Assembly (NCBI GenBank): GCA_029563075.1 | Contig: JAKQTN010000067.1 | Span: forward strand, 55,775 to 119,774 | Direction of reading: 5' to 3' | From: Pseudomonadota bacterium | GTDB lineage: Bacteria; Pseudomonadota; Gammaproteobacteria; Burkholderiales; Methylophilaceae | Length of the DNA stretch: 64,000 nt | Part shown: positions 1 to 64,000 of the stretch, in pieces | Layout of the letters: each line of letters opens with the position of its first letter | Position numbering within the stretch: the first letter of the stretch is position 1 | The notes under the pieces: model-generated | The model's database searches: none | The model's input: only the letters and a program-made list of their open reading frames with translations | What the model was told of the DNA's origin: nothing | Program-made: the position numbers and the translations under genes

Positions 1-1440
1 CCACAACAGAATTCAACATTGCCCAAGCCAGCTTTGTCCGCCAAGCCTTATGCAGGCCCGGCCAATCTGGACACCAGCCTGCCCGATCTGGGGGATGTTT
101 CGCAAACCGTATTATCGCCGCTGGATGAGCAGCGCATTGCCGAGCAGATTATGCGCGAAGTGGCGGTGAGCGACGAGGTGGTGCAGGATGTTGAGGTGAC
201 CGATTATGTGCAGGCGCTGGGCAATAAGCTCACCGCCGCCAGCCCGGATAAACAGCAGAAGTTTAATTTTTTTGTAGTGCAGGATAACTCGATTAATGCT
301 TTTGCTATGCCAGGCGGCGTGATAGGCGTACATACTGGGCTGATATTGGCTTCGAATAGCGAATCGGAATTGGCAAGTGTGCTGGGACATGAGATTGGCC
401 ATGTGACGCAAAGACATTTGGCCAGAATGCTGGCGCAGCAAAAGTACGATACTTTTAAAAATATTGCGGGCATCGCGCTGGCTTTGCTGGTATCGCGCGC
501 CAACCCGGAACTGACCAACGGCGCGATGGCAACCGCGTCGGCTATCGGTGTGCAGCGCCAGTTAGATTATACGCGCGAGCATGAGCGTGAGGCAGACCGC
601 GTGGGTTTGAGTATTTTAGACAGTGCAGGTTTTGATACACGCGCCATGCCTGCATTTTTTAATACGCTGCAGCGTGGCACGCGGTTTGTGGAGGGCAGCG
701 CGCCCAGCTTTTTGCGCACGCACCCGCTTACAGCGGAGCGTATCGCGGATGTGTCTAACCGTGTAGAAACCATGCCGTACAAGCAGGTGACCGATAGCCT
801 GGAATTTAACCTGGTACGTGCCAAGCTGCGCGCAGCAAACGGCCTGACACAGACCGCGATAGACCAGTTTGAAGATAATATAAAAGAACGGCGATTCGCC
901 AGCGAAGCCGCCGAGCATTATGGTCTGGCGGTGGCGATGTTACGCAAAAACGATTTAACCGGTGCCGCCAACCAGGTGAAATGGCTAAAGGCCAATGCGC
1001 CAAAAAATGCCTATATTGAGAATTTAGGTGCGCGACTGGAAGTGGCGCGCAACAATCCGCAAGCCGCAGCCAGCCAATATGCAAAAGCGTTGGCGCTGTT
1101 TCCCGCCCATCGCTCGCTGATTTATGGCTATTCCGAGCATTTTTTAGCGATTAACCAGCCAGATCAAGCCATTAAACTGGTACAGAGTAAGCAGGCACAG
1201 TACCCCAGCGATGCTTATTTCTATGAGATTCTGGCTAAAGCCTACACAGCAAAAAACAAAAATCTGTTACGCTTTCAGGCGCAAGGGGAATCATATTACC
1301 GGCAGTATAATTTGGCCAAAGCCATCGAGCAGATGGAGTTTGCGGTAAAAGCCAAAGACGGCAATTTTTATGAGCATTCGATTGTAGAAGCGCGCTTGAA
1401 AGAGCTGCGCCGTAAGCAGGAAAACGAGAAAACAAGTTAA
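1..1440 (+). CDS. bepA: M48 family metalloprotease with C-terminal TPR-like region (BepA/YfgC-like), 5' end outside window
   Basis: HEIGH zinc motif (LGHEIGHVTQRHLARM); frame open to window edge, so the TTG at 19 is probably not the real start. Confidence 0.85.
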   Translation, partial: PQQNSTLPKPALSAKPYAGPANLDTSLPDLGDVSQTVLSPLDEQRIAEQIMREVAVSDEVVQDVEVTDYVQALGNKLTAASPDKQQKFNFFVVQDNSINAFAMPGGVIGVHTGLILASNSESELASVLGHEIGHVTQRHLARMLAQQKYDTFKNIAGIALALLVSRANPELTNGAMATASAIGVQRQLDYTREHEREADRVGLSILDSAGFDTRAMPAFFNTLQRGTRFVEGSAPSFLRTHPLTAERIADVSNRVETMPYKQVTDSLEFNLVRAKLRAANGLTQTAIDQFEDNIKERRFASEAAEHYGLAVAMLRKNDLTGAANQVKWLKANAPKNAYIENLGARLEVARNNPQAAASQYAKALALFPAHRSLIYGYSEHFLAINQPDQAIKLVQSKQAQYPSDAYFYEILAKAYTAKNKNLLRFQAQGESYYRQYNLAKAIEQMEFAVKAKDGNFYEHSIVEARLKELRRKQENEKTS

Positions 1441-1883
1441 TGCAACGCAGAGATTTTTTAACTATTCTGGCAGGCGCCGCGGCTACTGCATTCATGCTGC
1501 CAATCCATGCGCTGGCAGCGGTGTGGAATAAAGCCGCGTTCGAAGCGGCAAAACTTAACGAGGCGACTGCCCATTTGGCAATTAATGGCGAAATTCCAAG
1601 CAAAGACATTGAAATTATCGCGCCGGACCGCGCGGAAAATGGCGCAATCGTGCAGATCGCAATCACCAGCCGCATCCCCAATACCGAGGCGATGAGCGTG
1701 CTGGTGGAGCATAATCCGACTGCACTCATTGGCAATTTTATGTTCAGCAATGGCGCGTTGCCTTATCTAGTCACGCGCATCAAAATGGCCGAAACCAGCT
1801 ATGTCAAGATTATTGTAAAAGCAGGCGAAAAGTACTACACCAATAGCAAGGCGGTTGAAGTGCTAGAGAACGGGTGTGGTTAA
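1440..1883 (+). CDS. soxY: Thiosulfate oxidation carrier protein SoxY
   Basis: Tat-like N-terminus (MQRRDFL), SoxY fold sequence, C-terminal ...ENGCG carrier cysteine; soxZ adjacent. Confidence 0.88.
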   Translation: MQRRDFLTILAGAAATAFMLPIHALAAVWNKAAFEAAKLNEATAHLAINGEIPSKDIEIIAPDRAENGAIVQIAITSRIPNTEAMSVLVEHNPTALIGNFMFSNGALPYLVTRIKMAETSYVKIIVKAGEKYYTNSKAVEVLENGCG

Positions 1884-2200
1884 TGGAAGCAAATATGAAA
1901 ATGCGCGCCAAACTGACTGGTGACGTGACAGAAGTGAAGGTAATTATTAATCACCCTATGGAAACCGGCCGCCGGAAAGATGATGCCGGGCAGCTGATTC
2001 CAGCCTATTTTATTCAACTGGTCACTGCTACTTTAAACGATCAGCCCGTGCTGGAGATGCAATGGGGCACAGGAATTTCTAAGAACCCTTATCTTACTTT
2101 TCACCTGAAAGGTGCAAAAGCAGGCGATAAAATTACTGTCACCTGGCACGATAATCTTGGCAAGACAGCGTCAGGCGAAACCGCTGTCGTGCCTGCATAA
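1883..2200 (+). CDS. soxZ: Thiosulfate oxidation carrier complex protein SoxZ
   Basis: SoxZ-like sequence; TAATG overlap with soxY; ORF track start 1874 is an upstream in-frame GTG. Confidence 0.88.
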   Translation: MEANMKMRAKLTGDVTEVKVIINHPMETGRRKDDAGQLIPAYFIQLVTATLNDQPVLEMQWGTGISKNPYLTFHLKGAKAGDKITVTWHDNLGKTASGETAVVPA

Positions 2201-2210
2201 CAACCTGCTA

Positions 2211-2399
2211 TTACTTGGTTTTGCAGGTGCTCATGCCTAACAGGGCATAAGCAGGACAAAAATTAATCAACGCGGTAGCCAACGGCACAACGCCTATCCA
2301 TGCCCACATCGGGCCGCCGCCGATTAATGCCCAAGCGATCAAAGCCAGCCCCACCACAATGCGTATCACGCGATCAATGCCACCCACATTTGCTTTCAT
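2211..2399 (-). CDS. DUF2892 (YgaP-like) small inner-membrane protein
   Basis: MKANVGGIDRVIRIVVGLALIAWAL... typical DUF2892; ATG at 2399 preceded by a Shine-Dalgarno-like site. Confidence 0.8.
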   Translation of the reverse strand: MKANVGGIDRVIRIVVGLALIAWALIGGGPMWAWIGVVPLATALINFCPAYALLGMSTCKTK

Positions 2400-2490
2400 T
2401 TTAATTCCTCTCAATAAAAAAGAAACCGTCAATCCAGATATGTAACGATTATATTATGCTTTTTTATATCATGTTCAACTGTGATTTTAG

Positions 2491-4116
2491 TTACAGACGG
2501 TTAATGTTCAAAGCGACTGCTTCGGCCACTTTGATGCCATCCACGCCGGCTGATAAAATACCGCCCGCATAGCCTGCGCCTTCGCCACATGGGTACAGGC
2601 CTTTGGTGTTGATGCTTTGCAGGTTGTCATCATTGCGTTTAATGCGGATCGGCGACGAGGTGCGCGTTTCTACGCCGGTTAAGATGCCGTCCGCAAGGTC
2701 AAAACCTTTAATTTGTTTGGCAAACGCTGGAATCGCCTCGCGGATGGCTGTAATCGCGAATTCGGGTAGCGCAGAGTCCAGATTGGTAAGATGCACGCCC
2801 GGCGTGTAAGAGGGCATCACTTCGCCAAATTTGGTAGAAGGTTTGTTGGCTAAAAAGTCGCCAATCAATTGCCCGGGAGCCGCATAACTACTGCCTCCCA
2901 GGGCATAGGCTTTTGCCTCCAGTTCACGCTGTAATGCCATGCCGGCGAGTGGATGGCCAGGGAAATCGATTTCCGGCGTAATGCCGACCACGATGCCCGC
3001 ATTGGCGTTGCGCTCGTTACGCGAATACTGGCTCATGCCGTTAGTGACTACGCGGCCTTGTTCGGATGCTGCCGCGACCACTGTGCCGCCCGGGCACATG
3101 CAAAAGCTGTAAACGCTGCGCCCGTTGCTGGCATGATGCACCAGCTTGTAATCGGCCGCGCCCAAAATGGGGTGCTGTGCATTTGCGCCATGGCGTGCGC
3201 GGTCAATGAGCGATTGCGGATGCTCGATGCGAAAGCCAATTGAAAATGGTTTGGCTTCGATATAAATGCCTTTTTTGTGAATCATCTCGAATGTATCGCG
3301 TGCGCTATGGCCAACTGCCAGGATCAGGTGATTGGTGGCGATGCGTTCGCCTGTTTGCAGCACCACGCCTTGCACCTCCCCGTTCTCGATTTCAATATCA
3401 TCCACACGGCTTTCAAAACGAATCTCGCCGCCAAGCGATTCAATCGTTTTGCGCATTTCTTCCACCATGCCGACCAGCCTGAATGTGCCGATATGCGGAT
3501 GGCTGACGTACATAATTTCTTCTGGCGCGCCTGCTTTTACAAACTCCTGCAAGACTTTGCGGCCGTAATGTTTGGGGTCTTTAATCTGGCTGTAAAGTTT
3601 GCCATCCGAGAACGTGCCCGCGCCTCCTTCACCGAATTGCACGTTGGATTCCGGATTGAGCTTGGATTTACGCCAAAAATCCCAGGTGTCCTTGGTGCGC
3701 TCGCGTACGCGCTTGCCACGCTCAAGCACAATCGGCTTAAAGCCGGATTGCGCCAGAATAAGCGCTGCAAAAATCCCGGCAGGGCCGAAACCCACGATGA
3801 CAGGACGCGACTTTAACTCGACAGGTGCAGTAGCCACAAATTGATAACTGGTATCAGGCGCCGGCTTTACATGCGGGTCTTTGGCAAATCTGGCTAACAA
3901 TTTAGCCTCGTTATTCACGCTGACATCCAGCGAGTACACCAATAAAATCGCGTTGGCTTTGCGTGCGTCCACGCCGCGTTTGAAAATCGAAAACTCGATC
4001 AGGTCAGATTGGTTAATCGCCAGCTTTTTGATTAATGCAGCTTTGATTTCGCTGTTTGAATGCCCCTTGTCTGTCGCGCTGGTTAAAGGCAGTTTAATTT
4101 CAGTGACTCTAAGCAT
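2491..4116 (-). CDS. NAD(P)/FAD-dependent oxidoreductase (FAD-dependent dehydrogenase family)
   Basis: GFGPAGIFAALILAQSG dinucleotide-binding motif; GGAGTFSDGKLYSQ and GEGAGYAGGILSAGVDG motifs. Confidence 0.85.
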   Translation of the reverse strand: MLRVTEIKLPLTSATDKGHSNSEIKAALIKKLAINQSDLIEFSIFKRGVDARKANAILLVYSLDVSVNNEAKLLARFAKDPHVKPAPDTSYQFVATAPVELKSRPVIVGFGPAGIFAALILAQSGFKPIVLERGKRVRERTKDTWDFWRKSKLNPESNVQFGEGGAGTFSDGKLYSQIKDPKHYGRKVLQEFVKAGAPEEIMYVSHPHIGTFRLVGMVEEMRKTIESLGGEIRFESRVDDIEIENGEVQGVVLQTGERIATNHLILAVGHSARDTFEMIHKKGIYIEAKPFSIGFRIEHPQSLIDRARHGANAQHPILGAADYKLVHHASNGRSVYSFCMCPGGTVVAAASEQGRVVTNGMSQYSRNERNANAGIVVGITPEIDFPGHPLAGMALQRELEAKAYALGGSSYAAPGQLIGDFLANKPSTKFGEVMPSYTPGVHLTNLDSALPEFAITAIREAIPAFAKQIKGFDLADGILTGVETRTSSPIRIKRNDDNLQSINTKGLYPCGEGAGYAGGILSAGVDGIKVAEAVALNINRL

Positions 4117-4128
4117 GGATTCTGATCG

Positions 4129-4734
4129 TTAAAGTTCTAAATTCAATTGTAATAATTTGCGCAGCATCGGCACGGTAATCGGCTTATGGGTCGTTAGCGA
4201 CCATTCGTCCAGCGCATCCAATGTCGCCATTAAGGTAGGTAAATCGCGGCGCAAGTAGCGCAGACAGTAGTCGACCACTTCATCGGGCAGCTTCATGCCG
4301 CGCTCTTTGGCGTGCTGTTTGAGCGCGGTGGCTTTTTCATCGTCATTCAGCGGTTGCAGTTGATACACCAGTCCCCAAGCCAGGCGCGTGGCGAGGTCGT
4401 CACGCAAGCCCATTTGTGCAGGCGCGTGCAGGCCTGCAGTAATCAGTATACCGCCGGTTTCCTTAAGCTGGTTGTAGGTATTAAATAATTCAATCTGCGC
4501 TTCGTTATCGAGTAAATGCACATCGTCTGCAACCCGCCCCCCTATTGCCTTGCAGGCCGATAATAAATGGCTTTTTCCACTGCCGGCTTCGCCCCACAAG
4601 TAGATAAAACGTGGTTGTGCCTGGCTGCTTAGTGTAGCGTTCAGGCTGGCAATCGCTTCTGCGTTACGTCCCGCCACAAAGTTTTGCAGCGATGGCGCGG
4701 CAGCGGGCTTGATGTCGAGAAGGAGTTGCTTCAT
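4129..4734 (-). CDS. hda: DnaA regulatory inactivator Hda
   Basis: Short DnaA-like AAA+ domain (GEAGSGKSHLL), next to PerM-like gene and purM as in beta-proteobacteria. Confidence 0.88.
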   Translation of the reverse strand: MKQLLLDIKPAAAPSLQNFVAGRNAEAIASLNATLSSQAQPRFIYLWGEAGSGKSHLLSACKAIGGRVADDVHLLDNEAQIELFNTYNQLKETGGILITAGLHAPAQMGLRDDLATRLAWGLVYQLQPLNDDEKATALKQHAKERGMKLPDEVVDYCLRYLRRDLPTLMATLDALDEWSLTTHKPITVPMLRKLLQLNLEL

Positions 4735-4740
4735 GCTTCT

Positions 4741-5841
4741 CTATTTTAAATAGGTATCGCTACCCAGATAACTTTCCCGGGTGTGGCGCAAACCAACCGC
4801 AATCGCCGCACTCACTGGCAGTGCAAGCAGCACGCCCGCGAAGCCGAATAGCTGACCGCCGGCCAGCAAGGCGAAAATCACAATGACAGGATGCAGACCG
4901 ATGCGATGGCCCACCAGTTTTGGCGTGAGCACCATGCCTTCTAGCAACTGGCCGATGCCAAATACCAGCAAAACAGGGATGACCTGCCCAATGCTGGTAA
5001 ATTGCAATGACGCGACAAGCAGCGCCAATGCCAGGCCCAGCACTATGCCTAAATAAGGCACAAAACCCAGCAAGCCTGCAATCAAGCCAATCGGCAACGC
5101 CATGTCGAGTCCCGCGATCCACAGGCCAATGGTGTAAAACAGGCTCATGGCGAGCATCACCATCAGTTGTCCGCGCAGAAATTCGGCAAGCACCTGGTCG
5201 ATTTCCTTGGCAACGGTAACGGTTTTATCGTGCCAGTCACGCGGCACCAATTGGCCGATACTTGCAATAAAGCCATCCCAGTCGCGCAGCAGATAAAACA
5301 GCACTATTGGCAGCAACAGGGTATTGGCGACTATGCCAATCAAGGCTAGGCCGTGACTACCAGCAGTTTGTAGTATGCTGCCGAGGATGTCTCCCGCAGA
5401 TTTCCAGTTTTTTGTGATAAGTTCCTGAATTTGCGCACTGTTTACATCGAAATGAATGCCGAATCTGGCGTGCAGCCAGGGTTCAATTGAATCGCGAATA
5501 CGGCCGATGAAGACGGGGAGTCGCTCCGCGATGAGCAAAGATTCTTTTTGCAAGAGCGGGATTAATATTAAAAATAGTAAAAATATGGCAGCGAATATCG
5601 CCAACATCATCAATGCCGTGGCAAGTGTGCGGCCGAGTCTGAACTTGCCCATGCCCCATACACTGAGCTTGTCTACCAGTGGGTCGCAGATATAGGCCAA
5701 TATCGCCGCGATTAAAAAGGGCGTGAGCACTGGCAGCAGCAAATAAATGAAAAATGCAAAAAGCGCAGCGAGGATTAACCAGCGATTGTTGGCTAAAAAA
5801 TTATTGCTAGAATTGTGGTTTGCAGTGTTTTTTTGGTTCAT
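4741..5841 (-). CDS. AI-2E family transporter / PerM-like permease
   Basis: Multi-TM; PxxLGIVLG, GxxxLTPKLVGHRIGLHPVIVIFALLAGG motif. Confidence 0.9.
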   Translation of the reverse strand: MNQKNTANHNSSNNFLANNRWLILAALFAFFIYLLLPVLTPFLIAAILAYICDPLVDKLSVWGMGKFRLGRTLATALMMLAIFAAIFLLFLILIPLLQKESLLIAERLPVFIGRIRDSIEPWLHARFGIHFDVNSAQIQELITKNWKSAGDILGSILQTAGSHGLALIGIVANTLLLPIVLFYLLRDWDGFIASIGQLVPRDWHDKTVTVAKEIDQVLAEFLRGQLMVMLAMSLFYTIGLWIAGLDMALPIGLIAGLLGFVPYLGIVLGLALALLVASLQFTSIGQVIPVLLVFGIGQLLEGMVLTPKLVGHRIGLHPVIVIFALLAGGQLFGFAGVLLALPVSAAIAVGLRHTRESYLGSDTYLK

Positions 5842-5935
5842 TAGGCATAGTGCGTTAAAATGCTATTTGGCAAATTATACTTAAATTAACCCACAGCGTT
5901 GTAATTAACCCCAAGATTTAGAATCGAGCACAGCT

Positions 5936-6985
5936 TTGACTACAAATACATCAGATAAAACTTCCATTAGTTACCGCGATGCGGGTGTTGATATCGAAGC
6001 AGGCGATGCGCTTGTGGAGCAAATCAAGCCATTCGCCAAGCGTACCATGCGTCCTGAAGTGCTGGGTGGTATCGGCGGCTTTGGTTCGTTATTTGCCGTG
6101 CCGCAAAAATTCAAAGAGCCGGTGCTGGTTTCTGGCACTGATGGCGTAGGTACTAAATTAAAATTGGCGTTCGAGCTGAATAAGCACGATACTGTGGGTA
6201 TTGATCTGGTGGCGATGAGCGTGAACGATATCCTCGTACAGGGCGCCGAGCCGTTATTTTTCCTGGATTACTTTGCTTGCGGCAAGCTGGAAGTCGGCAC
6301 GGCTGCGCAGGTGATCAAGGGCATTGCCGAAGGCTGCGAGCAATCGGGATGCGCGCTGGTTGGCGGGGAAACCGCCGAGATGCCAGGCATGTACCCGGCC
6401 GGTGAATACGATTTGGCAGGCTTTGCAGTGGGCTGTGTGGATAAAGCCAACATCATCGATGGCACAACGATCGCAGCAGGCGATGTGGTGCTGGGTCTGG
6501 CTTCCAGCGGTGCGCATTCCAATGGGTACTCGCTGATTCGCAAGCTGATCGAAAAATCAGGCATTGATTTTGAATCGGATTTCCATGGCCGTAAGTTCAA
6601 GGACGTGGTGATGGCGCCGACCAGAATTTATGTGAAATCGCTGCTTAAGCTGATCTGGACGATGCCGGTGAAAGGCATGGCGCATATCACCGGCGGCGGT
6701 ATTACCGAGAACGTGCCGCGTGTATTGCCAGGTGGCCTCACCGCTGAAATCACCAAAGGTAGTTGGACAATGCCGCCTTTGTTTACTTGGCTGCAAGCAC
6801 AGGGTAATGTGGCTGAAGACGAGATGTACCGTACTTTTAACTGCGGTATCGGCATGGTGGTGATTGTGGCAAAAGAATATGCGGATGCAGCCCAGTCTTT
6901 GTTGATTGAAGCAGGTGAAACAGTGTCAGTGATTGGCCATATTCGTGAGCAGCAGGCAGGTGAAGCGCCTACGGTCGTTGTTTAG
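5936..6985 (+). CDS. purM: Phosphoribosylformylglycinamidine cyclo-ligase
   Basis: [46 protein letters not shown] motifs; TTG start. Confidence 0.95.
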
Positions 6986-7074
6986 GGCTTCCTTAATAGC
7001 ATACAGACAACGCATCGTGTCATGATGCGTTAAATGAACTAACACAATTTTGGCTCTGCCTACGAAAGAAGTGC

Positions 7075-7782
7075 ATGTTGAGATTATCGCAATTCATTAT
7101 TTTGTTGCTGTTGCCAATATGTTTTTTGGGCGCAAGCCCGGCGCAGGCCTATCCAAAAAGTATCCAGCTTGAATACGATGTCGCCCGCAACGGCAAGCAA
7201 TTCGCCAAGGTGAAAGAAAGCTTCACGCAAAATGGCAAACAGTATCGCATTAAATCCGTGACTAAAGGACTTGGCGTTTATGCCTTAATGGGTGAGCGCG
7301 TGCTTACCAGCACGGGCGCGGTTACCAGTCAGGGTTTGAAGCCAAGTCATTTCGAGTTGCATCAGGGGCATAGCGCCAAGAAGACTTTGATTGCGGATTT
7401 TAATTGGGCAAAAAATATGCTCAGTATGCAGGTAAAAGGTGAGCGCAGAACCGAAGCCTTAAACAAGGGCACGCAAGATCTGGCGAGCTACGTTTATCAA
7501 TTTATGTTTACGCCACCTAAAAAGGATGAGGTCAATGTGACGCTGACAACGGGCAAGAAACTGCATCAATATCAATATAAAGTGATTGCGCGCGGCTTGA
7601 AACTGGACATTGCAAAAACAAGCTATAAAGCATTGCATATCTCAAACGAGGCTGCGGCAGGGGCTGAGAAAAAACAGCTGTGGCTGGCCGAAGATCAGTA
7701 TTATCTGCCGGTGCGCTATAAGCTTACGGATGAAGACGGCAGTAATTTCGAGCAAACGCTAACCAACATTCATGTGGAGTAA
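7075..7782 (+). CDS. DUF3108 domain-containing protein, signal peptide
   Basis: Signal peptide plus LEYDVARNGK / GTQDLASYVYQFMF; paralogous to next gene. Confidence 0.75.
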   Translation: MLRLSQFIILLLLPICFLGASPAQAYPKSIQLEYDVARNGKQFAKVKESFTQNGKQYRIKSVTKGLGVYALMGERVLTSTGAVTSQGLKPSHFELHQGHSAKKTLIADFNWAKNMLSMQVKGERRTEALNKGTQDLASYVYQFMFTPPKKDEVNVTLTTGKKLHQYQYKVIARGLKLDIAKTSYKALHISNEAAAGAEKKQLWLAEDQYYLPVRYKLTDEDGSNFEQTLTNIHVE

Positions 7783-8863
7783 GCTTGAACAGGTGCTGAA
7801 CGACCCGAGCCACAAGCGGCTGGGACTTGCTTTGGCTGTATCAGTTGTGCTGCATTTTTTTTTATTGGGAAAACTTGATTTAACGCTGCCTGACTTAAAA
7901 AAGGAAATGCATCTGATCGAGGCAAGCATTCAGATGCCTAAGGCGGTCGTTAAAACAGTAGAAACACCAATTCCAGAAGATGTAGTCATTCCAGAACCAA
8001 CGCCACCGGTCAAGCCGCCTGAACCTGTTGAGCCTCCAGAAGCTGAAATGCCGAATCAAGTGAATGAGGCGGCGGTGACGGATGCGGCACCAGACCCGGA
8101 GCCTGTAACTGAAAACCCGCCGCAGCCGCAAACTGAAAGCAGCGAACCAGATCCGCCACAAGAAGAGCCGCAGTTGGGAGATGCAGGTTTGGTGATTAAC
8201 GAAAATGCGTATCAATATGTGGAAACGGATTTTGATGTGCGTACAAGAATCGACGGCAGCACAGAAGGCAAGGCCAAAATCACTTACAATCTGATTGATA
8301 ATAAGCAATATCAATTGAAATGGCTTACTGAGGGTAGCGGTATCGTTGCATTGCTGTTTCCGGATTTATTGCAAACCAGCGAGGGCGAGCTGACCAAGGC
8401 TGGGCTGCAACCGAAGAGTTACTTATACCAGTTTGGCAACAAAACAGATAAAACCCGCACTGCCAATTTTGATTGGCAAACCAGAAAAGTGATCTTGCAG
8501 ACCTCAAAAGGCGCTAAAACAGAGGATCTGTCCGAAGGTACGCAAGATATACTGAGTTTTATGTATCAGTTTATGTATGTGGCGCCTTTGCAAACCATGC
8601 AAATTCATATTGCCACAGGCAAGAAATTAGCAACATATGACTATAGCTTTGAGGGTGAGGAGAACATTAATAGTGTGCTGGGCGAGCTTAAAACTATCCA
8701 TATCACACACAGCAATAGCGATGCAGATGAAAAGACCGAATTATGGCTGGCGATAGATTATCAATTCGTGCCGGTTAAGATTCGTAAAACAGAGAAAAAT
8801 GGCGATGTGGTTGAAATGGTGGCAACCCGCATCAACACCAACCGCCCCACAGTAAATAATTAG
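7772..8863 (+). CDS. DUF3108 domain protein with N-terminal TM anchor and Pro-rich TonB-like linker
   Basis: TM (LGLALAVSVVLHFFLL), PEPTPPVKPPEPVEPPE linker, then DUF3108 (GTQDILSFMYQFMY). Confidence 0.75.
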   Translation: MWSKLEQVLNDPSHKRLGLALAVSVVLHFFLLGKLDLTLPDLKKEMHLIEASIQMPKAVVKTVETPIPEDVVIPEPTPPVKPPEPVEPPEAEMPNQVNEAAVTDAAPDPEPVTENPPQPQTESSEPDPPQEEPQLGDAGLVINENAYQYVETDFDVRTRIDGSTEGKAKITYNLIDNKQYQLKWLTEGSGIVALLFPDLLQTSEGELTKAGLQPKSYLYQFGNKTDKTRTANFDWQTRKVILQTSKGAKTEDLSEGTQDILSFMYQFMYVAPLQTMQIHIATGKKLATYDYSFEGEENINSVLGELKTIHITHSNSDADEKTELWLAIDYQFVPVKIRKTEKNGDVVEMVATRINTNRPTVNN

Positions 8864-8903
8864 TAAAACAAACAATTAATCAAACTTTATAAAAAGATAA
8901 ACA

Positions 8904-10199
8904 ATGAATGCAAATCTAATCCGTCAGGCCGCAGTGGTGCTAGCCAATCTGCTTGATTTCAATAGTCCGGCAGATGCCAAATTGAGTGAGTTTTTTCGCA
9001 ATAACCGTGAACTCGGCACCAAAGACCGTGCTTTTGTGGCCGAGAGCGTATATGGCGTGCTGCGCCGTCTGCGTTATTTAAGTACGGTAGCCGCCAATGA
9101 GGAGAACGACCCAGATGATGCGCGTAAACTCATACTGGCGTGGCTACTGCGTATTCAAGGCAAGAGCATCCGCGAGCTTGAGCCGGTATTGACCGAGCAG
9201 CAAACCGAGTGGGCGCATGCGATTAAGGCCAAATCGACCGAAAATTTGCCTTTGGCCGTGCAGGCCGACGTGCGCGATTGGCTGTGGGATAAGCTGGTAG
9301 CGCAATATGGCGAAACAGAAGCGTTGACGATTTGCCGCAGCATGTTCGAGCAGGCGAGTCTGGATTTGCGCGTCAATACCATCAAAGGCAACCGGGATGA
9401 GGTGCTTAAAAAAATGCTGGCTGAAAACACTTCTAACGAAGATGTCATTAAAGCTACTCCGTATTCGCCAATTGGTATCCGCATGCCTAACCGCATGGGC
9501 ATCAGCCGCCATGTATTATTCACCGAAGGTAAAATCGAGGTGCAGGACGAAGGCAGCCAGTTATTGGCCTATTTGGTCGCGCCAAAACGCGGCCAGATGG
9601 TAGCAGATTTCTGTGCGGGCGCAGGCGGTAAAAGCCTGGCCATAGGCGCGTTGATGAAAAACACGGGCCGACTTTATGCGTTCGATGTCTCAGAACGGCG
9701 CTTACAAAATTTGGGGCAACGCTTAAAACGCTCTGGCTTGTCCAATCTGCATGCGCAGGTGATTACGAGCGAAAACGATCCCAAGTTAAAGCGTCTTAAT
9801 GGCAAGTTTGACCGCGTGCTGGTGGATGCGCCCTGCAGTGGGCTAGGCACTTTGCGACGTAACCCGGACTTAAAATGGCGCCAAACCGAGCAGGATGTGC
9901 AGGAACTGAATGTTAAGCAAACCAATATTCTGGCGCGCGCAGCAAAACTCACCAAGGCAGGCGGGCGCTTGATTTACGCCACTTGCAGTCTGTTGCAAGA
10001 CGAAAACGAGGCAATTGCCGAAGCGTTTTTAACTGCTCATCCAGAGTTTGATTTGCTGCCAGCCAATGAGATTCTAAGCCAGCAGCACATCAAACTGGAT
10101 ACAGGCAAATATTTAAAATTATTGCCACATCTGCACGGCACCGATGGTTTTTTTGCAGCGGTGTTTGAACGCAAAATGATTAAAGATGAAACTGCCTAG
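8904..10199 (+). CDS. RsmB/NOP family class I SAM-dependent RNA methyltransferase
   Basis: VADFCAGAGGKSLAIG, VDAPCSGLGTLRRNPDLKWR, YATCSLLQDENEA motifs. Confidence 0.88.
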   Translation: MNANLIRQAAVVLANLLDFNSPADAKLSEFFRNNRELGTKDRAFVAESVYGVLRRLRYLSTVAANEENDPDDARKLILAWLLRIQGKSIRELEPVLTEQQTEWAHAIKAKSTENLPLAVQADVRDWLWDKLVAQYGETEALTICRSMFEQASLDLRVNTIKGNRDEVLKKMLAENTSNEDVIKATPYSPIGIRMPNRMGISRHVLFTEGKIEVQDEGSQLLAYLVAPKRGQMVADFCAGAGGKSLAIGALMKNTGRLYAFDVSERRLQNLGQRLKRSGLSNLHAQVITSENDPKLKRLNGKFDRVLVDAPCSGLGTLRRNPDLKWRQTEQDVQELNVKQTNILARAAKLTKAGGRLIYATCSLLQDENEAIAEAFLTAHPEFDLLPANEILSQQHIKLDTGKYLKLLPHLHGTDGFFAAVFERKMIKDETA

Positions 10200-11424
10200 C
10201 CTTAACACCCAAATTTTAATAGGGGCAATTGCTGGTGTAGCAGTCGGACTGTATTTTCAAACACTAGGTGCAGAAAACCCTGTCGCACAGGGAGGTTTGT
10301 ATGCCTCCGGCCTGGTCGGCATGCTGTTTATCGATTTGCTCAAAATGATCTTGATTCCACTGGTGTTTTGCTCAATCACCGTGGGGATTGCCAATTTGCG
10401 GCAACACCAGCAAATGCATCACGTTTGGGTAACCACACTCCTGTTTTTTGTATGCTCTATGGGGATTGCGATAGTGCTGGGCATGGCCGCCAGCCTTTAC
10501 TTCAAGCCGGGTAGCGGGTTGAGCCTGCCGATGTTTGAGCATGCCTTGCAAAACTTTGAAGCAAAGCAATTGCCGCTACCCGAATTTTTCGCACAGTTTT
10601 TACATGGCTTGTTTGTTAACCCATTTAAAGCGTTAAGTGAAGGTAACGTGCTGGCTGTGGTGTTATTCGCGCTGATATTGGGCGTCACGCTGGTGATGGG
10701 CGGCGAGCGTTATAAAAGTATTTTATCTCTGCTGCAAGAAGGCCTGGAAATCACCATGCGTATAGTCGGCTGGGTGATGCGCTTGGCGCCACTCGGCATC
10801 ATGGCGCTGCTGATTAAGCTGGTTGCGGTGCAGGATGTTGCCATGCTGGGCACGCTGGCCAAGTTTGTGGTGCTTGTTATCGGCACGCTGCTGTTGCACG
10901 GCATCGTGATATTGCCATTGACGCTGTATTTATTTACAGGCAAGTCGCCGCTCTGGTTTTGGCGCGGGGCGCGCGAGGCTTTGGTGACGGCATTCGCTAC
11001 CAGTTCAAGCTCGGCCACTTTGCCGGTTACCCTGCGTTGTGCAGCGCAGCATTTACAGGTAAAGCCAGAAATCGCCGGGTTTGTGATTCCGCTTGGCGCC
11101 ACCATTAACATGGATGGCACAGCCTTATATGAAGCTGCTGCCGCGCTGTTTGTCGCTAATCTAGTCGGCGTGGACCTTAACCTGACTCAGCAGCTGATAG
11201 TATTTTTCACCTCCATGATCGCCGCCATGGGCGCGCCAGGCATTCCCAGCGCAGGCATGGTCACGATGGTGATGGTGCTGCAATCGGTCGGCTTGCCTGC
11301 CGAAGCGATTGCGATTTTGCTGCCCATAGACCGCCTGCTCGATACCTTGCGTACCACGGTAAATGTGCAGGGTGATATGGTGGGGAGTCTGGTAGTGCAA
11401 AAACTTGTAAATAGCGAAAAATAG
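10186..11424 (+). CDS. Dicarboxylate/amino acid:cation symporter (DAACS family)
   Basis: ATSSSSATLPVTLRCA, GATINMDGTALYE, GAPGIPSAGMV motifs. Confidence 0.92.
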   Translation: MKLPSLNTQILIGAIAGVAVGLYFQTLGAENPVAQGGLYASGLVGMLFIDLLKMILIPLVFCSITVGIANLRQHQQMHHVWVTTLLFFVCSMGIAIVLGMAASLYFKPGSGLSLPMFEHALQNFEAKQLPLPEFFAQFLHGLFVNPFKALSEGNVLAVVLFALILGVTLVMGGERYKSILSLLQEGLEITMRIVGWVMRLAPLGIMALLIKLVAVQDVAMLGTLAKFVVLVIGTLLLHGIVILPLTLYLFTGKSPLWFWRGAREALVTAFATSSSSATLPVTLRCAAQHLQVKPEIAGFVIPLGATINMDGTALYEAAAALFVANLVGVDLNLTQQLIVFFTSMIAAMGAPGIPSAGMVTMVMVLQSVGLPAEAIAILLPIDRLLDTLRTTVNVQGDMVGSLVVQKLVNSEK

Positions 11425-11483
11425 ATGCTCTGGGAGCCGCATGGATATTGCCTTCCAGAGCATGTTCGTTTTCGAAAAAAAGC

Positions 11484-14400
11484 TTAATTCGTTTTAAATT
11501 TTCCGGTTCGGAGCTTTTCTAGCCCATTCATCACCAACGAATATGCTGCCGGCACCACCACTAAAGTCAGTAAGGTCGATGAAATCATGCCGCCGATAAT
11601 GGCGACTGAAAGCGGCCGGTTGGTTTCACTGCCTGCGCCTAAGCCCAGCGCCGCTGGCAGCAAAGCCAGAATAATGGTGAGCGAAGTCATCAATACCGGG
11701 CGTAGTCTGATCGGGCAAGCTTCTTTAAGTGCTTCGTTGATGCTGGCACCTTTTTCACGCAGTTGGTTGGTTAAATCCACCAGCAGAATCGAGTTTTTGG
11801 CGACCAGGCCTATCAGTAACACCAAGCCTATCATCGAGAAAATATTGAGCGTGTCGCCAGAAATCAAAAGAGCGATAAGTCCGCCGATAATAGCGAGCGG
11901 TTGCGCGAGCATGATGATAAGGGGCTGAATAAACGAGTTAAATTGGCTCGCCAGCACCATGTAGAGCAGGACAAAAGCGAGCAAAAATACAAATTTCACG
12001 TTTTTCATGGTTTTGCCAAGCTCTTCGGCCTGGCCTGTGAATTTAACCTTGTAATTTGGTGGCACCAGTTTAGCGATGGTTTTATTCACCAGATCCACCG
12101 CCTCGCCCAGTGGCATGTTGGGGTTGGCGTAAAAATTAACCGCATACTGCAAATCATAGCGGCCAATGACGGCCGCACCCAACTCTGCCTTGAAGCTGGC
12201 CACAGCGTCTAACCTGACCAACTCGCCACTTGCGCTTCGGAGATAAATTTTGCTTAGATCTGCTGCATTTTTAAGCAAGGTTTCGCTTGATTTCAGGCGG
12301 ATGTCGTAACGCTGGCCATCGCTGGTGGAGTCATTATATTTTGCTACATTGATGCCGCCAGCATATAAACTCACGGCGGTGGCAATGTCATTAGCGCTCA
12401 GGTCTAGTGTTGCTGCGCGTGCACGGTCAATCTGCATATTGAGCTGCGGCAAGTCCAGTTGCACATCTACATCCACTTTCCCCATGTCGGGATTGTTGCT
12501 CAAGCTTTGCTGCATCAGCTGCGAAATGCGGCCAATCTCCTGTAAATTGGCGCCTGTCAGGTTGAATTGCAGTTTCTCTGAGCGCTGACCGCGCACTATA
12601 GAGGTGGGTGACGGAATCGCGCGTACGCCGGGAATCTTATCGAATTCTTTTTTTAACTCTTTAATCAGGGTTTGCTGGCTCTTGACCCGTTCTTCTTTAG
12701 GTTTCAAGCGTACATTGATATTGCCCTGGTTGACTTGCCCGCGGGAGCCCGCGCCAATGGTGGCAAAGTAGCTCGCTACTTCATCTTTATGGCTGGCCAC
12801 AGCGGCTTCAACCAGTTTCAGGCGCGAATCTGTGTAGGCCAGGCTCGAACCTAAAGGGGTTTTGATACTGATGCTGAAACTGCTTTCATCCGCTTCCGGC
12901 ACAAAGTCTTTAGCGACATGTTTGAGCGAATAGAAACCAGTGGCACCTACGAAAACAGTGGTGAATAACAAGACCAGGCCACGGTGATCGAGCGCGAAGT
13001 GCAACAGTTTTTTGTAAACGCTTTCCAGCGTATTCAACCCGCGGCCAATAGCCTTGTAAAGCGCATTTTCATTATGGGTAACGCTGAGATAGCGCGAACA
13101 CAGCATGGGCGTGAGCGTGAGCGAAACAAATAACGAAACAAGCACACCAAACGTGACCACCACGGCAAACGATTTAAAAAACATGCCGATGACGCCATCC
13201 ATAAAAATCACCGGCGCGAATATGCACACCAACGATGCAGAGGAGGCCAGCACCGCAAACACTACTTCGTTACTGCCGACAATGGTGGCTTTGGTGCGAA
13301 ACGCCGCTACCGCTAGCGGGTCTTTCAAGTCGCTTGCGCTCAAGCCAGTACCAGCTTCGCCAGACATGTGCCTTAGAATGCTCTCCCGCACCACAATGGC
13401 ATCATCCACCACCACACCGATCAGCAACAGTAAGGCCAGCAAGGTCATGCTGTTGAAGGTGTAGCCGGCAAAATACATTACCGCGATTGCGCCCAGCAAC
13501 GAAACGGGGATTTCCAGACAAATCATCAGCGTAGAGCTGAAAGAGCGCATAAAGATTAATACAATCAGCGCGGCAAACAGCGTTCCTTCAACCAGATGCT
13601 CTTTAAGCGATGCGACAAGCTGGTTGATGAAAATGGAGTCGTTGCTCGAAATTTCGAGCGTCATGCCGGCCGGCAGATTAGGGCGAATATCGGCTTCAAG
13701 CCTGCGTTCGACTTCTTTAATGATTTCCACTGTATTGGCGTTTGCGATTTTCACCATGCCAATGCCCACTGTGGGTTTGCCATTGTAGCGCGCCACCTGG
13801 CGATTGTCTGTAATGCCGTCTTCAATCGTGGCGATGTCTTTTAGACGAATGGGCACGCCAGCTTTTGTGAGCACGACCATATCCGCGAGTGTTTGGGTAT
13901 TATGAAACTCAAGGTCGAGCTTGACCAACTGTTCCGCCTGCTGGCTGACCAGAAAGCCGCCTGGAAGCTGCACGTGTTCGCGATCAAATGCAGAAACTAA
14001 ATCGTTGGCGGTGAGTTTGTAGGCAGCCATGCGCTCCGGCGAGACATTAACGCGAATCACCCGGTCGCGGCGGCCGCCAAGCGTCACTTCGCCTACGCCC
14101 TGAATGGTTTCAAATTTCTTCTTCAGTACGTTATTGGCGTACAAATTGAGTTGCTGGATGGTGCGGTCGCCGCTCAAAGCCAGCCAGATCACGGGTGCAG
14201 CGTTGGTGTCGACCTTTTGCACAGTTGGCGGATCGGTGTCGTCGGGCAGGCGGCGCAATACCTGATTCACTTTGGCTTGCACCTCGTTGTACGCCACATC
14301 GATGTTCTTGCTCAACGCAAAGGTAATTTTGATGCTGGAAACGCCGGGCGATGAAGCAGACTCAATATGCTCAATGCCGGGTGTGGTATTGACGGCGGAT

Positions 14401-14603
14401 TCAATCACGCTGGTGATGCTGGTATCAACCACTTCCGGGTCAGCGCCGCGCAAGGTGGTATTGACCATAATGATCGGGAAATCAATAGAAGGGATGCGGT
14501 CTACGCCAATGCGCTGGTAAGCGATGAGGCCGAATAGTATGATGACGCCGGATAGCATCCAGGCGAGGACGTGGCGTTTTATCGATAGTTCAGGCAGCGT
14601 CAT
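11484..14603 (-). CDS. Efflux RND transporter permease subunit
   Basis: 1039 aa AcrB/MdtB-like; SIDFPIIMVNTTLRGADPEVVD N-terminus; GVVVDDAIVV motif. Confidence 0.93.
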   Translation of the reverse strand: MTLPELSIKRHVLAWMLSGVIILFGLIAYQRIGVDRIPSIDFPIIMVNTTLRGADPEVVDTSITSVIESAVNTTPGIEHIESASSPGVSSIKITFALSKNIDVAYNEVQAKVNQVLRRLPDDTDPPTVQKVDTNAAPVIWLALSGDRTIQQLNLYANNVLKKKFETIQGVGEVTLGGRRDRVIRVNVSPERMAAYKLTANDLVSAFDREHVQLPGGFLVSQQAEQLVKLDLEFHNTQTLADMVVLTKAGVPIRLKDIATIEDGITDNRQVARYNGKPTVGIGMVKIANANTVEIIKEVERRLEADIRPNLPAGMTLEISSNDSIFINQLVASLKEHLVEGTLFAALIVLIFMRSFSSTLMICLEIPVSLLGAIAVMYFAGYTFNSMTLLALLLLIGVVVDDAIVVRESILRHMSGEAGTGLSASDLKDPLAVAAFRTKATIVGSNEVVFAVLASSASLVCIFAPVIFMDGVIGMFFKSFAVVVTFGVLVSLFVSLTLTPMLCSRYLSVTHNENALYKAIGRGLNTLESVYKKLLHFALDHRGLVLLFTTVFVGATGFYSLKHVAKDFVPEADESSFSISIKTPLGSSLAYTDSRLKLVEAAVASHKDEVASYFATIGAGSRGQVNQGNINVRLKPKEERVKSQQTLIKELKKEFDKIPGVRAIPSPTSIVRGQRSEKLQFNLTGANLQEIGRISQLMQQSLSNNPDMGKVDVDVQLDLPQLNMQIDRARAATLDLSANDIATAVSLYAGGINVAKYNDSTSDGQRYDIRLKSSETLLKNAADLSKIYLRSASGELVRLDAVASFKAELGAAVIGRYDLQYAVNFYANPNMPLGEAVDLVNKTIAKLVPPNYKVKFTGQAEELGKTMKNVKFVFLLAFVLLYMVLASQFNSFIQPLIIMLAQPLAIIGGLIALLISGDTLNIFSMIGLVLLIGLVAKNSILLVDLTNQLREKGASINEALKEACPIRLRPVLMTSLTIILALLPAALGLGAGSETNRPLSVAIIGGMISSTLLTLVVVPAAYSLVMNGLEKLRTGKFKTN

Positions 14604-14605
14604 TT

Positions 14606-14727
14606 AAAAATCCAAACTTCGTCATCATGCTGTGTTGCGCGCAAAAAATTACTCCTTACATAATCAAACATATGCGGCGTCGCAATTTTTTGCGCGCGCC
14701 TTGCCTGATTTAGAACTTTGAATTTTT
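14606..14727. repeat. Intergenic palindromic element, copy A (122 bp)
   Basis: Outer arms AAAAATCCAAACTTC / GAACTTTGAATTTTT (13/15 paired), inner perfect 14-bp IR 14637-14650 / 14684-14697; core aligns by eye with 62471-62594. Confidence 0.7.
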
Positions 14728-14753
14728 AGAAGCATTTTAATAAACAATAGTAA

Positions 14754-15857
14754 CTAGTTTTTTTCATGACCAATCTTGACTGGTGCCCCATTCGTCAAAA
14801 AGCCGGCGCCGTCCACCACGATGACATCATTCGCTTTCAAGCCTTCCAGCAGTTCAATCATGCCATTTTGGCGCAAACCGGTTTTTACGACTGCCTGATA
14901 TGCAATATTGTTGCGTACGACATAAACCACTTCACCCGCAGGGCGCAGCACCAGGCTTTGCTCGGGAATCATCATGGCGGCTGCCTGCGAGCCTAAAATC
15001 ACGGTACCAGTAACGCTGGCGCCAGGTTGCCAGCCGGGGGCGTCTAGCACGTCCGCAATCACGTCTACTGTGCGGCTGCCTTCAGTAATCATGGGTTTTA
15101 GTTCGTGAATCACGGTTTCGACCGGTTTGTCGCTGGTGGGTGTTGTGAGCCGTACTTTGAGGCCAGGTTTGAGTTGTGCGCCGATGTGTTCTGGAAAAGG
15201 CAGATGCGCGCGTAATCTCTGTTTGGAAATAATTTGCACGATGGGATCCCCCACACGCACGAAATCGCCCGTATCCACAATTTTTTTCTCTATCACACCG
15301 CTGACAGGTGCAAGCACCCTGGTTTTTCTGCTGCTGTGGTTGATGCTCGCGACGCGCGCTCTCGCTGCCTCAAGTTGTTGTTTCAGTACGTTTTGCTGGG
15401 CAATGTCGTTATCTACCGCGTTTTGGGAGATAAATTTTTTATCAACTAAAGCCTGGTTGCGGGCAACGATTTTGGCCTGGTTTTCCAATAATGCCTGAAT
15501 GCGCGCAATTTCCGCCTGTGCTTCATTGCGCTGCATGGTGAAATCGGCGGCATCTAAAATGGCGATGAGTTGCCCCTGTTTGACGGTTTGACCAGGGTTA
15601 ACCAGCACTTTAACCACGCGTGCAGCCACCTCTGCTGCTACCGTTGGGTCTACCAGGCCTTCCAGCGAGCCGATGGCCACTTCTGTAGTTTCAATCGCTT
15701 GGTTCTTGACTTCAGTAATGGTAACAAGGGTAGGTTTCTGGCCTTTTTTTTCAGACTTTTCAGCTGTTCCATCGTCTTTTGCGCCGCAGGCGATCAATAG
15801 CAAAGATAGCAGCCCGATAAAAAGAGAGGAAGAGATGTTGTGCATAAATGTCTTCAT
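14754..15857 (-). CDS. Efflux RND transporter periplasmic adaptor subunit (lipoprotein)
   Basis: Lipobox (LLIACGAKDD), membrane-fusion-protein fold, adjacent to RND permease. Confidence 0.9.
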   Translation of the reverse strand: MKTFMHNISSSLFIGLLSLLLIACGAKDDGTAEKSEKKGQKPTLVTITEVKNQAIETTEVAIGSLEGLVDPTVAAEVAARVVKVLVNPGQTVKQGQLIAILDAADFTMQRNEAQAEIARIQALLENQAKIVARNQALVDKKFISQNAVDNDIAQQNVLKQQLEAARARVASINHSSRKTRVLAPVSGVIEKKIVDTGDFVRVGDPIVQIISKQRLRAHLPFPEHIGAQLKPGLKVRLTTPTSDKPVETVIHELKPMITEGSRTVDVIADVLDAPGWQPGASVTGTVILGSQAAAMMIPEQSLVLRPAGEVVYVVRNNIAYQAVVKTGLRQNGMIELLEGLKANDVIVVDGAGFLTNGAPVKIGHEKN

Positions 15858-16411
15858 TATAGTTTTTTAATTTGTTTTATTTTGTGCCAATCAAAATATG
15901 GTCCAGGATCGGTTTTACGGCCTGGTGCAATATCTGAATGCCCAACAATATCTTGTATAGGGTAAGCCTTACTCAAACATTCAAGCAGCAAGTTAAGCGT
16001 ATGGTATTGTGCTGGTTCAAATGCCTCAAAATCACTGCCTTCCAGCTCAATTCCGACAGAAAAATCGTTACAACGTTCACGATCCTGCCAGTTTGATACG
16101 CCCGCATGCCAGGCGCGCTGCAGACACGATACAAATTGAATCAGTTCGCCATCGCGCCGAATGAGAAAATGTGACGATACTTTGCGCGCGTAAATTTCGG
16201 CATAGTAAGGGTGTTCATTGGGATCAAGCTGGTTGGTGAATAATTGCACGATGCCAGCACCCCCGTATTCATTGGGAGGCAGGCTGATGTTGTGAATGAC
16301 AATCATATTCACCGAACAGTGTTCTGGCCTTGCGTCATAATTGGGTGAGGAGATTTGTGTGGCAGGCTCAACATAGCCGGCCGCATTCAGTTTTAATTTA
16401 TTGTTCGGCAT
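15857..16411 (-). CDS. ampD: 1,6-anhydro-N-acetylmuramyl-L-alanine amidase AmpD
   Basis: Amidase_2: VIHNISLPP, SVGIELEG, IVGHSDIAPGRKTDPGP. Confidence 0.92.
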   Translation of the reverse strand: MPNNKLKLNAAGYVEPATQISSPNYDARPEHCSVNMIVIHNISLPPNEYGGAGIVQLFTNQLDPNEHPYYAEIYARKVSSHFLIRRDGELIQFVSCLQRAWHAGVSNWQDRERCNDFSVGIELEGSDFEAFEPAQYHTLNLLLECLSKAYPIQDIVGHSDIAPGRKTDPGPYFDWHKIKQIKKL

Positions 16412-16474
16412 GCAAATAAGGGTGTTATCAGCTAGAATTCTGTTTATTAAGTAGTTTATTGTAAAGGTAAAACC

Positions 16475-17476
16475 ATGGTTTTTGTGCTGCTTTTGGCGAT
16501 GTTGGTGGTAATTTTAATTGCGGCAGAAGTGTTTACTAACGCGCTGGAACATTTGGGCGAAAAGCTCGGCATTTCTGAGGGCGTGACCGGTTCGCTCTTC
16601 GCCGCGGTTGGCACAGCCTTGCCGGAAACTTCCGTGCCCTTGCTTGCTTTGCTTGCAGGTACACAAAATGCAGCCACCAATGAAGAAATCGGCGTAGGGG
16701 CGATTTTAGGCGCGCCATTGATGCTGGCTACTTTGTCGGTGTGCCTGATGGCGGTTTCGGTATGGAAGCGTCGCGGCACACACGGCCATCTAAGACCAGA
16801 ACGTACCGGCCTAACCCGCGACCTCAATTTTTTTCTGGTTGCATTCGGGTTTGCGACCATCGCGCTCTTCATACCGCACGGTATGGTTGCCGTGCGCTAT
16901 GGCTTAGGTTTCTGCATGGTGATGATCTATTTTATCTATGTGATGGTGACATTACGTGCCTCTAAAGCCCTGGTAGAGGATGGCCATGTCACAGAAGCCG
17001 ATAGCGATATGTTTTTATGTAAATTGGGGCTGCCTAATAACATGGTAGTGATCGTGATACAGCTTTTATTAGGTCTGGGCCTGTTGATTGCGGGTGCGAA
17101 AGGTTTTATTGGCGGTGTGGAAGAAGCTTCGCATCTACTTGGCATTTCCGCGCTGTTGTTATCTCTGCTGATTATTCCTATCGCGACCGAGCTTCCTGAA
17201 AAGGTGAACAGCATCTTGTGGATACGCAAAGGCAAAGACACGTTGGCGTTCGGTAACATTACCGGTGCGATGGTTTTTCAGGGTACGTTGTTGCCGGCGA
17301 TTGGTATTATGCTCACGCCTTGGGAGCCGCGCAAAGAAGTGTTGTGGGGGATTATCGTGACGCTGATTGCTGCAGGCTGGATGCGTTATTTAATGGCTAA
17401 GGGCGGTATCAGAGTCTGGCATTTGCTGGTGAATGGCACTCTGTATATTGGTTATTTGGTCATCGCGCTCAGTTAG
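16475..17476 (+). CDS. Sodium/calcium exchanger (CaCA) family membrane protein
   Basis: Two alpha repeats (AVGTALPETSVPLLAL; IPIATELPEKVNSI). Confidence 0.85.
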   Translation: MVFVLLLAMLVVILIAAEVFTNALEHLGEKLGISEGVTGSLFAAVGTALPETSVPLLALLAGTQNAATNEEIGVGAILGAPLMLATLSVCLMAVSVWKRRGTHGHLRPERTGLTRDLNFFLVAFGFATIALFIPHGMVAVRYGLGFCMVMIYFIYVMVTLRASKALVEDGHVTEADSDMFLCKLGLPNNMVVIVIQLLLGLGLLIAGAKGFIGGVEEASHLLGISALLLSLLIIPIATELPEKVNSILWIRKGKDTLAFGNITGAMVFQGTLLPAIGIMLTPWEPRKEVLWGIIVTLIAAGWMRYLMAKGGIRVWHLLVNGTLYIGYLVIALS

Positions 17477-18870
17477 TTTTCTTCTAAATTATCGCTTTCC
17501 AAATCAGCATCTTCCTCTTTGGCCAGGCCGAGCTTGGCGAGCCTGTAACGCAGTGTTCTAAAACTCACCCCGAGCAATTTGGCTGCTGCGGTTTTGTTGT
17601 TATTGGCTTTTGCCAAGGCTTTTAGAATCGCGCGTTTTTCGATGTCTTCCAGATATTCCGGCAAGCCGATATCCAGTGTTTTACCTGGGTCAAAATGGCC
17701 TGCTTCTTCGCTTCTCACTTTGATTTCTTCACCCATGAACAAGTCATCAGTGCTGATTTTTTGGCCATCACATAAAGCCAGCGCGCGCTCCAGCATGTTT
17801 TCCAGCTCACGTACATTGCCCGCAAAGTGCAGTTCTGAAATAAGTTTTGAAGCGCTTTCTTCAAGCACAGGTACGGCAATTGACTGTGCCATGCACAGTT
17901 TTTGCAATAATTTTTGTGTAAGCTCCGGGATGTCTTCCGGGCGGTCTCGTAATGCAGGCATTTTGAGCTGAATGACATTCAGGCGGTAATATAAATCCTG
18001 CCTGAACAGACCTTGCTCCATCAGGGTGCTTAAATTCTTATGCGTCGCGCTGATAATGCGTACATCCACCGCTTCTTCTGTCGTGCCGCCCACGCTGCGT
18101 ACCTTTTTCTCCTGAATCGCACGCAATAACTTTACTTGCATGGCAAGTGGTAAATCAGCCACTTCGTCCAAAAATAACGTACCGCCGTTCGCTGCCTGAA
18201 ATAAGCCTAGCGTATCCTGCGCGGCGCCGGTAAAGGCGCCTTTTTTGTAACCAAAAAATTCACTTTCCATGAGGTTTTCCGGTATCGCACCGCAATTGAC
18301 AGCAATAAAGGCTTTATCGCGGCGTGAGCTGTTGCTGTGAATCAGCCTGGCCGCCAGCTCTTTGCCGCTGCCCGATTCTCCACTGATATAGACAGGCGCC
18401 TGGCTGCGCGCAAGCTTTTCTATCATGGTGCGCACATAGCTCATGGCGGGCGAGTTGCCGATTAAATCGCCGGTATTTTGTGTTTCTTTTACATCGGTGC
18501 TCGAAAGTTTAAGCGCGGATTCCACAAGCGGGCGCAACTGCTTAAGAGAAATGGGCTTAGTCAAATAATCAAATGCACCCGCTTTTAAGGCAGACACGGC
18601 GTTTTCAGCGCTACCATAAGCGGTAATCACTGCTACAGGCAAGCCCGTGTAATTGGCTGAAATATGCTGCACCAGTTCAAGCCCCAGTCCGTCCGGTAGC
18701 CGCATGTCGGTCAAACACAGGTCATACTTTCTAGTGGCTAGCAGTTGTTTGGCCTCTTCCAAATTTCCGGCGCTGTCCGCCCTGATATCCATGCGTTCCA
18801 GTGTCAATACTACCAGCTCGCGAATATCGGTTTCGTCGTCAACTACCAAACAATTAAACTGTTGCGCCAT
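17473..18870 (-). CDS. pilR: Sigma-54-dependent response regulator, PilR-type
   Basis: Receiver domain, AAA+ (GESGSGKELAARLIH, GAFTGA), Fis-type HTH; adjacent to pilS-like kinase. Confidence 0.85.
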   Translation of the reverse strand: MAQQFNCLVVDDETDIRELVVLTLERMDIRADSAGNLEEAKQLLATRKYDLCLTDMRLPDGLGLELVQHISANYTGLPVAVITAYGSAENAVSALKAGAFDYLTKPISLKQLRPLVESALKLSSTDVKETQNTGDLIGNSPAMSYVRTMIEKLARSQAPVYISGESGSGKELAARLIHSNSSRRDKAFIAVNCGAIPENLMESEFFGYKKGAFTGAAQDTLGLFQAANGGTLFLDEVADLPLAMQVKLLRAIQEKKVRSVGGTTEEAVDVRIISATHKNLSTLMEQGLFRQDLYYRLNVIQLKMPALRDRPEDIPELTQKLLQKLCMAQSIAVPVLEESASKLISELHFAGNVRELENMLERALALCDGQKISTDDLFMGEEIKVRSEEAGHFDPGKTLDIGLPEYLEDIEKRAILKALAKANNNKTAAAKLLGVSFRTLRYRLAKLGLAKEEDADLESDNLEEN

Positions 18871-18876
18871 GTATTA

Positions 18877-20514
18877 CTAAACCTTTTTGATGTGGATGAT
18901 AAATTGCGTACCAGCTTCTGAAGACTTATATTGCAGTTTTGCACCATTGGCATCGGCCAGTTCACGCGCGATATAAAGGCCAAGCCCGGTACCTGATTTC
19001 TCGGTCGTAAAAAATGGCTCAAACAAATGGCTGCGCACACTTTCCGGAATGCCAGAACCATCATCACTAATTTCGATATGCACCGTTTTTGTTTTTTCTG
19101 TCAAAGCAAGCGTCAATTTTAGGCTATTTTCAGCTTTTTTACAGTGACGCCAGCCATTTTTACACAGGTTCCATAAAATTTGATTTAAATGTCGGCGATC
19201 AAACGAAATAACGGTTTCTGCATTAATCAGAGTCAGCTTAAAACAGGAAGCCGGAATTTTCTCTACCGCACAAAACTGCGTATAAAAATCGAAAATAAAA
19301 TGTTCCAGGTGAATCATCTCCTGGTTGGTGCGATCGCGTCGATTCAGTTCCAGGACGTCCTTAATGATTTGATCCAGTCGTTGCACATTATCACCAATGA
19401 TTTGCAGCATGCGCTTGGTGGCTGGGTCGGTATCTTCTTCTTGAAGTAATTGATTGGCGTGGCTGATCGCGCTTAGCGGATTGCGAATCTCGTGGGCGAT
19501 ATTGGCGGTTAACCGGCCCAGTGCAGCCAATTTGACTTGATGCGCCTGCGTTTGCATCTGCGACCAATCCTCAATAAAAATCACGGCGCCCTGATGGCGG
19601 TTTTCTGAGATTGGTAAGAACCTGAGCCGTAATTCGCGTGAAAGCGTGTTCAGTTTAAGGATGTTGGCGGTGATGATATTAGTCGGTGCGAAATCATGTA
19701 ATAATTCTGTCTCTTCCAGCCAATGCTGCATCATGCTGGCGATTTCAGGCGAAACTTCGCTGAGCGGTTTCTCCTGCCAGTTTCTGGATTCCAGACCGAG
19801 CAGCACTTCTGCCTGCGTGTTGTGATGCTTGATCTGAAACTCCTGGTCTACTACCAGCACTCCGTCTTGCATCTCATGCGTAATCAAGGCGTTGATCTGC
19901 GCCATATTCTGTACATCCAGGCCGCGTTGAGAGGCTAATAATTCACTTTGTTTTGCGCGCTTGGCCAGGCTGTATGCCAGCCAGGCCGTGGCGAAACAGC
20001 CCAAACTCAGTAATACCGCAGGCGTGTAATTGCCGGCGGCCTTATCAATAAATAAAATACGGTAGGATTGCTCCAACAAAATGCCAATGCTGGCGATAGC
20101 CGCATAAAATAAGGCTAGGCGGCCTTCACTGATTAAACTGATGCTGGCGATGGCGATAATCAACAATAAGCCAATCCCGCCTTGGCTGCCGTCCTGTGCG
20201 TGCATCATCAGCACAATAAATACAATATCGATGATGATTTGAATCGGCAGGCTGATGTCAATATCGGGTTTTTCCAGCCAGGTAAAAATGGCTGAAATGA
20301 TGCTAAAAACAAAATAGCCAACGACTAAGGCCGAGAATAAATCGGCAGACACTGCCATATTGGCGCTTTGCAGCCAGTTGTTATTGCTGATCACATTTTG
20401 TGTGACCATCAGCAACAGCGCAATCAGAAAGCGATATGCGTTGTAAAGTTTAAGGCTGTGCCAGCGTGTGGTGTTTATCTTGGCGTCCAAATGCGCAACT
20501 AAATCAATCGCCAT
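18877..20514 (-). CDS. pilS: Sensor histidine kinase, PilS-type
   Basis: N-terminal multi-TM, PAS, H-box (IAHEIRNPLSAISHANQLL), HATPase; paired with pilR. Confidence 0.82.
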   Translation of the reverse strand: MAIDLVAHLDAKINTTRWHSLKLYNAYRFLIALLLMVTQNVISNNNWLQSANMAVSADLFSALVVGYFVFSIISAIFTWLEKPDIDISLPIQIIIDIVFIVLMMHAQDGSQGGIGLLLIIAIASISLISEGRLALFYAAIASIGILLEQSYRILFIDKAAGNYTPAVLLSLGCFATAWLAYSLAKRAKQSELLASQRGLDVQNMAQINALITHEMQDGVLVVDQEFQIKHHNTQAEVLLGLESRNWQEKPLSEVSPEIASMMQHWLEETELLHDFAPTNIITANILKLNTLSRELRLRFLPISENRHQGAVIFIEDWSQMQTQAHQVKLAALGRLTANIAHEIRNPLSAISHANQLLQEEDTDPATKRMLQIIGDNVQRLDQIIKDVLELNRRDRTNQEMIHLEHFIFDFYTQFCAVEKIPASCFKLTLINAETVISFDRRHLNQILWNLCKNGWRHCKKAENSLKLTLALTEKTKTVHIEISDDGSGIPESVRSHLFEPFFTTEKSGTGLGLYIARELADANGAKLQYKSSEAGTQFIIHIKKV

Positions 20515-20515
20515 G

Positions 20516-20725
20516 CTATTTCTGGCATTCCGGGTTGTTACAGTAGATTTTGCCGTTTTTGATCAGGCTTTCGCTCATAGGCACATGGCAGCCGCAGTGT
20601 GAACACTGCACGAATTTCTCTTCCGTGCCAGATTGTGTAGGCTTTGGATTTGCGTTTGCGATAAAGCGTTTCACGATTAGATACAATATCCAGACTAAAA
20701 CAATCAGCAATAAAATGCGCGTCAT
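20516..20725 (-). CDS. PP0621-like small protein (TM plus CxxC zinc-ribbon-like)
   Basis: TM helix, CSHCGCHVPMSES...CNNPEC; start chosen at internal MTRILL. Confidence 0.72.
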   Translation of the reverse strand: MTRILLLIVLVWILYLIVKRFIANANPKPTQSGTEEKFVQCSHCGCHVPMSESLIKNGKIYCNNPECQK

Positions 20726-20866
20726 AATTCTTCTCAACTCCCGACCGAACCAAGTATTATAGGGATTGTAACCAAAAGCTGGGCGAAAACAAGTTAGCCT
20801 AGGAACCACAGTCAGTAAAAACTTAAAGCTGATATACTTATACTCACTGATTAAATAACGAAATTC

Positions 20867-21457
20867 ATGGCTAGTTCTCAAGAATTATCAGATTTTTTGC
20901 GGGACGTGGAGCGACGTGCATTCAAGCAGACAGTGTATGCTGTGCGCGATGACCACGTGGCGCTGGATATTGTGCAGGATGCTATGTTAAAGTTGGCTGA
21001 AAAATATGCCGATAAACCAGTTACAGAGTATCCCATGTTGTTTCAGCGCATTTTGCAGAATACCATGCGCGATTTCTGGCGCAGGCAGAAAGTACGCAAT
21101 TTGTGGACAACGCTGTTGTCATCTTTTGGTGCCGGCAAAGATGGAGAGGAAGATCATGACCCGCTTGACACCATTGATGTTGAAGATGAGTCGGATAACC
21201 CCATGGTGCAACTTGAACGTAGCCAGACCATGGTGATCATCGAGAAGGCGATTGAAAAGCTACCCGCGCGTCAACGCGAGGCCTTTGTATTGCGTTATTG
21301 GGAAGAAATGGATGTAGCTGAAACTGCCATAATAATGGGTTGCTCGGAGGGTAGCGTCAAAACGCACTGCTCGCGTGCGGTACATACCTTGGCTGCGCTT
21401 TTGCAGAAACAGGGATTCGGGAGCAAAGCAATGGCGAGTTTAGGAGTAAAGTCATAA
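20867..21457 (+). CDS. ECF-type RNA polymerase sigma factor
   Basis: Sigma70 region 2 and region 4 (LPARQREAFVLRYWEEMDVAETAIIMGCSEGSVKTHCSRA). Confidence 0.9.
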   Translation: MASSQELSDFLRDVERRAFKQTVYAVRDDHVALDIVQDAMLKLAEKYADKPVTEYPMLFQRILQNTMRDFWRRQKVRNLWTTLLSSFGAGKDGEEDHDPLDTIDVEDESDNPMVQLERSQTMVIIEKAIEKLPARQREAFVLRYWEEMDVAETAIIMGCSEGSVKTHCSRAVHTLAALLQKQGFGSKAMASLGVKS

Positions 21458-21458
21458 T

Positions 21459-21860
21459 ATGGACGATATAGATCAAGAGTTAAAAAATGGCAAATTAGAC
21501 GTACAAGCCAAGCAGATTGCTGGCTTGCTGGACGCGCACGCCAAGCGTTTGAGCATGCGCACGCTTAAACAGTTAGAAAACGGCCGTGAGCGTGCGGTAA
21601 AGACGCATGCACAGCAAATTGCTGGCACGGGCGTTAATCGCGATGGCACCTTGAGTAATATCTATTTATGGGCGGAACATCATCGTATTGTTAGTACAGG
21701 CTTAGTGCTGGGAGCAATTATTGCGGGGTTTGTGATCATGCAGTCATTTAGCCAAAAAGATTCTAGCGATGCATTTTTGCTAAGTGCGGATCTGCCCCCC
21801 GAAGCCTTTGTGGACAGGAGTTTTGAGCCTTATTTAAACAACGGACAAGGTAAGTTATAG
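21459..21860 (+). CDS. DUF3619 family membrane protein (possible anti-sigma partner)
   Basis: Directly downstream of ECF sigma gene; single TM. Confidence 0.65.
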   Translation: MDDIDQELKNGKLDVQAKQIAGLLDAHAKRLSMRTLKQLENGRERAVKTHAQQIAGTGVNRDGTLSNIYLWAEHHRIVSTGLVLGAIIAGFVIMQSFSQKDSSDAFLLSADLPPEAFVDRSFEPYLNNGQGKL

Positions 21861-21915
21861 TTTAATTATAATTAAAGAATTTTTTAGAGTTTATATAAGA
21901 AGAAGTCGTGCTTGA

Positions 21916-22425
21916 ATGAATAAAAATATATTGTTGTTAGCAACTGTAGTAATCAGTCTACAAGTGAGTGGATTCGCCTGTTCAAAAGAGAATACCTTGG
22001 TGGCAATGGGCGATATCGGCAGCATTAAATCATCGGTGAATGATGACGCTGGTAATGGGGCACCAATTCAAACATGGAGCCAACTTACTGAAGAGCAGCG
22101 CAAGGTTCTAGCGCCATTAGGGTCAGAGTGGGATACTTTAAGACCCTGGCAGCGCGAAAAAATGCTGGATATTGCCAAGGACTATCCGAAAATGGATGCG
22201 CAAAAGCAACAGCGTGTGCAAAAGCGCCTTAACAGCTGGAGTCGCATGACACCTTACGAACGCGAAAATGCGCGTAAACGGTATGTGCAGTTTCATGCGC
22301 TTAGCCCGGAGAAGCAAGATGAAATCCGCAAAAAATGGGCTGAACATCAAAAATTACCTGAGGCGGAGCGTGCAAAGCTGCGCAAGGAGTCTGCGGAATT
22401 GGAATACGGGCCAGACTTGGAGTAA
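21916..22425 (+). CDS. DUF3106 domain-containing protein
   Basis: Signal peptide; repeated W..L...QR..L..L...W..L...QR..ML motifs. Confidence 0.75.
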   Translation: MNKNILLLATVVISLQVSGFACSKENTLVAMGDIGSIKSSVNDDAGNGAPIQTWSQLTEEQRKVLAPLGSEWDTLRPWQREKMLDIAKDYPKMDAQKQQRVQKRLNSWSRMTPYERENARKRYVQFHALSPEKQDEIRKKWAEHQKLPEAERAKLRKESAELEYGPDLE

Positions 22426-22491
22426 TTCAGGATTCTGGAATAAACTTACAAATTTAGAGTAATTCTTTATTTTCCGATATTAGAAATGCTA

Positions 22492-22522
22492 GCCTGCTAT
22501 CGAATCAATAGCAGGCTTTTTT
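22492..22522 (+). terminator. Rho-independent terminator
   Basis: GCCTGCTAT-cgaatca-ATAGCAGGC followed by T-run. Confidence 0.85.
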
Positions 22523-22544
22523 ATATCATGAATGAAAAAATGAC

Positions 22545-22955
22545 ATGACCAAAAATGTTACACGCCTTAGACTTTTTGCCGCTTGTATTTATGAGCTGTT
22601 ATTGTTGATTGCGCTCTGGATGCTGTGCACATGGATTTTTGTGAGATTGTTTGGTGAGGCGACAACCTCCTACAGGCTTTTTTACTTGAGATTGTCTTTA
22701 TGGTCGGTAGCGGGTGCCTATTTTGTTTGGTGCTGGAGCAAAACCGGGCAGACTTTAGCGGCACAAACCTGGAAAATCAAACTGGTGAATCAGCAAAATA
22801 CCACGCTAAGTATAAAACAGGCGCTAATTAGATATGCCCTGGCAAGCGCATCAATATTGGCACTTGGGCTGGGCTTTGTTTGGGTTCTGGTGGATAAAGA
22901 TCGGTTGTTTTTGCATGACAGGTTGTTAAAGACGCGTTTTATCCGTGTGGCTTAG
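22545..22955 (+). CDS. RDD family membrane protein
   Basis: RLRLFAACIYELLLLIALWML... RDD-like, TMs. Confidence 0.8.
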   Translation: MTKNVTRLRLFAACIYELLLLIALWMLCTWIFVRLFGEATTSYRLFYLRLSLWSVAGAYFVWCWSKTGQTLAAQTWKIKLVNQQNTTLSIKQALIRYALASASILALGLGFVWVLVDKDRLFLHDRLLKTRFIRVA

Positions 22956-22961
22956 CCTTAC

Positions 22962-24050
22962 TTACCTGCGCTCAATCACAAATAGCAAACTCAACCCTGC
23001 AATCAAAAATATCACCGTAGGAATAATTGCGCTCATTAAAGGCGGCCAATCATTCAATACGCCCAAATGAATAAACACCCGATTCATAATCTGGTACGCC
23101 ACGCCCAGCATGACGCCAGTAAAAATCTTGGCACTGGTGCCGCTTGCGCGCTGCTGTAAAAAGCCAAAAGGCAGTGCCAAAATCACCATGACCATGCAGG
23201 CAAGCGGATAAATCATTTTAGACCAAAGCGCCACTTCATAACGGGTTGTTTTCTGCTTATTTGTCTCTAAGTGGTTGATAAATGAGTACAAATTCCATGC
23301 CGACATTTTCTCCGGCGCAACCAGCAGCACATTGAGCAACTCCGGGCGAATCAGTGATTTCCAGTTAGCCTTGTTAAAAAATTGTGTCTGAACGTTGTTC
23401 TGCTCGATTTTCTGATACGTATTAAATTTCGTTTGTGTGACTGCGGTTAATCCCCAATGTTCGTCAGCAAAATCAGCTTTTTTGGCAATGCTGATACTGC
23501 GCAATTTGAAGTCTTGGTCAAACTCATAAATGTGCACATTTAACAGACTGGCATCGGGCAAAACGGTTTCAACATTCACAAAGCTTTTGCCGTCTTTTAC
23601 CCATAAGCCGGATCTGAAGTCTTGTGCCACCACCGAATCGGTTGCTTTTATGCGCATGCGCTGCGCCATTTTTTCACTGATTGGTGTAATCAGTTCACCG
23701 ACCACAAAAGTGATGACGGTGAACAATAAACCGACTTTAAGCAGGATTAAACCGATATTCAGTAAAGATATCCCACTCACACGCATTACCACGAGTTCAG
23801 AATTGCGCGCCAGCGTGCCCAGGCTATACATCATGCCGACCAGCACAGCGACCGGCACTACATCGTACACGTGTCCAGGTACGCTCAATAATACAAACAC
23901 CAGCATCTGACTAATGCCATAGCTGCCTTGGCCAAGGTTATCAAGCTCCTGGATTAAATCAAAAAACGAGAACATGGCGAGCAGGCCCAGCATGATCATC
24001 AAAATATTGACGCTGGTTTCTTGCCAAAAATAGCGGTTAAGCGTTTTCAT
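22962..24050 (-). CDS. lptG: LPS export ABC transporter permease LptG
   Basis: LptG family sequence; start at MKTLNRYFW (24050), overlaps lptF stop. Confidence 0.9.
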   Translation of the reverse strand: MKTLNRYFWQETSVNILMIMLGLLAMFSFFDLIQELDNLGQGSYGISQMLVFVLLSVPGHVYDVVPVAVLVGMMYSLGTLARNSELVVMRVSGISLLNIGLILLKVGLLFTVITFVVGELITPISEKMAQRMRIKATDSVVAQDFRSGLWVKDGKSFVNVETVLPDASLLNVHIYEFDQDFKLRSISIAKKADFADEHWGLTAVTQTKFNTYQKIEQNNVQTQFFNKANWKSLIRPELLNVLLVAPEKMSAWNLYSFINHLETNKQKTTRYEVALWSKMIYPLACMVMVILALPFGFLQQRASGTSAKIFTGVMLGVAYQIMNRVFIHLGVLNDWPPLMSAIIPTVIFLIAGLSLLFVIERR

Positions 24051-25219
24051 CGTATTCTGGATTTCCTTTGATAACCTGACCAGGCTTTGGAAAGAATGGC
24101 CGGAAATTTTGGCATCAAGGGCAGCAGATGGTTGCGTCGATAATACATATAAAATGCCAGCATCAGAAAAAACAGGTGTACCGGCCACAGGCCGACCATG
24201 GCGCTTATTCTGCCCTGCGTGACCCACGCCTGAAAAATACTGAGCATGTTGTTGTAAATGATATAAATGACCAGTGCAAAAATGAGGTTGAGCGAGCGCC
24301 CCGCACGCGGGTCAACAAAGCTAATGGGAACTGCCAGCAGCACCAGCACCAGTGCGGAGATGGGAATGGCCAGCCGCCATTGCAACTCGGCCTTGTTGCC
24401 GGGGTTTTTTTCCAGCAATAACTGTTTGGTAGTCATGGCTTGTTTGGGGTATGGTTCTGGAGCAGCTTCCTTGGTTTGGACGCGTATCGCATAGCGCTCA
24501 AACTCTGTGGTCGAAACTTCAGCGGAATTTGGCTTGCCTTCGTAGCGACGGCCTTTTTCCAATACCAGAAAATTGTCGCCATTTGCTTCTTTTTTACGGT
24601 AGCCGGTACTTGCTACAATCACTCCGGTTTTTTGATGTTGCGTGGACTGTACAAAGATATTTTTTACTACGTTGCCAAGTTCATCAAAGCTTTCTACAAA
24701 GTAAACACGGTCGCCATTATTGGATTCCTTAAACACCCCCGGACTGATGGATGAGAGCTCGTCCCGGCTTTTTAGCTGAGTTCTGAAATCCTGGCCTTTT
24801 TGCGTGGCCCAGGGCATCACCCATAGGCTTAAAAGCGTGATGACAACAATGATGGGCGTGGCAAAAGTTAAAATGGGGCGTATCCATTGGGTAATGCTTA
24901 AGCCCGAGCTAAACCAGGCCACCATTTCAGAATCGCGATGCCAGCGCGTAAGCGTGAGTAAAACGCCGAGAAAAATACTTAAAGATAAAATCATCGGCAG
25001 GAATTTCACCATATTAAAGCCGAGTATGATATTAATCGCATCGTTGGGCAAAATACCTTTTGCGGCAAGCTGCACCAAATGGCCGGCGCGTTGGGCGATG
25101 ACAATGCCGATCAATATAAAGAACATTGCACTGGCGGTGCCGATAAGCTCATGCGATAAAGATTTTTTGAATATTTTCAATTTAAATATGTTCAATATTG
25201 CGCTTTGAATTCGCATCAA
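24047..25219 (-). CDS. lptF: LPS export ABC transporter permease LptF
   Basis: LptF family; divergent from pepA as is typical. Confidence 0.9.
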   Translation of the reverse strand: MMRIQSAILNIFKLKIFKKSLSHELIGTASAMFFILIGIVIAQRAGHLVQLAAKGILPNDAINIILGFNMVKFLPMILSLSIFLGVLLTLTRWHRDSEMVAWFSSGLSITQWIRPILTFATPIIVVITLLSLWVMPWATQKGQDFRTQLKSRDELSSISPGVFKESNNGDRVYFVESFDELGNVVKNIFVQSTQHQKTGVIVASTGYRKKEANGDNFLVLEKGRRYEGKPNSAEVSTTEFERYAIRVQTKEAAPEPYPKQAMTTKQLLLEKNPGNKAELQWRLAIPISALVLVLLAVPISFVDPRAGRSLNLIFALVIYIIYNNMLSIFQAWVTQGRISAMVGLWPVHLFFLMLAFYMYYRRNHLLPLMPKFPAILSKAWSGYQRKSRIR

Positions 25220-25282
25220 AACGCTAGATAATTAAGTAGGGTAGAATTAGCCTAAATTTGGTAAAAATTAAAAGAGATTAAA

Positions 25283-26770
25283 ATGGAATTTAGCATAAAA
25301 AACGGAAATCCTGAAAAACAACGGTCAGATTGTCTGATTGTAGGCGTATTTGAGGGCCGCAAGTTAACGGATGCAGCAAAAAATTTAGATGTTGCTTCGA
25401 ATAAAGCCATCAGTGCAGTGCTGAAAAATGGCGATATGGAAGGCAAATTAAACTCCACGCTGGTGTTGCACCAGGTTGCAGGGATTGTTGCGGCACGTGT
25501 TCTACTGGTGGGTCTGGGTAAACAGGCAGAATTCGGCGAGCGTCATTATCGCCAGGCCGTACGCGCCGCGATTAAGGCGCTGCCGAAAGGTGTTGCCAGC
25601 GCGAGTATTTTCTTGACTGAATTACCCATTAAAAAATCCGACATTCATAGTAAAGTTGCGCAGCTTGTGGAAGTGGCGATGGATGCGACTTACCAGGTGA
25701 ATGCCATTAAAGCCAAAAAAGCTGAACCGAAGACGCTGAATAAAATCGCGATTTATGTCGCCAAACCTGAAAACACGCAGGCAGAAGCCGGCATAAAACT
25801 TGGTTTGGCGATTAGTTCCGGTGTGTGTTTGGCCAAAGATCTGGGTAATTTGCCGCCCAACATCTGTACGCCGACCTATTTAGGCGAGCAGGCTGAAAAA
25901 CTTGCCAAACAGTATGGATTCAAAGTGGAGGTGTTAGACAAGGCCGAAATCGAAAAGCTGGGTATGGGGTCGTTCCTGGGAGTTGCACAAGGTAGCAAGC
26001 AGCCGCCGCGTCTGATTGTGCTGCAGCATCAGAAAGGCAATAAAAAACAAAAGCCTGCTGTGCTTGTGGGCAAGGGTATCACTTTTGATACCGGCGGCAT
26101 TTCGATTAAACCTGGCGCCGATATGGATGAAATGAAGTATGACATGTGCGGTGCGGCCAGCGTACTCGGTACATTTAAATCCATAGGCGAGATGGATTTG
26201 CCAATGAATGTAGTTGGCATTATCCCCACATGCGAAAACATGCCGGACGCAGGCGCCATTAAGCCGGGTGACATCCTCACCAGCATGTCCGGGCAGACCA
26301 TTGAAGTGCTGAATACCGATGCCGAGGGCCGCCTGATTCTATGCGATGCACTCACCTATGCCGAACGTTTTGAGCCAAGCGCCGTGGTCGATATTGCGAC
26401 ACTGACCGGCGCCTGCGTCATTGCCTTGGGACACCACCCGAGCGGTTTGTTCAGCAATAAAGACGCTTTGGCAAAAGAGCTGTTAGAAGCAGGTGAGGTT
26501 TCGCACGACCGTGCATGGCATATGCCGCTGTGGGAGGATTATCAACAGCAGCTGGATAGCAATTTTGCCGACATGGCCAATATCGGCGGGCGCGCTGGCG
26601 GCAGCATTACCGCGGCCTGCTTCTTATCGCGCTATACTAAAAAATATGATTGGGCACACTTGGATATTGCGGGAACCGCATGGAAATCTGGTAAAGAAAA
26701 GGGTGGTACAGGTCGTCCAGTTCCGCTGCTAACGACATTTTTGGTGCGGCGCGCGGCAAAAGCCAAATAA
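25283..26770 (+). CDS. pepA: Leucyl aminopeptidase
   Basis: M17: VGKGITFDTGGISIKP, NTDAEGRLILCDAL motifs. Confidence 0.96.
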   Translation: MEFSIKNGNPEKQRSDCLIVGVFEGRKLTDAAKNLDVASNKAISAVLKNGDMEGKLNSTLVLHQVAGIVAARVLLVGLGKQAEFGERHYRQAVRAAIKALPKGVASASIFLTELPIKKSDIHSKVAQLVEVAMDATYQVNAIKAKKAEPKTLNKIAIYVAKPENTQAEAGIKLGLAISSGVCLAKDLGNLPPNICTPTYLGEQAEKLAKQYGFKVEVLDKAEIEKLGMGSFLGVAQGSKQPPRLIVLQHQKGNKKQKPAVLVGKGITFDTGGISIKPGADMDEMKYDMCGAASVLGTFKSIGEMDLPMNVVGIIPTCENMPDAGAIKPGDILTSMSGQTIEVLNTDAEGRLILCDALTYAERFEPSAVVDIATLTGACVIALGHHPSGLFSNKDALAKELLEAGEVSHDRAWHMPLWEDYQQQLDSNFADMANIGGRAGGSITAACFLSRYTKKYDWAHLDIAGTAWKSGKEKGGTGRPVPLLTTFLVRRAAKAK

Positions 26771-26805
26771 CGCGTACAAATAGTAAGTGATAGTTAAATT
26801 AAATC

Positions 26806-27246
26806 ATGACACGCATTGATTTTTATTTTAATGTTGCTGATAAGCCTCAGACAATATCGGATCTGGTTCAGTCTTCGTTGTCAAAACGTCGGCTGGTGAC
26901 CATTCTGGCGGATGATGAAAGCATGGCGGGTAAAGTGAGTGCAGGTTTGTGGCAAAAGAAAGCTGAAAGTTTTCTGCCGAATGTGCTTGTAAATCACACA
27001 TTAGCAAAACAAACGCCAGTAATTATTCACTGGCAGGAGAATGCCTTGCTGCAGGATGATATGTTAATCAATTTAACGCCCAGCACACCGGGGTTTTTCA
27101 GCAGATTTACGCATTTGGTCGAGCTTGTAGGCGATGAGGAGCACGATAAAATCGCGGCTCGGCAACGGTATAAGTTTTATCGTGACAGAGGCTATGAAAT
27201 TAAAACCTTTGACCATGCCCAAGCTAATTCACTTGCAGTTGAATAG
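26806..27246 (+). CDS. holC: DNA polymerase III subunit chi
   Basis: HolC-like (TRIDFYFNV...), downstream of pepA. Confidence 0.9.
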   Translation: MTRIDFYFNVADKPQTISDLVQSSLSKRRLVTILADDESMAGKVSAGLWQKKAESFLPNVLVNHTLAKQTPVIIHWQENALLQDDMLINLTPSTPGFFSRFTHLVELVGDEEHDKIAARQRYKFYRDRGYEIKTFDHAQANSLAVE

Positions 27247-27283
27247 TGAATGCTGTGAATAGAGGGCGTTATGAATAGAGAAT

Positions 27284-28750
27284 ATGGTGGCAGATAAAAA
27301 AATTCCATTACTAACAGAGGTTTACCAGCCAAAGCCGAGCGCCGAGGTTGAACCCAAGGCAAAACGGCAAGACGATCCAACACTGGGCATCACGCCGGAG
27401 CTGGTTTCCCGGGTAACCGGGCATGTCAGGCCACGGCTAGAGGCCGAAATCACGCAATCGGTGCTGGAGAGCGTGCGCGAAGTCATTAAAAAGGATTTGC
27501 TTGAGGAACTGCAAGTCGAAATAAAAGCCGCTCAGTTTTCGCTTGAAAAAAATACCAGTGATTTTGTAGATAAAACCAAGGCGGATCTTAAAACAGAGCT
27601 GCCACGTATGTACCAGGCCAGCGCCGATTTTGTGTACACAAACCTCGAGGAAAGAATCGCGGTGTTGCAGAATGACATGATCTCAAAGTTTGATCACATG
27701 CTTGCAGATGTTACGCAGACTGCGGCGCAGGCGGCCAATGCCCAAATTGGCTCGCATGTAGAGGCGCTTCAAGCCGATGCCAGCGCGCGTATCATGCATG
27801 ATTTAGATCAGGAACTGCAGGCGTTTCAAGCGCAGTCGTTAAGCCAGCATCAGGCACAATTAGGTGAAACGCTGACTGCTGTTTTTCAATCGATGCATCA
27901 AAATGCCAAAGCAGAGTTGCAGCAACAGCTGGCGTCCATGCAGACGGAGGCGCTCACACAAATGCGCGCCACGTTTAGTGAGGCCATGCCGGCTATCTAC
28001 ACTGCTGCGGTGGCCGAGCAACAGGAATCCATTACAGAGCAAATCAGCCAGCGCCTCAACCAGGAAATGCTGGTGTTTCAGGAGCAATCGTTAAGTCAGC
28101 ATCAGGCACAATTAGATGAAACGCTGACTGCTGTTTTTCAATCGATGCATCAAAATGCCAAAGCAGAGTTGCAGCAACAGCTGGCGTCCATGCAGGCGGA
28201 GGCGCTCACGCAAATGCGCGCCACGTTTAGTGAGGCCATGCCGGCTATCTACACTGCTGCGGTGGCCGAGCAGCAGGAATCTATTACAGAGCAGATCAGC
28301 CAGCGCCTCAATCAGGAAATGCTGGCGTTTCAGGAGCAATCGTTTAGCCATCATCAGGCCCAATTGAGGGAAGGGATGATGAATATATTTCAGAGCGTTA
28401 ATAATCAGGCCAAAACTGACCTGCATCAGCAGATGGAATTGATACAGGCGGACGCGCTGAAACAGATGCGCGACACTATCAATGAGGCATTGCCCACTAT
28501 TTATACGGCCGCAGCAGAAGAAATGCGCGATAAATTTGCTGATGAGATGACTACGCAAAGCACGCAGGTGCGGGAAAGTTTCTTATTGAAGGTAAACGCC
28601 GATCTCCCCGCAGTGCAGGAGGTGATGCGTGACAACATCCAGCAAGTGCTTGCAACGGCATTGCCCACGCTGGAAAACGATTTACGCAAGCAGCTGACAG
28701 TCGAACTGCAGGATTTGTTACTTAAAGTTAAGTTTGTATTGCCAAAATAA
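27284..28750 (+). CDS. Hypothetical coiled-coil protein with internal tandem repeats
   Basis: 488 aa Gln/Ala/Glu-rich; 84-aa repeats; ORF intact, downstream of holC. Confidence 0.7.
   Translation: MVADKKIPLLTEVYQPKPSAEVEPKAKRQDDPTLGITPELVSRVTGHVRPRLEAEITQSVLESVREVIKKDLLEELQVEIKAAQFSLEKNTSDFVDKTKADLKTELPRMYQASADFVYTNLEERIAVLQNDMISKFDHMLADVTQTAAQAANAQIGSHVEALQADASARIMHDLDQELQAFQAQSLSQHQAQLGETLTAVFQSMHQNAKAELQQQLASMQTEALTQMRATFSEAMPAIYTAAVAEQQESITEQISQRLNQEMLVFQEQSLSQHQAQLDETLTAVFQSMHQNAKAELQQQLASMQAEALTQMRATFSEAMPAIYTAAVAEQQESITEQISQRLNQEMLAFQEQSFSHHQAQLREGMMNIFQSVNNQAKTDLHQQMELIQADALKQMRDTINEALPTIYTAAAEEMRDKFADEMTTQSTQVRESFLLKVNADLPAVQEVMRDNIQQVLATALPTLENDLRKQLTVELQDLLLKVKFVLPK
27836..28591 (+). 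repeat. 252-bp in-frame tandem repeat (two near-identical units plus a diverged third)
   Basis: Units at 27836-28087 and 28088-28339 differ at roughly ten positions by eye; third from 28340 diverged. Confidence 0.9.
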
Positions 28751-28751
28751 C

Positions 28752-29135
28752 CTAATCGGTTTCGATCAGCGCCTGATAAGCCTCGGCGCTTAAAAGATGC
28801 TTGATGTCCTCGGCATTGTCCGGCTTAAACTTGAATATCCATGCGGTATAGGGCGCATCGTTAATAGTTTCCGGCGCGTTCAATAAATCGTGGTTGATTT
28901 CGGTGACGATGCCATCCATCGGCGCGTGCAGATCAGAACCTGTTTTAACCGACTCCACCACACCGCAGGGTGTGCCTTTTGCAAGCGCATCATTAACCTT
29001 GGGTGGCTCGACAAAGACAATGTCACCGAGCAGATCCTGAGCGTAGTCCGTGATGCCGGCAAGCCAGTTTCCATCAGGAGTCTGGTTTACCCATAGATGC
29101 TCTGCTGTATAATGCAACTTGTTTGGAAATTTCAT
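28752..29135 (-). CDS. gcvH: Glycine cleavage system H protein
   Basis: Lipoyl domain (GIVTEIN, GVVESVKTGSDLHAP). Confidence 0.92.
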   Translation of the reverse strand: MKFPNKLHYTAEHLWVNQTPDGNWLAGITDYAQDLLGDIVFVEPPKVNDALAKGTPCGVVESVKTGSDLHAPMDGIVTEINHDLLNAPETINDAPYTAWIFKFKPDNAEDIKHLLSAEAYQALIETD

Positions 29136-29311
29136 GATCAGACTCGGATAGTTTTATGCTATTTTCGCACAAAGTTAATGTTTTTGAGCAATAAGACTTG
29201 TACCAAAAAAGTCACAATCCGAATTATGTTAATATTTTTTTTATAAATGCACGCTAACCTGATGACAAATATATATTTTTTATATATTATAAATTCAAAC
29301 GTTTTAGAAAT

Positions 29312-30373
29312 GTGGTGGTAATAATGAAGTCGGTATTCAAAAAATTGATGATGCTTTATGTGTCGCTGGCTTTGGTTGCTGCGCCTGTTGAGTTATTGGC
29401 GGGGACTAAAAAGTCACAAAAACGTATTCATTCAAGTCAAAAGAGCTCTCTAAGCAAGCAGAGAATCTCCAACCGTCATAATCTAAAAAAGGTCAGCGTT
29501 AAATTGCGGGCATCACGTGCCATGCAGCCACGCAACGCATTTATGACGGAAGACAGTTATGATGGCAGCGGTGTTTTGCAGTTGGCCTCGAATAAGGCGC
29601 TGATTGTAAACCAGAACACGGGTGAAGTTATTTACGCAAAAAATACCAATCTTTCCGCTCCAATTGCTTCAATCACCAAATTAATGACAGCGATGGTGAT
29701 GCTGGATGCGAAACAGCCTTTGGACGAGGTCATCGCTATTTCCAGCGAAGATGTCGATTATCTGAAAGGCACAGGTTCCAGACTGGCTGTAGGTTCCAGG
29801 CTGAGTCGCGGTGAGTTCCTGCAATTGGCATTAATGGCTTCAGAGAACCGCGCGGCATCCGCATTGGCACACAATTATCCTGGCGGGAAATATGAGTTTG
29901 TGAAGGCAATGAATGCCAAGGCGCTGCAGCTGGGCTTGTTTAATACGCGCTTCGTAGATCCGACAGGGCTTGATAGCGGAAATGTATCAACTGCCGAAGA
30001 TTTGGCCAAAATGGTGCAGGCGGCTTATCAGTATCCTGAAATCAGATCAGCGAGCACTATGCCATCGCATGAGGTGCATGTTGAGGGACGCAACTACCCC
30101 GTTAATTTTAATAACACGAATGGCTTGGTGCGCGCTGGTGAGTGGGAAATTGGACTATCTAAAACAGGATTTATTAATGAGGCAGGGCGCTGTCTGGTGA
30201 TGCAGGCACAGATTGCAGGTGAGCCGATGATTGTTGTGCTATTGGATTCCTATGGCAAAATGACTCGTATCGGCGATGCCAAGCGTATCCGTAAATGGAT
30301 GGAACATAATGGTGATCCAAGACCGACGACCACTGGTCAGATCCAGCCTGTCATGTCTGGCAGTATTTCCTAG
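29312..30373 (+). CDS. pbpG: D-alanyl-D-alanine endopeptidase (PBP7/PbpG-like), S11 family
   Basis: SITKLMTAMV (SxxK), SEN, KTGF motifs; signal peptide. Confidence 0.9.
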   Translation: MVVIMKSVFKKLMMLYVSLALVAAPVELLAGTKKSQKRIHSSQKSSLSKQRISNRHNLKKVSVKLRASRAMQPRNAFMTEDSYDGSGVLQLASNKALIVNQNTGEVIYAKNTNLSAPIASITKLMTAMVMLDAKQPLDEVIAISSEDVDYLKGTGSRLAVGSRLSRGEFLQLALMASENRAASALAHNYPGGKYEFVKAMNAKALQLGLFNTRFVDPTGLDSGNVSTAEDLAKMVQAAYQYPEIRSASTMPSHEVHVEGRNYPVNFNNTNGLVRAGEWEIGLSKTGFINEAGRCLVMQAQIAGEPMIVVLLDSYGKMTRIGDAKRIRKWMEHNGDPRPTTTGQIQPVMSGSIS

Positions 30374-30391
30374 ATTAAAATTTAATTGATT

Positions 30392-30429
30392 AAAAAGCGG
30401 CCCAAAGTATAATTTTGGGCCGCTTTTTT
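30392..30429. terminator. Bidirectional rho-independent terminator between pbpG and topA
   Basis: AAAAAGCGGCCCAAA-gtataat-TTTGGGCCGCTTTTTT. Confidence 0.92.
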
Positions 30430-32977
30430 ATTTCTTGGCGGTTGATTTTTTTGCAGCCGGTTTTTTAGTGGCGGATTTTTTGACCGCCGTTTTCTTCGCG
30501 GCCAGTTTTTTGGCACTGGCTTTCTTGGCAGGTGTTTCTTTTGCAGCTTTTTCGGCCAGTAATCCGAGTGCTTCCTCAAGTGTCAACTCTTCAGGCGCAA
30601 TGCTTTTTGGAAGGGTCGCACGCACCTTGCCATGCTGCACATACGGCCCATAGCGGCCAGCATACACTTCAATCCTGCCCTCTGCCGAAGGGTGTGTGCC
30701 CAAATCCGCAATCGGCGCAGGACCGGCGTTAGCCTGGGCCAATAAGTTCACGGCGCCAGCCAAATCAATGCTGAACACACTTTCTGATTTCGGGATCGAC
30801 TTAAACTTACCATCGTGATTGACATAAGGCCCAAAGCGGCCAATATTAGCGATGACTTTTTTACCGGTTTCTGGATGCAAGCCCAAATCGCGCGGTAAAG
30901 ATAGCAGCATGTTGGCAATATCAATATTGACATTAGCAAGCGGAATTTCTTTGGGAATGCTCACACGTTTCGGTTTTTTCTTATCGCCTTCAACTGCCAC
31001 GCCTACCTGCAAATACGGGCCATATGGGCCATTCATTAAATAGATGTCTTTGCCGGATTCTTCATCGGTGCCGATTGCAACCGGGTCAGCGCCAACGGTT
31101 GCTGTGCCATTCAGGCTGCGTTTGTAGTCGCATTTTGGCGTATCGTTATAGCCGGTGCAGCCAATAAAACTGCCGTAGCGGCTTAATTGTTTCTGCAGCG
31201 GCTTACCGCATTTTGGACAGGCTTCATCAAGCAATTCATTGCCTGGTCGATCCACATCAGCTTTGCTCTGAATTTGCTGATTAAAATCCTGCCAAAATTC
31301 ATCCATCAGCGGAATCCATTCGCGCTCACCTTCCGCTACGCTATCCAGCGCATTCTCCAGATTGGCGGTGAAGTCATAATCTACATATTTTGTGAAATGT
31401 TCGGTCAGGAATTTATTGACCACGCGACCCACATCCGTCGGCGTAAAGCGCTTTTTATCTAACAGCACATATTCGCGGTCCTGCAGCGTGCTGATGATGC
31501 TGGCGTAGGTGGAAGGGCGGCCAATACCGTATTCTTCCAGTACTTTCACTAGGCTTGCCTCGCCGTATCTGGGGGGCGGTTCGGTAAAATGCTGATCGCC
31601 GTAGATCTTTTCTACATTCAAAACCTCACCTGTCTCTAAATGCGGCAGTTTGGCCTCCGCTTCTTCTTCCTCGTCGTCTGTGCCTTCCATATAAACGGCG
31701 ATAAATCCCGGGAATACAAGCGTCTGGCCACTGGCGCGGAATAAGTTGGCCTCAGAACCTACTGCCAAATCAACACTCACAGCATCAAACTTTGCTGTCG
31801 ACATTTGACAGGCCACGCTACGTTTCCAAATCATCTCGTAGAGTTTAAACTGTTCATCATTCAGGTATTTACGCATGCTGGCAGGCGTGCGGAAAATATC
31901 GGTCGGGCGTATCGCCTCATGCGCTTCCTGCGCATTTTTGGCCTTGGTTTTGTACATGATGGGCGATTTGGGTAAATATTCCGCCTCAAAATTTTTCTTC
32001 ACGTAATCGCGAATGCTCATCACCGCTTCGGCTGCCATGCTGAATGAATCGGTACGCATGTAAGTGATTAGGCCGACCGTCCCGGAGCCAATATCCACGC
32101 CTTCATATAGCTGCTGGGCCACGCGCATGGCACGGCTGGTAGTAAAGCCCAGCTTGCGTACCGCTTCTTGTTGCAAGGTGGAGGTGGTAAACGGCGCAGC
32201 AGGGCTGCGGCTGCGCTGTTTCTTCTCGACGCGCGAAACAGTGGTTTTGCCTGCGCTGACGAGCAGCAATTTGCCGACGATGTCGGCTTGCTGGTCATGA
32301 TTGATGACGCTGAACTGCTCGATTTTTTCGCCATCCAACAGAATGAGCTTGGCGCTAAAACGATGTGCATGTTTAAGCGCGTCAAGGTGAATCGTCCAGT
32401 ATTCCTGGCTTTTAAACGCTTCGATTTCCAGCTCACGCTCTACTATCAGACGCAGCGCGGGGCTTTGCACGCGGCCTGCTGAAAGGCCGCGACGGATTTT
32501 CTTCCATAGCAGGGGCGATAAATTAAAGCCGACCAGATAATCCAGTGCACGGCGCGCTTGCTGCGCGTTGACCAGATTCATCGCGATGTCGCGCGGATGC
32601 TCTATGGCGTGTTTAACGGCTGTCTGGGTAATCTCGTTGAATTCCACGCGCTTTAAGATTTTATTTTTGAGTAATTTTTTATCTTTCAGGATTTCCGCAA
32701 TATGCCATGAAATCGCTTCGCCTTCGCGGTCCGGGTCGGTGGCCAGGTAAATGCTGTCGGCAGATTTGACGGCCTTGGCAATCGCATCTACGTGCTTGCT
32801 GTTGCGGTCAATAATGTCGTACTTCATGGCGAAATTGTTGGCAGGGTCGACCGCGCCGTTTTTAGGAATCAAATCACGCACATGGCCGTATGACGCCAAC
32901 ACTTCGAACTCGTTGCCGAGATATTTTTTAAGTGTTTTGGCTTTTGAAGGCGATTCAACAATAAGCAGTTTGGACAT
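30428..32977 (-). CDS. topA: DNA topoisomerase I with Lys/Ala-rich C-terminal tail
   Basis: LLIVESPSKAKTLKKYLG, YMRTDS, GRPSTYASII; zinc-finger region; KKxAAKK tail. Confidence 0.95.
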   Translation of the reverse strand: MSKLLIVESPSKAKTLKKYLGNEFEVLASYGHVRDLIPKNGAVDPANNFAMKYDIIDRNSKHVDAIAKAVKSADSIYLATDPDREGEAISWHIAEILKDKKLLKNKILKRVEFNEITQTAVKHAIEHPRDIAMNLVNAQQARRALDYLVGFNLSPLLWKKIRRGLSAGRVQSPALRLIVERELEIEAFKSQEYWTIHLDALKHAHRFSAKLILLDGEKIEQFSVINHDQQADIVGKLLLVSAGKTTVSRVEKKQRSRSPAAPFTTSTLQQEAVRKLGFTTSRAMRVAQQLYEGVDIGSGTVGLITYMRTDSFSMAAEAVMSIRDYVKKNFEAEYLPKSPIMYKTKAKNAQEAHEAIRPTDIFRTPASMRKYLNDEQFKLYEMIWKRSVACQMSTAKFDAVSVDLAVGSEANLFRASGQTLVFPGFIAVYMEGTDDEEEEAEAKLPHLETGEVLNVEKIYGDQHFTEPPPRYGEASLVKVLEEYGIGRPSTYASIISTLQDREYVLLDKKRFTPTDVGRVVNKFLTEHFTKYVDYDFTANLENALDSVAEGEREWIPLMDEFWQDFNQQIQSKADVDRPGNELLDEACPKCGKPLQKQLSRYGSFIGCTGYNDTPKCDYKRSLNGTATVGADPVAIGTDEESGKDIYLMNGPYGPYLQVGVAVEGDKKKPKRVSIPKEIPLANVNIDIANMLLSLPRDLGLHPETGKKVIANIGRFGPYVNHDGKFKSIPKSESVFSIDLAGAVNLLAQANAGPAPIADLGTHPSAEGRIEVYAGRYGPYVQHGKVRATLPKSIAPEELTLEEALGLLAEKAAKETPAKKASAKKLAAKKTAVKKSATKKPAAKKSTAKK

Positions 32978-33083
32978 TTAAACCTTGAATTTAAGCGCTA
33001 GAGTTAACGCATTGCCTAGATAATAACAAGCTAACGCGCAAATGCACAATAAGCGATCAAACAAAATATCGAGTGAGAGATAA

Positions 33084-33986
33084 TTAATTACGGGTAAATT
33101 CTATGCGTTTGCCATCATTCAGGGCAATGCTCAAGGCTGCGCCTTCACTGGCGATATCACCAAATAGCGGATCTTCATCTTCACGCTTAGCTTGGCTTAA
33201 GCTTTTGAAATCATACAAATTATAATCGGCCAAATGCGATGGCTCAACATTGGTGATGGCGCGGAAGATGTTATTGATACGGCCGGGCTGCTCGCGTTCC
33301 CAAGCTTGTAACATGTCTTTCACTTTTTGGCGTTGCAGGTTTTCCTGAGAGCCGCACAAATCGCACGGAATAATCGGGAACTGCATTTGCCGCGCATAGC
33401 TGGCGATATCTTTCTCGCTGCAGTAAGCCAATGGCCTGATCACGACATTCTGCTTGTCGTTGGTGGCGAGTTTGGGCGGCATGGCTTTGAGCTTGGCGCC
33501 AAAGAACATATTCAAAAAAAGCGTTTCCACAATGTCGTCGCGATGATGCCCCAGTGCAATTTTATTCGCCCCCAGCTCTTTTGCGGTGGTGTAGATAATG
33601 CCGCGCCGCAGACGGGAGCAGAGCGAACAAGTAGTTTTGCCTTCTGGAATTTTTTCTTTCACGACAGAATAGGTGTCGGCCTCGACAATGCGGTAATCAA
33701 TACCGAGCTGTTCAAAATAACGCGGCAACACATCTGCGGGAAACCCTGGCTGTTTTTGGTCAAGGCTCATCGCAATCAGTTTGAAGCTGATAGGAGCGCG
33801 TTCCTGCAGGGCAAGCAGAATCATCAGCATGGCGTGACTATCTTTGCCGCCGCTCATGCACACCAGCACGGTGTCGCCTTCCTCAATCATGTTGTAGTCG
33901 CCAATCGCCTTGCCTACGGACGTAATCAGGCTGTTACGCAATTTAACAAAATTGCCAGAAGCGTTATCAGGTAAGTGTTTGATCAT
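33084..33986 (-). CDS. ttcA: tRNA 2-thiocytidine(32) synthetase TtcA
   Basis: SGGKDS PP-loop, two CxxC motifs (CSLC, CDLC). Confidence 0.94.
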
Positions 33987-34729
33987 AAATTGAGCGACCT
34001 TCCGCCATCCACCGCCAGTACATGGCCGGTAACAAAGGGCGCATCGTAAACCAGAAATTTAACAGCTTTGGCGATGTCGCTCGCATCGCCCACGCGTTTA
34101 AGCAAGGTTTGCGAAATCACGCGCTGGCGATACACTTCGTCAAACTGCGGGTTATTTTCCGGCCATTGCACCGGGCCTGGCGCAACCGCATTCACGCGCA
34201 CTTCGGGGCTGAGTTCATGCGCGAGTGATTTGGTGAGGGTGACCAAACCTGCTTTGGCCACGCTGTACACCACATAGCCCTTTTTGGGGCGCTCAATATG
34301 CATGTCAGTAATATTTACAATGCAGCCATGATTTTTGCGTAATTCTGTGGCGGCAGCCTGAGCAAGAAACATAGGCGCCTTCAGGTTGCTGCCTATCAAG
34401 TCGTGCCAGTTTTCTTCGTTAATATGGCCAATCTCGGTAGGGTAGTAGCTGGAGGCGTTGTTGATGAGCACGTCCAGTTTACCAAATTGGTTGACCGTTT
34501 CGTGCACCAGATTGGGCATGACGGCAATATTGAGTAGATCGCCCTGAATGATCGCAACCGAGTTGGCGCGCTGTAAATTCAGTTCTGCCTGCAGTGCTCG
34601 CGCCTCGTTAATGCTAGTTTTGTAATGGATCATCAAATTAGCGCCATTCGCATGCAACTCGCGGCAAATCGCCGCGCCCACGCGTTTGGCGCCACCCGTA
34701 ATCAATACCACTTTACCTGTTAGTTTCAC
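33983..34729 (-). CDS. SDR family oxidoreductase / pteridine reductase
   Basis: [21 protein letters not shown]-x-x-x-K (YSVAK); [12 protein letters not shown] as in pteridine reductases. Confidence 0.85.
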
Positions 34730-34768
34730 AATTCACTCACTTTTTAGTTGCCCACATTATAATAGGGA

Positions 34769-35947
34769 ATGGCTATACCATCTAATAAGAATCTACCTAT
34801 CCCGCCGCTTGAAGCGCAGACACTAAGCCAGCAGCTTGGCTGTGCTATTCAACAAGCCATCGCGCAGAATGGGGGCTGGATTTCGTTTGCAGATTTTATG
34901 CACGCTGCGCTTTATACGCCTAACTTAGGGTATTACGCAGGCGGTGCGCGCAAATTCGGGCACGGTGGAGATTTTGTCACTGCGCCGGAGATTTCGCCAG
35001 TTTTTGCCCAAACCCTTGCCCGCCAAGCGGCTCAAATATTAAAGGTTAGCAAAGGCAACATTCTAGAACTGGGCGCCGGTACCGGAAAGTTGGCGGCAGA
35101 TTTATTGCTGGAATTGGCACAGCTACATAAGTTGCCAAGCCAATATTTTATATTGGAAGTGAGTGATTACTTGCGCCAGGTTCAGCGGGAAACATGTCAG
35201 GAAAAATTGCCGGCCGAATTGTTCGCCAAGCTCACCTGGCTGGAAACTCTGCCTGAAAAATTCAGCGGCTTGATATTGGGTAACGAGGTGCTGGATGCGA
35301 TTCCCGTCCACTTGCTGCACAAAACCGCAGAGGGCTGGGGCGAGCGCGGGGTGAGTTTTACAGATGAATTTGTATGGCAGGATGCACCGTTAAGTGCGCC
35401 CAGTCTGGCGGAAAATCTGCCTGATGATTTGCCGCAAGATTATGTGACGGAAGTCTGCCCCGCCGCATCAGCATTGGTACGCAGCCTAGCGGAAATATTG
35501 GAAACGGGCGCGATTATACTTATTGATTACGGGTTTTCCGCGCGCGAGTATTATCATCCGCAGCGCAGCCAGGGCACGCTGATGTGCCACTACCAGCATC
35601 TTGCCCATAGCAATCCGTTGACACACATTGGGCTGCAGGACATTACCGCGCATGTCAATTTCACCCAAATAGCGCAAGTGGCTAATTTAATGAGCTCTGG
35701 AGAGGCACATGTAATAAGGCTTGCAGGCTATGTCAATCAAGCCCGGTTTTTAATCAATTGCGGCATTTTAGAGCTGCTGCAGCAGTTTTCGCCGCACGAG
35801 CCGCAATACATGAAACTGGTGGCAGCCGCGCAGAAACTTATGTCTCCCGCCGAAATGGGTGAACTGTTCAAGGTGATTGCGTTGACTAAAAATATGGAAT
35901 TGCCACTCCTGGGTTTTGCGCAGGGCGATAAAGCGCATACGCTCTAA
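34769..35947 (+). CDS. SAM-dependent methyltransferase, MidA/NDUFAF7 family (DUF185)
   Basis: [40 protein letters not shown]. Confidence 0.88.
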
Positions 35948-35972
35948 AAATAATATCAGTATAATGCGCGCC

Positions 35973-36674
35973 ATGACAGATACAGAAAACACTCAACATC
36001 GCCGCATCCGCAGCTTCGTATTGCGCCAGGGCCGCCTAACCAAGGGCCAGGAGCGTGCGCTGGAAACGGGCTGGCTGAGCTATGGCGTGGATTATCGCCA
36101 AGCCATGCTTGATTTAAGCCAGTTATTTGGTCGTAGCGGCAGTAAAAAAATCCTCGAAATTGGCTTTGGCATGGGTGATGCCACCTCGCAAATTGCACAA
36201 ACCTTGCCAGAGGCGGATTTCTTGGCAGTGGAGGTGCATACACCAGGAGTCGGCAGCCTGCTTAAGCTAATTCAAGAGCGGGCACTTACTAACATCCGCA
36301 TTGTTCAGCATGATGCGGTCGAGGTGCTGCAGAATATGTTGCCAGATGCCAGTCTGGATGGCGTGCATATTTTCTTTCCTGATCCGTGGCACAAAAAGCG
36401 TCATCACAAGCGTCGCTTGATTCAGGCCGAATTTGTAAAGCTGCTGTGCAGCAAACTTAAAATCGGAGGCTATTTGCACGTGGCGACCGATTGGCAGGAA
36501 TATGCCGAATGGGTGCTGGAGGTGCTGCACGCCGAGCCGCAACTGCAAAACATGGCAGCAAAAGAGAGCAATGGCTATGCTGAAAAGCCTGAATATCGCC
36601 CACTGACCAAGTTTGAAAATCGTGGATTAAAGCTGGGACACGGTGTTTGGGATTTGGTTTTTACGCGTGTCTAA
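35973..36674 (+). CDS. trmB: tRNA (guanine-N7-)-methyltransferase
   Basis: [26 protein letters not shown]; start chosen at MTDTEN. Confidence 0.94.
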
Positions 36675-36735
36675 CGCTGCGCGAGCACACCGCTGCGTAT
36701 CGCTTGCTCACTTCTCACACATAAAATGAAGCTAT

Positions 36736-37344
36736 TTATTCCCGAGTATTTTCCGAAAACAGCCACGCACCTATAATTTTCTCGGCCTCTTCCACGCCTT
36801 GTTTTTTGAGGCTGGAGAACAGTTGAACCGTACAGTTTCCCCAACCGTTTTCTAGCTCTTTTCTGACTTTCATCAATGTCTGGTTGGCTTCGTTGCGCGA
36901 GAGCTTATCTGACTTAGTTAGCAGCACATGTACTGGCTTGCCGCTTGGGCAAAACCAATCCAGCATTTGTCTGTCCAGCGGAGTGAGCGGGTGGCGGCTA
37001 TCCATGACAAGCACCAGGCCCGCAAGGCTGGTACGCTCGCTTAAGTAGCGCGACAACACGCTTTGCCAGTGTGCGCGCATTGCCTCCGGCACCTTGGCAT
37101 AACCGTAACCAGGCAAATCGACCAAGTGCCTGTCGTTGCCAAGCGTGAAAAAGTTAATCAGTTGTGTGCGGCCAGGCTGCTTGCTCACATAAGCCAGGCG
37201 ATTGTGGTTAGCCAGTGTGTTGAGTGCACTGGATTTTCCAGCATTAGAGCGTCCAGCAAACGCCACTTCAATACCGCTGGCAGGCGGCAGATCACGCAGA
37301 TGGTGTGCTGAAATGTGGAATGTGGCGTTCTGGAATAAAGGCAT
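36736..37344 (-). CDS. engB: Ribosome biogenesis GTP-binding protein YihA/YsxC (EngB)
   Basis: [25 protein letters not shown]. Confidence 0.95.
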
Positions 37345-37437
37345 GCAATATTTTTGCTGTAAATGAATTAAGCCGCAAATGCTATCACGAACGGGCTATT
37401 CTTGATAAAATATTAAATTGATTAAATAGTTATAAGG

Positions 37438-38097
37438 TTGCGGGGTTTAAGTATGCGTATTGGGTTAGGAGCATTATTGTTAAGTTTGGCAGTTTCATCA
37501 GCCTTGGCAGAAACAAAGGCTGCTGGTAATAAAGCGGCAGAAAAGTCGCCACCAGCGGTTGCCGAAGCAACTTCTACAGAAAAAACCGTACAGACCATGT
37601 GCGCCGCGTGCCATGCGTCAGATGGCAATAGCGTCATTACTTTGAATCCGAAACTGGCAGGCCAGAGTTCGGAATATCTGTTAAAACAACTGACCAATTT
37701 CAAAGAGGGTAAGCGTGCCAATGCTGTGATGAGCGGCATGGCGGCTAACTTAACGCCAGAGGAAATGACGAATCTGGCTACATATTTTTCTGCAAAAAGT
37801 CCAACTTTAGGTCAAGCCAAAACCAATGGTGCGGGTTCGCTGGGCGAGAAAATTTACCGGGGCGGTATTGCCGCAACCAACGTGCCCGCCTGTGCGGCTT
37901 GTCACGGTGCAACCGGTGCCGGGATCCCTAAGCAGTTTCCTCGTTTGGCCGGCCAGCACGCAGATTACACGTTGGCGCAGATGAGAATTTTCCGCACGGG
38001 CGAGCGTGCAAATGCGCCGATGATGCAGGCGATAGCGGCCAAAATGACCGATGCAGAAATGCAGGCGGTTGCTGATTACATGCAGGGTCTGCGTTAA
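37438..38097 (+). CDS. Di-heme cytochrome c4
   Basis: Two CAACH heme motifs, signal peptide. Confidence 0.9.
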   Translation: MRGLSMRIGLGALLLSLAVSSALAETKAAGNKAAEKSPPAVAEATSTEKTVQTMCAACHASDGNSVITLNPKLAGQSSEYLLKQLTNFKEGKRANAVMSGMAANLTPEEMTNLATYFSAKSPTLGQAKTNGAGSLGEKIYRGGIAATNVPACAACHGATGAGIPKQFPRLAGQHADYTLAQMRIFRTGERANAPMMQAIAAKMTDAEMQAVADYMQGLR

Positions 38098-38100
38098 TTG

Positions 38101-39837
38101 TCAGTTTGCAGGGTTGGGTGCAAGCTCAATCCTGAAGCGCACCTCGCCGTTCAGGTTAGAGGCTAAACTCAACGCATAGCCTGCCTGTCTGGCATCCTGT
38201 GCGGCATGGTATAGCCCCACGCCCAGCCCATTGGGGGAAGCGATATGTTTTTTAAACAAATCGTTTGCAATCCCCGCATTCATTGCCCTGCCGGTATCAA
38301 CCACATCAATACAAAATCCGCTGTCGCCTCCATCGTGCATTTCTACTTTGATCGAGGTATCCGGTTGATGTTTGATTTTCTCAAGCGCGTTGTTCAGCAG
38401 GTTATCCAGCACGCTGTCCAGCACTTCGGCATTAATTTCCTGCTTGGGTAAATTCTCCGCTAAAAATTCAATATCATCGTGATGATGCCGCAACTGCAGA
38501 TTTTTCCACCAGGCAGACATTTTTTCGAGCCTTTTCTTATCTTCTCCGGGTGCTTTGAGTTTGTCGAGCGTGGCTGCAATGCGTTGGTTGAGCATCGGCA
38601 GCTGTCTGCGGATAAGCCGCAGCAGCGCTTCGTTATCGGTTGCATTATCGGCATTATTGCTTTGCTCGGCGGCGGAAACCAGCGCACCCACCGATTGCAG
38701 AATGTTTTTAATGTCATGCGTCAGGCGCGATCCGGTCTCGTAAAAAGCCTGCATATAGGCGTTTTGCCGCAGGGTTTCTTCACGACGTTTGGCCTCGTAA
38801 AATTCGCCCATAATCTGCGTGAGCAGTTTTACATGCACATAAAGCGCAGGTGAAATCTGCCAGCGTGTATGCAGGCTCATGTGGAAATCTTTAAAATTAA
38901 AATGCGTGATATGGTCGGAAGTCTCACCCAGTTTGCCTTGTGATTCATCGGCCAGCCAGGAAACGCCGGAAACCCATGGCAGCGCAGTCATCTCGGCCAT
39001 TGCTGCCTGAATAAAGCCATTTGGGGTGGATTCAATCTCGCCCATCGCTGCAATGTTTTTAATCCATTTTTCAAATGGCATGCCGATACTCAGCAGGTAA
39101 CGTGACATGAGTAGCTCAACACCCGAAAACCGCGTATTAGGTTTCCAGAAAAAGCTAAAAATGATTAGGCCAAAGGCCAGACCAAAGATGGTGATAAACA
39201 TCACCTGGACATAGTTGATTGCCTGTATCGTACCGACCGCATAGCTGGAAAGCGCCAGAATAAATGCCATCATCATCAATAGCAAGGTATAGAAAAAGTC
39301 TAAAATGGGCACTTGCCCAGCTTTATGGGATTGGCCGCCAATAAATAAAATGGCGATAGGCAGCAAAGGGATGAAATAGCGAATTACAAATTTCGCCGCC
39401 TCTAAGTCGTCAGAGGATCCAAGCAGTTTGGGTATCACCCACAGCAATAGCATAGAGAGCAGGTAACTGGCCGCAAGGATATGGATGATGTGATTTGATT
39501 TGGATTCTTCCGCAAACACACGCCCGCCTAAAAGGCCGAATAAGATGGATAACCATATCGCGGTAAGCCACCAGTTGATATAGAAAAAGGCAATCAACCC
39601 GACGCCGACAAATACAGCAATTGCGGGTGCGGAGAGTTTTTCTGTGCTACGCCATACCGGCTGCCACATTAAAAACAAGCCATAATGGCATAAGAAAAAC
39701 GCGCGTTGCAGATGGGAAGCGCCATCACCCCAAATTAGAAAAGCATGCAGCGTCAGCAGCATCAATGCCAGTATGCGCTGCGAGTTGGCTGCCAATAATT
39801 GATTAATTTTGACGTAGTTAAACATAAGTATAGACAT
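38101..39837 (-). CDS. Membrane-bound sensor histidine kinase, orphan
   Basis: Multi-TM N-terminus, LTHDIKNILQSVGALV H-box, DNLLNNALEKI and GLGVGLYHA ATPase motifs. Confidence 0.82.
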   Translation of the reverse strand: MSILMFNYVKINQLLAANSQRILALMLLTLHAFLIWGDGASHLQRAFFLCHYGLFLMWQPVWRSTEKLSAPAIAVFVGVGLIAFFYINWWLTAIWLSILFGLLGGRVFAEESKSNHIIHILAASYLLSMLLLWVIPKLLGSSDDLEAAKFVIRYFIPLLPIAILFIGGQSHKAGQVPILDFFYTLLLMMMAFILALSSYAVGTIQAINYVQVMFITIFGLAFGLIIFSFFWKPNTRFSGVELLMSRYLLSIGMPFEKWIKNIAAMGEIESTPNGFIQAAMAEMTALPWVSGVSWLADESQGKLGETSDHITHFNFKDFHMSLHTRWQISPALYVHVKLLTQIMGEFYEAKRREETLRQNAYMQAFYETGSRLTHDIKNILQSVGALVSAAEQSNNADNATDNEALLRLIRRQLPMLNQRIAATLDKLKAPGEDKKRLEKMSAWWKNLQLRHHHDDIEFLAENLPKQEINAEVLDSVLDNLLNNALEKIKHQPDTSIKVEMHDGGDSGFCIDVVDTGRAMNAGIANDLFKKHIASPNGLGVGLYHAAQDARQAGYALSLASNLNGEVRFRIELAPNPAN

Positions 39838-39911
39838 GGCGGCGGCTAAAGAGTTAAGTGTTGGGTTAAACGAAGCTGAAGCATAATCTAAATGAGGGAC
39901 TAAGAACAGTG

Positions 39912-39926
39912 TGTCAATAAATTGTC
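39912..39926 (+). promoter_or_regulatory. Candidate PilR-type upstream activating sites (TGTC-N7-TGTC)
   Basis: Two TGTC boxes 11 bp apart, ~110-125 bp upstream of predicted sigma-54 TSS. Confidence 0.4.
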
Positions 39927-40009
39927 ACAAACGATGAAATTTCATCATTTTTTTTGTTAACTTAGCAGGAAACTTGACGTAGCGCCGCTTGAAATAAGGT
40001 CTTGCGGGG

Positions 40010-40025
40010 TGGCATAGTACTTGCA
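40010..40025 (+). promoter_or_regulatory. Sigma-54 promoter (-24/-12)
   Basis: TGGCATAGTACTTGCA; exact consensus spacing of GG and GC; upstream of prepilin. Confidence 0.75.
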
Positions 40026-40093
40026 TAAATTTCATTGAGCGTGGATGAATCAACAAGAATGTCACACATGATAATTGGTTAAAGGATACCAAA

Positions 40094-40735
40094 ATGAACA
40101 AACAGACAGGTTTTACCCTAATCGAGCTGGCCATCGTGTTAGTAATTATCGGCTTGTTACTCGGCGGCGTGCTCAGAGGGCAAGAGCTGATTAACAGTGC
40201 CAAGGTGAAGAATATGGCACGTGATTTTCAGAATGTACAAGTTTACATCTATGGTTATCAAGATAAATTCAAGGCGTTGCCAGGGGATGACGCTTCAGTG
40301 GCGACTCATGTAACAGGAGGCACGGCAGGAACTACCGGAACGTTAGGTAATGGCGTTATACAGGGCAGTTGGAATACTACAACTGATGGCGATGAGTCAT
40401 GTGTGTTCTGGCAACATGTTCGACTTGCTGGTTTGGCTCCTGGCCCAACGGTGGTAAGCTGTGCGGCTGGGAATACATATCAACCACGCAATGCAGATGG
40501 CGGTTTAATTGGCATTCAAAGTGTGTCAGGATTTACAGCTATTACAGGCATGTCTGGAGCGTATGTCGTTTGTTCTGACGCTATTCTTGGTAAATTTGCT
40601 AAACAGTTAGATACGACTCTGGATGATGGCGTGGGTGATACAGGTTCTGTGAAGGTCGCTGTAAATGGCACCCCTAGCGCAGGTGTTGCAGCCCCTGTCG
40701 ATGCTACACCTTATATGGTTTGCATGGCTTTCTGA
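40094..40735 (+). CDS. Type IV-like prepilin/pseudopilin (class III N-terminal methylation motif)
   Basis: MNKQTGFTLIELAIVLVIIGLLLGG; Cys-containing globular domain. Confidence 0.88.
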   Translation: MNKQTGFTLIELAIVLVIIGLLLGGVLRGQELINSAKVKNMARDFQNVQVYIYGYQDKFKALPGDDASVATHVTGGTAGTTGTLGNGVIQGSWNTTTDGDESCVFWQHVRLAGLAPGPTVVSCAAGNTYQPRNADGGLIGIQSVSGFTAITGMSGAYVVCSDAILGKFAKQLDTTLDDGVGDTGSVKVAVNGTPSAGVAAPVDATPYMVCMAF

Positions 40736-40754
40736 AAGTAACTTGTATTGATAT

Positions 40755-40780
40755 AGCCCGCTTTATGCGGGCTTTTTGTT
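40755..40780 (+). terminator. Rho-independent terminator after prepilin
   Basis: AGCCCGC-tttat-GCGGGCT-TTTTG. Confidence 0.88.
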
Positions 40781-40872
40781 TTGTGTAATAACATTGCAGC
40801 AATCGCTAAATGTAGGTTTTGATTTAGTCTTGTTTTCAATTAGAATAGTTGCAAATTTAAATTGCATAACAA

Positions 40873-41676
40873 ATGACTCAAAATATCGTCGAAATTGACA
40901 ACCTCTCATTTGGCTACAAAGGTCGCATGTTGCATCAGGGCATCAATATGGTGTTTCCGCGCGGCAAAGTGGTGGCCATTATGGGCGGCAGCGGAAGCGG
41001 TAAAACCACGCTGTTGCGTTTGATTGGCGGGCAGATCAGGCCTAACAAAGGCGAGGTGCGCGTGGATGACCAGGTGGTGCATAAGCAAAGCCGTGAGGGC
41101 CTATACCAGCTACGCCGTAAGATGGGCATGCTGTTTCAGCATGGCGCGTTGTTTACCGATTTGTCGGTGTATGAAAATGTTGCTTTCCCCATGCGCGAAC
41201 ATACCCAACTTCCTGAAAGCATGATTCATGATCTGGTGTTGATGAAGTTGCACGCAGTTGGCTTACGTGGCGCGCATCAACTCATGCCCACGGAACTCTC
41301 TGGTGGTATGGCGCGGCGGGTAGCTTTGGCACGTGCCATTGCGCTAGACCCAGATATCGTGATGTATGACGAGCCTTTTGCGGGGCTGGATCCGATTTCC
41401 ATGGGTGTGATCTGCGACTTAATCCGCACGCTTAACGATGCACTGGGCACGACTTCGATTATCGTATCGCACGATGTGAAAGAAACTTTTTTAATCGCAG
41501 ATTATGTGTATTTTGTGGCAAATGGCACAGTGGCGGCGGAAGGTACGCCGGCTGATTTGAGTAAATCCAGCTTACCGTTCGTGCATCAGTTTGTGCATGG
41601 CGAAAAAGATGGCCCGGTGCCGTTTCATTATGCCGCGGGCGATTATAAACAAGACTTACTGGGGTTTGAAGCATGA
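40873..41676 (+). CDS. mlaF: Phospholipid ABC transporter ATP-binding protein MlaF
   Basis: Walker A GGSGSGKTT, LSGGMARRVALARAI; mla gene order. Confidence 0.93.
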   Translation: MTQNIVEIDNLSFGYKGRMLHQGINMVFPRGKVVAIMGGSGSGKTTLLRLIGGQIRPNKGEVRVDDQVVHKQSREGLYQLRRKMGMLFQHGALFTDLSVYENVAFPMREHTQLPESMIHDLVLMKLHAVGLRGAHQLMPTELSGGMARRVALARAIALDPDIVMYDEPFAGLDPISMGVICDLIRTLNDALGTTSIIVSHDVKETFLIADYVYFVANGTVAAEGTPADLSKSSLPFVHQFVHGEKDGPVPFHYAAGDYKQDLLGFEA

Positions 41677-42467
41677 TAAAGCGCTCCCGTCTTCGTCCCT
41701 TTCGTACCCTCGGGCACCGTACTACCGATCGCATTTGGCGTTTGGGCGCTGGCGCCCGCTTATTCTGGTTAACGCTTATTTCGTCCGGCGAAAGTTTCCG
41801 CAGATTTCATTTAACCATTCGTGAAGTGTATTTCACGGGGGTGATGTCGCTTATCATTATCGTGGTCTCAGCTTTCTTTGTTGGCATGGTGCTGGCCTTG
41901 CAGGGGTATAACACGCTGCAGAAGTATGGCTCATCAGAGGCCATTGGCGTACTGGTTGCCTTGGCTTTAGTGCGTGAGCTGGGGCCTGTAGTCACCGCTT
42001 TGTTATTCGCTGGCCGCGCCGGTACGGCCATTACCGCGGAGATTGGCTTAATGAAAGCCACTGAGCAATTATCCGCCATGGAGATGATGGCAGTGAGTCC
42101 GATCGCACGTGTGATCGCGCCGCGCTTTTGGGCTGGCGTGATCGCTATGCCAGTATTGGCGGCGTTATTTTCAATGGTGGGTATTCTGGGCGGGTATTTA
42201 GTGGCCGTGCCATTAATTGGTGTGGATTCAGGTGCGTTCTGGTCGCAGATGCAGGCCAATGTAGATTGGCATGATGACATTGTGAATGGTGTGATTAAAA
42301 GCGTGGTATTTGGCGTTGCTTGTACCATGATTGCGCTGTTTGAAGGCTACGATGCGCCGCCCACGGCGGAAGGTGTGAGCCGCGCCACGACAAGAACAGT
42401 GGTCATTTCATCGTTGGCAGTGCTTGGGCTGGATTTTGTATTAACCTCATTTATGATTACTTTGTAA
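41673..42467 (+). CDS. mlaE: Phospholipid ABC transporter permease MlaE
   Basis: MlaE family; EIGLMKATEQLSAMEMMAVSP. Confidence 0.93.
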   Translation: MIKRSRLRPFRTLGHRTTDRIWRLGAGARLFWLTLISSGESFRRFHLTIREVYFTGVMSLIIIVVSAFFVGMVLALQGYNTLQKYGSSEAIGVLVALALVRELGPVVTALLFAGRAGTAITAEIGLMKATEQLSAMEMMAVSPIARVIAPRFWAGVIAMPVLAALFSMVGILGGYLVAVPLIGVDSGAFWSQMQANVDWHDDIVNGVIKSVVFGVACTMIALFEGYDAPPTAEGVSRATTRTVVISSLAVLGLDFVLTSFMITL

Positions 42468-42485
42468 AGCGTGCAGGAGTAGGTA

Positions 42486-43055
42486 ATGGAAAGAACAACG
42501 ATAGATTTATGGGTGGGCATTTTTGTCGCACTGGGTGTGGCGGCGCTGCTCGGGCTTGCCATGAAAGTGGGCAATTTAACCACCAGCAATATTGGCATAA
42601 CTTATACTGTGACTGCTAATTTTGAAAATATCGGTGGCTTAAAACCGCGAGCACCGGTGAAAAGTGCAGGCGTGGTAGTTGGCCGTGTGGGCGATATTAA
42701 ATTTGACACTGAAACTTTTGAGGCGGTAGTAAGTCTGAATGTCGATAAACGTTATAATTTCCCTAAAGATACTTTTGCGAATATTTATACTGCAGGCCTA
42801 TTGGGTGAGCAATATATCGGTTTAGAGGCCGGCGGCGATGAGGCAATGCTGAAAAACGGAGACAAAATCACTCAAACGCAGGATGCTGTGGTACTAGAAA
42901 AGATGATCAGCCAATTTTTATACAACAAGGCATCGGAAAGCACCAATGATGCGCCTGCTGCAACCAAATCAGACTCTGCGTCATCAACCAAAGCGGCTGA
43001 TGACGCGTTAACTGCAAGCCCGCTGGATGCTATTAGCAAGCCTGTGACACCATAA
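42486..43055 (+). CDS. mlaD: Phospholipid-binding MCE protein MlaD
   Basis: MCE domain (FENIGGLKPRAPVKSAGVVVGRV). Confidence 0.93.
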   Translation: MERTTIDLWVGIFVALGVAALLGLAMKVGNLTTSNIGITYTVTANFENIGGLKPRAPVKSAGVVVGRVGDIKFDTETFEAVVSLNVDKRYNFPKDTFANIYTAGLLGEQYIGLEAGGDEAMLKNGDKITQTQDAVVLEKMISQFLYNKASESTNDAPAATKSDSASSTKAADDALTASPLDAISKPVTP

Positions 43056-43130
43056 TTAATTAAACAATCAGAACTAAATAACCAAATAACCAAAATTAAT
43101 AATAATATCTGGACTGAAAACAAGGATTAA

Positions 43131-43775
43131 ATGATGAAACAACTTTCAATTGTATTTCGATTTTTTATTGCTTTGAGTTTGTTGTGTTTCAGTGCAGCGG
43201 GCATGGCTGCTGAAGGCCCTGATGAGCTGGTAAAAAGAACTGCCGAAGATGTATTGGCCACTGTTAAAAGTGACAAAGATATCCAGGCGGGTGATCAGGA
43301 AAAGATATTTGCTCTAGCAGAAGAAAAAATCCTGCCAAACTTTAATTTCGATAAAGTTTCACGCATGGTGCTAGGTAAAAACTGGACGAGAGCCACGCCG
43401 GATCAAAAAGCTGCCTTTCAAACAGAGTTTCGAACTTTGCTGATTCGCACTTACGCCACTGCACTTTCTAAATACAGAGATCAAACTATCGAATACAAGC
43501 CGCTTCGCATGGTCAACGGCTCGAATGTGGCATCGGTAAAAACACAAATCCTGCAGCCGGGCGGCCAGCCAATCGCAGTGGATTACACGCTTGAAAAGCA
43601 GGCAGATACTTGGAAAGTGTACGATATCGTGATTGAAGGTGTCAGCCTCGTGACCAATTACCGTGGCCAGTTCGCACAGGAAATTCGCCAGAATGGTCTG
43701 GATAGCTTGATTAAAAAGCTGGCGGATAAAAACAAAGCCGCGCAACCTGTCACTGCAGCGGTCGGAACTAACTAA
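43131..43775 (+). CDS. mlaC: Periplasmic phospholipid-binding protein MlaC
   Basis: Signal peptide, MlaC/Ttg2 family sequence. Confidence 0.92.
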   Translation: MMKQLSIVFRFFIALSLLCFSAAGMAAEGPDELVKRTAEDVLATVKSDKDIQAGDQEKIFALAEEKILPNFNFDKVSRMVLGKNWTRATPDQKAAFQTEFRTLLIRTYATALSKYRDQTIEYKPLRMVNGSNVASVKTQILQPGGQPIAVDYTLEKQADTWKVYDIVIEGVSLVTNYRGQFAQEIRQNGLDSLIKKLADKNKAAQPVTAAVGTN

Positions 43776-44056
43776 TGGCGCAGTTGACGCAAATCGATCA
43801 TCGCTGGAGCTTGAGCGGCGATGTGGTTATCGACACCGTGCAACCGCTTCTAACGGCAAGCAAGGCGCTGCCTATTGCGGCGGATACAATGGTAGATTTT
43901 GCAAAAGTGAATAATATCGATACCTCGACCATTAGCCTGATTTTGGAGTGGAAGCGCCGTGCGCAGTTAGAAAATAAGGCGTTGACGTTTGTGAATCTGC
44001 CTGCCAATTTAATCAGCCTGACGCAATTATACGGCGTGGCAGAATTGATCAATTAG
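43775..44056 (+). CDS. mlaB: STAS-domain protein MlaB
   Basis: STAS-like, last in mla cluster. Confidence 0.82.
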   Translation: MAQLTQIDHRWSLSGDVVIDTVQPLLTASKALPIAADTMVDFAKVNNIDTSTISLILEWKRRAQLENKALTFVNLPANLISLTQLYGVAELIN

Positions 44057-44089
44057 TTTCTGTTTTGAGCGCGTTTAGAATGTGTTAAT

Positions 44090-44120
44090 AACCCCATCTT
44101 GCAAGATGGGGTTTAGTTTT
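44090..44120 (+). terminator. Probable rho-independent terminator after mlaB
   Basis: Perfect 24-bp palindrome AACCCCATCTTGCAAGATGGGGTT followed by TAGTTTTT. Confidence 0.7.
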
Positions 44121-44153
44121 TGTGATCAACCAATAAAAGTTTCAGGATTTTTC

Positions 44154-45071
44154 TTGCTAGAAAATAATACAGCGCCAGCCATTAAAATCGAACAAGTTCA
44201 TAAGCGCTTTGCCAGCTTGCATGCACTTAATGGCATCGATTTAACCATCAACCAGGGTGAGTTTTTTGCCTTGTTAGGCCCGAATGGGGCAGGCAAATCC
44301 ACGCTCATCAATATTCTGGCTGGGTTGCTCAAGCCGTCGCAGGGCAAGGCTTCTATCATGGGGCATGATGTGGTGAATGATTATCAGGCCGCGCGTATGG
44401 CGCTGGGCGTGGTGCCGCAGGAGCTGGTATTTGATCCGTTTTTTAACGTACGCGAAATGCTGCGCTTTCAGGCCGGCTATTTCGGCCGTGGCCGCGACAA
44501 CGATGCCTGGGTAGATGAAGTGATTGAAAGCCTGGGCTTGACCGATAAAGCATACACCAACATGCGCAAGCTTTCGGGTGGCATGAAACGCCGGGCCCTG
44601 ATCGCGCAGGCACTGGCACACAAGCCACCTGTGATTGTGCTGGATGAGCCTACCGCAGGCGTGGATGTTGAGTTGCGGCAAATGCTGTGGGGCTTTATTA
44701 AACGGCTTAACCGTGATGGACATACTATTATCCTTACTACGCATTATCTGGAAGAAGCGGAGACATTGTGTGAACGCGTGGCGATGATGAAACAGGGCGA
44801 AATTGTGGCCTTGGATACAACCGCAAACTTGCTCAATAAACTTGCCGGTAAAAACTTGCGGATTAAGCTAGGCAATGCGATGCTGCCGACCACATTGCTG
44901 CCTTTGTTAAAAAGCGGTGAAAATGGTGTTTTTACGCTCGCCCTTACTGAACTGAACCAGGTGGAATTTGTGTTAGGAGAATTACGCAAGGCTAAGGCTC
45001 ACATAGAAGACATGCAATTATTCGAAGCCGATCTGGAAGATGTGTTTATGTCGTTGGTGGGTAGCAAATGA
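44154..45071 (+). CDS. ABC transporter ATP-binding protein (YadG-like)
   Basis: GPNGAGKST, LSGGMKRR; TTG start chosen because the ORF track start lies in the hairpin. Confidence 0.88.
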   Translation: MLENNTAPAIKIEQVHKRFASLHALNGIDLTINQGEFFALLGPNGAGKSTLINILAGLLKPSQGKASIMGHDVVNDYQAARMALGVVPQELVFDPFFNVREMLRFQAGYFGRGRDNDAWVDEVIESLGLTDKAYTNMRKLSGGMKRRALIAQALAHKPPVIVLDEPTAGVDVELRQMLWGFIKRLNRDGHTIILTTHYLEEAETLCERVAMMKQGEIVALDTTANLLNKLAGKNLRIKLGNAMLPTTLLPLLKSGENGVFTLALTELNQVEFVLGELRKAKAHIEDMQLFEADLEDVFMSLVGSK

Positions 45072-45856
45072 CCTTAATTGACAACCTTGTATCCCAGCAA
45101 TGGCGCGGCACTTACACGCTTTTTAAAAAAGAGATTTTACGTTTCTGGCGCGTGGCTTTTCAGACGGTGGCTTCGCCCGTGCTTACGGCCTTGTTGTATT
45201 TGCTGATATTTTCACATGTGCTGGAAGGCCATGTGCAGGTGTACAAAAATGTGCCTTATACCGCGTTCCTGATTCCCGGCCTGATCATGATGTCGCTATT
45301 GCAGAATGCTTTTGCGAATAGCTCTTCCAGCCTCATTCAGTCAAAAGTGATGGGTAATATCATTTTCATCTTGCTCACACCGCTGACCTATTTGCAATTT
45401 TATATCGCATTTTTAGCTGCCTCGATTGTGCGCGGCTTACTGGTTGGCCTGGCTATTTATCTGGTAGCGATCTGGTTCGTCGATTTGCCGATTGCGCATC
45501 CATTATGGATTTTTGCGTTCGCGCTTTTGGGCAGTGCGTTATTGGGCACTTTCGGCATTATTGCGGGCATTTGGGCAGATAAATTTGACCAGATGGCAGC
45601 ATTTCAAAACTTTGTGATCATGCCGCTCACGTTTTTATCGGGCGTGTTTTATTCCATCCACTCCTTACCGCCATTCTGGCAAACCGTATCCAAGTTCAAC
45701 CCGTTCTTTTATATGATTGATGGGTTCAGGTATGGTTTTTTTGGCAAGGGAGATATTTCGCCGTGGATCAGCATCAGCGTGGTTGTCGCGTTTTTATTCG
45801 GGTTAGCATGGTTAGCCTTAAAAATGTTAAAATCCGGCTATAAGTTAAGAGGCTAA
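45068..45856 (+). CDS. ABC-2 type transporter permease (YadH-like)
   Basis: Six-TM ABC2 membrane protein, overlaps ATPase gene. Confidence 0.9.
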   Translation: MTLIDNLVSQQWRGTYTLFKKEILRFWRVAFQTVASPVLTALLYLLIFSHVLEGHVQVYKNVPYTAFLIPGLIMMSLLQNAFANSSSSLIQSKVMGNIIFILLTPLTYLQFYIAFLAASIVRGLLVGLAIYLVAIWFVDLPIAHPLWIFAFALLGSALLGTFGIIAGIWADKFDQMAAFQNFVIMPLTFLSGVFYSIHSLPPFWQTVSKFNPFFYMIDGFRYGFFGKGDISPWISISVVVAFLFGLAWLALKMLKSGYKLRG

Positions 45857-45875
45857 ACCAAAAGGCGGACTCAGG

Positions 45876-46130
45876 TTGTTAAGTGCATCACAGTTGGAAG
45901 GCTATATCAGGCAAGGTTTGGCATGCGATTACATTCAAGTATCGGGCGATGACGGCATACATTTTGAGGCGGTGATTGTGAGCCCTGCTTTCGAGGGCAA
46001 ATCCATGGTGCAGCAGCATCAGCTCGTCTATGGTACGTTGGGCGATCGTATGCGCGCAGAGATACATGCATTGTCGATGAAAACCTACGCCCCGCAAAAA
46101 TGGCAGGAATTGAAAGAAATGGAGAAATAA
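45876..46130 (+). CDS. ibaG: BolA family protein (IbaG)
   Basis: BolA-like; upstream of murA; TTG start. Confidence 0.85.
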   Translation: MLSASQLEGYIRQGLACDYIQVSGDDGIHFEAVIVSPAFEGKSMVQQHQLVYGTLGDRMRAEIHALSMKTYAPQKWQELKEMEK

Positions 46131-47709
<1,579 letters not shown>

Positions 47710-47739
47710 GCATAATTAAGCCATTTAACCAAGAAATCT

Positions 47740-48378
47740 ATGATTACGATTGCACTCTCAAAAGGCAGGATTTTTGAAGAAACCACGCCTCTTCTGGCGG
47801 CGGCAGGCATCCATGCACTCGAAGACCCTGAATCTTCACGTAAGCTCATTCTGCCGACCAATCGCGATGACGTGCGTCTGATTATCGTGCGCGCGACGGA
47901 TGTGCCGACTTATGTGCAGTACGGCGCAGCCGATTTGGGTATCGCCGGCAAAGACGTGCTGGATGAGCACGGTGGTGATGGGCTGTATCAGCCGCTGGAT
48001 TTGCAAATCGCCAAATGTAAAATGATGGTGGCAGTGCGCAATGATTTTGATTACGAGGCCAGTATCCGTCAGGGTGCGCGGCTTAAGGTGGTGACCAAAT
48101 ACGTGAAAACCGCGCGCGAGCACTTCGCCGCTAAAGGCATGCATGTGGATCTAATCAAGCTGTATGGCTCAATGGAATTAGGCCCACTGGTTGGGTTGGC
48201 AGATGCGATTGTGGATCTGGTCAGCACGGGCAACACCTTGCGTGCCAACAACCTGAAAGCGGTTGAAGAGGTGGGCGATATCAGCTCGCGCCTAGTGGTG
48301 AATCAGGCATCGTTAAAACTCAATAGAACACAATTACAGCCAATCCTGGATGCATTTGCTTCCGCAATAAAAAAATGA
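47740..48378 (+). CDS. hisG: ATP phosphoribosyltransferase (short form)
   Basis: HisG_S sequence, his operon. Confidence 0.96.
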
Positions 48379-49676
48379 ACATTCGACGTTTATCTACACA
48401 AGACAAGCAATTTGACGCCGATTTAAAAGCGTTGCTGGCTTTTGAGACCGCTCAGGACGATAGCGTTGATGCGGTTGTAGCCAATATCTTAAAAGACGTG
48501 AAGGCGCGCGGTGATGCAGCGGTGCTGGAATACACCAACCGTTTTGACAAGACCAACGCAAGTAGTCTGCCAGAGCTAGAAATTGGCAAAGCCGAGTTAG
48601 CCGCTGCATTGAATGGCCTGCCAGCCAATCAGCGCGAGGCTTTGCAGGCCGCCGCTGACCGTGTAAAAAGCTATCATGAGAAACAGCTGATTCAGTCATG
48701 GAGTTACACTGAAGCAGATGGTACGCTGCTTGGCCAGCAGGTAACTTCACTTGACCGCGTGGGTTTATACGTCCCTGGCGGCAAAGCAGCATATCCTTCC
48801 AGCGTGTTGATGAACGCAATTCCTGCGAAGGTGGCGGGTGTCCAAGAGTTGATTATGGTTGTACCAACACCGAATGGCGAGAAAAACGCATTGGTGTTGG
48901 CGGCTGCAGCGATTGCGGGCGTTGACCGCGTGTTTTGCATTGGCGGTGCGCAAGCAGTAGGCGCGCTGGCTTACGGAACTGAAACCGTACCGCAGGTGGA
49001 TAAGATCGTCGGGCCTGGCAACGCCTATGTAGCCGCCGCCAAACGCCGAGTGTTCGGTGTGGTAGGCATCGATATGGTGGCCGGGCCTTCCGAGATTTTA
49101 GTGATTTGCGATGGCAAGACCAATCCGGATTGGATTGCCATGGATTTGTTCAGCCAGGCAGAACATGACGAACTTGCGCAAGCGATTTTACTCAGTCCAG
49201 ACGCAGCCTTTCTGGAAACAGTGGCAGCGAGCATGCAAAAGTTGGTACAGGAAATGCCGCGCAAGGGCATCATCAACACCTCAATTACGAACCGTGGTGC
49301 GCTTATCTTGGTAAAAGACTTGAATGAAGCAATCGAAATAAGCAACTACATTGCGCCAGAACACTTGGAGTTATCAGTCGAGAATCCGCTGGAAATGAGC
49401 AAAAAGATCAAACATGCCGGTGCCATTTTTATGGGCCGCGATACCTGTGAGGCGCTTGGCGACTATTGCGCAGGGCCAAACCATGTATTGCCGACCTCGC
49501 GCACGGCGCGTTTTAGCTCACCTTTGGGCGTGTACGATTTCCAGAAACGCTCCAGCCTGATCATGGTGTCATCAGCGGGTGCGCAAAAGTTAGGCAAAAT
49601 TGCATCAACCTTGGCGCATGGCGAAGGTTTGCAGGCGCACGCATGTAGCGCAGAATATCGGCTAAAAAATGAGTAA
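48375..49676 (+). CDS. hisD: Histidinol dehydrogenase
   Basis: [39 protein letters not shown]. Confidence 0.97.
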
Positions 49677-50733
49677 GTTTTGGAGTGACGTAGTTCGTGG
49701 GTTGACGCCCTATGTGCCAGGCGAGCAGCCCAAGCTCAATAATCTAATCAAGCTCAACACCAATGAAAATCCTTATGGGCCAAGCCCGAAGGTAATCGCG
49801 GCTTTGCAGGCAGAGGCCGCAGATACCTTGCGTCTTTACCCGGATCCGAATTCTGATAAGCTCAAAGCAGCAATCAGCGAATATCATGGCTTGCAGGCTA
49901 ATCAGGTGTTTGTCGGCAACGGATCGGACGAGGTATTGGCACATGCGTTTCAGGCGCTGCTCAAACACGGCAGGCCGCTTCTGTTTCCAGATATTACCTA
50001 CAGTTTTTATCCGGTGTATTGCGGACTGTATGACATTGAATTTGAGGCGGTTCCGCTCAATGTCAATTTCGAAATCGAGGTGAAGGAATATGACAGGCCC
50101 AATGGAGGCATTATTTTTCCGAATCCTAATGCGCCAACAGGTGTTCCACTGGCACTGGCAGAAATTGAGAAATTGCTGAAAGTTAATACCGAGTCAGTCG
50201 TGGTGATTGATGAGGCATATGTGGATTTCGGTACGGAATCCGCTGTTAACCTCATCAATACCTATCCTAATTTATTGGTCGTACAAACGCTGTCGAAGGC
50301 GCGCTCACTCGCAGGCTTGCGCGTAGGCTATGCGCTCGGCCATCAGGATTTAATCGAAGCGCTGATTCGCGTAAAAGATAGTTTTAATTCTTACCCGATC
50401 GATCGGTTTGCCGAGGCTGGTGCTGTTGCCGCCATGCAAGACAAAGCTTATTTTGAGGAGACCTGTAAAAAAGTCATCGCCACGCGTAATGTTTTGGTGC
50501 GTGACCTGCAGGCATTAGATTTCGAGGTATTGCCTTCAGGTGCCAATTTTATTTTCGCGAAACATAAAACGAGAGCAGGTAGTGAGTTAGCTGCAAAATT
50601 ACGAGAGCAAAGCATCGTGGTGCGGCATTTTAAGAATCCCACGCGTATAGCAAATTATTTGCGCATCACCATCGGCACTGATACGCAATCTAAACAGCTT
50701 GTTGCGGCGCTAAATGTAATACTAAAGCGGTAA
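49669..50733 (+). CDS. hisC: Histidinol-phosphate aminotransferase
   Basis: [27 protein letters not shown]. Confidence 0.96.
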
Positions 50734-50922
50734 GCGTAATTCCAAAATAATCATTAAAAACAACTAAATTGTTGAAAAAAATAATGAATTGCGGTTATGA
50801 TGTGCGAATGTACAAAATGTGCAGTGATATTTTGTAAAATTAGTTTGAATTAAAAGTTAAATCAACTACAAAATATTAAATTTTTAATCGAATATTACAT
50901 CGAGTTCGGAGGAAGAAGCATC

Positions 50923-51756
50923 ATGGCACAAACCCAAATGGCACTAGATTCACTAGATTTTGACGCAACCGTCGCGCTGGCAACCAAAGTTGCTCCGCAC
51001 GTAGACATTCTGGAAATCGGTACGCCTTGCATCAAGCACAATGGTATCGAGCTACTCAAAACATTGCGCGCAAAATTCCCAAACAATAAAATCTTAGTTG
51101 ATTTGAAAACAATGGACGCTGGTTTTTACGAAGCTGAGCCGTTCTACAAGGCCGGTGCAGATATCTGCACAGTGCTGGGCACAGCTGACATCGGCACAAT
51201 CAAAGGCGTGATTGATGTTGCCAACAAATACGGCAAAATGGCGCAAGTTGACTTGATCAACGTAGCTGACAAAAAAGCACGTACGTTGGAAGTGGCTAAA
51301 TTAGGCGCACACATCATTGGCGTGCACACTGGCTTGGACCAACAGGCCGCAGGTCAAACACCATTTGCTGACTTGGCAATGGTAACTGGTTTGAACACAG
51401 GCGCTAAAGTTTCAGTAGCGGGCGGTGTTAAAGCTGCAACTGTGCGTCAAGTGGTAGATGCAGGTGCTGATATTGTGGTTGCCGGCGCAGCGATCTACGG
51501 CGCGGCAGATCCAGCAGCTTCGGCAGCTGAAATCACTGGTTTGGCACGCGGTAGCAATGCAAGTGCTGGCGGTATGGGAAAATGGTTGCCATGGGTATTA
51601 ATCGCAGGTGCGGTGTTGCTTGGTTTGTATCTGCTTAAAGGTGGTAAGTCAGGTGATGAAGCGCCTGTTGCAGGGCCAGCAGCGGTAGAGCAAGTTGCTC
51701 CAGCAGCAACTGAGGCTGCGCCAGCAGAAGCAGCTCCAGCAGAAGCAGCTAAATAA
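50923..51756 (+). CDS. hps: 3-hexulose-6-phosphate synthase with C-terminal TM helix and Ala/Pro/Glu-rich tail
   Basis: Hps/OMPDC fold core (EIGTPCIKHNG, ILVDLKTMDAG, HTGLDQQ, VAGGV, VVAGAAIYGAADP) to ~aa 208; TM aa 221-239; tail to aa 277; strong GGAGGA RBS. Confidence 0.93.
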   Translation: MAQTQMALDSLDFDATVALATKVAPHVDILEIGTPCIKHNGIELLKTLRAKFPNNKILVDLKTMDAGFYEAEPFYKAGADICTVLGTADIGTIKGVIDVANKYGKMAQVDLINVADKKARTLEVAKLGAHIIGVHTGLDQQAAGQTPFADLAMVTGLNTGAKVSVAGGVKAATVRQVVDAGADIVVAGAAIYGAADPAASAAEITGLARGSNASAGGMGKWLPWVLIAGAVLLGLYLLKGGKSGDEAPVAGPAAVEQVAPAATEAAPAEAAPAEAAK

Positions 51757-51770
51757 CTGTCGTTTGATAT

Positions 51771-51799
51771 AAAAAGCCGACTTGAAAGTCGGCTTTTTT
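51771..51799 (+). terminator. Rho-independent terminator after hps
   Basis: AAAAAGCCGACTT-gaa-AGTCGGCTTTTTT. Confidence 0.92.
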
Positions 51800-51896
51800 G
51801 TTGCGCTTTGGGTTAGATAAAGAATTTAGTGCGTGCGCAACCTAGTTTGAGTTAAAATACCGTTAAATAATTGATTCTCTTAATGTTTAGATAAAT

Positions 51897-52484
51897 ATGC
51901 GCAAAGCAGAAGTTACCCGCAACACTTTGGAAACGCAAATTTCGGTTTCCATCAATATTGATGGTTCAGGTCAATCGAAATTCAATACGGGCTTGGGCTT
52001 TCTGGATCACATGCTTGATCAAGTGGCGCGTCATGGCATGATGGACATTAACGTGCAGGCCAAAGGCGATCTGCACATTGATGCGCATCACACCGTAGAA
52101 GACATCGGCATTACCCTGGGCCAGGCTTTTACTAAAGCGATAGGCGACAAAAAAGGCATTAACCGTTACGGCCACGCCTATGTGCCGCTGGATGAGGCTT
52201 TGAGCCGTGTGGTGCTTGATTTGTCCGGTCGGCCAGGTCTGGAATTTAATTGCGAATTCACGCGTGCGGCGATTGGTGAGTTTGATGTCGATCTGGTGCA
52301 CGAGTTCTTTCAAGGCTTTGTGAATCATGCCAATGTGACGCTGCATATTGATAACCTCAAGGGCCAAAACGCACATCACCAATCCGAGACGATATTCAAA
52401 GCCTTTGGCCGCGCCTTGCGCATGGCGGTGACTTATGACGAACGCATGTCAGGCATCATGCCGTCTACCAAGGGCAGCTTATAA
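51897..52484 (+). CDS. hisB: Imidazoleglycerol-phosphate dehydratase
   Basis: [27 protein letters not shown]. Confidence 0.97.
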
Positions 52485-52503
52485 ACGCTAAGTTCGAGTT
52501 CCC

Positions 52504-53148
52504 ATGCAAAAAGTAGATATTGCGGTTGTTGATTACGGGATGGGCAATTTGCGCTCGGTGTCTAAGGCTGTTGAACACGTGGCTTCTGGCAAAACGGTTG
52601 TAGTTACCAGTGATGCTAAAGTGATTCACGGGGCGGAGCGGGTCATTTTCCCCGGCCAAGGCGCCATGCCGGATTGCATGCGCGAACTGGATTCACGCAA
52701 TTTGCATAGTGCTGTCATCCATGCAGCCGAGAACAAACCTTTTTTTGGCATTTGCATTGGTATGCAATTGTTGTTCGACCATTCCGAAGAAGGTGATACG
52801 GCAGGTCTGGGCTTGATAAAGGGCAACGTAAAGCGCTTTGCGCATGACCAAATGTTCGACGACAAAGGTGAGAAACTTAAAGTGCCGCATATGGGCTGGA
52901 ACCAAGTCTACCAGCTGCAGGCGCATCCTCTATGGGCAGGCATTGAAGATGCTACCCGGTTTTATCATGTGCACAGTTATTATGCAGTGCCTGATAACAG
53001 CGCAGTGACGGCGGGCGCGACCGAGTATCCCAAGCGTTTTACCAGCGCGGTAGCACGCGATAATATTTTCGCCACCCAGTTTCATGTGGAAAAAAGTGCA
53101 CAGGCCGGCTTGCAATTGTTGAGTAACTTTGTAAACTGGAAGCCTTAA
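52504..53148 (+). CDS. hisH: Imidazole glycerol phosphate synthase subunit HisH
   Basis: DYGMGNLRSV, GICIGMQLLF, FHVEKS. Confidence 0.96.
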   Translation: MQKVDIAVVDYGMGNLRSVSKAVEHVASGKTVVVTSDAKVIHGAERVIFPGQGAMPDCMRELDSRNLHSAVIHAAENKPFFGICIGMQLLFDHSEEGDTAGLGLIKGNVKRFAHDQMFDDKGEKLKVPHMGWNQVYQLQAHPLWAGIEDATRFYHVHSYYAVPDNSAVTAGATEYPKRFTSAVARDNIFATQFHVEKSAQAGLQLLSNFVNWKP

Positions 53149-53196
53149 AAATTATTAACCACAGTTTTTTGTATTTCATCATTAATCAAAACAATC

Positions 53197-53934
53197 ATGC
53201 TTATTATCCCTGCAATCGATCTTAAAGACGGCCACTGTGTGCGTTTAAAACAAGGCCTGATGGAAGAGTCCACCGTGTTTTCAGAAGATCCTGGCGCCAT
53301 GGCGCGGCATTGGGTCGATCTTGGTGGAAAACGGCTTCACCTGGTGGATCTGAACGGCGCATTTGTGGGCAAGCCCGTGAACGAAGGCGCGATTAAATCC
53401 ATTGTTAGCGCGGTAGGCGGCGACATTCCTATCCAGCTGGGTGGCGGGATTCGCGATTTAGACACCATAGAGCGCTATCTGGACAGCGGTATCAGCTATG
53501 TGATTATCGGCACTGCCGCAGTGAAGACGCCGGGCTTTCTGCACGAGGCTTGCTATGCCTTCCCTGGGCAAATTATGGTGGGCCTGGATGCCAAAGACGG
53601 CAAAGTGGCGATTGACGGCTGGTCTAAACTTACCGGGCATGACGTGATTGACCTGGCCAAGAAATTTGAAGATTATGGCGTCAATTCGGTAGTTTATACT
53701 GATATCGGCCGCGATGGCATGCTCACCGGCGTGAATATTGAGGCCACTGTTGCATTAGCGCAGGCGCTCACAATCCCTGTGATTGCGAGTGGTGGTTTAA
53801 CGAATCTGGAAGATGTCAGACGTCTGTGCGCAGTAGCGCATGAAGGCATTATTGGCGCGATTACCGGTCGCGCAATTTATGAAGGCACGATTGACTTTGC
53901 GGCTGCGCAAAAATTAGCCGATGAGCTGAGCTAA
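53197..53934 (+). CDS. hisA: Phosphoribosylformimino-5-aminoimidazole carboxamide ribotide isomerase
   Basis: [24 protein letters not shown]. Confidence 0.97.
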
Positions 53935-53947
53935 TGGACTTGAACTA

Positions 53948-54715
53948 ATGGGATTGGCAAAACGCATTATTCCTTGCCTGGATGTGACTAATGGCCGCGT
54001 TGTAAAAGGCGTGAATTTCCTGGAGTTGCGTGACGCCGGCGACCCGGTTGAAATTGCCAAACGTTACGATGACCAGGGCGCCGACGAACTCACATTCCTG
54101 GATATCACCGCCAGTTCTGATAATCGCGGTTTGATACTGCATATTATTGAAGAAGTGGCCAGCCAGGTATTTATCCCGCTCACCGTGGGCGGCGGAGTGC
54201 GTGAGGTGGAAGATGTGCGCCGCCTGCTGAATGCCGGTGCAGACAAAGTCAGCATTAACACCACGGCGGTATTGAATCCGAAAATGGTGCAGGATGCAAC
54301 CGCCCGTTTCGGCTCGCAGTGTATTGTAGTAGCCATTGACGCGAAAAAGGTAGACAATCAGCCATTCGAATGGGAAGTATTTACGCATGGCGGCCGTAAG
54401 CCAACAGGCCTCGACGCCGTAAAATGGGCGGAATATATGGTGAGCCTTGGCGCAGGCGAGTTGCTGGTAACAAGCATGGATCGGGATGGAACGAAAATTG
54501 GTTTTAATAACCCACTGAATCGTGCGATTTCAAATGCTGTGGATGTTCCCCTCATCGCTTCTGGCGGGGTTGGCAATTTACAGCATTTGGTGGATGGAAT
54601 TAAATTAGGTGGCGCAGATGCGGTGCTGGCGGCGAGTATCTTCCACTATGGCGAATATACCGTGCAGCAGGCGAAAGAATATATGCAGAAGTGTGGTATT
54701 GAGGTGCGCTTGTGA
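53948..54715 (+). CDS. hisF: Imidazole glycerol phosphate synthase subunit HisF
   Basis: [25 protein letters not shown]. Confidence 0.97.
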
Positions 54716-55089
54716 GTTGGCTGGATGAAGTCAATTGGGATGCTAATGGCCTTGTTCCAGTGGTTGCACAGGAGCATGGCACAGGTAAAATATTGATGGT
54801 TGCTTGGATGAACCGCGAGGCTTTACAGTTGACTAATGATACCAGGCAAGCGGTGTATTGGTCGCGCTCTCGCAACAAGCTGTGGCATAAGGGTGAAGAG
54901 TCCGGGCACTTTCAGAAGGTGCATGAAATTCGTTTGGATTGCGATGAAGATGTAGTTTTATTGCATGTTGAGCAGGTTGGCGGCATTGCCTGTCATACCG
55001 GGCGTCACAATTGCTTTTTTAAGAAACTGGAAAATAGTCATTGGCTGATAGACCAGCCGGTAATTAAAGACCCCAAAGAGATTTATTAG
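54712..55089 (+). CDS. hisI: Phosphoribosyl-AMP cyclohydrolase
   Basis: [34 protein letters not shown]. Confidence 0.96.
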
Positions 55090-55105
55090 GCTGAAATCCA
55101 TAAAC

Positions 55106-55423
55106 ATGAATGATGTGCTGAACAGATTGTCGGAGCTATTGGAGCAGCGCAAAACGGCTGACCCGGCTTCGTCTTACGTGGCTAAGTTGTATGCCAAAGG
55201 TATGGACAGCATCCTCAAAAAGGTGGGCGAAGAAGCCACCGAAACCGTGCTGGCCGCCAAGGGCGGCAACAAGCATGAGATTATTTATGAAACAGCTGAT
55301 TTGTGGTTTCACACGCTGGTGATGCTGGCCAAGGCAGATTTAAAGCCGCAAGATATTTTGGACGAATTGGCGCGGCGAGAGGGTTTGTCAGGCATTGTTG
55401 AGAAGGAAGGCCGTGAGAAATGA
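55106..55423 (+). CDS. hisE: Phosphoribosyl-ATP diphosphatase
   Basis: [30 protein letters not shown]. Confidence 0.96.
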
Positions 55424-55758
55424 GTGCTGACTGTATTTTTTGCAAGATTGTTAGCGGCGCAATTCCTGCAAAAAAAATCTATGAGGATGATGATGTCATT
55501 GCATTTAACGACATCAAGCCGATGGCCAAAATACATTTTATGATTGTGCCAAAACTGCATGTGGAAAGCTTGAAGGATTGCGATGTAACACATCAGGCTT
55601 TGCTTGGAAAGATGCTGTTGCTAGTGCCAAAATTAGCGCAAGAACAAGGATTGGCAGGCTTCAAAACCCTTATCAATACTGGCCGAGAGGGTGGACAGGA
55701 AGTGTTTCATTTGCATATACACGTGTTTGGCGGTGGTTTGCCAAGCGCTAATACTTAA
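55420..55758 (+). CDS. HIT family protein (HinT-like)
   Basis: [18 protein letters not shown] histidine triad. Confidence 0.94.
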
Positions 55759-55768
55759 GGAGATTATT

Positions 55769-55978
55769 ATGGGTTCATTCAGTTTATGGCATTGGTTGAT
55801 TGTGCTGTTAATTGTAGTGCTGATATTTGGCACTAAGAAATTGCGCAATATCGGTGGTGATGTGGGTGGCGCGGTGAACGAATTTAAGAAAGCCATGAAG
55901 GACGGGCAAGCCGCGGATGGGGAAGAGAAAACCGGCACGACCATTGAAGGCGAAGTGACTCACAAGACCAAGCAGTAA
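55769..55978 (+). CDS. tatA: Twin-arginine translocase subunit TatA
   Basis: [32 protein letters not shown] track start extended upstream. Confidence 0.93.
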
Positions 55979-56002
55979 AATTCAGTAATATCCTATTATA
56001 AA

Positions 56003-56377
56003 GTGTTTGATGTTTCATTCTCGGAGTTGCTGGTCATTGCGGTTGTCGCACTTTTGGTGATTGGCCCGGAAAAGCTGCCCAAAGTGGCTCGGACGGTGGG
56101 CGCATTCACTGGGCGCATGCAGCGCTACATGGCGCAAATAAAGGAAGAAGTGAATCGCGAGATGCGCTTTGAAGAGCTGCAAAAACTGCAGCAGGAAATC
56201 CAGCAATCCGTCCAAAGCACACAAACCGGCATGAGCGAGCAGGCTGCTGAAATTAAAAACGCCTTAGCCGAAACTGTACAAGCAGCTCAAGCAACTCCTG
56301 TGGCCGCTATAAAGCCTGGCAAGCCCAAGACAGCAAAAACCACAACATCCAAACGCGTCAAAGCCGCAGCAAAGTGA
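56003..56377 (+). CDS. tatB: Twin-arginine translocase subunit TatB
   Basis: MFDVSFSELLVIAVVALLVIGPEKLP; GTG start. Confidence 0.93.
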   Translation: MFDVSFSELLVIAVVALLVIGPEKLPKVARTVGAFTGRMQRYMAQIKEEVNREMRFEELQKLQQEIQQSVQSTQTGMSEQAAEIKNALAETVQAAQATPVAAIKPGKPKTAKTTTSKRVKAAAK

Positions 56378-56384
56378 ATCGCGG

Positions 56385-57116
56385 ATGACACCGACCGAAT
56401 CATTCATTTCTCACCTGATTGAGCTGCGTAATCGCTTGCTGCGAATCGTGCTTGGTTTCGTGCTGGTATTTATCTGCTTATTTCCGTTTGCCAACAAAAT
56501 CTATGCGCTACTGGCTGCACCCATGCTGGCTAAGCTGCCTGCGGGCGGCCAAATGATTGCAACCGCAGTGACCACGCCATTTTTTGTGCCGATGAAGGTC
56601 GCCATGATGACGGCGTTTGTGATTTCATTGCCGCATACTTTGTACCAGATTTGGGCGTTTGTCGCCCCTGGCCTGTATGCGCACGAAAAAAAATTAATGG
56701 TGCCAGTCATTGTTGCCAGCAGCGTTTTATTTTTAACCGGCATGGCATTTGCCTACTTTGCCGTGTTCCCCGTGGTGTTCGGCTTTATTGTAGGTAGCGC
56801 GCCGGCGGGCGTAGCGGTAATGACGGATATTTCACAATATCTCGATTTCGTGATGACGCTGTTTATGGCATTCGGACTGGCTTTTGAGGTGCCGATTGCG
56901 GTGGTGCTGATTGCGCGATTTGGCTGGGTGAGCATTGCGCAATTAAAAGAAGCGCGCGGTTATGTGATTGTGGGCGCATTCGTTTTAGGGGCCATTTTTA
57001 CACCACCCGACATTATTTCGCAGTTTATGCTCGCTGTTCCCTTGTGGCTGCTATATGAGGCAGGGATAATGGTTGCGCAGTTTACGCAATCCAAGCCCAA
57101 TTCGATAAAAGCCTGA
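56385..57116 (+). CDS. tatC: Twin-arginine translocase subunit TatC
   Basis: SFISHLIELRNRLL, six TMs. Confidence 0.95.
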   Translation: MTPTESFISHLIELRNRLLRIVLGFVLVFICLFPFANKIYALLAAPMLAKLPAGGQMIATAVTTPFFVPMKVAMMTAFVISLPHTLYQIWAFVAPGLYAHEKKLMVPVIVASSVLFLTGMAFAYFAVFPVVFGFIVGSAPAGVAVMTDISQYLDFVMTLFMAFGLAFEVPIAVVLIARFGWVSIAQLKEARGYVIVGAFVLGAIFTPPDIISQFMLAVPLWLLYEAGIMVAQFTQSKPNSIKA

Positions 57117-57119
57117 CAA

Positions 57120-58274
57120 CTATCTGCGGGCAGCTGCCGGTTTGGGTCGTCTGCCTACTGTCACGTCGACGTTAATTTCTTTCTCGGCTCTGGCAATCCT
57201 GAGTACCGCTTTTTCATTCGGTTTTAGTGCGGCAATGATGTTTAGCATGCCGCTACTATCGACAACCTCTTTATTATTGATTGCCAGCAATACATCCCCT
57301 GCCTTAAGCCCTGCCAAATCTGCCGGACTGCCTTTTAGCACGCCGGCAATCAATGAGCCGCGCACCTGCGACAATTTGAATGATTCGGCCAGTTCCGGAG
57401 TGATATCCTGTGCTTCTATGCCAATCCAGCCGCGGGTGACGCTACCGCTGGTTGCAATCTGCTCCATGACTTGCTTTGCGATGCTTGCGGGAATAGCAAA
57501 GCCAATGCCCATGCTGCCGCCGCTGCGTGAATAGATGGCGCTGTTAACGCCGACCAGATTGCCTTCCGCATCAATCAACGCGCCACCAGAATTGCCAGGG
57601 TTAATCGAAGCGTCGGTCTGAATAAAGTTTTCATAAGTATTAATGCCCAAATGGCTGCGCCCAAGTGCGCTGACAATGCCCTGAGTGACAGTTTGTCCCA
57701 CACCAAACGGGTTGCCGATGGCGAGCACCACGTCGCCCACATTGAGTTTATCAGAAGCTGCAAAGGTAATCGCCGGAAGTTTTTCCGCGTCGACTTTCAA
57801 GACGGCCAGATCCGTATCAGGATCGGTACCCACTACTTTGGCCGACAACTTTCTGCCGTCCGCAAGCGCCACTTCAATTTCGTCTGCGCTCGCAACCACA
57901 TGGTCGTTGGTTAAAATCAAGCCCTGCTCGCTAACAATGACGCCGCTTCCTAAGCTGTTCTCAGGCTGGTCTTCTTCATTGTCCAGCTGGTCACCAAAAA
58001 AATGTCTAAACAGTGGGTCATCCTTGAATTGATCATGCGGGCCGGGGGCGCTGACTGTGCTCGAGGTAAAGATGTTGACGACGGAAGGCATGGCTTTTTT
58101 TGCGGCATCGCTGTAGCTGCCTTTCGCGCTGACTAAGGGACTCGGCTGCACCTGATTGATGACAATGGGCTCTTGCTTTGTTTCAAGCAGATGTGGATAA
58201 AAAAGACGTAGCACAAACAATAAGCCCAAGCAGGCGGTGACAGATTGTGCAAAAATAAGCCAGATTCGTTGCAT
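57120..58274 (-). CDS. Trypsin-like serine protease with PDZ (DegS/HtrA type)
   Basis: GNSGGALID, LTNDHVV, PDZ; start chosen at MQRIWLIFAQ. Confidence 0.9.
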   Translation of the reverse strand: MQRIWLIFAQSVTACLGLLFVLRLFYPHLLETKQEPIVINQVQPSPLVSAKGSYSDAAKKAMPSVVNIFTSSTVSAPGPHDQFKDDPLFRHFFGDQLDNEEDQPENSLGSGVIVSEQGLILTNDHVVASADEIEVALADGRKLSAKVVGTDPDTDLAVLKVDAEKLPAITFAASDKLNVGDVVLAIGNPFGVGQTVTQGIVSALGRSHLGINTYENFIQTDASINPGNSGGALIDAEGNLVGVNSAIYSRSGGSMGIGFAIPASIAKQVMEQIATSGSVTRGWIGIEAQDITPELAESFKLSQVRGSLIAGVLKGSPADLAGLKAGDVLLAINNKEVVDSSGMLNIIAALKPNEKAVLRIARAEKEINVDVTVGRRPKPAAARR

Positions 58275-58320
58275 ACATAAAAAATTGAATTTGAATGCGT
58301 ATAAGTATAGGTGAAAAATC

Positions 58321-59067
58321 ATGAAAATAAATGACTTAAGTGATTATTTAGATCAACTGCTGCGGCCTGAACAATTCAACGATTACTGTCCAAACGGTTT
58401 GCAGGTAGAAGGTAAGCGTGAAATCAGCAAAATCGTGACGGGGGTGACCGCGAGCATGGACCTGCTGCAAGCCGCACACAAAGCCAATGCCGATGCAATT
58501 CTGGTGCATCACGGCTATTTCTGGCGGGGCGAGGCGCAGCCTATTGTGGGTATCAAAAAACGACGGCTTCAATTTTTGCTGCAGCATGACATTAACCTGT
58601 TCACGTTCCATTTGCCGCTGGATGTACATCCGGAATTTGGCAACAACGTGATGTTTGCCAAACAGTTGGGACTGGAGCTTACAGGGCGGGCAGGTGAAAA
58701 TGACATGCTGGGCCTGGCGGAATTAGGCGCGCCACAATCGCTGCAGGCATTGGTTACGCATATACAGGCAAAGCTGAAACGAGCGCCACAGGTGATCGGT
58801 GATTTAACCAGGCCAATCAAGCGCATTGCGCTATGCACGGGTGCGGCGCAAGGCTATATTGAGCAGGCAGCTGCTGCCAATGTGGATGTATATATCAGCG
58901 GCGAGATTTCTGAACAGACGGTGCATGTGGCGCGCGAAACAGGGGTTGCTTATATCGCGGCAGGGCACCATGCAACAGAACGCTACGGGATACGGGCATT
59001 AGGTGAGCACCTAGAGAAAATGTTCGGAATAGCGCACGAATTTATTGATGTAGACAATCCAGTTTAG
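58321..59067 (+). CDS. Nif3-like dinuclear metal center hexameric protein (YbgI)
   Basis: NDYCPNGLQVEG, LVHHGYFWRGE, GHHATERYGIRALGEHL. Confidence 0.92.
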   Translation: MKINDLSDYLDQLLRPEQFNDYCPNGLQVEGKREISKIVTGVTASMDLLQAAHKANADAILVHHGYFWRGEAQPIVGIKKRRLQFLLQHDINLFTFHLPLDVHPEFGNNVMFAKQLGLELTGRAGENDMLGLAELGAPQSLQALVTHIQAKLKRAPQVIGDLTRPIKRIALCTGAAQGYIEQAAAANVDVYISGEISEQTVHVARETGVAYIAAGHHATERYGIRALGEHLEKMFGIAHEFIDVDNPV

Positions 59068-59081
59068 TTGATACATATCAA
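59068..59081. promoter_or_regulatory. FNR/Anr-type box upstream of petABC
   Basis: TTGATACATATCAA, perfect match to TTGAT-N4-ATCAA, directly after nif3 stop. Confidence 0.65.
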
Positions 59082-59099
59082 TTACTTATCAAATAAAAT

Positions 59100-59128
59100 T
59101 TGGTTTCTCATGTAATAAAATGTATAAT
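59100..59128 (+). promoter_or_regulatory. Candidate petABC sigma-70 promoter
   Basis: TATAAT at 59123-59128 with weak -35 TTGGTT at 59100-59105, 17-bp spacer. Confidence 0.55.
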
Positions 59129-59186
59129 CGAATGTTTTGTAAACCGAGTTACGTTGTGCCTCAAAAGGGCAAGTTAAAGGAAGCAA

Positions 59187-59825
59187 ATGTCAGACAGCCA
59201 AATTGACAAAAACAGCACGTTATCATTCCACTCGCCTTCAGAAGTCGATTTAGAGAAGCGACAATTTTTAATCACTGTAACCGCCTGTACCGGCGCAGTT
59301 GGTGCAGCAGCAGTCGCAGTGCCGTTTGTGGGCAGCATGCTGCCTAGCGAGCGTGCAAAGGCGGCAGGTGCACCGGTAGAGGTGGATATCAGCAAGGTAG
59401 AGCCTGGATCAATGATTACGGCAGAGTGGCGTGGGCAGCCGGTATGGATTATTAATCGTACTGATGCGATGACGGCAGATCTCGCTAAGCTTAATGATCA
59501 GCTTTCCGATCCAAACAGCGAGGTTGTTTCGCAGCAGCCCGGTTATTGCAAAAATCCGCATCGCTCGATCAAGGAAAACATTTCCGTGGTGGTGGGTATT
59601 TGTACGCACTTAGGTTGTTCTCCATCTGAAAAGTTGAAGGCAGGTGGTGATATGGGTGATAACTGGACAGGCGGTTTCTTCTGTCCGTGTCATGGTTCTA
59701 AATTTGACCTTGCCGGACGCGTGTTCAAAGGGTCGCCGGCGCCGACTAATCTGGTAGTGCCTCCGCACCAATATTTAAGTGACACCACCTTGTTGATTGG
59801 TGTGGATGGAAAGGCGGAGGCGTAA
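59187..59825 (+). CDS. petA: Ubiquinol-cytochrome c reductase Rieske iron-sulfur subunit
   Basis: CTHLGCSP, CPCHGSKFDLAGRVFKG. Confidence 0.96.
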   Translation: MSDSQIDKNSTLSFHSPSEVDLEKRQFLITVTACTGAVGAAAVAVPFVGSMLPSERAKAAGAPVEVDISKVEPGSMITAEWRGQPVWIINRTDAMTADLAKLNDQLSDPNSEVVSQQPGYCKNPHRSIKENISVVVGICTHLGCSPSEKLKAGGDMGDNWTGGFFCPCHGSKFDLAGRVFKGSPAPTNLVVPPHQYLSDTTLLIGVDGKAEA

Positions 59826-59828
59826 ATC

Positions 59829-61124
59829 ATGGCAGATAAACAAGCACAAACTAAAGGTTATATGAGTTGCGCGATGGAGTGGATTGATGCGCGTTTTCCA
59901 TTGACCAGCAATATTAAAAACCATCTGACCGAATATTACGCACCTAAGAACTTCAATTTCTGGTACTTTTTTGGCTCTCTCGCCATGTTGGTGTTGGTGT
60001 TGCAGATTTTGACCGGCATCTTTTTGACGATGCACTACAAGCCGGATGCTGAGCTGGCATTTGCTTCGGTCGAGTACATCATGCGAGACGTATTTGGCGG
60101 CAATATTATTCGCTATATGCATTCCACAGGCGCATCCATGTTCTTCGTTGTGGTGTATCTGCATATGTTTCGTGGCATCATTTATGGCTCGTATCGTAAT
60201 CCCCGCGAGTTGATCTGGCTGTTTGGTGTAGCGATTTTCCTGTGCCTGATGGGCGAGGCCTTCTTCGGTTATCTGCTTCCTTGGGGGCAAATGTCCTACT
60301 GGGGTGCGCAGGTGATTGTTAATCTGTTTAGCGCGGTCCCATTCATTGGTCCGGATTTGTCCGAGTGGCTGCGTGGTGATTATTTAGTGTCTGATGCAAC
60401 ATTGAATCGTTTTTTTGCGTTCCATGTGATTGCGTTGCCGCTGGTGTTGCTGGGTTTGGTGGTGGTGCATTTGATTGCCTTGCATGAAGTGGGCTCCAAC
60501 AATCCGGACGGGGTGGAAATTAAAGCCAAAAAAGACAAAAAAACAGGCATTCCGCTGGATGGCATTCCGTTTCACCCCTACTACACCGTGAAAGACCTGG
60601 TGGGTGTGGCGGTGTTCCTGATCGTGTTTGCGGCCATCATTTTCTTTGCGCCAGAGATGGGCGGTTATTTCCTGGAGGCGAACAATTTCGTTCCTGCCGA
60701 TCCGCTTAAAACGCCGGCTCATATTGCGCCTGTCTGGTACTTTACGCCGTATTATTCAATACTGCGTGCCGTGCCGCCGGTGTTGAATTCACAGTTCCCT
60801 GGCGTAGCAGCGATGGGCTTATCGGTAGTTGCATTCGCGTTTCTGCCCTGGCTCGACAAGAGTCCGGTGAAGTCTATCCGTTATCGCGGAAGCCTTTACA
60901 AGCGCTGGTTAGCAGCCTTCGTGGTGAGCTTTTTGGTGTTGGGGTATTTGGGTACCGTGCCATCAAATGTGTGGGGGCAGTTCGGTAGCTGGCTAGGTGG
61001 TGCAGACCGCGCTACCGTGGTTGCGCGTATTTTTACCACCATTTACTTCTTATTTTTCATCCTGATGCCTTGGTACACTGCGAAAGATAAAACCAAGCCA
61101 GTACCGGAAAGGGTGACGTATTAA
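59829..61124 (+). CDS. petB: Cytochrome b of bc1 complex
   Basis: NFWYFFGSLAM, HSTGASMFF, GYLLPWGQMSYWGAQVI. Confidence 0.97.
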   Translation: MADKQAQTKGYMSCAMEWIDARFPLTSNIKNHLTEYYAPKNFNFWYFFGSLAMLVLVLQILTGIFLTMHYKPDAELAFASVEYIMRDVFGGNIIRYMHSTGASMFFVVVYLHMFRGIIYGSYRNPRELIWLFGVAIFLCLMGEAFFGYLLPWGQMSYWGAQVIVNLFSAVPFIGPDLSEWLRGDYLVSDATLNRFFAFHVIALPLVLLGLVVVHLIALHEVGSNNPDGVEIKAKKDKKTGIPLDGIPFHPYYTVKDLVGVAVFLIVFAAIIFFAPEMGGYFLEANNFVPADPLKTPAHIAPVWYFTPYYSILRAVPPVLNSQFPGVAAMGLSVVAFAFLPWLDKSPVKSIRYRGSLYKRWLAAFVVSFLVLGYLGTVPSNVWGQFGSWLGGADRATVVARIFTTIYFLFFILMPWYTAKDKTKPVPERVTY

Positions 61125-61128
61125 AATC

Positions 61129-61821
61129 ATGAAAAAACTATTATTAAGTCTGGTGTTTTTACCATTAATTGCACTTGCTTCCGAAGCAGAAATTACTGTT
61201 GCAGCACCGATTGATCCAAGCGATCAAGCATCGTTGCAGCGTGGTGCGCGTACTTTTGTGAACAATTGCCTCAATTGCCATAGCGCCAACTACATGCGCT
61301 ATAACCGTTTGCAGGACATTGGTCTGACCGAAAAGCAAATTAAAGACAATTTGCTGTTTGCGGGCGAAAAAGTCGGCGATACGATGAAGGTGGCGATGAA
61401 TCCGAAAGACGCCAAAAAGTGGTTTGGTGTCGCACCGCCTGATTTGTCAGTCGCCGTTCGTGCGCGCGGCGCGGATTGGATTTATGCCTATCTGCGTGGT
61501 TTTTATCGTGACGGCACGACGCTATCAGGATGGAACAATATCGTGTTCGATAAAGTTGCTATGCCCCATGTGCTGTATGAGTTGCAAGGCGAGCAAGTGT
61601 TGAATCATGAAACGCACCAACTGGAAGTGGTTAAGCCCGGCAGGATGAATCCTGAGGAATACGATGCTTTTGTTGCTGATCTGACTAACTATATGGCATT
61701 TATGGCAGAGCCTGCCAAACAGCAGCGCCAATGGATTGGCTTGTGGGTGTTGCTGTTCCTGGGCGTGTTGCTAGTGCTGACGATCAAGCTCAAAAAAGCA
61801 TACTGGAAAGATATTAAATAG
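61129..61821 (+). CDS. petC: Cytochrome c1
   Basis: CLNCHSANYMRYNR; C-terminal TM; bc1 operon. Confidence 0.95.
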   Translation: MKKLLLSLVFLPLIALASEAEITVAAPIDPSDQASLQRGARTFVNNCLNCHSANYMRYNRLQDIGLTEKQIKDNLLFAGEKVGDTMKVAMNPKDAKKWFGVAPPDLSVAVRARGADWIYAYLRGFYRDGTTLSGWNNIVFDKVAMPHVLYELQGEQVLNHETHQLEVVKPGRMNPEEYDAFVADLTNYMAFMAEPAKQQRQWIGLWVLLFLGVLLVLTIKLKKAYWKDIK

Positions 61822-61875
61822 AAATCTACTTAATAATCATTAAATGCATTTCTAATTTAAAAGAGAATAACGATT

Positions 61876-62475
61876 ATGATGAAACTTTACTCTGGATCAG
61901 TCGATCCTTATAGCCATCGCTGCCGAATTGTGCTGTTTGAAAAAGGCATGGATTTTGAGGTGATCGATGTAGATCTTGCCAATAAAGCCGAAGATTTGGC
62001 GGTGCTGAATCCTTATGGTACGGTGCCTGTACTGGTGGAGCGCGATCTTGTGCTGTCTGAGGCCAATATCATTAATGAATATATTGATGAGCGTTTCCCG
62101 CATCCGCAACTGATGCCGGCCGATCCCGTCATGCGTGCGCGTGCAAGATTGTTTTTGTATAACTTTGAAAAAGACCTGTTCGACCACATCAAAGACATTG
62201 AATCCGGCGATGATGAAAAAGCTGACAAGGCGCGTAAAACCATACGCGATAACTTAACGCAGATCGTGCCTATTTTTAGCAAGCAAAACTATTTGCTAGG
62301 TGATGAATATTCGATGCTGGATGTGGCCGTAACGCCGTTGTTGTGGCGTTTGGGTCATTATGGCATTGACCTTCCCAATCAGGCGGCGCCCTTGCTTAAA
62401 TATGCAGAACGGCTGTTCTCGCGTCCGCTGTATGCGGATGCGATGACGCCTTCGGAAAAAGCAATGCGAAAATAA
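61876..62475 (+). CDS. sspA: Stringent starvation protein A (GST-like)
   Basis: Thioredoxin-fold GST-like sequence, followed by sspB. Confidence 0.93.
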   Translation: MMKLYSGSVDPYSHRCRIVLFEKGMDFEVIDVDLANKAEDLAVLNPYGTVPVLVERDLVLSEANIINEYIDERFPHPQLMPADPVMRARARLFLYNFEKDLFDHIKDIESGDDEKADKARKTIRDNLTQIVPIFSKQNYLLGDEYSMLDVAVTPLLWRLGHYGIDLPNQAAPLLKYAERLFSRPLYADAMTPSEKAMRK

Positions 62476-62594
62476 ATTGAATATCGTTGCAATACTGTGT
62501 TGTGTTTCAAAAAATTAACTCGTTATATATAAAAACATATACCGCCTCATTATTTTTATCGCACGCCTTGTCTTGCTTAGATATTCAATTTATT
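62471..62594. repeat. Intergenic palindromic element, copy B (124 bp)
   Basis: Perfect 15-bp terminal IR AATAAATTGAATATC / GATATTCAATTTATT; core aligns by eye with 14606-14727. Confidence 0.7.
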
Positions 62595-62611
62595 AATGAG
62601 GTTTTTAAAGT

Positions 62612-63052
62612 ATGAGCGAGTTAATACCCACTAAACCATACATGGTACGCGCCATTCACGAATGGTGTGTAGATAACGGCTTAACGCCTCATCTGTTGGT
62701 TGCTGTAAATTCGCAGACGCGGGTGCCGATAGCTTATGTAAAAGATGGTGAGATTGTGCTGAATCTTAACTACTCAGCCACCAAGGATTTGCATATCGAC
62801 AATGATGCGATCGTGTTTTCTGCGCGCTTTGGGGGCATTTCTCAGAACTTGTATGTGCCGATGAGTGCTGTAAAAGGTGTTTTTGCGCGTGAAAATGGCC
62901 AGGGCATGTTTTTTGAAACTAGTGCGCAGATTGACTCTGATGGAACTGATACAAATGCTAAGTCGGTGAAGCCCCCATCAGGGATTGGGAGTGAGGCGGC
63001 AGATGATAAAGTGCCTGCAAAAAAGAAACCAAATTTAACAATAGTAAAGTAA
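62612..63052 (+). CDS. sspB: ClpXP protease specificity-enhancing factor SspB
   Basis: KPYMVRAIHEWCVDNGLTPHLLV, NLNYSATKDLHI. Confidence 0.93.
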   Translation: MSELIPTKPYMVRAIHEWCVDNGLTPHLLVAVNSQTRVPIAYVKDGEIVLNLNYSATKDLHIDNDAIVFSARFGGISQNLYVPMSAVKGVFARENGQGMFFETSAQIDSDGTDTNAKSVKPPSGIGSEAADDKVPAKKKPNLTIVK

Positions 63053-63130
63053 CAAAATAGTAAAAAATATTCTTAAAAGGGCTAGTCGCCGATTTATAAA
63101 AAGTGATATAGTCACGCCTTCAAGAAAAAC

Positions 63131-63206
63131 GCCGGATTAGCTCAGTTGGTAGAGCAGCGCACTTGTAATGCGAAGGTCGTCAGTTCGATTCCGACATCCG
63201 GCACCA
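63131..63206 (+). tRNA. tRNA-Thr (TGT)
   Basis: Cloverleaf readable; anticodon loop CTTGTAA; encoded CCA. Confidence 0.96.
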
Positions 63207-63304
63207 AAATCCCACTAGAATCTAGCAAGCATTCTCCAAAAACATACAATCACAATAATTTAAATTGGCTTTTCGACAATTGTGCGTATTTGCCCCGATT
63301 TTGT

Positions 63305-63333
63305 TTGACAGCATGTCAAAAAATACGCATAAT
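63305..63333 (+). promoter_or_regulatory. Sigma-70 promoter for tRNA-Tyr/downstream tRNAs
   Basis: TTGACA - 17 bp - CATAAT, then GC-rich discriminator, 14 bp upstream of tRNA-Tyr. Confidence 0.75.
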
Positions 63334-63347
63334 CGCGGGTTCGGTTA

Positions 63348-63432
63348 GGAGGGGTGGCCGAGTGGTTAAAGGCGACGGACTGTAAATCCGTTCTCTCTGA
63401 GTACGCTGGTTCGAATCCAGCCCCCTCCACCA
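63348..63432 (+). tRNA. tRNA-Tyr (GTA)
   Basis: Class II tRNA with long variable arm; anticodon loop CTGTAAA; encoded CCA. Confidence 0.96.
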
Positions 63433-63508
63433 AATAAATATGTAGCAGTAAAGAGCCTGCAGATAATGGTTCTAGCGGGTTGCGGTAATTGAGCATGCGT
63501 AACGCGAA

Positions 63509-63584
63509 GCGGGTGTAGCTCAGTTGGTAGAGCTTCAGTTTTCCAAACTGAATGTCGCGAGTTCGAGCCTCGTCGCCCGCTCCA
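63509..63584 (+). tRNA. tRNA-Gly (TCC)
   Basis: Cloverleaf readable; anticodon TCC; encoded CCA. Confidence 0.96.
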
Positions 63585-63621
63585 GCTATTGCGCTTGACA
63601 GGCATTTGATTTGTAGTAAGA

Positions 63622-63696
<75 letters not shown>

Positions 63697-63859
63697 GAAA
63701 CGGTGCTGATTTAAAAAGCGGTGTGGTGTTAAAGTTTTATTAAGTTAAATAAAACTTTTAGAAGTGGTACTTGTTGGCCAATCAGTATTGGCAAAGCTAA
63801 AAATTAAGTTAATAAAATTTTATTAAATTTTTTTATAAAGATTACGCAAAGGATTAAAA

Positions 63860-64000
63860 ATGGCAAAAGGCAAATTCGAACGTACCAAGCCGCACGTGAA
63901 CGTGGGCACGATTGGGCACGTGGATCATGGCAAGACAACACTAACGGCAGCGATCACCACCATTCTGTCAAAGAAATACGGTGGCGAAGCCAAGGCGTAT
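63860..64000 (+). CDS. tuf: Elongation factor Tu, 3' truncated by window end
   Basis: [34 protein letters not shown]. Confidence 0.97.

Follow-up and report, generated by a model that had tools for sequence, protein, structure and literature searches.

A betaproteobacterial MITE relic between RND adaptor and pump genes, probably kept as an intercistronic RNA hairpin

RESULTS

A nested hairpin occupies the adaptor-pump junction

The window, meaning the whole stretch of 64,000 nucleotides that was analysed, carries two related hairpins at gene junctions, and both are matched by R1, a covariance model built from the two of them. The features are listed below.

11484-14603, minus strand: RND pump gene (AcrB family); its ATG (14601-14603) adjoins the copy A hairpin
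14603-14730, minus strand: copy A, a tipless hairpin classed as MITE-derived, in the RND adaptor/pump intergenic region (R1 match G000:C8:70377-70504, 146.4 bits; folds)
14605-14630: left outer arm of copy A, 26 nt, 77% complementary to 14703-14728
14637-14650: left inner arm of copy A, a perfect 14-mer
14652-14681: apical block of copy A, CTCCTTACATA...AACATATGCGGCGTC, conserved family-wide
14684-14697: right inner arm of copy A, a perfect 14-mer
14703-14728: right outer arm of copy A, 26 nt
14754-15857, minus strand: RND adaptor gene (HlyD family), upstream partner of the pump; its stop codon lies 23 nt before copy A
61876-62475, plus strand: sspA-like gene (glutathione S-transferase fold), upstream of copy B; its stop TAA (62473-62475) lies within copy B's first bases
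62468-62596, plus strand: copy B, a hairpin in the sspA-like/sspB intergenic region (R1 match, 143.2 bits)
62612-63052, plus strand: sspB, downstream of copy B

A cluster of four tRNA genes follows shortly downstream of sspB (63131-63693).

An earlier note on this DNA had described a nested palindrome between the adaptor and pump genes, and both pairs of arms are present there. Its inner perfect 14-bp repeat is exactly as described; the outer arms, reported to pair at 13 of 15 positions, do pair but are longer, and the start is corrected, with copy A beginning at the pump start codon. The minimum free energy of copy A is -39.0 kcal/mol on the plus strand and -49.9 kcal/mol on the minus strand (z = -4.6 and -6.0; none of 200 shuffled sequences folds as well), making the hairpin more stable on the coding strand of the adaptor-pump operon. 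Copy B likewise folds with z-scores of -5.2 and -4.2 on its two strands, relative to shuffled sequences. Because the pump ATG adjoins copy A, the pump's ribosome-binding region falls within the 3′ arm of the hairpin. A scan of copy A found no promoter-like or terminator-like site.

Copies A and B align locally with a score of 58, compared to a mean of 17.2 and a maximum of 37 for shuffled sequences, and the best other match of copy A within the window scores 25. Folded as a consensus, they share 36 pairs, 11 of which are doubly compensated, with both sides changed and the pair retained; the resemblance that the earlier note had seen by eye is real. A conserved TCCTTA (14652-14662, at the same place in most copies) forms part of one of the hairpin's internal loops; its opposite strand, UAAGGA, is complementary to the 16S rRNA 3′ end. 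A conserved short reading frame after an AAGGAG-like motif was also considered and rejected, as stop codons were seen by eye to break the frame in other copies.

The element belongs to a family spread across Betaproteobacteria

The R1 search located a third copy in the 2.1-Mb genome (on contig C78, followed by a gene starting MKTLLLVDGSSYLY, a putative PolA), together with 2 to 22 copies per genome in 14 genomes of the same genus, matches in four other genera of the same family, and 55 copies in G039, a genome of another family. The claim of a dispersed family thus holds, and the two outcomes that the earlier note had named as fatal to it, a lack of further copies and an A/B alignment no better than shuffled controls, are both contradicted. 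Sampling 300 genomes evenly across the order gave matches in 29 genomes from 13 genera (own genome included), and a class-level sample added just one further genome; with A and B as its training sequences, R1 under-counts distant copies in these searches, and many of the compared genomes are MAGs. One genome from another order of the same class (G436) holds 12 copies, which suggests horizontal transfer. By pattern scan, the hosts include Gallionellaceae (Sideroxydans, Gallionella, Nitrotoga), Nitrosomonas, Methylotenera, Methylophilus, Formivibrio, Iodobacter and Crenobacter, which makes Methylotenera, or a genus near it, the probable genus of the window. Overall, the family consists of small non-coding mobile elements spread across Betaproteobacteria.

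Outside these hosts, the consensus had no match in a plasmid collection, where copy A as a query retrieved only chance pieces of 24-28 bp, and none at E ≤ 0.1 in 5,426 E. coli genomes. An Rfam search at a permissive threshold with copies A and B and a consensus-like copy gave only chance matches (for example, Drosophila rox2), none of which reached a family threshold. No description of the family was found in open-licence full text, and it is apparently undescribed so far.

Terminal repeats, target duplications and a partner insertion sequence

The complete element is ~141 bp long and non-coding, with ends GGGCACCTCTAAAAAT..., and it terminates in GGGC(A/G)CCTCTAAAAAT inverted repeats, with GGGC..CTCTAAAAAT ends in 116 near full-length copies. 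Identical 4-bp flanks accompany 65 of these 116 copies, compared to 6.2 when flanks are shuffled; the signal peaks at a length of 4 only, with nothing at 3 or 5, and the target sites are A/T-rich. In copies A and B themselves, the outer tips are missing and no target site duplication is visible.

Further, G039 contains several copies of a ~1.33-kb insertion sequence whose transposase, in two overlapping reading frames, carries DUF772 (PF05598, 8.8e-24) and DDE_Tnp_1 (PF01609) domains. The first 16 bp of its ends (GGGCATCTCTAAAAAT) are identical to those of many MITE copies and several of its copies have matching 4-bp flanks, while the interiors of the insertion sequence and the MITE are unrelated by eye. 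The insertion sequence is IS5-family-like, as judged from its domains and duplication length rather than from an IS database. No DDE_Tnp_1 protein (PF01609) was found in the own genome, which is 99.6% complete, and no DUF772 transposase in the seven other genomes of the same genus that were tested. Given the inverted-repeat ends, the 4-bp duplications and the insertion sequence with the same 16-bp ends in a relative, the sequence evidence identifies the element as a MITE family, and not as a REP/RAYT system or Rfam RF02278. Its non-coding copies have their partner in G039, relatives offer both occupied and empty sites, and mobilisation in trans by the partner's transposase would be the predicted MITE trait. 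Of the origins that the earlier note had offered, a transposase-mobilised, MITE-like one is thereby upheld, and the REP/RAYT reading is not supported, as termini and target duplications of this kind belong to a DDE transposase element.

Several observations concern variation of the ends and arms. A possible second partner is present in Nitrosomonas mobilis (G043), where DUF772 transposase genes (L270, L275, L280 and L284) lie near GGGC(A/G)CCTCGAA(A/T)AAC ends that resemble the tips of Formivibrio and Crenobacter MITE copies. The terminal tips vary among the copies of one genome, yet both ends of a copy often match (GGTC..GACC, GGAC..GTCC), for example in L106, L125, L155 and L160 of Sideroxydans SW.3.112 and in L138, L142, L189 and L211 of DeMMO3_12; this within-genome matching is striking in Sideroxydans, moderate overall (28 matched, compared to 11.9 ± 3.6 when shuffled) and absent in G039. 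An extra left-arm module, GCGAGCATCCGC(...)GCGGATTGCCTGCTTACCCC, recurs at one point in copies from Nitrosomonas, Gallionellaceae and G039 (L113, L116, L117, L119, L130, L137, L159, L099, L101 and L102), a right-arm module, TATCAACAAGAACTGG, recurs in G039, and a third module, TAGTTGCGACATAACCT..., is found in Sideroxydans. The element seems to be modular.

Tipless copies abut coding sequences in a fixed polarity

Within the genus, 66 of 84 copies are without terminal tips, and in these tipless copies complementarity falls from ~0.9 inside the stem to ~0.3 just outside it, defining a sharp hairpin boundary. Since most genus copies are tipless and the own genome is without a DDE_Tnp_1 transposase, the copies of this genome look immobile. 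Both circumstances, like the fixed polarity towards coding sequence described next, were unforeseen in the earlier note.

The neighbouring genes of 63 tipless copies, representing ~45 independent sites, were called as crude open reading frames on longer flanks, without a gene finder. The flanking genes are codirectional in 55 of the 63, divergent in 6 and convergent in 2. In the orientation of copy B, the left end is flush with a coding sequence (-12 to +8 nt) in 54 of 63 copies, compared to 6 of 63 for the right end. In particular, the left gene terminates at or within the left end in 39 of 63, its stop codon lying mostly inside the hairpin's first bases; most of the remaining 24 have an oppositely running gene whose start codon adjoins the left end, as in copy A. 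The left end of complete genus copies is also often near genes, about one tip length off. Across the family-wide set, there is no orientation bias to genes (48:49).

Individual sites are variably occupied. The adaptor-pump junction was found in 14 genomes with the pump N-terminus as a query (own genome included), and the hairpin is present in G000, G003, G010 and G013; the gaps in the remainder are short or unrelated. The sspA-sspB junction has the hairpin in G000 and G005 and is without it elsewhere, apart from apparent remnants in G007 and G011 (L230 and L231), where the intergenic regions are short and retain only parts of the arms, suggesting internal deletions. As neither site is conserved genus-wide, no copy is essential.

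Pairing is retained under sequence change

In an alignment of 102 copies, two-sided changes occur in 45 of 50 pairs and in 448 cells, compared to 140 when shuffled and at most 99 with slid partners, and the loops hardly vary. A set of 58 sites identified from their flanks served to keep family effects out, and 18 of them are common to at least two species; at these, one sequence was folded alone and its structure was tested on its orthologue. This procedure replaced an earlier alifold test on orthologous pairs, which was dropped because it is circular for broken pairs. The 18 orthologous sites contain 234 two-sided changes, compared to 74.7 expected from the per-base rate, and 199 of the 234 (85%) are still paired, compared to 27-40% for slid controls. 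At least one compensated pair is present at 11 of the 18 shared sites.

The remaining non-Watson-Crick cells favour one strand. In the orientation of copy B, A.C exceeds G.T, equivalent to G.U on the other strand, with 239 versus 76 cells in columns with a Watson-Crick majority, in 93 of 102 copies and in 28 versus 11 columns. Such a bias points to RNA, or to a single DNA strand, as what selection acts on. It is the same whether or not the favoured strand is the mRNA strand (134:75 and 65:34), and one invariant A.C column contributes part of it; for both reasons, the strand evidence is suggestive only. The earlier note had proposed co-variation for a hairpin or a cruciform: co-variation that keeps the hairpin is present, and a cruciform is not the favoured target of selection, since the wobbles prefer one strand, as expected of RNA or a single DNA strand.

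DISCUSSION

Comparison with known repeat elements

The enterobacterial MITE ERIC (also IRU or RU-1; 127 bp) is likewise a short, imperfectly palindromic sequence in intergenic DNA that is transcribed, with a hairpin of similar length. In Yersinia, ERIC has an orientation-dependent effect on upstream transcripts, where opening by the ribosome exposes an RNase E site (PMC2229807; PMC10969869). ERIC termini carry a TA motif (PMC2229807), unlike the GGGC... ends and 4-bp duplications of the present element, and identity to ERIC by sequence is rejected, as the consensus is unmatched in E. coli genomes. By position alone, the present element does have an ERIC-like placement, in a fixed orientation at gene 3′ ends with the stop codon inside the hairpin, in 39 of the 63 tipless genus copies. 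The Correia element of Neisseria (NEMIS, CREE) is also a MITE, with inverted repeats that fold into a hairpin in mRNA, and the copy in the leader of the gonococcal mtrCDE efflux operon is cut by RNase III (PMC2649163; PMC10969869). This Correia copy, placed before RND efflux genes, is the nearest published parallel in position to copy A. However, Correia elements are most often 104-108 or 153-157 bp long with TA at their termini, so that length, ends and target duplication all differ, and on this description of Correia the present element is set apart from it; a short motif common to both, GACAAGG, is only a lead.

REP/RAYT systems are dispersed palindromic intergenic repeats as well, but depend on a Y1 RAYT transposase and leave no target duplication, and are rejected here in view of the terminal inverted repeats, 4-bp duplications and DDE transposase partner. 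The betaproteobacterial toxic small RNA RF02278 is similarly structured, multi-copy and intergenic; its best score in the genome is 31 bits, against a cut-off of 50 and at another place, with no match at A or B. The IS5-family-like insertion sequence of G039 has 16-bp ends like those of the MITE, but is 1.3 kb long and coding, with an unrelated interior.

Alternative explanations

From sequence comparison, the MITE origin and the retained pairing can be regarded as established, as can the fact that the two copies in the window have lost their mobility signals. The copies could be neutral relics, in which template switching during replication of quasi-palindromes copies mutations from arm to arm without any selection on a transcript. 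The large excess of two-sided changes over expectation, seen both in mobile and in immobile copies, would fit such a process, as would the lack of genus-wide conservation at the A and B sites. However, the mismatched internal loops (CGTC/CTTAG, CTGCGTTG/CGCCTTG and TCCTTA/GCGTC) have barely changed and were not converted into pairs, complementarity stops abruptly at the base of the hairpin, wobbles are strand-biased and the copies sit in a fixed polarity relative to genes. Moreover, double changes are unclustered (10 adjacent, compared to 10.5 when shuffled), which disfavours tract-wise template switching, though the copying of single mutations remains compatible. Neutral persistence is therefore considered unlikely.

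The family-wide lean of G.U to the best-folding strand in both gene orientations, together with the unbiased orientation of the family to genes, would be expected if the element makes, or once made, its own small RNA from that strand, acting in trans or as an antisense RNA. The scan of copy A and the Rfam thresholds, with RF02278 below its cut-off in the genome, speak against this origin, which we regard as quite improbable. The strand bias does count against a role in mRNA alone: it ignores the mRNA strand, which that role does not predict. A bidirectional intrinsic terminator would account for an A-rich 5′ arm, a U-rich 3′ arm and an element that often begins at a stop codon, but tipless copies lie almost always between codirectional genes and hardly ever between convergent ones, and the scan found no terminator-like site in copy A; the gene arrangement leads us to reject termination, to which we assign the smallest probability of these alternatives.

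Relic hairpins as candidate regulators at gene junctions

The best explanation is probably that copy A descends from a betaproteobacterial MITE family as an immobile relic, and that such relics are kept as intercistronic RNA hairpins. We infer that selection keeps the hairpins in intercistronic mRNA, where, at gene joints, they may tune the amount of each gene product. Sites of the B type have the upstream stop codon within the 5′ arm; there, ribosomes finishing translation would melt the outer stem and leave the U-rich 3′ arm accessible to an RNase, as proposed for ERIC. At sites of the A type, where the downstream start codon adjoins the hairpin, the paired 3′ arm would hide the ribosome-binding region, and, compared to the adaptor, the pump would accordingly be expected at a reduced and uncoupled level. 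A role at the transcript level within the adaptor-pump operon is plausible, and copy A would exert its effect on the pump gene by this route.

More tentatively, and with the balance of probability somewhat against it, Methylotenera-like bacteria could have converted a MITE family wholesale into operon-internal RNA devices, with many immobile copies per lineage, one end on a stop or start codon, and compensatory upkeep. A model and boundaries are now given for an element common among nitrifiers, iron oxidisers and methylotrophs, of which neither an Rfam family nor a paper in the open-licence text gives a description. The question of whether bacterial MITEs serve as host regulatory RNAs rests on few cases (ERIC and Correia); with many orthologous immobile copies, compensatory changes and a fixed position relative to coding sequences, the present family makes it testable by comparison and simple reporters. 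If the wholesale conversion is true, mobile DNA would be a general means of setting the expression ratios of adjacent genes.

Follow-up and report, generated by a model that had tools for sequence, protein, structure and literature searches.

The hps gene described here lies on the forward strand of a 64,000-nucleotide stretch of DNA from a member of the Methylophilaceae, referred to below as the window. It is one open frame at positions 50923-51756, as the original prediction had placed it, encoding 277 amino acids from an ATG that follows GGAGG, a ribosome-binding site rated good. Its upstream neighbor on the same strand is hisC (49669-50733), named from sequence similarity and operon context, and its downstream neighbor, also on the forward strand, is a hisB of the imidazoleglycerol-phosphate dehydratase type (51897-52484). 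While this position between hisC and hisB agreed with the gene being inside the his operon, as had been proposed, its transcription probably does not. The gene has its own 189-bp leader after the end of hisC, and it is followed by a Rho-independent terminator at 51771-51798 on the forward strand (AAAAAGCCGACT-TGAA-AGTCGGCTTTTT, with a perfect 12-bp stem). The terminator scan passed over this hairpin, the T run of which sits within the stem. Because it possesses both a leader and a terminator of its own, hps is probably a separate transcription unit within the his cluster. Genes resembling tatA, tatB and tatC were observed closely downstream of the cluster (55691-57116).

Hps catalyses the entry step of the RuMP cycle. 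Amino acids 1-205 of the window protein (50923-51537, forward strand) correspond to the catalytic TIM barrel of this enzyme. The TIGR03128 profile matched amino acids 5-205 over profile positions 2-202 of 205 with 246.2 bits, above the cut-off of 200, and PF00215 matched the core with 134 bits. The nearest solved relatives, by sequence and by fold, were PDB 3ajx and 3f4w; 3ajx matched amino acids 4-205 by sequence with an E value of 1.4e-46, and Foldseek gave TM-scores on the target of 0.92 for 3ajx and 0.92 for 3f4w. Residues D60, K62, D65 and H135 were invariant in an alignment of 46 Hps sequences. The protein has the DxKxxD motif and the catalytic histidine that characterise the OMPDC/HUMPS superfamily. 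Judged by its sequence, the core is that of an intact and complete Hps, in agreement with what had been claimed for it.

Beyond the core, the frame continues on the forward strand through a linker containing Gly and Ser (amino acids 206-220, positions 51538-51582, GLARGSNASAGGMGK), where AlphaFold confidence is low at 213-216, into a predicted transmembrane (TM) helix (amino acids 221-238, positions 51583-51636, WLPWVLIAGAVLLGLYLL). The last segment is an acidic tail rich in Ala, Pro and Glu (amino acids 239-277, positions 51637-51753) that is predicted to be disordered and periplasmic. Hydrophobicity was scored over 19-residue stretches on the Wimley-White octanol scale; this scale was used because Kyte-Doolittle values alone discriminate poorly (1.80 for the window protein's own tail and up to 1.98 for cores). 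The best stretch of the extension, amino acids 220-238, scored -9.4 kcal/mol, as compared to +5.6 for the best stretch of the protein's own core. The AlphaFold2 model showed a helix at 222-239 with moderate confidence (about 74) and disorder beyond it. The helix is kept in 69 relatives with the same type of extension, at octanol scores from -7.6 to -14.1 kcal/mol, while the cores never scored below -0.4. The linker ahead of the hydrophobic stretch is nearly constant in the relatives (14-17 amino acids), and the tail past the best 19-residue stretch ranges from 29 to 111 amino acids. The anatomy first read from the window, a Gly/Ser linker followed by a TM helix and an acidic Ala/Pro tail, was borne out in all its parts.

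The tail at 51640-51753 is made up of repeated EAAPA-type units, and slippage of such repeats would account for the varying tail length in the relatives. Five TM-type tails from two genera (L011, L012, L044, L052 and L056) end in a common peptide, TDGLVGAAK[DE]A.G, which may be a binding motif. Searches of Pfam and NCBIfam with the tail alone returned nothing meaningful, the LcnG-beta match (E 0.06) being below its cut-off. The rest of the genome was searched for a possible origin of the TM tail, and weak composition matches only were returned, to an Ala/Pro-rich region close to the N-terminus of a putative outer-membrane protein and to the C-terminus of a SecG-like protein.

The extension was found in 15 of 15 genomes of the genus and in many other genera. 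A frameshift or assembly artefact, the doubt that had been attached to a tail absent from close homologues, is excluded by this distribution. Across the family, 141 distinct Hps sequences were collected from loci chosen partly by match length: 69 have the TM-type extension, 45 have a short extension and 27 have none. Genes for hisB and/or hisC were present in the fetched flanks of 111 of the 114 tailed Hps and of none of the 27 tail-less ones. An independent check was carried out from the hisB side in 18 genomes, picked mostly for having no known tailed copy in the his cluster. Hps was found beside hisB in three of the 18 and was tailed in all three (one TM, two amphipathic), and hisC directly adjoined hisB in 11, including all five streamlined genomes tested. 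Reading failed at a contig edge or inside the flank in three further genomes, and the last one had no hisB match. No tail-less Hps was seen between hisC and hisB, either among the family sequences or in this check. The tailed gene lies elsewhere in g9, g12 and g19, where hisC and hisB are adjacent, and this rules out that the tail is a property of the his locus. Apparently, the anchored copy either stays or has moved with its anchor in place, or it is missing altogether. The TM form was found in Methylophilus methylotrophus DSM 46235, M. rhizosphaerae, M. aquaticus and Methylotenera versatilis 7, and the amphipathic form in Methylovorus menthalis and M. mays.

The genome that contains the window (2.1 Mb in 82 contigs) encodes one further Hps, of 210 amino acids and without extension (L003, G000 C12:7798-8430). 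Its gene, the second and soluble hps that the original prediction advised looking for, lies between those of transaldolase and hexuloisomerase, with a formaldehyde-activating-enzyme-like gene beyond, in a RuMP/H4MPT cluster. The two proteins belong to the same enzyme family and their cores share 90% identity, but the tail-less one lacks the linker, the TM helix and the tail. According to a paper on Lake Washington Methylophilaceae, these bacteria have two hps copies about 90% identical, one in the histidine cluster and the other in the H4MPT cluster (PMC4109929). The histidine-cluster copy is the same gene in the same location as that of the window; the extension, the anchor and the localisation of the product go unmentioned in the passages on hps found in that paper. 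Most Methylophilaceae keep both a tailed and a tail-less Hps.

The cores of the two copies appear to have been repeatedly made alike. The his cluster of G035 contains a tandem Hps pair (L086, C4:1757106-1761285), one with a TM tail and the other with an amphipathic end. Over 640 bases, starting about 10 bases upstream of the start codon and ending in the last core codons, the two genes are identical; they differ on both sides of this stretch, the divergence beginning where the tails start. Within G030 and G015, the tailed core resembles the tail-less one (94.5% and 92.3%, respectively) more than either resembles its counterpart in any of the other genomes compared. Tailed and tail-less cores were also intermingled in the core tree, in which the two outgroup rows kept were cut too short, so that its root was not used. 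The simplest reading of the shared cores in G035, G015 and G030 is gene conversion or recent duplication. Homogenisation of the cores while the tails stay on one copy is the pattern that would be expected if the tail were selected. A second Hps core lineage, about 65% identical, was also observed in G025, G032 and G019 (L121, L124 and L125, in tandem with an ordinary tail-less hps), and the tailed Hps of the genera of these three genomes belong to it.

The short extension of 45 sequences takes the same place as the TM anchor and consists of an 11-residue end, GLFGW[LIV]KKLFS or close variants. On the interface scale, these 11-mers scored between -2.8 and -4.8 kcal/mol, and no core 11-mer scored below -2.0. 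Their helical moment was modest (z about 1.5 above shuffles) and AlphaFold2 confidence for the helix was low. The corresponding DNA pattern occurred once per genome in 43 genomes and was absent from reversed controls; all inspected loci with it were Hps C-termini, including a contig-edge copy in a genome without an Hps match. A tree built from the HisB and HisC proteins that flank hps showed five changes between TM and amphipathic types, at least three of them across well-supported branches. One side of this midpoint-rooted tree was entirely amphipathic save G035, which has both types, and under that root the family may have started out with the amphipathic end.

The Hps with the short end is reminiscent of MinD and FtsA, the membrane targeting sequences of which are C-terminal amphipathic helices on dimer-forming cytosolic enzymes, as the Hps end may be. 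The MinD of G107, a genome of the same family as the window, ends in GLLQRLFGG and the tailed Hps of some other genera end in GLFGWLKKLFGG. MinD and Hps are different enzymes; the resemblance is functional and short, and homology is not claimed. We know of no nucleotide switch in Hps, unlike MinD. Because Hps is a dimer in known structures, its amphipathic ends would, by analogy, acquire a MinD-like avidity. The MinD helix binds weakly by itself and two copies are needed (PMC6803595).

The charge distribution around the TM helix was compared in the 69 TM forms. Median net charges were +2 ahead of the helix, -1 for the 15 residues directly following it and -9 for the tail as a whole. In all 69 proteins the segment ahead of the helix has a more positive net charge than the entire tail, and in 67 this also holds against those 15 residues. 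As expected from the positive-inside rule, this distribution fits an N-in/C-out topology. The frame of the tailed Hps starts straight at the barrel, and the barrel would be cytosolic because it needs ribulose 5-phosphate as a substrate. Conservation across the family, two alternative anchors, an anchorless paralogue and the N-in/C-out charges all argue for the membrane tether that had been predicted, and we consider anchoring of the his-linked Hps highly probable.

The intact core, the anchor, its conservation, the swapping of anchors and the tail-less paralogue are seen in the sequences themselves, and the membrane localisation in the cell, the topology and the role in formaldehyde interception are inferred. 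In the proposed mechanism, the N-terminal TIM barrel would condense formaldehyde and ribulose 5-phosphate in the cytosol. In the form found in the window, a single N-in/C-out TM helix would hold Hps on the cytosolic side of the cytoplasmic membrane with the acidic tail in the periplasm; for other genera, a short amphipathic helix like that of MinD would lie on the lipid surface. The tail-less paralogue of the RuMP/H4MPT cluster would serve the bulk cytosol. The most likely benefit would be the capture of toxic formaldehyde on its way in from the periplasm, the site of its production by methanol and methylamine dehydrogenases. One PQQ methanol dehydrogenase was found in the window genome. The window protein would then be the membrane-targeted partner in an Hps pair, and we regard its interception of incoming formaldehyde at the membrane as the likelier function, if by a limited measure. 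Because TM and amphipathic anchors interchange while gene conversion would keep the cores alike, selection would act on anchoring and not on the sequence of the anchor. The broader proposal of separate cytosolic and membrane-bound Hps pools, with the his-linked enzyme as a formaldehyde trap at the inner membrane and anchoring itself selected, has in our view an even chance of being correct.

The idea that formaldehyde is captured near a periplasmic methanol dehydrogenase fits the window genome, but such dehydrogenases also accompany Hps of the tail-less type only. PQQ methanol dehydrogenases were present in G027 and G029, relatives with only tail-less Hps, and in G381, another RuMP bacterium with Hps lacking an anchor; the streamlined genera g14 and g16 have methanol dehydrogenase and only tail-less Hps. 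Because g14, g16 and G381 possess the dehydrogenase but not an anchored Hps, periplasmic methanol oxidation does not generally require the anchor; outside the family, the anchor as a general companion of the enzyme is unsupported. The enzyme that follows Hps, hexuloisomerase, is anchorless in the window genome.

These dehydrogenase-containing relatives without an anchor leave some room, perhaps one case in a few, for the anchor having a purpose unrelated to formaldehyde entry, such as membrane-protein assembly through the acidic tail or separation of assimilatory and dissimilatory Hps pools. The tail is long, acidic and present in all TM forms, and the DGLVGAAK peptide shared by five of them in two genera would suit such a purpose. 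However, the amphipathic form ends at its helix, which leaves no tail partner for the family as a whole, and there is no conserved partner gene besides the his neighbors, from which the tailed gene is separated in g9, g12 and g19.

With a second Hps to take the metabolic flux, the his-linked protein could be of low catalytic activity and act at the membrane as a regulator or a formaldehyde sensor. We find this very unlikely since the catalytic positions are invariant and the cores were repeatedly homogenised with the metabolic copy. Slightly less probable still is that the extensions are near-neutral, low-complexity sequences with no role in localisation. The acidic tail is indeed of low complexity and free in length (29-111 amino acids), but the hydrophobic stretch is always kept (-7.6 to -14.1 kcal/mol), the linker length is nearly fixed (14-17 amino acids), and the extensions occur on one paralogue only, survive core homogenisation and are exchanged for another membrane-binding end instead of being lost. 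Bacterial microcompartments are also loaded through short C-terminal amphipathic peptides placed after a Gly/Ser linker, and the GLFGWLKKLFS end has a like build; a role as cargo peptide for a protein compartment is the least probable of these readings. Microcompartment cargo was rejected because the shell protein PF00936 was absent from all seven family genomes searched (six with the amphipathic end and that of the window), and a compartment leaves unexplained the TM helix on the same gene in sister lineages.

Hps-like matches came up in six genomes other than that of the window when 387 genomes of the class were searched, and the sole addition among those in which the C-terminus was read was an Hpi fusion. 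Hps-Hpi fusions (HxlAB; e.g., PDB 9lj9) resemble the window protein in having a C-terminal addition to the Hps core, but what is added is the next enzyme and not an anchor. No description of a membrane-anchored Hps was found in a full-text search of open-licence papers. The his-cluster paralogue itself has already been published (PMC4109929), and it is the conserved localisation module that has apparently been overlooked. Artificial Mdh-Hps-Phi fusions have been made to channel formaldehyde in synthetic methylotrophy (PMC8879981), a field in which Hps is a workhorse. A natural Hps anchored throughout a family would reveal the solution to this problem in methylotrophs that oxidise methanol in the periplasm. 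It would also point to a function for the second hps gene, noted long ago, and provide two anchor modules ready for use. The question is directly testable since Methylophilus methylotrophus (TM form) and Methylovorus (amphipathic form) are cultivated.

Ferenci, Strom and Quayle reportedly found in 1974 that the Hps activity of Methylococcus capsulatus was associated with the particulate fraction. The Hps copies read from G475, a Methylococcus-like genome, are tail-less or fused to Hpi, and none has a TM tail. Three equal-scoring copies in this genome (L187, L193 and L195, at C1:3513213, 3518402 and 3523591) follow one another at intervals of exactly 5189 bp; this tandem triplication resembles the duplication of the RuMP locus known from Methylococcus (PMC8527097).
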